Shown in pieces: positions 1 to 30,722 of a stretch of DNA of 30,722 nucleotides. The notes beneath the pieces are model-generated. The model worked only from the letters and a program-made list of their open reading frames with translations, was not told where the DNA came from and did not search any database. The first letter of the stretch is position 1; every line of letters begins with the position of its first letter. This stretch comes from Lachnospiraceae bacterium Zagget3 (GTDB lineage Bacteria; Bacillota_A; Clostridia; Lachnospirales; Lachnospiraceae). The stretch is from the NCBI GenBank assembly GCA_001941025.1, contig MSHE01000008.1:1-30722 (forward strand), read 5' to 3'. Position numbers and translations under genes: made by a program.

Positions 1-1
1 G

Positions 2-310
2 TGGTATGTGACGGGCGGCAAGGTCAACTTCAACTACACCGGCGTCGCGAACTACAAGAACGCGAACGGCTGGTGGTACATTAAGGGCGGGAAGGTGGAT
101 TTCTCCGCCAACACCGTGGCCAAGAACAACAACGGCTGGTGGTATGTGACGGGTGGCAAGGTCAACTTCAATTACACGGGCGTCGCGGACTACAAGAACG
201 CGAACGGCTGGTGGTACATTAAGAACGGAAAGGTGGACTTCAGCTATACCGGAAAGGCAAAGAACAAAAACGGAACCTGGAATGTTGTAAATGGGAAGGT
301 TCGATTTTAA
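2..310 (+). CDS. C-terminal end of a repeat-rich surface protein (5' partial)
   Basis: This is the last part of a protein whose start lies outside the window; the frame is open from base 2 and stops with TAA at 308-310. All that is visible is a run of five roughly 20-residue repeats with Trp-Trp-Tyr cores such as [12 protein letters not shown] and [12 protein letters not shown], ending in a weaker [11 protein letters not shown] unit. Such Trp/Gly repeats resemble cell-wall or glucan-binding repeats at the C-termini of Firmicute surface proteins. The same repeats end the full-length gene at 786-2918, so the two are paralogues at least in this domain, and the lost N-terminus may also be BspA-like (inference). 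An internal GTG at 8 is not a real start. A terminator follows at 337-365. Confidence 0.85.
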
Positions 311-336
311 ATTAACTTAAGCCTAAGTCGCAAAAG

Positions 337-365
337 GACCGCTGACAAATAGTCGGCGGTCTTTT
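337..365 (+). terminator. Rho-independent terminator of the partial surface-protein gene
   Basis: A 10-bp stem (GACCGCTGAC with GTCGGCGGTC, one G-U pair) closes a 5-nt loop and is followed by TTTT. It lies 27 bases after the TAA stop and is preceded by an A-run, so it fits an intrinsic terminator for the upstream gene. Confidence 0.85.
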
Positions 366-445
366 ACTGCTCGGATGTTCCCCTCTTGCAAGGGTGATTT
401 AAGAGGTCTAAGATTCAGTCTCTGTTTTTATAGAATGAATGTCGC

Positions 446-673
446 CTAATTGTCATTAGGTTCATCGTTTGGTATATATTCAATAATATCTTTGATATCA
501 CAGTGGAGTATGTGGCAAAGGGCGTTAATGGTATTCGTTGAAACAGACTCGTCATTCTGCAGGCGTTTAATCGTTTTGCTGTCAAGATTGTACGAACCGC
601 ACTTGTTCCGCAGATAATAAGTGGAAATATGTCGTTGCTTTAACAGCTCTCGAAGCGGGGCATAGGAAATCAT
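446..673 (-). CDS. Small XRE-type helix-turn-helix regulator
   Basis: The 75-residue protein is almost entirely one Cro/C1-type HTH domain. It has an N-terminal helix (PLRELLKQRHIS), a turn and recognition segment (YYLRNKCGSYNLDSKTIKRL), then the typical tail in which a short helix and ALCHILHCDIKDIIEY close the domain. This matches the short 'HTH_26' class of Cro-like regulators found alone in Firmicutes. The start at 673 has AAGAAGGA about 9 bases upstream on the minus strand. It is divergent from the surface-protein gene, with about 110 bases between the two starts, and a perfect 8-bp inverted repeat (675-704) lies just upstream of it. That suggests control of its own gene and perhaps of the neighbour (inference). 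Its DNA is visibly more AT-rich than the rest of the window. Confidence 0.8.
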   Translation of the reverse strand: MISYAPLRELLKQRHISTYYLRNKCGSYNLDSKTIKRLQNDESVSTNTINALCHILHCDIKDIIEYIPNDEPNDN

Positions 674-674
674 A

Positions 675-704
675 TAGGGAAAGATCCTTCTTTACTTTTC
701 CCTA
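675..704. promoter_or_regulatory. Inverted repeat, possible operator for the HTH protein
   Basis: TAGGGAAA (675-682) and TTTCCCTA (697-704) form a perfect 8-bp inverted repeat with a 14-base spacer. It sits directly upstream of the HTH start codon and overlaps the -35 region proposed for the divergent surface-protein gene. The arms suggest a dimer-binding site; the link to the HTH protein is inferred from position only. Confidence 0.4.
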
Positions 705-719
705 ATTATCCCATATAAT
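691..719 (+). promoter_or_regulatory. Probable promoter of the DUF285 surface-protein gene
   Basis: A TTTACT -35 box (691-696) and a perfect TATAAT -10 box (714-719) are separated by 17 bases. Transcription would begin near 726, giving a leader of about 60 bases before the ATG at 786. Confidence 0.55.
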
Positions 720-785
720 TTGTTATATACGTTATGGGGAATATTCCTCATAATGCAGCGGTATTTAGCCAAAAGGAGGACGATT

Positions 786-2918
786 ATGAGAAAGGGTATT
801 TTGAAACGAGTGCTTGTATGTGTATTATCGGCAGGCATGGTATTAGGTCTTGGCGGGATGACTGCCTTGGCGGGAGAAACTGACAATAGCGAGGGCAAAA
901 CCCTTGCAACAACGAATGGTTCAGAAGCGTTTGCCATCTATAGCGATGACGACAATTCGCTGTCATTTTATGCGGACGGTACCGTTCCGACAGAGGGGAG
1001 TACCTATAACGGAAAGACGGCAACGGAAGTGTATGAGAATGTGGATGAGCTAGAAGCGTCAGTTCCAGCAGAGGTTCCATGGTATAGTGTTTCGGGAAGT
1101 ATAACGAGTGTGACGGTTGACTCCTCATTTAAGAGTGCTCAACCTATTAGCCTTGCAAACTGGTTTTGTTCTTTTAGAAACTGTACAGAGATTGAGGGGT
1201 TAGAGAATATAGATACATCAAACGTTGAGAGTATGCGTCAAATGTTCGGTGCTTGCAGCAGTCTGACAGAGTTAGATTTAAGCAGTTGGGACACATCAAA
1301 AGTGACTGACATGCATGAGATGTTCCAAATTTGTGCCAGCCTGACCGAGTTAGATGTAAGCGGATGGGATACGGCAAATGTCACGGACATGCGCAATATG
1401 TTCGACGACTGTTCCAGTCTGACAGAGTTAGATTTAAGCAGTTGGGACACATCAAAAGTCACTAATATGTCTGATATGTTTTGCTACTGTACCAGCCTGA
1501 CATCCCTTGATTTAAGCAGGTTCGACACGGCGAACGTTATGTATATGACCGCGATGTTCGATGATTGTACAAGCTTGACCACGCTGGATGTGAGTGGATT
1601 TGACACATCAAATGTTGAGGGTATGAATTGGTTGTTCGCTGACTGTTCCAGCTTGACCACATTAGATGTGAGTGGATTTAATACCTCAAATGTTTCGCAC
1701 ATGTACTGCATATTCGGAGGTTGTTCCAACCTTACCACGCTGGATGTGAGTGGATTTGATACATCAAATGTTACAGACATGGGTTTTATGTTCTTTGAAG
1801 ATACCAACCTCGCCGATGTAGATGTGAGCGGATTTAACACATCAAACGTTGATAGCATGTACCATATGTTTTATAACTGTACCAGCCTGACATCCATCGA
1901 TGTAAGCGGATGGGATACGGCAAATGTCACGGACATGGGCTGCATGTTTGATGGCTGTTCCAGCCTGACCGAGCTTGATTTAAGTGGTTGGGACACGTCA
2001 ATGGCATCCTTTTACGGCGATGAGTTTGCCAATGGTTGTACATTCCTTCAGCATGTCGTGCTTGGTGAGAAAACCGACGTCTTTACCAAGGGGCAGTTTG
2101 TAGACCAGCAGAACTGGTATGACGGCGATGTAAACGGGGCCCTCGTATCGAGTAGCTATTTGCAGGATGCGAAATATCCTGGGGAGTATTGGAGCTATAC
2201 GGAGTCGAGCGGAGACAAAATCAACGGACTCCATAAAGACTCCGACGGAGTCTGGCGTTATTACGTGGACGGAGTAGCCACCAACTATACTGGGTTTGCT
2301 AAGAACGACAATGGCAAATGGTATGTAGAAAATGGCGTGGTGACATTCAAAACAACTGGTGTAATCAAAGACACGACTGGTGCAATCGGAGAAAAAGGTG
2401 CTTGGTACTATGTGGTCAACAGCAAAGTACGGGAAGATTACACTGGCGTTGCAAACCATAAGAACGAGAACGGCTGGTGGTATGTGAAGAATGGTAAAGT
2501 CGATTTCTCCCACACTGGCGTTGAAAAGAACAACAATGGCTGGTGGTATGTCACGGGCGGAAAAGTAGACTTTAACCACAACGGTGTCGACAAGAACAGC
2601 AATGGCTGGTGGTACATCGAGGGTGGCAAAGTCAACTTCAACTACACAGGCGTTGGTAATTACAAAAACTCCAACGGTTGGTGGTACATCAAGGGCGGCA
2701 AGGTCGATTTCTCCGCCAACACCGTCGCCAAGAACAACAACGGCTGGTGGCTTGTCGAGGGTGGCAAAGTCAACTTCAATTACACTGGCGTTGCCAATTA
2801 CAAGAACGCGAACGGCTGGTGGTATGTGAAAGATGGCAAGGTCGACTTCTCCTATACTGGCAGAGCTCAGAATAAGAACGGCTGGTGGAATGTCGTAAAC
2901 GGAAAAGTGAAATTTTAG
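786..2918 (+). CDS. BspA/DUF285-repeat surface protein with Trp-rich C-terminal repeats
   Basis: The protein has 710 residues from the ATG at 786, chosen because AAAAGGAGGA lies 5 bases upstream and a signal peptide begins there; an upstream in-frame ATG at 720 has no ribosome site. Residues 1-29 form an export signal: basic MRKGILKR, a hydrophobic core, then ALA before Gly30. Residues about 142-407 hold eleven 24-residue DUF285 (BspA-like leucine-rich) repeats, each of the form SLTELDLSSWDTSKVTDM..MF, often with a Cys at the end. Residues about 481-710 hold ten Trp-rich repeats (GWWYVKNGKVDF type) like those of the upstream partial gene. No LPXTG anchor is visible, so attachment probably depends on the C-terminal repeats. 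The likely role is a secreted, wall-attached adhesion or recognition protein. The N-terminal half is AT-richer than the C-terminal repeats, which points to domain exchange or transfer. Confidence 0.9.
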   Translation: MRKGILKRVLVCVLSAGMVLGLGGMTALAGETDNSEGKTLATTNGSEAFAIYSDDDNSLSFYADGTVPTEGSTYNGKTATEVYENVDELEASVPAEVPWYSVSGSITSVTVDSSFKSAQPISLANWFCSFRNCTEIEGLENIDTSNVESMRQMFGACSSLTELDLSSWDTSKVTDMHEMFQICASLTELDVSGWDTANVTDMRNMFDDCSSLTELDLSSWDTSKVTNMSDMFCYCTSLTSLDLSRFDTANVMYMTAMFDDCTSLTTLDVSGFDTSNVEGMNWLFADCSSLTTLDVSGFNTSNVSHMYCIFGGCSNLTTLDVSGFDTSNVTDMGFMFFEDTNLADVDVSGFNTSNVDSMYHMFYNCTSLTSIDVSGWDTANVTDMGCMFDGCSSLTELDLSGWDTSMASFYGDEFANGCTFLQHVVLGEKTDVFTKGQFVDQQNWYDGDVNGALVSSSYLQDAKYPGEYWSYTESSGDKINGLHKDSDGVWRYYVDGVATNYTGFAKNDNGKWYVENGVVTFKTTGVIKDTTGAIGEKGAWYYVVNSKVREDYTGVANHKNENGWWYVKNGKVDFSHTGVEKNNNGWWYVTGGKVDFNHNGVDKNSNGWWYIEGGKVNFNYTGVGNYKNSNGWWYIKGGKVDFSANTVAKNNNGWWLVEGGKVNFNYTGVANYKNANGWWYVKDGKVDFSYTGRAQNKNGWWNVVNGKVKF

Positions 2919-2921
2919 AAT

Positions 2922-3062
2922 CGATACGTAAATGCGCGAGACGGGAGGGTCTGCCCCAGGACGCGTAAGCAACCGAGGGCGCTCGAACAGAAACGATACG
3001 TAAATGCGCGAGACGGGAGGGTCTGCCCCAGGACGCGTAAGCGTCCGAGGGCGCTCGAACAG
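2922..3062. repeat. Tandem direct repeat, 69 bp at a 72-bp period
   Basis: Bases 2922-2990 and 2994-3062 are the same sequence with two adjacent substitutions (AA at 2971-2972 versus GT at 3043-3044). Each copy contains GCGCGAGACGGGA (2934-2946; 3006-3018), a 13-base match in the same direction to the 3' end of the tRNA-Gly gene (3151-3163). In the second copy the change restores a perfect hairpin GGACGC-GTAA-GCGTCC with a GNRA-type loop (3031-3046); in the first copy this hairpin is broken. The array lies in the 3' untranslated region of the surface-protein gene. Confidence 0.9.
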
Positions 3063-3100
3063 GTTCGACACCGAACCTGTTCGGGTCCCGACCGTCTCGC
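3008..3100. other. Structured intergenic element D (three-way-junction fold)
   Basis: GCGAGACGG (3008-3016) pairs perfectly with CCGTCTCGC (3092-3100) and encloses two hairpins. One is a 6-bp stem with a GTAA loop (3031-3046). The other is a perfect 12-bp stem with an ACAC loop (3056-3083, arms CGAACAGGTTCG and CGAACCTGTTCG). This gives a closed three-way junction of about 93 bases. No known RNA class is recognised. It could be transcribed as the 3' end of the surface-protein mRNA or, on the other strand, by read-through from the tRNA gene. Confidence 0.6.
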
Positions 3101-3103
3101 TTA

Positions 3104-3141
3104 CAAGAAAGAGGCCATCCTTTTGGATGACCTCTTTCTTG
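3104..3141. terminator. Bidirectional terminator between surface-protein gene and tRNA-Gly
   Basis: A 17-bp stem with one mismatch or wobble closes a TTTT loop. Its outer part is A-rich on the left arm (CAAGAAAGAGG) and T-rich on the right arm (CCTCTTTCTTG), so either strand ends in a U-rich tract. The convergent surface-protein gene and tRNA gene would both end here. Confidence 0.75.
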
Positions 3142-3149
3142 CAACCGAG

Positions 3150-3222
3150 AGCGCGAGACGGGACTCGAACCCGCGGCCTCGACCTTGGCAAGGTCGCGCT
3201 CCACCAACTGAGCCACTCGCGC
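3150..3222 (-). tRNA. tRNA-Gly (anticodon GCC)
   Basis: Read on the minus strand from 3222, the gene has a 7-bp acceptor stem (GCGCGAG with CTCGCGC), a D arm with AGTTGG, an anticodon stem CGACC/GGTCG around the loop TTGCCAA, and a T arm GCGGG-TTCGAGT-CCCGT. The anticodon is GCC, decoding GGC and GGU. The discriminator base at 3150 is U, as is usual for bacterial tRNA-Gly. The CCA end is not encoded. A strong promoter lies just upstream. Confidence 0.97.
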
Positions 3223-3244
3223 ACACGTGCTAAGCACGGGAATT

Positions 3245-3273
3245 AGTGTATCTTATTTTCCAAGTCTTGTCAA
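3245..3273 (-). promoter_or_regulatory. Promoter of tRNA-Gly
   Basis: On the minus strand a perfect -35 TTGACA (3273-3268) and a TACACT -10 (3250-3245) are 17 bases apart. Transcription would start about 15 bases before the mature tRNA 5' end. The promoter starts just past the stop codon of the small membrane-protein gene. Confidence 0.8.
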
Positions 3274-3275
3274 AC

Positions 3276-3506
3276 CTACTCTTCGTCAAAGAAAGTATTG
3301 ATCGCCGTCATATTGACTGAGATGGGTGTGACCGTCCGCCGTTCCCGATAAAAATGACGGGCAGAGAACACGATCCATACCACGATGGCGGCCGCGATGA
3401 TGATCCAGATCGTGCGGACGATAACGCGACGGCGTTTTTCCTTTCTTATCACCTCCGCCCGATTTTGTTTTTCTGCTTTGTGAGCATCAACTTTTTCCTG
3501 ACTCAT
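3276..3506 (-). CDS. Small single-pass membrane protein, function unknown
   Basis: The protein has 76 residues, starting at the ATG at 3506, which has AAAGGAGT about 8 bases upstream; a longer reading frame from 3548 lacks a ribosome site. Residues 1-30 are highly charged (MSQEKVDAHKAEKQNRAEVI, then KEKRRR), residues about 30-48 form one hydrophobic helix (IWIIIAAAIVVWIVF), and a short tail follows the helix, with FYRERR just after it. By the positive-inside rule the basic N-terminus is cytoplasmic. I recognise no family. It resembles the short N-in, FtsL-like layout only in general shape, and no function is claimed. Confidence 0.75.
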   Translation of the reverse strand: MSQEKVDAHKAEKQNRAEVIRKEKRRRVIVRTIWIIIAAAIVVWIVFSARHFYRERRTVTPISVNMTAINTFFDEE

Positions 3507-3598
3507 TTGGAAAACTCCTTTAAAAATGAACTGAAGAGAGTATAGCACAAACCTCTTTTTTCGTCAATCAAACGACGCCCCTTGGGCGAAACTCCATC

Positions 3599-3627
3599 TT
3601 TACACTTCCCCGGAATTTTTCTATAAT
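3599..3627 (+). promoter_or_regulatory. Promoter of the thyA operon
   Basis: TTTACA (3599-3604) and TATAAT (3622-3627) are separated by 17 bases, giving a leader of roughly 45 bases before thyA. No other promoter is evident before folA or the AEC gene, so all three are probably transcribed from here. Confidence 0.75.
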
Positions 3628-3677
3628 GATACTGTGATCAAACCGTTGGAAAAACTGACGGAAGCGGGAGGGACAAT

Positions 3678-4526
3678 ATGAGTTACGCGGATCAACTCTT
3701 TATCGAGATGTGCAATGACATTCTCGAAAACGGCACGGACACGAGGGGCGAGAAGGTGCGCCCGAAGTGGGACGACGGCACGAGCGCCTATACGATCAAG
3801 AAGTTCTGTGTGGTGAATCGCTATGACCTGTCGCGGGAGTTTCCGGCGCTGACGCTTCGCCGTACGGCCATCAAGAGCTGCACGGATGAGCTGCTCTGGA
3901 TCTGGCAGGAGAAGTCCAACAACATCAATGAACTTCACAGCCACATCTGGGACGCGTGGGCGGACGAGGACGGCTCCATCGGCAAGGCCTACGGCTATCA
4001 GATGCAGGTGAAGCATGTATACCCGGAGGGGATGATGGATCAGGTGGACCGTGTGATCTACGACTTGAAAAACAACCCGTACAGCCGACGGATCATGACG
4101 AATCTCTATGTCCATCAGGACTTGCACGAGATGAACCTGTATCCCTGCGCCTACAGCATGACGTTTAATGTGACGAAGAAGCCGGGGGACGACAAGCTTG
4201 TCTTAAACGGCATCTTAAATCAACGTTCGCAGGATGTTCTCACGGCAAACAACTGGAATGTGTGTCAGTACGCGGTCCTGATCCATATGCTGGCGCAGGT
4301 GTGCGATATGCAGGTGGGCGAGTTTGTGCATGTCATCGCCGACGCGCACATCTATGACCGCCATGTTCCGCTGGTGAAGGAACTCATCTCCCGCGAGCCG
4401 TTTCCGGCACCGGAATTTTGGTTAAATCCCGAGGTACACGATTTTTACGATTTTACCCGGGACGACGTGAAACTGCTCAATTACGAAACCGGACCGCAGA
4501 TCACGAACATTCCCGTAGCGGTGTAA
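3678..4526 (+). CDS. thyA: Thymidylate synthase
   Basis: This cytoplasmic enzyme methylates dUMP to dTMP, using methylenetetrahydrofolate as both carbon donor and reductant. The 282-residue product has the nucleophilic Cys at 157 in LYPCAYSMTFNV, the phosphate-binding SRRIMTNLYV pair of arginines, the ILNQRSQDV segment and the C-terminal HIYDRHVPLV motif. It belongs to the clostridial branch with YPCAY around the catalytic Cys instead of the PPCH seen in E. coli. GGGAGG sits about 6 bases before the ATG. The reaction leaves dihydrofolate, which the next gene, folA, recycles; that explains the pairing. Confidence 0.97.
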   Translation: MSYADQLFIEMCNDILENGTDTRGEKVRPKWDDGTSAYTIKKFCVVNRYDLSREFPALTLRRTAIKSCTDELLWIWQEKSNNINELHSHIWDAWADEDGSIGKAYGYQMQVKHVYPEGMMDQVDRVIYDLKNNPYSRRIMTNLYVHQDLHEMNLYPCAYSMTFNVTKKPGDDKLVLNGILNQRSQDVLTANNWNVCQYAVLIHMLAQVCDMQVGEFVHVIADAHIYDRHVPLVKELISREPFPAPEFWLNPEVHDFYDFTRDDVKLLNYETGPQITNIPVAV

Positions 4527-4583
4527 ATCGCGCAGGCGTGACGCGTTTCATTTTCCGCAGGCATTTAGAAAGGAATCCATTTT

Positions 4584-5078
4584 ATGAATCTGATCGCCGC
4601 AGTCGATGCCAATTGGGGCATCGGCCTCAAAAATAAACTTCTCGTCAGCATCCCGGAAGACATGAAATTTTTCCGCGAGACCACGACGGGAAAAGTGGTT
4701 GTCATGGGACGAAAGACGCTCGAGAGCTTTCCGAACGGGCGGCCGCTCCCCAACCGCACGAACATTGTTTTAACCCACGACTCGGACTATGCCGTAAGCG
4801 GTGCCGTCGTCGTACACGACATGGACGAACTGCACGCGGAGCTCGCGAAGTACCCCTCGGAGGATATCTATGTGATCGGAGGGGAGAGTGTCTACCGCGC
4901 GCTCTTGGACGAGTGCGATGTCGCGCACATCACGAAGATCAACTATTCCTTTGAGGCGGACGCCTACTTTCCGAATCTCGATGAGCTGCCGGAATGGCAG
5001 ATCGTGGCGGACAGCGACGAACAGACCTATTTTGATCTGGAATATTACTTTTATTTGTACGAGAAAAAGAGGTCATGA
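4584..5078 (+). CDS. folA: Dihydrofolate reductase
   Basis: The enzyme reduces dihydrofolate to tetrahydrofolate with NADPH and so closes the cycle opened by ThyA. The 164 residues are typical for bacterial DHFR. Visible motifs are VDANWGIG at the N-terminus, IPEDMKFFRETT with the active-site Asp, VVMGRKTLES at the NADPH site, LPNRTNIVLT, and IYVIGGESVYRALL. An AGAAAGGA ribosome site precedes the ATG. It lies 57 bases after thyA and overlaps the next gene by 4 bases (ATGA). Confidence 0.97.
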   Translation: MNLIAAVDANWGIGLKNKLLVSIPEDMKFFRETTTGKVVVMGRKTLESFPNGRPLPNRTNIVLTHDSDYAVSGAVVVHDMDELHAELAKYPSEDIYVIGGESVYRALLDECDVAHITKINYSFEADAYFPNLDELPEWQIVADSDEQTYFDLEYYFYLYEKKRS

Positions 5079-6025
5079 GCAACTTTCTATTCAGCATTAA
5101 CGTAACCATCCCGATCTTTCTGGTCATGGTCGTCGGCTATTTTCTGCGGCGGATCCACATCTTAAACGACAATTTTGTCTCCGTGGCGAACAAGCTGTGC
5201 TTTACCGTCACGCTGCCGGTCCTTGTCTATCGCGACCTGGCGAGTGTCAACATCCTGGAAATCTTTGACTGGAAGTATGTGATCTTCTGCGCGGTCGCGA
5301 CCTCCGCGGGCTTTTGGGGGTCATGGATCATCGCGAAGATCTTTTTAAAGGATCACTCGATGCGGGGCGCGTTCACACAGGCGGCGTTTCGCAGCAGCGC
5401 GGCCGTCATGGGACTCGCGTTTATTGAGAACATTTACGGGGCCTCCGCGATGGGATCGCTCATGATCATCGGCGCGGTTCCGCTCTACAATATATACTCT
5501 GTTATAGTACTAACGTTTGAGGGAGACTATCCGGAGGGCGAGCGGGACACCGGGCGGATCCGAAGCGCCGGGCTGAATATCATCACAAATCCGATCATCA
5601 TCGGCATCATCATCGGGATCGTTGTGGCGCTCTTCGGCAACCCGCTGCCGGAGCTGGTCAATTCTACGGTCGATTATATCGCGCGGTGCGCGACCCCGCT
5701 GGCGCTGCTCACCCTGGGTGCCGGTTTTGAGGGCAGGAAGGCGCTCGCGAAGATCAAACCGACGATCGGCGCGTCGATCATCAAGCTCGTCGGCATGGCG
5801 GCGTGTTTTATCCCATTGGCGGCGTATTTCGGCTTCACGGGAGAGAAGATGGTGGCGCTCCTTGTCATGCTGGCCGGACCGGCGACGCCGAGTTGTTATA
5901 TCATGGCAGTGGAGATGCACAACGACGGGGAACTCACGGCCAGCATTGTGGTGGCGACGACCTTGCTAGCCTCAGTGACCCTGACCGCGTGGATCTTTAT
6001 CCTGCGTACGGTAGGGTGGATTTGA
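5075..6025 (+). CDS. AEC-family (auxin efflux carrier-like) membrane transporter
   Basis: The 316-residue protein is strongly hydrophobic with about ten predicted membrane segments in two halves, split by a charged loop near residues 150-165 (FEGDYPEGERDTGRI). The pattern of a Pro-containing first helix (NVTIPIFLVMVVGYFLRR), FTVTLPVLVYRDLA, and the second-half GPATPSCYIMAVEM fits the AEC/BASS-like fold. Family members export or import organic acids such as malate, or auxin-like compounds; the substrate here is unknown. It overlaps folA by ATGA and so is translationally coupled to it, but no functional link to folate is established. Structured element C follows. Confidence 0.85.
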   Translation: MSNFLFSINVTIPIFLVMVVGYFLRRIHILNDNFVSVANKLCFTVTLPVLVYRDLASVNILEIFDWKYVIFCAVATSAGFWGSWIIAKIFLKDHSMRGAFTQAAFRSSAAVMGLAFIENIYGASAMGSLMIIGAVPLYNIYSVIVLTFEGDYPEGERDTGRIRSAGLNIITNPIIIGIIIGIVVALFGNPLPELVNSTVDYIARCATPLALLTLGAGFEGRKALAKIKPTIGASIIKLVGMAACFIPLAAYFGFTGEKMVALLVMLAGPATPSCYIMAVEMHNDGELTASIVVATTLLASVTLTAWIFILRTVGWI

Positions 6026-6031
6026 GCGCAT

Positions 6032-6188
6032 AAGCGACGAGCGCGGCAGGTACGGAAAGGCACAGCGGCTGCTTGCAGGCAGCTGTGCATTCCCGTATCT
6101 GCCGATGTGAGTGCAACGGACACCGAGAAAACGCAAGTTTTCGAGGTGAACGCTCGTCGCTTGTAAGACTCGAGCGCGCTCGTCGCTT
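6032..6188. other. Structured intergenic element C (three-way junction with GNRA loop)
   Basis: AAGCGACGAGCG (6032-6043) pairs perfectly with CGCTCGTCGCTT at 6151-6162, and an identical second copy of that right arm lies at 6177-6188. Inside are a long hairpin (6044-6104, about 20 pairs with two mismatches) and a second hairpin at 6121-6148, whose top is GAAAAC-GCAA-GTTTTC with a GNRA tetraloop. It starts 6 bases after the AEC transporter stop. The duplicated right arm allows two alternative closing helices. I recognise no named RNA family. Confidence 0.6.
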
Positions 6189-6197
6189 TCCAAAAGC

Positions 6198-6232
6198 TGG
6201 TAAAATTTTTCAGATTATGTTATAAATAACAT
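6198..6232 (+). promoter_or_regulatory. Possible ilvE promoter with CodY-like and palindromic sites
   Basis: A weak -35 TGGTAA (6198-6203) and a TATAAA -10 (6221-6226) are 17 bases apart. Bases 6205-6219 match 11 of 15 positions of the CodY consensus AATTTTCWGAAAATT, and ATGTTAT-AA-ATAACAT (6217-6232) is a palindrome over the -10. CodY control of a branched-chain aminotransferase would make sense, but four mismatches leave this speculative. Confidence 0.3.
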
Positions 6233-6261
6233 GGTGTGTGTAAATAACGGGGAGGCTTGAG

Positions 6262-7287
6262 ATGGAGAAGAAAAACATCGATTGGGCAAATCTGGATTTT
6301 TCTTATCAGGATACGGATCAACGCTTTGTTTCCATGTTTACGAACGGCGCATGGGACGAGGGAGCGCTGGTATCCGACCCGAACATCACGATGAACGAAT
6401 GCGCGGGCGTCCTGCAGTATGCCCAGACGATCTTTGAGGGATTAAAGGCCTATGAGACCGTGGACGGCCGGATCGTCACGTTCCGTCCGGACTTAAACGC
6501 GAGCCGCATGGCGGACTCCGCGAAGCGTCTGGAGATGCCGGTCTATCCCGAAGAGCGCTTTGTCGAGGCGGTAAAGAGTGTGGTCCGGGCAAACGCGGCC
6601 TATGTCCCGCCTTACGGCTACGGCGCGACGCTCTACATCCGCCCGTATGAATTCGGCATCAACTCCGTCATCGGCGTGAAGCCGGCGGACGACTATATGT
6701 TCCGTATTTTTACCACCCCGGTGGGACCGTATTTTAAGGGCGGTGTCAAACCGCTGCACATCAAGATCTCCGATCTGGACCGGGCGGCGCCTCACGGCAC
6801 CGGCGACATCAAGGCGGGCTTAAACTATGCCATGAGCCTCCACGCGATCGTGACGGCGCACGAGGAAGGCTTTGACGAGAACATGTACTTAGATCCCGCC
6901 ACCCGGACGAAAGTGGAGGAGACCGGCGGAGCAAACTTCCTGTTTGTCACACCGGAGGGAAAGCTGGTGACCCCGCTCTCCGACAGCATCCTGCCGTCTA
7001 TCACACGCCGTTCCCTTATGTATGTCGCCGAGCATTACTTCGGCATGGAGGTGGAGCAGAGAGTGGTCTATAAAGACGAACTGAAGGAATTTACCGAGGT
7101 CGGCCTGTGCGGCACGGCGGCCGTGATCTCTCCGGTCGGCGCGATCAACGATCACGGCACGGACATCCTCATCCCGAGCGGGATGGACGAGATGGGGCCG
7201 GTGATGGGGAAACTCAGAAGCACGTTGGTCGACATTCAGGACGGGAAGCTCGAAGCGCCAGAGGGATGGATCTTCGAGGTCGAGTGA
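6262..7287 (+). CDS. ilvE: Branched-chain amino acid aminotransferase
   Basis: The enzyme is cytoplasmic and PLP-dependent. It moves the amino group between glutamate and the keto acids of Leu, Ile and Val, the last step of their synthesis. The 341 residues fit the fold-type IV group II family. Visible motifs are the N-terminal FEGLKAYETVDGRIVTFRPD, LYIRPYEFG, the PLP lysine in GTGDIKAGLNYA, and the C-terminal GLCGTAAVISPVG that binds the cofactor phosphate. GGGGAGG lies 5 to 8 bases before the ATG. It heads a packed set, with glmS starting 31 bases later. Confidence 0.95.
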   Translation: MEKKNIDWANLDFSYQDTDQRFVSMFTNGAWDEGALVSDPNITMNECAGVLQYAQTIFEGLKAYETVDGRIVTFRPDLNASRMADSAKRLEMPVYPEERFVEAVKSVVRANAAYVPPYGYGATLYIRPYEFGINSVIGVKPADDYMFRIFTTPVGPYFKGGVKPLHIKISDLDRAAPHGTGDIKAGLNYAMSLHAIVTAHEEGFDENMYLDPATRTKVEETGGANFLFVTPEGKLVTPLSDSILPSITRRSLMYVAEHYFGMEVEQRVVYKDELKEFTEVGLCGTAAVISPVGAINDHGTDILIPSGMDEMGPVMGKLRSTLVDIQDGKLEAPEGWIFEVE

Positions 7288-7318
7288 ATTTGAGAAAGAA
7301 ACGCGGAAAGGAAACACT

Positions 7319-9184
7319 ATGTGCGGTATTGTTGGATATGTAGGTGATAAACAGGCAGCCCCGATCCTGCTGGACGGGCTTTCCCGGCTGGAGTACCGGG
7401 GCTACGATTCGGCCGGGCTCGCCGTCCGTGACAAGGACGGGGAGATCCGGATCGTCAAGGCGGAAGGGCGCTTAAAAGAGCTGGCGGAGAAGACCGACGG
7501 CGGGCGGGCCCTGCCCGGATGCGTCGGGATCGGACACACACGCTGGGCGACCCACGGGGAGCCCACGGAGCGCAACGCGCATCCGCACAGCAGCGAGCGG
7601 GAGATCGGGGAAAAGCCCTGTGTGGTCGGCGTGCACAACGGGATCATTGAGAATTATCAGGAACTTCGGGACAAGATGCTGCGCAACGGATACACGTTTT
7701 ACTCCGAGACGGACACGGAAGTCCTGATCAAGCTCGTGGACTACTATTACAAGAAATATCAGATCGGGCCCGTCGACGCGCTGGCGAAGACGATGGTGCG
7801 CGTGCGCGGTTCCTACGGCCTCGCGGTGATGTTTGACGACTATCCGGACGAGATCTGGGTGGCCCGGAAGGACAGCCCCCTGATCGTGGGTATTGGTGAC
7901 GGCGAAATGTTCGCGGCCTCCGATGTGCCGGCGATCCTGAATCATGTGCGGAAGGTCTGCTATATCGACAACCTGGAGATGGGCAGGCTGCGCGCAGACA
8001 GCGTTACCTTTTTCAACCTCGACGGCGATGAGGTGGAAAAAGAGCCCGTGGAGATCGAGTGGGACGCCGAATCCGCGGAAAAAGGCGGATATGAGCATTT
8101 CATGATGAAAGAGATCCACGAACAGCCGCAGGCGGTGGCGGATACGATCCGCTCCGTTGTAAAGGAGGAGGACGGAACCGCGCGGATCGATTTCTCCGAG
8201 ATCGGATTAACGGATGAGGAGATCCGCGGGTTTTCACAGCTCTATATCGTCGCGTGCGGCTCCGCCTGGCATGTGGGCATGGCGGCGCAGTATGTCTTTG
8301 AGGACCTGGCGCAGATGTCGGTGCGGGTGGAGCTGGCAAGCGAGTTCCGGTACCGGAAGGCGCCGCTCCCGACAGACGCGCTCGTGATCGTCATCTCCCA
8401 GTCCGGGGAGACGGCGGACTCCCTTGCCGCACTGCGCGAGGCAAAAGCGCGGGGAGTAAAGACGCTGGCGATCGTCAATGTGGTCGGCTCGTCCATCGCG
8501 CGGGAGGCGGACTATGTGTTCTACACGCTCGCGGGTCCGGAGATCGCGGTGGCTACGACCAAGGCATACAGCACCCAGCTGGTCGCCTGTTATCTTCTGG
8601 CGATGCGCTTCGCGCTGGTGCGCGGGGTCATAACGGAAGAGACCTGCGCGCAGATGCTGACGGAGCTTTCCGCCATTCCGGACAAGATCGAGCAGATCCT
8701 CTCGGAGAAGGAGCGGCTGCAGTGGTTTGCCGCGAAATACTCGAACGCGCACGACATTTTCTTTGTCGGGCGCGGCCTGGACTATGCCATCTGTCTGGAG
8801 GGGAGTCTCAAGATGAAGGAGATCTCCTATATCCATTCGGAGGCCTACGCGGCTGGCGAATTAAAGCACGGCACGATCAGCCTGCTGGAGGACGGGATCC
8901 TCGTGATCGGGGTGCTGACGCAGGAGGATCTGTACGAGAAGACCATCAGCAATATGGTGGAGTGCAAGGCGAGAGGGGCCTATCTCATGGGGCTCACCGC
9001 TTACGGAAAATATGAAATAGAGGACACGGCGGATTTTTCCGTCTATATCCCGAAGACCGACGAACATTTCTTCGCGAGTCTCGCGGTGATCCCGCTGCAG
9101 CTGCTGGGCTATTACGTGAGTGTTGCCCGTGGCCTGGACGTGGACAAGCCGCGCAACCTGGCGAAGTCGGTGACGGTGGAGTGA
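7319..9184 (+). CDS. glmS: Glutamine-fructose-6-phosphate aminotransferase (isomerizing)
   Basis: This makes glucosamine-6-phosphate from fructose-6-phosphate and glutamine, committing carbon to cell-wall amino sugars. The 621 residues carry an N-terminal class II glutaminase starting MCGIVGYVG with nucleophile Cys2, TRWATHGEPTERNAHPH and HNGIIENY. Two SIS sugar isomerase domains follow (VACGSAWHVG and SQSGETADS; then FFVGRGLDYA and EGSLKMKEISYIHSEAYAAGELKHG), and the C-terminal PRNLAKSVTVE is conserved. AAAGGAAA precedes the ATG. Only 31 bases separate it from ilvE, so the glmS ribozyme that precedes this gene in many Firmicutes is absent here. Confidence 0.98.
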   Translation: MCGIVGYVGDKQAAPILLDGLSRLEYRGYDSAGLAVRDKDGEIRIVKAEGRLKELAEKTDGGRALPGCVGIGHTRWATHGEPTERNAHPHSSEREIGEKPCVVGVHNGIIENYQELRDKMLRNGYTFYSETDTEVLIKLVDYYYKKYQIGPVDALAKTMVRVRGSYGLAVMFDDYPDEIWVARKDSPLIVGIGDGEMFAASDVPAILNHVRKVCYIDNLEMGRLRADSVTFFNLDGDEVEKEPVEIEWDAESAEKGGYEHFMMKEIHEQPQAVADTIRSVVKEEDGTARIDFSEIGLTDEEIRGFSQLYIVACGSAWHVGMAAQYVFEDLAQMSVRVELASEFRYRKAPLPTDALVIVISQSGETADSLAALREAKARGVKTLAIVNVVGSSIAREADYVFYTLAGPEIAVATTKAYSTQLVACYLLAMRFALVRGVITEETCAQMLTELSAIPDKIEQILSEKERLQWFAAKYSNAHDIFFVGRGLDYAICLEGSLKMKEISYIHSEAYAAGELKHGTISLLEDGILVIGVLTQEDLYEKTISNMVECKARGAYLMGLTAYGKYEIEDTADFSVYIPKTDEHFFASLAVIPLQLLGYYVSVARGLDVDKPRNLAKSVTVE

Positions 9185-9242
9185 CGCATATACGGTGGCG
9201 GGAGACCGCGTGAACTATTGCGGTAAGAAAGGAGAAAACAAC

Positions 9243-10082
9243 ATGGCAAGCGCATGTGATGACTGCGCGGCAGCAGGCAGCTGCGAAGCACAGGAAAACG
9301 GTGGGTGTTCCGAAGGGCCGGAGAGCTTTGAGGAGCAGTTAAACGAATATTCATCCGTAAAAAAAGTGATTGGCATTATAAGCGGCAAAGGAGGCGTCGG
9401 CAAATCGTTTGTCACGGCATCCCTTGCGACGGCGCTTCGAAAAAAGGGCTATGAGGTCGGCATCATGGACGCGGACATCACGGGTCCGTCCATTCCGAAG
9501 ATGTTCGGACTGCACGGTCCGGCTCAGGGGACGGAGCTCGGGGTCCTTCCCATCGAGACGGAGAACGGCATCAAGGTCATGTCCGTCAATCTCCTGATGG
9601 AGGATGAGGAGGCACCGGTTGTCTGGCGCGGCCCCGTGATCGCCGGGACCGTCAAGCAGTTTTGGTCCGATGTCGTCTGGGGCGATCTGGACTATCTGCT
9701 GGTCGACATGCCGCCGGGCACCGGCGATGTGCCGCTCACCGTATTTCAATCCCTGCCCGTCGATGGGGTCGTCATTGTGACGTCTCCGCAGGATCTCGTC
9801 CGCATGATCGTCACCAAGGCATACAAGATGGCGGAGATGATGGACATCCCGGTCCTCGGCATCGTGGAAAACTACAGCTACCTGGAATGTCCGGACTGCG
9901 GGAAGCAGATCCCGGTCTTTGGCGAAAGTCATATCGATCAGATCGCGGCGGATCTGGGCACGACGGTCCTCGGCAGGATCCCCCTTGATCCGGCGTTTGC
10001 CGAAGTCGCGGACGCGGGCCTCTTTGGCCAGGCGGATATTTTATATTTGGATCAGGCAATCGAGCTGATGACTGCGTTATGA
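9243..10082 (+). CDS. Mrp/NBP35-type Fe-S carrier ATPase
   Basis: This is a deviant Walker P-loop ATPase thought to bind and hand over 4Fe-4S clusters to apoproteins. The start is the ATG at 9243, preceded by AAAGGAGA, giving 279 residues; the frame open from 9195 has no ribosome site. The N-terminus holds Cys5, Cys8, Cys14 and Cys22, with the C-X2-C-X5-C spacing typical of NBP35-like scaffolds. The P-loop GKGGVGKS is at 48-55, followed by DADITGPSIPKMFG, VDMPPGTGD and the C-terminal ECPDCGK metal-binding pair. It overlaps hisC by ATGA, so the two are translationally coupled, though their functions are unrelated. Confidence 0.93.
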   Translation: MASACDDCAAAGSCEAQENGGCSEGPESFEEQLNEYSSVKKVIGIISGKGGVGKSFVTASLATALRKKGYEVGIMDADITGPSIPKMFGLHGPAQGTELGVLPIETENGIKVMSVNLLMEDEEAPVVWRGPVIAGTVKQFWSDVVWGDLDYLLVDMPPGTGDVPLTVFQSLPVDGVVIVTSPQDLVRMIVTKAYKMAEMMDIPVLGIVENYSYLECPDCGKQIPVFGESHIDQIAADLGTTVLGRIPLDPAFAEVADAGLFGQADILYLDQAIELMTAL

Positions 10083-11173
10083 GCAAATGGGAAGACAATG
10101 TTCGCCGCGTGACACCGTATGTGCCCGGCGAGCAGCCGGATCAGCCCGGCATGGTCAAACTGAATACGAACGAGAATCCTTATCCGCCGGCTCCCGGTGT
10201 GGAGCAGGCGATCTGCGGGATGTACGCGGAGGAGCTGCGGCTCTATCCGGATCCGCACGCGACGAAACTCGTGGAGGCGATCGCCTCGGAGAAGATCCTG
10301 CGTCCGGAGCAGGTGTTTGTGGGAGTGGGTTCCGACGATGTGCTGGCCATGTGTTTCCTGACATTTTTCGCCGGAACGGATCCGATCCTCTTTCCGGACA
10401 TCACCTATTCCTTTTATGAAGTCTGGGCCAATCTGTTCGGCATTCCGTATGAGACACAGCCGCTCGACGAGAATTTCGCGATCGTGCCGTCCGATTACAA
10501 CAAGCCGAACGGGGGGATCGTCATCGCGAACCCAAACGCGCCCACCGGTCTGGAGTGTTCGCAGGAGGATCTGGAGGAGATCGTCGGCAGCAACCCGGAC
10601 GTCGTCGTGATCATCGATGAAGCCTATGTGGACTTTGGCGCGCGTTCGGCTGTGCAGCTGCTTCGCAAATATGACAATCTCCTGGTGGTACAGACGTTTT
10701 CCAAATCGCGGTCCTTAGCCGGGATGCGGATCGGGTTTGCCATGGGCTCGGAGGCGCTTATCGCGTGCTTAAACGATGTAAAATATTCGTTTAACTCCTA
10801 CACGATGGACCGCACCGCGATCCGCGCGGGCGTCGCTTCGATCAAGGACCGGCACTATCTCTCGCAGACGATGGACCGGATCGTCGCGACACGCGAGTGG
10901 ACAAAACAGCGCTTGACGGAGCTCGGGTTTTCTGTTCTGGACTCCCGGAGCAACTTCCTGTTCGCGACACATGAGAGCGCTCCGGCGAAGGAGATCTTCG
11001 AGGCGCTGCGGGAGCGTGACGTCTATGTCCGCTATTTTGATAAACCGCGGATCGACAACTACATCCGCGTCACGATCGGAACGGACGGAGAGATGGAACT
11101 CTTCTTTACCTATTTGAAAGAATATCTGGAATCGCGGGAGCAGGCGGACGGAGAAAGGATCACGGAGGAATAG
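10079..11173 (+). CDS. hisC: Histidinol-phosphate aminotransferase
   Basis: The PLP enzyme converts imidazole-acetol phosphate and glutamate to histidinol phosphate in histidine synthesis. The 364 residues show KLNTNENPYPP at the N-terminus, VFVGVGSDDVLAM, NPNAPTGL, IIDEAYVDFG, the PLP lysine in QTFSKSRSLAGMRIGFAMG, and YVRYFDKPRIDNYIRVTIGT near the end. These are the HisC signatures. No other his genes adjoin it, and hisA stands alone 2.6 kb away, so the histidine genes are scattered in this genome. Members of the family can also act on aromatic amino acids. Confidence 0.92.
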   Translation: MSKWEDNVRRVTPYVPGEQPDQPGMVKLNTNENPYPPAPGVEQAICGMYAEELRLYPDPHATKLVEAIASEKILRPEQVFVGVGSDDVLAMCFLTFFAGTDPILFPDITYSFYEVWANLFGIPYETQPLDENFAIVPSDYNKPNGGIVIANPNAPTGLECSQEDLEEIVGSNPDVVVIIDEAYVDFGARSAVQLLRKYDNLLVVQTFSKSRSLAGMRIGFAMGSEALIACLNDVKYSFNSYTMDRTAIRAGVASIKDRHYLSQTMDRIVATREWTKQRLTELGFSVLDSRSNFLFATHESAPAKEIFEALRERDVYVRYFDKPRIDNYIRVTIGTDGEMELFFTYLKEYLESREQADGERITEE

Positions 11174-11677
11174 ATGGAGAGTCTGGTTAACTGGTTTGTA
11201 AACAGCTGGCTGGGGCAGCATGTATCCCGCGAGGCGCTTGTCTTTATCGTCTCGCTGTTTCCGATCTCCGAGCTGCGCGGCGGGATGCTGGTGGGAACCA
11301 TGCTGGATGTCCCGATGTGGAGGGCAATCGGGCTTTCCATGCTCGGAAATTTTATCCCGATTCCGTTCATCCTTCTGTTCATCAAAAAGATCTTCGACTG
11401 GCTTCGCAATATGAAGCGCTTTCGTCCGTTTGTCGAGCGCATGGAGAACAGGGCGGCGAAACACCGGGAAGGCATAGAACGGGGCGAGTTTTGGGGACTC
11501 TTTATCTTTGTCGGGATCCCGCTGCCCGTCACGGGCGCGTGGACCGGGTCGCTGGTCGCCGCGATTTTTAATGTAAAATTTCGAAGAGCCCTACTGGCAG
11601 AGTCCCTCGGCATCTGCCTTTCGGCTGCCATCATGACCATCATTTCATATGGGATCATCGGAAACATTATTCGCTAA
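11174..11677 (+). CDS. Small membrane exporter-like protein (Sm_multidrug_ex family)
   Basis: The ATG follows the hisC stop with no gap, with GGAGG just inside the end of hisC. The 167 residues contain several hydrophobic segments and conserved features of the small multidrug export family (PF06695), namely FPISELRGGMLVG near the N-terminus, MLGNFIPIPFILLFIKKI, the loop with FRPFVERMENRAAKH, and IFVGIPLPVTGAWTGSLVAA. The family name comes from old annotation and the transported substrate is not established. Coupling to hisC is by position only. Confidence 0.85.
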   Translation: MESLVNWFVNSWLGQHVSREALVFIVSLFPISELRGGMLVGTMLDVPMWRAIGLSMLGNFIPIPFILLFIKKIFDWLRNMKRFRPFVERMENRAAKHREGIERGEFWGLFIFVGIPLPVTGAWTGSLVAAIFNVKFRRALLAESLGICLSAAIMTIISYGIIGNIIR

Positions 11678-11690
11678 AAGGAGAAAGCTT

Positions 11691-12191
11691 ATGTCAAACA
11701 CCATGGACCGCGTGGCGCAGTATCTGATCCGAAACGGGATCACCATTTCCGCGATGGAAAGCTGCACCGGCGGTCTTTTCGCGTCCCGCCTGACGGATAC
11801 GGAAGGTGTCTCCGCGGTTTTCCCCGGGTCGTTTGTGGCGTATTCCAATGAGGCAAAGGTGAAGTACGGCGTATCCGCTGCGCTTCTCGACAAGTACGGG
11901 GTTTACTCGCGGGAGGCGGCAGCGGCGATGGCCGAAGCCTGCCGCGCGCAATACGATACGGAAGTGGGCGTGGGGATCACCGGTACGCTGGCGGATCCGG
12001 ACCCGAACAATGCGGACAGTACGCCGGGCGTGGTGTATTACGCGATCGTCCGCGGGAAACACAGCTGTATGCAGGAGATGCGGTTTGACCCGTCGGAGGC
12101 CGTCCGCCGTGACCTAAAAGAGCGCATTGTGGCGGATGTGGCAGAATCGCTTGCCGCGCTGCTGGAGATTCCGGAGACGGAAGACACCTAG
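11691..12191 (+). CDS. CinA C-terminal domain protein (nicotinamide-nucleotide amidase, PncC type)
   Basis: The start is the ATG at 11691 with AAAAGGAGA 6 to 8 bases upstream, giving 166 residues; the open frame from 11649 begins inside the previous gene. It consists of the stand-alone CinA-C domain, with the motifs ISAMESCTGGLFASRLTDTEGVSAVFPGSFVAYSN split over the N-terminal half and VGVGITGTLADPD in the middle. Such proteins deamidate nicotinamide mononucleotide to recycle NAD pieces. The ADP-ribose pyrophosphatase (COG1058) half found in full CinA is missing, which is common. It ends the packed cluster begun by ilvE. Confidence 0.92.
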   Translation: MSNTMDRVAQYLIRNGITISAMESCTGGLFASRLTDTEGVSAVFPGSFVAYSNEAKVKYGVSAALLDKYGVYSREAAAAMAEACRAQYDTEVGVGITGTLADPDPNNADSTPGVVYYAIVRGKHSCMQEMRFDPSEAVRRDLKERIVADVAESLAALLEIPETEDT

Positions 12192-12211
12192 AGAAAAATG
12201 GCAGGAATCAA

Positions 12212-12240
12212 TTGACATTGCCCAAAGGAATCACTACAAT
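12212..12240 (+). promoter_or_regulatory. Promoter of guaB
   Basis: A perfect TTGACA (12212-12217) and TACAAT (12235-12240) are 17 bases apart. Transcription would begin near 12247, about 30 bases before the guaB ATG. This separates guaB from the cluster that ends at 12191. Confidence 0.85.
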
Positions 12241-12259
12241 GAAAAAAACATTTCACTGA

Positions 12260-13732
<1,473 letters not shown>

Positions 13733-13786
13733 GGGGGCTTTTTGTAAAAACGAGAAACAGTCGGTCGTGAGGGAGAGAGAGTTATT

Positions 13787-14560
13787 ATGAAGTTTCGACC
13801 GTGCATTGATCTGCACAATGGAAAAGTAAAACAGATCGTGGGGGGAACGCTCCGCGACCACGGCGACTGCGCCGAGGAGAATTTTGTCTCGGAGCAGGAC
13901 GGCGTGTATTACGCGAACATCTACAAGGAACACGGGCTGCGTGGAGGACATGTGATCCTCTTAAACGGGCCGGGTTCCTCTTTTTATGAAGCGACAAAAG
14001 AGCAGGCGCTTTCGTGTCTGCGCGCCTGGCCGGACGGCCTCATGGCAGGCGGCGGGATCACGCCGGAAAACGCGCGGGAGTTTCTCGACGCGGGGGCCAG
14101 CCATGTGATCGTGACGTCCTATGTGTTCCGCGACGGGATGGTGGATTATGACCGGCTGGCACGGCTCTGCGACACGGTCGGAAAGGACCGGCTTGTCCTG
14201 GACTTAAGCTGCCGCAAACGCGATGACGATTACTATGTCGTCACGGACCGCTGGCAGAAGTTTACGGAGGAAAAGGTATGGCCCGGGCTGCTGGACGCGC
14301 TCAAGGGCTATGCGGATGAGTTTCTCGTCCACGGCGTGGATGCCGAGGGACGGGAGTCCGGCGTGGAGCGGGAACTGGTTGAGATGCTGGGATCGTGGGC
14401 GCGGATCCCCATCACCTATGCCGGCGGCGTCGGGAGCTATGCGGATCTGGAGGATCTGCGTGTCTGGGGGCATGACCGGCTGGATGTGACGGTCGGGAGC
14501 GCGCTTGACCTCTTCGGAGGGGAGATGGAGCTTGAAAAAGTGATTGAACTTTGTGAGTGA
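13787..14560 (+). CDS. hisA: Phosphoribosylformimino-AICAR-phosphate isomerase, eukaryotic (HIS6) type
   Basis: The enzyme isomerises ProFAR to PRFAR in histidine synthesis. The 257 residues form one TIM barrel, starting KFRPCIDLHNGKVKQIVGG with the first catalytic Asp at residue 8. VILLNGPG, LMAGGGITPENAREFLDAGASHVI, VLDLSCRK at the place of the second catalytic Asp, and ITYAGGVGS with a phosphate-binding loop follow. The FRPCIDLHNGKVKQIVGGT opening, the GPGS segment and the long insertion around YYVVTDRWQKFTEEKVWPG are marks of the eukaryotic-type family, not of ordinary bacterial HisA. It stands alone, 54 bases after guaB, and is followed by element A. Confidence 0.88.
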   Translation: MKFRPCIDLHNGKVKQIVGGTLRDHGDCAEENFVSEQDGVYYANIYKEHGLRGGHVILLNGPGSSFYEATKEQALSCLRAWPDGLMAGGGITPENAREFLDAGASHVIVTSYVFRDGMVDYDRLARLCDTVGKDRLVLDLSCRKRDDDYYVVTDRWQKFTEEKVWPGLLDALKGYADEFLVHGVDAEGRESGVERELVEMLGSWARIPITYAGGVGSYADLEDLRVWGHDRLDVTVGSALDLFGGEMELEKVIELCE

Positions 14561-14580
14561 GACTCACAGGGCGGGGATAT

Positions 14581-14785
14581 AAAAAAACTGCCTCTCCGGT
14601 TCTCAATGCGGACACGGCAGGATTTTCGCGCTTCCCTGCGCCGCTTATTACCTGCTGCTTCCGCGAACTCGCCTGCTTACGCAGGCTCAAACACGCTCAC
14701 GCAGCAGGCGCTATGCTCGGGAAGCTGTGCGAAAATCTGCCTAACGGTCCGCTTTTTGAGAACGGAGAGGCAGTTTTTCTTTTTC
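14581..14785. other. Structured intergenic element A (terminator-wrapped, homologous to element B)
   Basis: A7 at 14581-14587 and a T-rich tail after 14774 flank a long outer stem, 14587-14606 paired with 14756-14774, with a one-base bulge. The core at 14608-14752 folds further: GATTTTCGC with GCGAAAATC, GCTTCCC with GGGAAGC, CCTGCTGC with GCAGCAGG, and GCCTGC-TTAC-GCAGGC (14671-14686). The core is nearly identical, with about ten differences in 145 positions by eye, to the reverse complement of 19654-19797. The outer stems of the two copies share no sequence but both pair. It begins about 20 bases after hisA and would also act as its terminator. Confidence 0.85.
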
Positions 14786-14828
14786 TCCGGCCAAAGTAGT
14801 TACACCTGTTCCGATTTTTCAGTACATA

Positions 14829-14857
14829 TTGACAAGGTGTCTCTACAGAGATATAAT
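14829..14857 (+). promoter_or_regulatory. Perfect-consensus promoter of the toxin-antitoxin operon
   Basis: TTGACA (14829-14834) and TATAAT (14852-14857) are both perfect and separated by exactly 17 bases. Transcription would start near 14864, inside the control region that holds the palindromes. Such strength implies that the operon is normally held down by a repressor. Confidence 0.92.
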
Positions 14858-14884
14858 TAAACAAAAGTATCTCCACAGAGATAC
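14837..14884. promoter_or_regulatory. Pair of palindromic operators
   Basis: GTATCTC-CACA-GAGATAC (14867-14884) is a perfect 7-bp inverted repeat. A related, imperfect copy, GTGTCTC-TACA-GAGATAT (14837-14854), lies exactly 30 bases upstream and fills the space between -35 and -10. Three helical turns separate the centres, so two dimers would sit on the same face. The XRE-domain protein of the operon is the likely binder (inference). Confidence 0.7.
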
Positions 14885-14905
14885 CTATGGACAGGAGAAT
14901 GCAGG

Positions 14906-15583
14906 ATGTCTGATTTGACCTTATATCATGGCTCCCCGGAGATTGTCGAGAAAACGGCTTACGGGAAAGGGGCCGTTTATAATGATTACGGCAGGGGGTT
15001 TTACTGCACGGAAGAAGAGGAATTGGCAAAAGAGTGGGCGTGTTCCGGGAATTCTGATGGATATGTCAATCAATATGAGTTTCGCACGGAAAAGTTGAAC
15101 ATTCTCAATCTCTCCACAGAGGAGTATACGATTCTGCACTGGTTAGCGCTGCTGATGGAGAATCGACGAGTTTCTCTGGCCACGCCGATGATGGAACAGG
15201 GGGCAGCCTGGCTCAGGAATCATTTTCTTCCGGATATCCGACCGTATGATGTGATCATTGGCTATCGCGCGGATGATTCCTACTTTTCTTTTGTCCGAGC
15301 ATTTGTAGGCAATGAGATTTCTCTGGAGCAGCTGCGCTGTGTTATGATGCTCGGCGAGTGGAAGGAACAAATCGCTTTAAAGAGTAAAAAGGCTTTTGAA
15401 CGAATTCGCTTTGTCTCCTTTGAGCCGGTGGAGTGCAGCGCTTATTATCCGCTTTGCAGGAGGCGAGATGATACGGCGCGGGCGGCCTACCGCGCGGAAC
15501 TCGAGAAAACGGTGTTGGAAGGATGGTTTATCAGAGACCTGATGCGGGAGGAGGTGAGCGCTGATGATCCGCGCATACACTGA
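14906..15583 (+). CDS. DUF3990-like protein, probable ADP-ribosyltransferase-fold toxin
   Basis: The 225-residue protein opens with LTLYHGS (His8) followed by YNDYGRGFYCTEEEELAKEWA at 25-45, the arrangement that defines DUF3990. That family is placed in the ADP-ribosyltransferase superfamily, where a His, a Tyr and a later acidic or Gln residue bind NAD. The C-terminal part EQIALKSKKAFERIRFVSFEPVE matches the closing strand of the same family. AGGAGA lies 7 bases before the ATG. The downstream XRE-domain gene overlaps it by 20 bases, and the pair is driven by a repressed-looking promoter, so a toxin role is inferred. The target is unknown, and activity on NAD is not shown by sequence alone. 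Confidence 0.75.
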   Translation: MSDLTLYHGSPEIVEKTAYGKGAVYNDYGRGFYCTEEEELAKEWACSGNSDGYVNQYEFRTEKLNILNLSTEEYTILHWLALLMENRRVSLATPMMEQGAAWLRNHFLPDIRPYDVIIGYRADDSYFSFVRAFVGNEISLEQLRCVMMLGEWKEQIALKSKKAFERIRFVSFEPVECSAYYPLCRRRDDTARAAYRAELEKTVLEGWFIRDLMREEVSADDPRIH

Positions 15584-16208
15584 TGATTATGCAGAGGATG
15601 CCATGAGAAATCTCGGTGAAGCGGTGGACTATGCCGTGAATCTTTGTCAGATGGCTCCCGATGATTTTATGGCAATGTTTGTGACTGGCGGGATCGCCGA
15701 CCGGTTTGGCGATGGCGTGCCAAAGTATATCTGCGGTCTGTCGGGCACAGAATTGGCGATGAAAGTGATCCAACAGGCCGGAATCGAGCGTGAATTTCCG
15801 GGGCCGTCAACGTCTTATGATCGTTCGCCCGAATACTGGGCCGGCTGGGTGTTGGCTTATTATCAATGGTATAGCGGCCGCAGTTTTCGGGAAATTATGA
15901 ATTTTATTTCCATGGAAGAAATCATTTCGTTGTATTTCCCGCTGCATGAGGCAAGTGAAGACAAATTTGTGGACACGCTGGAACAGATCATCCAGCAGGA
16001 ACATCCTGCAACAAAGCTGCAGACGTTGCGGCGCCTCGCCTGCTATTCACAAAAGATGCTCGCCGAAAAGTCTGGTGTGTCGCTTCGCATGATTCAGCAG
16101 TATGAGCAGCGGGCAAAAGATATCAATAAAGCCTCCGCCATTCATTTGGAGGCGTTGGCGCGGGCGCTGGGCTGTCGCATGGAGGATCTGCTGGAACCGG
16201 TGGCATGA
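15564..16208 (+). CDS. Probable antitoxin: DUF3791-like N-terminus plus XRE helix-turn-helix
   Basis: The 214-residue protein has an N-terminal part (about 1-75) with DFMAMFVTGGIADRFGDG and GLSGTELAMKVIQ, resembling small DUF3791-type partners of DUF3990 proteins. A middle region (about 85-140) with SPEYWAGWVLAYYQWYSGRS and FPLHEASEDKFVD is shared by a widespread uncharacterised Firmicute family. Residues about 149-212 form an XRE-type HTH (TLRRLACYSQKMLAEKSGVS, then LRMIQQYEQRAKDINKA). GGGAGGAGGT precedes the ATG inside the toxin gene, so the two are translationally coupled. It probably neutralises the toxin through its N-terminal and middle parts and represses the operon with the HTH (inference). 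Toxin-before-antitoxin order is less common but known. Confidence 0.75.
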   Translation: MIRAYTDDYAEDAMRNLGEAVDYAVNLCQMAPDDFMAMFVTGGIADRFGDGVPKYICGLSGTELAMKVIQQAGIEREFPGPSTSYDRSPEYWAGWVLAYYQWYSGRSFREIMNFISMEEIISLYFPLHEASEDKFVDTLEQIIQQEHPATKLQTLRRLACYSQKMLAEKSGVSLRMIQQYEQRAKDINKASAIHLEALARALGCRMEDLLEPVA

Positions 16209-16274
16209 CGCGCAATCCAAAGACGAACCATAAGCCTTACACAACTTAGACTGGTAATACCGAACAAGGTATGC

Positions 16275-16280
16275 TATACT
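16275..16280 (+). promoter_or_regulatory. Probable -10 box of glnA
   Basis: TATACT at 16275-16280 is the best -10 candidate. The -35 position 17 bases upstream reads TGGTAA and is weak, which would suit an activated promoter. It would give a leader of about 100 bases. Confidence 0.4.
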
Positions 16281-16310
16281 TGTACCGCAAATTCAGTATA
16301 TAAGAACGAT

Positions 16311-16350
16311 GCCGACAAAGAAGTCTCCGACGGGGAACGTGTCGGCTTCT
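16311..16350 (+). promoter_or_regulatory. glnA leader with mutually exclusive hairpins
   Basis: GTCGGC at 16341-16346 can pair with GCCGAC at 16311-16316. Alternatively GTCGG plus CTTCT (16341-16350) can pair with CCGAC (16327-16331) and AGAAG (16319-16323), leaving a 3-base bulge. A short stem GAC/GTC around the hexaloop AAAGAA (16314-16325) also carries A1 and G4, as in ANTAR target loops, but has only three base pairs. The gene after glnA encodes an ANTAR protein, so an RNA-level switch is plausible but unproven. No clear U-run follows. Confidence 0.4.
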
Positions 16351-16386
16351 CTTATCGAAAAAAATTTCGCGCAGGAGGGAAAAACC

Positions 16387-17718
16387 ATGAGCATCTACAC
16401 GAAAGAAGACATCATCCGGATCGTGGAGGAGGAGGATGTCGAGTTTATCCGGCTGCAGTTTACGGATCTGTTCGGGAAGTTAAAGAACGTGGCGATCACG
16501 AGCAGCCAGCTGGAGAAGGCGTTGACCAACCAGTGCATGTTTGACGGATCGTCCATCGAGGGTTTTGTGCCAATCGAGGAGTCGGATCTCTATCTGCACC
16601 CGTGCCTCGACACGTTTACGATCTTCCCCTGGCGGCCGCAGCAGGGCAAGGTGGCGCGCTTTATCTGCGATGTCTACCTCCCGGAGGGCACGCCGTTTGA
16701 GGGAGACCCGCGGCTGGTCTTAAAGCGGGCGGTCGCGCAGCTGGAGGAGATGGGCTACACCTTCGAGGTCGGGGCGGAGTGTGAATTTTTCCTGTTTGAC
16801 TCGGACGAGCGGGGCCTTCCCACCACCCATACCGGCGAGATGGCGGGCTGTTTTGAGATGGGCCCGAACGACTTCGGCGAGAATGCCCGCCGCGACATGG
16901 TCTTAACGCTCGAGGAGATGGGATTCGAGATCGAAGCGTCCCACCACGAAGCTTCGCCGGGGCAGCACGAGATCGATTTCAAATACGAACCGGCGCTGCA
17001 GGCCGCGGACAACCTCATGACCGCCAAGCTGGCGATCAAGACGGTGGCCAGGCGCCACGGCATGTACGCGACCTTTATGCCGAAGCCGACTTCCAAAGAC
17101 ACCGGATCCGGCATGCATATCAACATGTCGCTCGAGAAGGACGGGAAAAACGTGTTCTCCGATCCGTCCGACGAACACGGTCTGAGCAAAGAGGCCTACT
17201 ATTTTATCGGGGGACTGATGAAGCACGTCTACGGCATGTCCGCCGTTACGAATCCGCTTGTCAATTCCTACAAACGTCTGATATCCGGGTTTGAGGCGCC
17301 GATCCACATCGCGTGGTCGGTAGAAAACCGGACGCCGCTCATCCGCATTCCCGCCGTGCGCGAGGGCAATATGCGCGTGGAGCTGCGGAGTCCCGATTCC
17401 GCGGCGAATCCGTATCTGGCGATCGCGCTGTGTCTGCTGGCGGGCCTGGACGGAATCAAAAATGAGATCCTGCCGCCGTCCGACATTGACAAAAACATCT
17501 ATCAGCTCTCCGATGAGGAGTGCGAGCGGCTCGGCATCCGCAAGCTCCCGGCCAATCTGAAGGACGCGCTTTCCGCCATGGAGGAGGACGCGTTTGTCCG
17601 CGAGGTGCTGGGCGATCACATCACCGATGCCTATCTGGACGCGAAGAAGAGAGAGTGGGACACGTACTGCCGCACGGTCAGTGAGTGGGAGACAGCGGAG
17701 TATCTGAACAAATATTAA
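16387..17718 (+). CDS. glnA: Glutamine synthetase, type I
   Basis: The enzyme makes glutamine from glutamate, ammonia and ATP, the main entry of ammonia into metabolism. The start is the ATG at 16387, after GCAGGAGGG; the open frame from 16309 covers the leader only. The 443 residues match the short GSI-alpha form of Firmicutes. Visible features are FTDLFGKLKNV, MFDGSSIEGF, the metal-ligand GAECEFFLF, SHHEASPGQHEIDFKY, the ATP-site KPTSKDTGSGMHINMSL, and the glutamate-site NRTPLIRIPA. The short form normally lacks adenylylation and is controlled by feedback and gene regulation. An ANTAR regulator gene follows after 15 bases. Confidence 0.97.
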   Translation: MSIYTKEDIIRIVEEEDVEFIRLQFTDLFGKLKNVAITSSQLEKALTNQCMFDGSSIEGFVPIEESDLYLHPCLDTFTIFPWRPQQGKVARFICDVYLPEGTPFEGDPRLVLKRAVAQLEEMGYTFEVGAECEFFLFDSDERGLPTTHTGEMAGCFEMGPNDFGENARRDMVLTLEEMGFEIEASHHEASPGQHEIDFKYEPALQAADNLMTAKLAIKTVARRHGMYATFMPKPTSKDTGSGMHINMSLEKDGKNVFSDPSDEHGLSKEAYYFIGGLMKHVYGMSAVTNPLVNSYKRLISGFEAPIHIAWSVENRTPLIRIPAVREGNMRVELRSPDSAANPYLAIALCLLAGLDGIKNEILPPSDIDKNIYQLSDEECERLGIRKLPANLKDALSAMEEDAFVREVLGDHITDAYLDAKKREWDTYCRTVSEWETAEYLNKY

Positions 17719-17733
17719 AAGGCGGCAAACGGC

Positions 17734-18282
17734 GTGACAGGAATCATTATCGCGTTCCCCAGCCTGGAGGCGGGGGAAAAAATAAGAGCGATCCTTGTCC
17801 GCAACGGATTTCATGTGGCCGGAGTCTGCACCAGCGGCGCTCAGGCGATCCAGGAGACGAATGAGCTGGATGACGGTGTGGTGCTTTGCAGTTACCGTTT
17901 GCCGGATATGATGTATCGCGAATTAAAAGAATATCTCCCTCCCGGATTTCGTATGGTCACGGTCTCTTCCCGGAATCAGTGGGCCGAGAACGGCGAGGCC
18001 GACGAGATCAGTCTGTCCCTTCCCTTACAGACGCACGAACTGCTCTCCACGATGGAGATGGTGGTCTACAACGTGCGCGGGGCGAGGAAGAAGACGAAGC
18101 CCAAGGGAAAAGTGCGCTCTCCGGAGGAGCAGGAGCTCATTGAGCGGGCCAAGGGGATCCTCATGTCCCGGAACAACATGACTGAGGAGGAGGCCCACCG
18201 TTATCTGCAAAAAACGAGCATGGACAACGGGACGACATTTACGGAGACGGCGCAGATGATCCTGGCGATGCTGGACGGGTGA
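17734..18282 (+). CDS. ANTAR-domain RNA-binding antiterminator with degenerate receiver domain
   Basis: The 182-residue protein starts at GTG 17734, 15 bases after glnA, with a weak AAAGGCGG ribosome site. Residues about 130-180 form the ANTAR domain (LIERAKGILMSRNNMTEEEA, then HRYLQKTSMDNGTTFTETA), which binds paired hexaloop hairpins in mRNA leaders and blocks terminators. The N-terminal 115 residues have receiver-like layout, but the acidic pocket is absent (IIIAFPSLE), the phospho-acceptor position reads Ser (LCSYRLPDM) and the conserved Lys position reads Leu (SLPLQTHELL). It is therefore unlikely to be phosphorylated. Its place behind glnA suggests that it regulates nitrogen genes, glnA first among them (inference). 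Confidence 0.88.
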   Translation: MTGIIIAFPSLEAGEKIRAILVRNGFHVAGVCTSGAQAIQETNELDDGVVLCSYRLPDMMYRELKEYLPPGFRMVTVSSRNQWAENGEADEISLSLPLQTHELLSTMEMVVYNVRGARKKTKPKGKVRSPEEQELIERAKGILMSRNNMTEEEAHRYLQKTSMDNGTTFTETAQMILAMLDG

Positions 18283-18300
18283 ATGCCCCTGCGCTATAAT
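18272..18300 (+). promoter_or_regulatory. Possible promoter of dapL
   Basis: TATAAT at 18295-18300 is a perfect -10 box. The -35 position 17 bases upstream (TGGACG, 18272-18277) is a poor match and lies inside the end of the ANTAR gene. The leader to the ATG at 18338 would be about 30 bases. Confidence 0.45.
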
Positions 18301-18337
18301 AGAGCGGAACCAGTAGTAGGAAATAGGAGTAGAGAGT

Positions 18338-19552
18338 ATGTTTAAAATCAACGAAAATTATCAGAAACTGCCGGGGAGCTATCTCTTCAGCACCATCGCG
18401 AAGAAGGTGAACGAGTATCAGGCGGCGCATCCGGACGCGACGCTGATCCGACTGGGGATCGGCGACGTGACACAGCCTCTGGCGCCCGCCGTCATCGAGG
18501 CGCTTCACAAAGCGGTCGATGAGATGGGGCAGGCGGAGACGTTCCGCGGCTACGCGCCGGATCTCGGCTACGACTTTCTCCGGAACACGATTGCGGAGAA
18601 TGATTATAAGGCGCGCGGCTGTTCCATCGGCCCGGACGAGATCTTTGTCTCGGACGGCGCGAAGAGCGACTCCGCCAATATTCAGGAGATCTTTGACGTG
18701 AGTGACCGCATCGCGGTCTGCGACCCGGTCTACCCGGTGTATGTGGACTCCAACGTGATGGCCGGACGGACGGGCACCTACGATCCGGAGAGCGGGATGT
18801 GGAGCGATGTGATCTACATGCCCTGCGTGAAAGAGAACGGGTTTGTGCCGGAGTTTCCGAAGGAGACGCCGGACCTGATCTACCTGTGCCTGCCGAACAA
18901 TCCGACCGGCACGACGCTTACGAAAGACCAGCTGCAGGCGTGGGTGGACTACGCGAACCGCGTCGGCGCGGTGATCCTCTACGACGGCGCCTACGAGGCC
19001 TATATCAGCGAGGACAATGTGGCGCACTCCATCTACGAGTGTGACGGGGCCGAGACCTGCGCGATCGAGATGCGCAGCTTCTCCAAGAACGCGGGGTTCA
19101 CCGGCCTGCGCCTTGGCTTCACGGTCGTGCCGAAAGCCCTGCAGTGCGGCGAGGTCTCCTTAAACGCGATGTGGACGCGCCGTCACGGCACGAAATTCAA
19201 CGGGGCGCCGTACATCGTGCAGCGCGCCGGGGAGGCCTGCTACAGTGAGGCCGGCAAAGCCCAGCTCGCCGAGCAGGTCGGCTATTACATGAAAAATGCC
19301 GCCGCGATCCGCGAAGGCCTCGCCGAGGCCGGCTTCGAAACCTTCGGCGGCGTCAACGCGCCGTACATCTGGCTGTCCACGCCGGAAGGCATGACGTCAT
19401 GGGAATTCTTCGACTACCTGCTCGAGACAGCAAATGTTGTAGGAACGCCCGGCTCGGGCTTCGGACCGAGCGGAGAGGGGTACTTCCGCTTAACGGCATT
19501 CGGCACCTACGAAAATACGGTAGCTGCACTTGAGCGAATCAAACAACTTTAA
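18338..19552 (+). CDS. dapL: LL-diaminopimelate aminotransferase
   Basis: The PLP enzyme makes LL-diaminopimelate directly from tetrahydrodipicolinate and glutamate. It bypasses the succinylated or acetylated route to lysine and peptidoglycan. The 404 residues carry the DapL signatures: [20 protein letters not shown] at the N-terminus, [53 protein letters not shown], and the PLP lysine in [26 protein letters not shown] precedes the ATG. Its product feeds the same pathway as DapA and DapB, encoded 3-5 kb away on the same strand. Confidence 0.95.
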
Positions 19553-19563
19553 TAGAGATAGTA

Positions 19564-19604
19564 AATGCAGCTACACATTGCGAAACTATTTGTGCAGCTG
19601 CATT
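19564..19604. terminator. Hairpin after dapL
   Basis: A 14-bp stem with one mismatch (AATGCAGCTACACA at 19564-19577 with TGTGCAGCTGCATT at 19591-19604) lies 11 bases after the dapL stop. No long T-run follows. It may stabilise the mRNA end, while element B provides the real terminator. Confidence 0.5.
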
Positions 19605-19627
19605 ATATTATGGAAAACTGTGTAAAG

Positions 19628-19822
19628 AAAAAACCCGCCCCGGCGCTTCGAGCGCGGACGGTAGGCAGATTTTCGCGAAGCTTCCCGAGCATAGCGCCTG
19701 CTGCGTGAGCGTGTCTGAGCCCGCGACAGCGGGCGAGTTCGCGGAAGCAGCAGGTAATAAGCGGCGCAGGGAAGCGCGAAAATCATGCCGTGTCCGCGGT
19801 GAAGCGCCGGGGCGGGTTTTTT
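19628..19822. other. Structured intergenic element B (terminator-wrapped, homologous to element A)
   Basis: A6 at 19628-19633 and T6 at 19817-19822 flank a perfect 16-bp outer stem (CCCGCCCCGGCGCTTC at 19634-19649 with 19801-19816). The core at 19654-19797 is the reverse complement of the element A core with only about ten differences. The small hairpin here reads GCCCGC-GACA-GCGGGC on the plus strand (19719-19734). Relative to A, one T-A pair has become C-G on both sides. The element lies between convergent dapL and typA and looks like a terminator for both. In A-orientation it is just downstream of typA, as A is just downstream of hisA. Confidence 0.85.
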
Positions 19823-19837
19823 ATAATACACTTTCCT

Positions 19838-21670
<1,833 letters not shown>

Positions 21671-21704
21671 ACCCGGCCTCCTTTCGTTTTTTCCAACGTG
21701 CAAC

Positions 21705-21733
21705 AGTATACTCATATTTGCCGCGCTTGGCAA
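21705..21733 (-). promoter_or_regulatory. Promoter of typA
   Basis: On the minus strand TTGCCA (21733-21728) and TATACT (21710-21705) are 17 bases apart, giving a leader of about 28 bases before the typA ATG at 21670. Confidence 0.75.
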
Positions 21734-21836
21734 GCGGATATTATCTTGCTTTTTTCGGCTTTTTGTTGTTTTTTGGGCGCGGATGTGCTATTGTACAAAT
21801 GGCTTTCTCTACAGATTGCCATAAGGAGGGATGACC

Positions 21837-22334
21837 GTGAGTAAGGGAAGAGTGCAGGTGATCTACGGATCCGGAAGAGGAAAGTCGGCAGCCGCGCTCG
21901 GCTATGCCGTTATGGAAGCGCGCAGAGGCGGATCCGTTGTCGTGATCGAATTTCTGAAAAAGAAAACGGGCGTGGATCCGGACAACGATATCCTCACCCG
22001 CCTGGAACCGGAAGTCCGTGTTTTTCGCTTCCAGAAGTCCGCGCAAGATTACGACGATCTCTCCGAAGAGGAACAGATAGAAGAGCAGAAGAATATGCGC
22101 AACGCGCTCGCCTACGTCCGCAAGGTGCTTCAGACGGGTGAGTGCAGCAGGGTGGTCCTGGATGAGGTGCTGGGTCTGGCGGATGACGGTATCGTTACGG
22201 AAGAGGATTTGATCAAGCTGCTCGAGATGCGGCCCGATGATATGGATGTCATCCTCACGGGGCGCGTACTCGGTGAGAGGTTGCGCGAATACGCGGATGA
22301 CATCTTCGAGATCCATGCCGAAAAGAATCGCTAG
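21837..22334 (+). CDS. CobA/CobO-like P-loop protein (possible ATP:corrinoid adenosyltransferase)
   Basis: The 165-residue protein shows the family pattern of QVIYGSGRGKSAAALGYAVM (P-loop), VVVIEFLKKK, SRVVLDEVLGLADDG and DVILTGRVL. CobA/CobO/BtuR enzymes adenylate cobalt in corrinoids. The likely start is GTG 21837, because AGGAGG ends 7 bases before it. The ATG at 21831 is only one base past that site and would add two residues. The P-loop reads GSGRGKS where true adenosyltransferases have GNGKGKT, the protein is shorter than the usual 190-200 residues, and no cobalamin genes are near. It may therefore be a divergent relative with another role. Confidence 0.7.
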   Translation: MSKGRVQVIYGSGRGKSAAALGYAVMEARRGGSVVVIEFLKKKTGVDPDNDILTRLEPEVRVFRFQKSAQDYDDLSEEEQIEEQKNMRNALAYVRKVLQTGECSRVVLDEVLGLADDGIVTEEDLIKLLEMRPDDMDVILTGRVLGERLREYADDIFEIHAEKNR

Positions 22335-22351
22335 TGAGAGGAGAAAAGCAA

Positions 22352-23236
22352 ATGGCTATTTTTAAGGGAGCCGGTGTCGCGATTGTGACACCGATGCAGG
22401 AGGACTATAAAATAGACTATGAGGCGCTTCGGGCCAACATCGATTATCAGATCGACAACGGCACGGACGCCATCATCATCGCGGGGACGACGGGAGAGAG
22501 CGCCACACTCTCGGAGCAGGAGCATGTGGACGTGATCAAGGCCGCCGTCGAGTTTACGAAGCAGCGGGTGCCCGTCATCGCGGGTACCGGCAGCAATTCC
22601 ACCCAGACCGCCATCGAGCTGTCCGAGGCGGCGGAGCGCTGCGGCGCGGACGCCGTGCTGGTCGTAACGCCCTATTACAACAAGTCCACGCAAAAGGGTC
22701 TTGTGGCGCATTATACGGCGATCGCGAATGCCGTCAAGTGCCCGCTCATCATCTACAATGTCCCGTCCCGGACAGGGTGCAACATTCTCGCGCCGACCGT
22801 GGCGGAGCTGGTAAACAACGTGCCGAACATTGTGGGGATCAAGGACGCCGCGAGCGACATGGTGCAGTCGGCGCGGATGATGCACTTGTGTGACGGCAAT
22901 CTGGAACTCTACTCCGGCGAGGACGGGCAGGTCCTGCCGCTTTTGTCCGTCGGAGGCATCGGCGTGATCTCCGTTATGTCCAACATCGCGCCGAGACAGA
23001 CGCACGACATGGTGATGGAGTATCTGGAGGGCGACCGCGCGAAGGCGAGACAGATTCAGGTGGACGCGATTCCGTTGATCGACGCGCTGTTCTCGGAAGT
23101 GAATCCGATCCCGGTCAAAGCGGCGATGAAGATGCTTGGTATGCAGGCCGGGCCGCTGCGCCCGCCGTTGACGGAGATAGAAGAGACACATAAAGAGGCG
23201 CTGCGGCAGGAACTCGTCAACTTCGGGCTGCTGTGA
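22352..23236 (+). CDS. dapA: 4-Hydroxy-tetrahydrodipicolinate synthase
   Basis: The enzyme condenses pyruvate with aspartate semialdehyde, the first step of the diaminopimelate/lysine branch. The start is the ATG at 22352, after GAGAGGAG; the frame from 22334 adds six residues without a ribosome site. The 294 residues form a TIM barrel with GTTGESATLSEQEH, the Tyr of TPYYNKSTQKGLVAHY, YNVPSRTGCN, and the Schiff-base lysine in VGIKDAASDM. It starts 17 bases after the CobA-like gene. dapB follows after a hairpin. Confidence 0.97.
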   Translation: MAIFKGAGVAIVTPMQEDYKIDYEALRANIDYQIDNGTDAIIIAGTTGESATLSEQEHVDVIKAAVEFTKQRVPVIAGTGSNSTQTAIELSEAAERCGADAVLVVTPYYNKSTQKGLVAHYTAIANAVKCPLIIYNVPSRTGCNILAPTVAELVNNVPNIVGIKDAASDMVQSARMMHLCDGNLELYSGEDGQVLPLLSVGGIGVISVMSNIAPRQTHDMVMEYLEGDRAKARQIQVDAIPLIDALFSEVNPIPVKAAMKMLGMQAGPLRPPLTEIEETHKEALRQELVNFGLL

Positions 23237-23317
23237 TGCCCTGCATAAAGCGATCCAAGGTATCATAAACGATAAGTGATTGGCTGATTTTGTATGAACG
23301 GATTTGAGTACTGCTTG

Positions 23318-23338
23318 CCCCCGCCGGCACGGCGGGGG
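23318..23338. terminator. GC-rich hairpin between dapA and dapB
   Basis: CCCCCGCCG and CGGCGGGGG form a perfect 9-bp stem with a 3-base loop, followed by TAAATTTATT instead of a clean T-run. It may be a weak terminator or attenuator that lowers dapB expression relative to dapA. Confidence 0.5.
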
Positions 23339-23367
23339 TAAATTTATTATATGGGAGGACAATGATC

Positions 23368-24126
23368 ATGATCAAAATCATTCTAAACGGCTGCAACGGA
23401 CATATGGGAGGCGTGATCAGCGAATTGTGCGCGGCGGAGGACGATCTCACCATCGTGGCGGGAGTGGATCTCGACGCAACCCAAAAATTCGACTATCCGG
23501 TCTGCCATGCGCTTTCGGACTGCGGGGAACAGGCCGATGTGGTTATCGACTTTTCCAATCCCGTCTGTACGGACGCGGTGATCGCCTACTGTGTCTCGAG
23601 TCAGACCCCGGTTGTCCTGTGCACAACGGGGCTTTCCGAGGATCAGGAGGAGGTCGTTCGGGAGGCCGCGCGGGAGGTCGCCGTCCTGAAATCGGCGAAC
23701 ATGTCCCTCGGCATCAACACGCTGATCGAGCTCTTAAAGCCGGCGGCCAAGGCGCTCGCGGGAGCCGGGTTTGACGTTGAGATCATAGAGAAACATCACA
23801 ACAGAAAACTCGACGCGCCGAGCGGCACGGCACTCATGCTGGCGGACTCCGTCAACGAGGCGATGGACGAGGCGTACGAGTACAAGCTGGACCGCTCGAA
23901 AGACCGCGAAAAACGCGGGGCGCACGAGATCGGGATCCAGTCCATCCGCGGCGGCAACATCGTGGGGGAGCACGAAGTGCTCTTCTGCGGGACGGACGAG
24001 GTCGTCTCCTTAAAGCACACGGCCAATTCCCGGGCAATCTTCGCGAAGGGCGCGCTGGAGGCCGCGCGTTTTCTCGCCGGCAAACCGGCCGGGTTTTATG
24101 ACATGAGCGATGTGATCCGCGGCTGA
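23368..24126 (+). CDS. dapB: 4-Hydroxy-tetrahydrodipicolinate reductase
   Basis: The enzyme reduces the DapA product to tetrahydrodipicolinate with NAD(P)H, and DapL then aminates that product. The 252 residues have the Rossmann loop NGCNGHMGG near the N-terminus, VIDFSNP, CTTGLSEDQ, SANMSLGIN, the signature EKHHNRKLDAPSGTAL, and the C-terminal FAKGALEAARFL. The second ATG (23368) is preferred because GGGAGGA ends 8 bases before it; the ATG at 23362 is only two bases from that site. It ends just before the ATP synthase control region. Confidence 0.96.
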   Translation: MIKIILNGCNGHMGGVISELCAAEDDLTIVAGVDLDATQKFDYPVCHALSDCGEQADVVIDFSNPVCTDAVIAYCVSSQTPVVLCTTGLSEDQEEVVREAAREVAVLKSANMSLGINTLIELLKPAAKALAGAGFDVEIIEKHHNRKLDAPSGTALMLADSVNEAMDEAYEYKLDRSKDREKRGAHEIGIQSIRGGNIVGEHEVLFCGTDEVVSLKHTANSRAIFAKGALEAARFLAGKPAGFYDMSDVIRG

Positions 24127-24170
24127 GCCGAAAATCCGACGCGGGAATCCCACACAGCCCCTCGAAAAAG

Positions 24171-24209
24171 TTTTGGCAAAAAAAATCAAGATTTTGGCAA
24201 AAAAAATCA
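24171..24209. repeat. Phased A-tract direct repeats upstream of the atp promoter
   Basis: An 18-base unit beginning TTTTGGC and containing A8 occurs at 24171-24188 and 24192-24209. The 21-base offset equals two turns of the helix. They end 9 bases before the -35 box and could act as an UP element, a bend or tandem protein sites. Confidence 0.6.
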
Positions 24210-24218
24210 GGGGAGGGG

Positions 24219-24248
24219 TTGAAATAATAATATGTGGTAGTGTATACT
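24219..24248 (+). promoter_or_regulatory. Promoter of the ATP synthase operon
   Basis: TTGAAA (24219-24224) and TATACT (24243-24248) are 18 bases apart. The leader to atpB would be about 67 bases and contains a 7-bp hairpin (24277-24296) with a six-base loop. Confidence 0.7.
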
Positions 24249-24321
24249 GTTCTATGTGTGAAAAAAACCCCAAACGGCGCCCAAAACACTGGGCGCGTGC
24301 AGTGGAAAGGGGGTGGTGGAT

Positions 24322-25014
24322 ATGAGCGATCTTGCAACAAACTTAAAAGACCAGTTGACAGTGGAGACTGTTTTTACGATTCCGATCGGTCCGGGGATCG
24401 AGATCGCGGAGTCCGTGGTGGTCATGTGGGGCGTCATGGCGGCGTTGATTATCGCCGCTCTTCTTTTGGTTCGCAATTTACGGGTCAAGGACCCCAGCGA
24501 CAAGCAGATCATGCTGGAGTTTGTGGTCGGCTGGTTCTACGGGATGTTTGACAAAATGCTCAATGAGAAGGCAAAGGGCTACGCCCCCTATCTGATGGGT
24601 GTCTGCCTGTTCATCGGAGCGGCAAACATTACCGGCATGGTCGGATTCAAACCACCGACGAAAGACCTAAACGTCACCATTGTTCTGGCGGCCATGAGTA
24701 TGGTGGTGATCGAATACGCTGGTATCCACGCGAACGGTTGGCGGGGCTGGGGCAGGGCCTTCACCAAGCCTGTCGGTCTTATCACACCGATCAATATGAT
24801 AGAGGTCGTGATCCGGCCATTCTCGCTGTGCATGCGACTGTTCGGCAATGTCCTCGGTTCGTTTGTCATCATGGAGCTGATCAAGACCGTGCTCCCTGAG
24901 GTGGTACCGATGGTACTAAGCCTATATTTCGACCTATTCGATGGGTTCATACAGGCATACATTTTTGTATTCCTAACGGCCCTATATATAAACGAAGCAG
25001 TAGAAGGTAACTAG
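24322..25014 (+). CDS. atpB: ATP synthase Fo subunit a
   Basis: This membrane subunit forms the ion channel against the c-ring. The ATG at 24322 lies about 8 bases after AAAGGGGG; two in-frame GTG codons just upstream (24313, 24316) overlap that site and are less likely. The 230 residues are hydrophobic, with the essential Arg at about 172 in [10 protein letters not shown] and the C-terminal [18 protein letters not shown] helix. [20 protein letters not shown] precedes the key helix, as in other bacterial a subunits. It begins the operon; no atpI is present in front. Confidence 0.95.
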
Positions 25015-25046
25015 GAAATCCAAGCTTTCAGGAAAGGAGAAACATT

Positions 25047-25271
25047 ATGGTAGCACTTGGAGCTGGTATTGCAGCAATTACCGGAATCGGAGCCGGTATC
25101 GGCATCGGCATCGCGACGAGCAGAGCCGTGGATGCGGTGGCGAGACAGCCTGAAGCGGACAGCAAGATCATGAGAAACCTGCTGCTCGGTTGTGCTCTGG
25201 CGGAAGCAACCGCCATTTACGGGATGGTCGTGGCAATTCTGATCATCTTCATGCTCAACAGTTCTTCATGA
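25047..25271 (+). CDS. atpE: ATP synthase Fo subunit c
   Basis: The 74-residue two-helix protein forms the rotating ring that carries ions. Helix 1 is Gly-rich ([16 protein letters not shown]), the loop is ARQPEADS, and helix 2 holds the ion-binding Glu53 in [12 protein letters not shown]. The Gln of Na+-type rings (GVGQG) is replaced by Ile20 and the Ser after the Glu by Ala54, so proton coupling is more likely than sodium (inference from ligand comparison). AGGAGA lies about 6 bases before the ATG. Confidence 0.96.
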
Positions 25272-25341
25272 CCCGGCCAAGATCGAAAGCAGCTTAACGA
25301 CAAGAACTTCCTTGATTTTATCATGTGAGAGGACGAACACT

Positions 25342-25833
25342 ATGTTACGAATTGATTCAAACATGATCTGGGTTTTTATCAATCTGGTCATCTTCATCGT
25401 TGTGATGTGGCTGATCCTGTTTAAGCCTGTCTTAAACATCATTGAGAAGCGGCGCAATATGATCAACGACCAGTTTGCGGCGGCCGACAAGAAAACCGCG
25501 GAGGCGGAGAAGATGAAGAAAGAATATGAGGAACATCTGTCTCACGCGAAGGACGAATCCATGCAGATCATCGAGGACGCGCAAAAGCGCGGTGAGACGC
25601 AGTATCAGCAGATCGTCGGCGACGCGCAGACGAAGGCGACGCAGCTTATCAATGACGCGAATCTGGATGTGGAACGGGAGCGCAAAAAAGCGCTCGATGA
25701 GGCACAGACTGAAATCGGCAATCTGGCGATGCAGGCTGCCGCCAAAATCGTGGCGGGTTCCGATTCGGAGCGGACGGATGAGGAGATCTACAACGAGTTT
25801 TTGAAAAAGTCGGAGGATGGATCGGAGGATTGA
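25342..25833 (+). CDS. atpF: ATP synthase Fo subunit b
   Basis: The 163-residue peripheral-stalk subunit has one N-terminal membrane helix (MIWVFINLVIFIVVMWLILF) followed by a long charged coiled coil rich in Ala, Glu and Lys. The ATG at 25342 has GAGAGG upstream; earlier in-frame codons do not. The acidic end (KKSEDGSED) is slightly longer than usual. atpH begins 2 bases after the stop. Confidence 0.95.
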   Translation: MLRIDSNMIWVFINLVIFIVVMWLILFKPVLNIIEKRRNMINDQFAAADKKTAEAEKMKKEYEEHLSHAKDESMQIIEDAQKRGETQYQQIVGDAQTKATQLINDANLDVERERKKALDEAQTEIGNLAMQAAAKIVAGSDSERTDEEIYNEFLKKSEDGSED

Positions 25834-25834
25834 T

Positions 25835-26347
25835 ATGACACAGACGGCTTCCACATACGCGAGAGTACTGTGGGAACTTTCCGTCCCGCAGGAAAGCATA
25901 GGGGATACTCTGTCCATTTTTGCGGAGTCGCCGGAACTGCAAAAAGTGCTGGGCGACCCGGAAGTGCATTTGGATAAGAAAGAAGCGGTTGTGGACCGCG
26001 TTTTCCCGGAAGCCATGCGCAATTTCGTAAAAGTGCTCTGCCGTTACAAGAAAATCGGATTTCTTCCGGAGATCATCGAGGAATACCGAATTTATGCCGA
26101 TGCGCACAATCGGATCGTGAATGCGACGCTGACGTATGTAACGCCGCCGAATGACGAACAGATGGAAGGCATCAAAAAGTTTCTCTTAAAGACGTACGAC
26201 GCGAAGGATGTCGACCTTATAGAGGAGCAGGAGCCGGATCTGCTCGGCGGGTTTATCCTGTCCGTCGGCGACGATGAATATGATTGGAGCGTCCGGGGGC
26301 GCATGCAGGCATTGGAAAGGAAGTTGACAGGAGGTGAAGACAGATGA
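25835..26347 (+). CDS. atpH: ATP synthase F1 subunit delta
   Basis: The 170-residue subunit joins the peripheral stalk to the top of F1. It starts TASTYARVLWELS, an all-helical N-domain that contacts the alpha N-termini, and ends with the typical LLGGFILSVGDDEYDWSVRGRMQALERKL, given here in part. GGAGGA precedes the ATG at 25835. It overlaps atpA by ATGA, so the two are coupled. Confidence 0.95.
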   Translation: MTQTASTYARVLWELSVPQESIGDTLSIFAESPELQKVLGDPEVHLDKKEAVVDRVFPEAMRNFVKVLCRYKKIGFLPEIIEEYRIYADAHNRIVNATLTYVTPPNDEQMEGIKKFLLKTYDAKDVDLIEEQEPDLLGGFILSVGDDEYDWSVRGRMQALERKLTGGEDR

Positions 26348-28197
26348 GCACGATCAATTCCAATGAGATCATCTCAATCTTAAAGGAAGAGATTGAAAAC
26401 TTTGATTTTGAGGCAAAAGATCGTGAGGTCGGTACCGTAATCTGGGCCGGTGACGGAATCGTCACGGTGTATGGCATCGATAAAGCCATGTACGGAGAGG
26501 TCGTTGTCTTTGAAAACGGCGTCAAAGGCATGGTGCAGGATGTCCGGACCGGAGAGATCGGCGTCATCCTGTTCGGCAGTGATGAAGAGATCGGTGAAGG
26601 CACCAAGGTCACAAGGACGAAAAAAATGGCCGGATTAGGCGTTGGAGATCAATGTCTCGGCCGGGTTATCAATGCGTTGGGCGCGCCGATCGATGGCGGC
26701 GGAGACATCGAAACGGATGACTACCGCGCAATCGAACAGCCGGCACCCGGGATCGTGCAGCGGCAGCCCGTCCGGGTTCCCATGGAAACAGGCCTTCTGT
26801 CGATTGATTCCATGTTTCCCATCGGAAGAGGACAGAGGGAATTGATCATCGGCGACCGGCAGACGGGAAAAACTTCCATCGCCACGGATACGATCATCAA
26901 TCAAAAGGACAACGATGTGATCTGTATTTATATCGCCATTGGCCAGAAAGCGTCCACGGTCGCAAGGCTTGTGAATATGCTGAAACAGTACGGCGCTATG
27001 TCTCATACCATCGTCGTGATGGCGTCGGCCAGCGATCCGGCTCCGCTTCAGTATGTCGCGCCTTACGCGGGCACGGCACTGGGGGAGTATTTTATGGATC
27101 AGGGCAAGGACGTGCTGATCGTGTACGACGATCTCTCCAAGCACGCGGTCGCGTATCGGGCGTTGTCCCTTCTGCTGGAGCGTCCTCCGGGACGGGAAGC
27201 GTATCCGGGCGACGTGTTCTATTTGCATTCCAGACTGCTGGAACGGGCCAGCCGGGTAAATGACGAGCTGGGCGGCGGTTCCATTACGGCGCTTCCGATC
27301 ATCGAGACACAGGAAGGAGATGTCTCCGCTTACATTCCGACGAACGTGATCTCCATCACCGATGGACAGATCTATCTGGAAACGGATTTATTCAACTCCG
27401 GCATGCGGCCGGCGGTCAATGTCGGATTGTCGGTGTCCCGTGTCGGCGGAGACGCGCAGACCAAGGCGATGAAAAAGGCAGCCGGCTCGATCCGGATCGA
27501 CCTGGCCCAGTACCGCGAGATGCAGTCCTTCACGCAGTTCAGTTCCGATCTGGATGACTCGACAAAGGAAGAGCTGGCGTATGGCAACGGGTTGATGGAA
27601 TTGCTCAAACAGCCTATTTGCAGTCCCCTTTCCATGGCGGAGCAGGTCGTGACCCTCTGGGTGGCCACACATAAGCTCTTGATGGATGTGGATGTCAAAA
27701 AGATCAAAAAGGCGCAGATGGATATGCTGCACTATTTTTCGAGTACGCATGCGGAGATTCTGGATGAGCTCATGGAAAAGAAGGAGCTTTCGGATGAGCT
27801 TGGCGACCAGATCCTGAGTGTGGCGAAGGAATTCATGGACAGGCAGGGCGACGCCTATATCACTAAGAAAGCGGCCGATTCCGGCGCGGACAGCAGCGCA
27901 AGCGCGGACAGCAGCGCAAGCGCGGACAGCGGCGCAAGCACGGACAGCGGCGCAAGCGCGGACAGCGGCGCAAGCACGGACAGCAGCGCGGAGCCCGCCG
28001 AGAGCGCGGCAGCGGACAGCAGCGCGGAGCCCGCCGGAGACGACAAGGCGGACAGCGACGCAAGCGCGGACAGCGGCGCAAGTGCGGACAACAGCGCGGA
28101 ACCCGCCGAGAGCACGGAAGCGGACAACAGCGCGGAGCCCGCCGGAGACGACAAGGCGGACAGCGACGCAAGCGCGGACAACGGAGACGACAAGTAG
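26344..28197 (+). CDS. atpA: ATP synthase F1 subunit alpha with a long Asp/Ser/Ala-rich C-terminal tail
   Basis: The protein has 617 residues, while ordinary alpha subunits have about 500-510. Residues 1-509 are standard: the N-terminal crown barrel, the non-catalytic P-loop GDRQTGKTSIATDTI, and SVSRVGGDAQTKAMKKAAGS with the arginine finger. The helical C-domain ends DRQGDAYITKK. Residues 510-617 are a low-complexity tail made of six-residue ADSGAS-type units (DNA period 18 bases). Two longer units of SAEPAES...ADxSAEPAGDDKADSDASAD follow, and the tail ends DNGDDK. The tail is strongly acidic, lacks Trp, Tyr, Phe and Cys, and is expected to be disordered. The frame stays open to a TAG and gamma follows normally, so this is not a frameshift. 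Confidence 0.97.
   Translation: MSTINSNEIISILKEEIENFDFEAKDREVGTVIWAGDGIVTVYGIDKAMYGEVVVFENGVKGMVQDVRTGEIGVILFGSDEEIGEGTKVTRTKKMAGLGVGDQCLGRVINALGAPIDGGGDIETDDYRAIEQPAPGIVQRQPVRVPMETGLLSIDSMFPIGRGQRELIIGDRQTGKTSIATDTIINQKDNDVICIYIAIGQKASTVARLVNMLKQYGAMSHTIVVMASASDPAPLQYVAPYAGTALGEYFMDQGKDVLIVYDDLSKHAVAYRALSLLLERPPGREAYPGDVFYLHSRLLERASRVNDELGGGSITALPIIETQEGDVSAYIPTNVISITDGQIYLETDLFNSGMRPAVNVGLSVSRVGGDAQTKAMKKAAGSIRIDLAQYREMQSFTQFSSDLDDSTKEELAYGNGLMELLKQPICSPLSMAEQVVTLWVATHKLLMDVDVKKIKKAQMDMLHYFSSTHAEILDELMEKKELSDELGDQILSVAKEFMDRQGDAYITKKAADSGADSSASADSSASADSGASTDSGASADSGASTDSSAEPAESAAADSSAEPAGDDKADSDASADSGASADNSAEPAESTEADNSAEPAGDDKADSDASADNGDDK
27871..28197 (+). repeat. Repeat array encoding the alpha-subunit tail
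   Basis: Bases 27871-28197 are built from an 18-base unit close to GCGGACAGCGGCGCAAGC, repeated about six times. Two copies of a unit of roughly 100 bases follow, containing GCGGAGCCCGCCGAGAGC and GGAGACGACAAGGCGGAC. All unit lengths are multiples of three, so the frame is kept. Such arrays change length readily by slippage or recombination. Confidence 0.9.
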
Positions 28198-28209
28198 CGG
28201 GGAAACGGC

Positions 28210-30722
<2,513 letters not shown>

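What the first reader, a model, noticed from the sequence alone, without database searches (positions are those of the whole stretch)
27871..28197. ATP synthase alpha subunit carries a ~108-residue acidic repeat tail
Seen: residues 510-617 of AtpA follow the canonical end and consist of in-frame ADSGAS-type repeats and two larger SAEPAE/GDDK repeats, strongly acidic and without aromatic residues. Known: F1 alpha normally ends at about 500-510, and its C-terminal domain faces the membrane side near the central stalk. Inference: the three tails per enzyme would crowd the lower face of F1 and could act as a brake, a tether or a stabiliser. The repeat DNA also suggests that length varies among strains.
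Basis: partly seen in the sequence, partly recalled or inferred. Interest (0 to 1): 0.82.

Follow-up and report, generated by a model that had tools for sequence, protein, structure and literature searches.

The report
Acidic tails on bacterial ATP synthase
An uncultured bacterium of the Lachnospiraceae carries long, probably floppy, charged tails on the main subunits of its ATP-making enzyme, and the tails look like part of a wider drift of its proteins towards negative charge rather than a dedicated motor brake.

Summary
AtpA (26344-28197, 617 aa) ends its conserved core near residue 497-500 and continues with about 112 low-complexity residues (net -24, no aromatics) encoded by in-frame 18-bp and 108-bp repeats. 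Nine of 120 listed relatives (core 80-84% identical) have alpha tails of 39-111 residues; with the window they form one clade (support 100/99) of uncultured Lachnospiraceae. Tails differ in sequence and length, even between proteins with identical cores, but keep their charge. One tailed relative (G404) could be sampled: orthologous cores are shifted to negative charge against two tailless relatives (98 of 125 and 92 of 109 pairs), and acidic low-complexity ends are more frequent (16 of 947 genes against 3 of 850). The F1 alpha and gamma cores are more acidic too. Halanaerobium and its nearest kin, halophiles, independently have acidic alpha tails (24 of 30 loci read at least 20 aa). Best reading: disordered charge/hydration bristles grown by codon-repeat expansion in an acidified proteome. 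A mycobacterial-type rotor latch is not supported. Function is inferred.

The parts
26344..27858 (+). atpA conserved core, residues 1-505
   Evidence: TIGR00962 4-500; PF00306 ends at 497
27859..28194 (+). alpha tail, residues 506-617, acidic low complexity, net charge -24
27884..28097 (+). 18-bp in-frame repeat array in the alpha tail
27941..28184 (+). 108-bp in-frame repeat, 2.3 copies, 93% matches; two full copies differ at 8 bases, 2 of them third codon positions
28210..29100 (+). atpG (gamma), 296 aa, starts 12 bases after the atpA stop; no tail
29117..30514 (+). atpD conserved core, residues 1-466
   Evidence: TIGR01039 3-461
30515..30721 (+). beta tail from residue 467: acidic half, basic patch SKKRRGSR, then K/E repeat; runs off the window
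30614..30718 (+). 18-bp repeat array encoding the K/E part of the beta tail
24313..26347 (+). atpB, atpE, atpF, atpH: same operon, no tails

Best explanation
The alpha and beta subunits of this F-type ATP synthase carry long low-complexity, probably disordered tails that arose by in-frame expansion of short codon repeats in one clade of uncultured Lachnospiraceae. They are kept for bulk properties (charge, hydration, flexibility), not for a sequence that docks anywhere: six flexible bristles around the membrane-facing lip of F1. They are the most visible part of a shift of the lineage to acidic proteins and acidic low-complexity segments, resembling adaptation to high ionic strength. Shown: tails on both subunits, clade distribution, composition, turnover, acidification of the sampled proteome of one tailed relative (G404). 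Inferred: that the tails stay on the mature protein, are disordered, act through hydration and charge, and the link to salt.
For: Ten tailed alphas (window plus 9 of 120 listed relatives) form one clade, 100/99. Charge is kept while sequence and length are not: NCPR -0.15 to -0.28 in 10 of 10 alpha tails, lengths 33-112 after residue 505; P0012 and P0013 are identical over 499 aligned core residues but differ at 4 of 81 tail residues (counted by eye). Beta tails of the window, P0123-P0126 and G404 share an acidic start followed by K/E repeats. Serine codon AGC: 3 of 32 in the alpha core, 25 of 27 in the tail; in G404 6 of 30 and 20 of 30, as expected of local repeat expansion. G404 has 16 of 947 low-complexity C-ends against 3 of 850 in two tailless relatives pooled, p 0.005. 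Aligned ortholog columns are more acidic in G404 than in G163 in 98 of 125 pairs and than in G418 in 92 of 109; G163 against G418 27 of 56, p 0.98. Alpha core charge averages -22.6 in 10 tailed and -14.7 in 100 untailed, 3 of 100 overlapping; gamma is -2 (window) and -6 (G404) against +2 to +11 in five tailless relatives. Peptide deformylase: 19 of the 23 best-listed homologs of G404's (P0244-P0266) have an acidic internal insert that makes this segment 56-185 residues long against a median of 16 in 94 other listed homologs. The 30 closest loci in the class of Halanaerobium all end alpha with net negative residues, 24 of 30 with at least 20 of them.
Against: Beta tails are near-neutral overall (net 0 to -8 in five) and their second half is slightly positive, so 'polyanion' fits alpha better than beta; beta cores are not clearly more acidic (p 0.08). 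P0014's alpha tail is K/E-rich. The acidification rests on one sampled genome; for the window itself it is 8 of 11 pairs against G163, p 0.38. The excess of low-complexity ends is weak against each relative alone (p 0.045 and 0.053) and not significant with a 60-residue criterion (6 of 947 against 0 of 479, p 0.19). Core comparisons are not corrected for phylogeny. Acidic C-ends of deformylase are also common in homologs without the insert. Oren 2013 (PMC3817357, passages) says Halanaerobiales genomes do not show an acidic proteome, and in my small sample Halanaerobium (81 genes near atp) has median pI 5.43 against 5.40 for Blautia (61 genes). Of the 55 matched genomes of that class 25 were not read, and many of them have open frames too short for a long tail. 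Habitat and physiology are unknown. The 108-bp copies show no excess of third-position changes.
Confidence: 0.5

Rival explanations
1. Nearly neutral by-product: codon-repeat slippage at the 3' ends of genes in this lineage produces harmless disordered ends that nothing removes. D, S, G, N, A and T codons of the form RNC interconvert by single changes, so the composition would follow from the DNA repeat.
For: AGC bias; 6 of 8 differences between 108-bp copies at codon positions 1-2; fast turnover; codons such as GAC, AGC and GCN cannot mutate to a stop in one step (code table).
Against: Present in 10 of 10 clade members found; beta tails have another, shared layout with K/E units; other frames would give basic or hydrophobic tails and one frame of G404's has 7 stops, yet 9 of 10 alpha tails keep the acidic small-residue make-up and the tenth (P0014) is acidic and K/E-rich; the acidic shift also affects folded cores, which slippage cannot explain.
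Confidence: 0.22
2. Electrostatic collar: the acidic alpha tails and the basic/K-E part of the beta tails bind each other and tie neighbouring subunits together below F1, stabilising the hexamer or clustering enzymes.
For: Within the clade both tails occur together in 5 of the 6 cases where both subunits were seen (window, G404, and P0007, P0009, P0011 paired with betas by equal contig length); beta tails have a basic patch and K/E repeats.
Against: P0015 has an alpha tail while the beta from a contig of equal length has none; the second half of beta is only +0.02 to +0.14 charge per residue; alpha tail sequence is not conserved.
Confidence: 0.15
3. Rotary brake: the alpha tail blocks ATP hydrolysis by touching gamma or epsilon, as the mycobacterial alpha extension does.
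For: Same location after the alpha core; mycobacterial alpha 533-545 docks in gamma and is the main cause of latent hydrolysis (PMC8698299, passages).
Against: One hydrophobic residue in 112; the match to mycobacterial alpha stops at query 498 / chain 508 of 548; no conserved segment or length; gamma more negative in the tailed genomes; G404 keeps an epsilon of 138 aa with both Pfam domains, including the helical one.
Confidence: 0.08
4. The repeat acts as DNA or RNA, for instance to set translation of atpG and atpC relative to the 3-copy subunits.
For: The repeats lie just before atpG and (in G404) atpC, genes for single-copy subunits.
Against: Folding energies are not special: z 0.76, -1.25, -1.21; no Rfam match there at gathering threshold; the charge of the protein is conserved.
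Confidence: 0.02
5. Assembly or frameshift artefact.
For: Repeats can break assemblies; the window ends inside the beta repeat.
Against: P0008, listed on a contig of 4190 bases, and G404, on a contig of 91327 bases, encode the same alpha including the tail (whether the samples are independent is not known); tails in nine relatives; G404 has both tails closed by stops in a complete operon.
Confidence: 0.02

Closest known systems
Mycobacterial ATP synthase alpha C-terminal extension (deletion 514-548; latch 533-545)
   Same: Extra residues after the alpha core, three per enzyme
   Different: There: short, with hydrophobic contacts to gamma and a shown effect on hydrolysis (PMC8698299 and PMC10770618, passages). 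Here: longer, no hydrophobic anchor, no conserved sequence, and beta has a tail too
AtpA acidic ends of Halanaerobium and its nearest kin
   Same: Net negative ends of 12-66 aa past position 497 on acidic cores in 30 of 30 loci read, 24 of 30 at least 20 aa
   Different: There the end opens with a hydrophobic stretch (such as MFQVKENTIVDMD), is mostly shorter, and beta has only 4 extra residues in the 9 Halanaerobium loci read
Acidic low-complexity regions of prokaryotic proteins
   Same: Negatively charged low-complexity segments, enriched in halobacteria (PMC6821194, passages)
   Different: That paper's main text does not contain 'ATP synthase'; here both F1 head subunits carry them in a Lachnospiraceae lineage
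KEKE motifs
   Same: Alternating K/E repeats as in the beta tail (name recalled; one search listing seen)
   Different: No relation tested

Membership tests
F-type ATP synthase subunit alpha (atpA) | Match over the curated cut-off across the core | tested here: met
   TIGR00962 759.8 bits, cut-off 484.45
F-type ATP synthase subunit beta (atpD) | Match over the curated cut-off across the core | tested here: met
   TIGR01039 820.7 bits, cut-off 462.85
Mycobacterial-type alpha latch | Residues added directly after the alpha core | tested here: met
Mycobacterial-type alpha latch | Short segment with hydrophobic and polar residues that docks in gamma | tested here: not met
   1 hydrophobic residue in 112; match to 7jg5 stops at query 498 / chain 508
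Mycobacterial-type alpha latch | Suppresses ATP hydrolysis | not testable with these tools
   needs enzyme assays
Halophile-type protein acidification | Orthologous cores more acidic than in relatives | tested here: inconclusive
   Met for the relative G404: 98 of 125 and 92 of 109 pairs. For the window itself 8 of 11 pairs, p 0.38
Halophile-type protein acidification | Life or cytoplasm at high salt | not testable with these tools
   No habitat known. G404 has no OpuAC match while its four tailless genus mates have one, but 2 other genomes of the 7 searched have none either and G404 is only 1.7 Mb; TrkH is in 7 of 7

The most novel reading that the evidence does not exclude
In an uncultured Lachnospiraceae lineage, F1 wears a six-tail disordered skirt (three acidic, three acidic plus K/E) that is an evolved ion- and water-structuring device, convergent with the acidic alpha ends of the Halanaerobium group, and that tunes motor stability or rotation to cytoplasmic ionic strength.
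Probability: 0.2. Interest if true: 0.8.

Novelty: new variant of a known kind. Interest (0 to 1): 0.52.

Why it matters
ATP synthase is among the most conserved enzymes, and its head subunits rarely change length. A clade that adds about 40-110 low-complexity residues to alpha and usually to beta, with fast turnover, offers a natural experiment on what F1 tolerates and on whether disordered charged tails alter a rotary motor. It also points to an uncultured Lachnospiraceae lineage with a halophile-like charge shift in its proteins.

Tried and rejected
Rejected: RNA-level role; mycobacterial latch by sequence; GC content alone as the cause of acidification (G163 at 43.0% and G418 at 48.3% GC do not differ in charge; G404 is 51.6%, so a control at equal GC is missing); P0003-P0006 as long-tailed relatives (they hold internal duplications); P0044 (unrelated 55-residue end). 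Left out of the core-charge count: P0003-P0006, P0016, P0017, P0018, P0033, P0044, P0059 and P0075 for alpha, as duplicated, extended or fused; P0128, P0131 and P0197 for beta (P0197 has an internal duplication; the other two are longer but end without a tail, and were not studied).

Led nowhere: own genome not held; paper searches gave no papers, and the listings of 11, 27, 40, 52, 75 and 76 showed nothing on such tails; a phage search with the tail DNA gave no match (plasmids and E. coli not searched); structure prediction could not be run, so disorder is judged from composition only. OpuAC and TrkH searches were inconclusive.

The low-complexity criterion was my own choice. Gene sets come from a mechanical longest-ORF rule and contain some false genes.

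Full report
OBSERVATION. The ORF 26344-28197 (+) is atpA in an operon atpB-E-F-H-A-G-D. The atpA model ends at residue 500 and Pfam's C-terminal domain at 497. The remaining residues are low complexity, 26% acidic after residue 505, net -24, with no aromatic residue, encoded by in-frame 18-bp and 108-bp repeats. Untailed relatives in the list are mostly 499-504 residues long, one 509.

WHAT WAS NOT IN THE FINDING. AtpD also has a tail from about residue 467: an acidic half, a basic patch and a K/E repeat of period 18 bp. The window ends inside that repeat, perhaps an assembly break (inference). The other subunits in the window (a, c, b, delta, gamma) match their relatives end to end without tails; epsilon lies beyond the window, and G404's is 138 aa with both expected Pfam domains.

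DISTRIBUTION. A protein search scored 7938 relatives and listed 120; 9 of the 120 have real low-complexity tails of 39-111 residues. For beta, 4 of 120 listed have tails of 80-92 residues. Equal contig lengths suggest that P0007/P0126, P0009/P0124 and P0011/P0123 come from the same contigs, each with both tails, while P0015/P0127 has an alpha tail only; this pairing is an inference. In held genomes the genus of G163 (20 genomes, 10 with a match) contains one tailed member, G404, with 85 residues on alpha and 77 on beta, both closed by stops; the other nine loci read have 0-12 extra residues. The 30 best loci of 397 family genomes (322 with a match) have none over 12; the other matches were not read, except two. 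Those two, fetched because their matches ran past the core, have other tails: G297 86 residues on alpha, charged and helical-looking, with 4 on beta; G317 25 on alpha and 46 on beta. Of 80 loci from named genomes, the 9 of Halanaerobium have acidic alpha ends of 25-43 and one Lachnospiraceae MAG (L021) has 24; a few others show 19-30 residues past the alignment, mostly because the alignment stopped before the end of the core, and one Acidaminococcus (L053) a non-acidic 21. A tree of 32 alpha cores puts the window and its 9 tailed relatives in one clade with 100/99 support, P0015 at its base; inner branches are weaker. G297 and G317 fall outside on long branches whose place is unsure; different tail types suggest that tails arose more than once.

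HOW THE TAILS EVOLVE. P0012 and P0013 are identical over 499 aligned core residues and differ at 4 of 81 tail residues; P0008 and P0010 share 481 of 499 core residues but have 85 and 64 tail residues. Serines are AGC in 25 of 27 tail codons against 3 of 32 in the core, p 3e-11; in G404 20 of 30 against 6 of 30, p 6e-4. The two 108-bp copies differ at 8 bases, only 2 at third positions. This is the mark of recent repeat expansion without visible constraint on single residues. Yet net negative charge is kept in 10 of 10 alpha tails, and beta tails keep their acidic then K/E layout.

CONTEXT. I sampled about 1.1 Mb of G404, 0.62 Mb of G163 and 0.41 Mb of G418. Low-complexity C-ends: 16 of 947, 2 of 479 and 1 of 371 genes; pooled controls 3 of 850, p 0.005, though p is 0.045 and 0.053 against each alone and 0.19 with a 60-residue criterion against G163. 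Besides AtpA and AtpD, 10 of the 16 were scanned and include peptide deformylase, Lgt, gyrase A, a radical SAM protein, a starch-synthase family protein, a CLC channel, SecDF and a penicillin-binding protein; gyrase A has such an end in G163 too. The Lgt tail is missing in five other genomes, whose best matches stop at residue 251-254 in open frames of 256-268 aa. G404's deformylase has an acidic internal insert of about 85 residues that four relatives lack. Among its 120 listed homologs, 19 of the 23 best (P0244-P0266) have that segment enlarged to 56-185 residues against a median of 16 in 94 others; in the remaining 4 of 23 the segment could not be located. The acidic C-end is less special: 34-84 residues after the active-site motif in the 23 against a median of 32 (up to 64) in the 94. 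Whether those 23 come from the same clade as the tailed alphas is not shown, except P0245, whose contig length equals that of G404's contig and which NCBI labels a Lachnospiraceae MAG.

Beyond tails, aligned columns of reciprocal best hits are more acidic in G404 than in G163 (98 of 125, p 1e-13) and G418 (92 of 109, p 1e-15), while G163 and G418 do not differ (27 of 56, p 0.98). Median pI is 5.06, 5.58 and 5.74. In F1 itself the alpha core is -26 and -27 in window and G404 against -11 to -16 in five relatives without long tails, and gamma -2 and -6 against +2 to +11. Over 10 tailed and 100 untailed alphas the means are -22.6 and -14.7, with 3 of 100 overlapping; beta shows no clear difference (p 0.08). 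These core tests ignore shared ancestry. For the window alone the proteome test is too small: 8 of 11 against G163, p 0.38.

CONVERGENCE. In the class that holds Halanaerobium, 59 genomes were searched, 55 matched, and the 30 loci most like the Halanaerobium query were read: 30 of 30 have alpha ends of 12-66 residues past position 497, all net negative (-1 to -23), 24 of 30 at least 20 long, on cores of -18 to -46. The 25 not read are less similar, and many have open frames of 509-514 aa, which leave little room for a tail, so this is a feature of a group within the class. Halanaerobiales are anaerobic halophiles (Oren 2013, PMC3817357, passages). Against the simple analogy, the same review states that their genomes do not show an acidic proteome, and 81 Halanaerobium genes near atp have a median pI of 5.43 against 5.40 for 61 of Blautia.

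MECHANISM. By established F1 structure the C-termini of alpha and beta face the membrane side around the central stalk. Six long charged tails there would act as a flexible skirt. With one hydrophobic residue in 112, no conserved motif and free length, a specific dock on gamma is unlikely; gamma's own shift to negative charge makes attraction to a polyanion less likely still. The mycobacterial extension is a short segment with hydrophobic contacts to gamma (PMC8698299, passages) and is not reached by the sequence match. I therefore favour a bulk role in hydration and charge, at 0.5, with near-neutral slippage at 0.22 and an alpha-beta electrostatic collar at 0.15.

NOVELTY. Searches of an open-licence library listed no paper that, by title and abstract start, describes such tails on Lachnospiraceae ATP synthase; subscription papers are mostly missing there. 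The enzyme is known, extensions on alpha are known, acidic low-complexity regions are known; the paired long tails on both head subunits in this lineage appear to be a new variant.

Noticed in passing
L138:3483-4310 (G404): Peptide deformylase with an acidic internal insert of about 85 residues; 19 of the 23 best listed homologs have the same segment enlarged to 56-185 residues, against a median of 16 in 94 others.
   Followed up: partly
L266-L295 (class of Halanaerobium): AtpA net negative C-terminal ends in 30 of 30 loci read, many opening with a shared hydrophobic stretch (F-x-V/I then I/L-V about six residues on); possibly a functional motif.
   Followed up: partly
L122 (G297): AtpA with an 86-residue charged, helical-looking tail of different type; no long beta tail.
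   Followed up: no
window 2917-3062: 72-bp direct repeat, 2 copies, 95% matches, sharing GCGCGAGACGGGA with the neighbouring tRNA-Gly gene at 3149-3222 (-).
   Followed up: no
window 720-2918 and 2-310: PARCEL/DUF285 repeat surface protein with choline-binding-type repeats, preceded by an open-ended ORF over tandem repeats of similar sequence.
   Followed up: no
window 14906-16208: DUF3990 protein overlapping a helix-turn-helix protein.
   Followed up: no
G404 whole genome: No OpuAC match in G404 while its four tailless genus mates have one; the held genome is small (1.7 Mb) and may be incomplete.
   Followed up: partly
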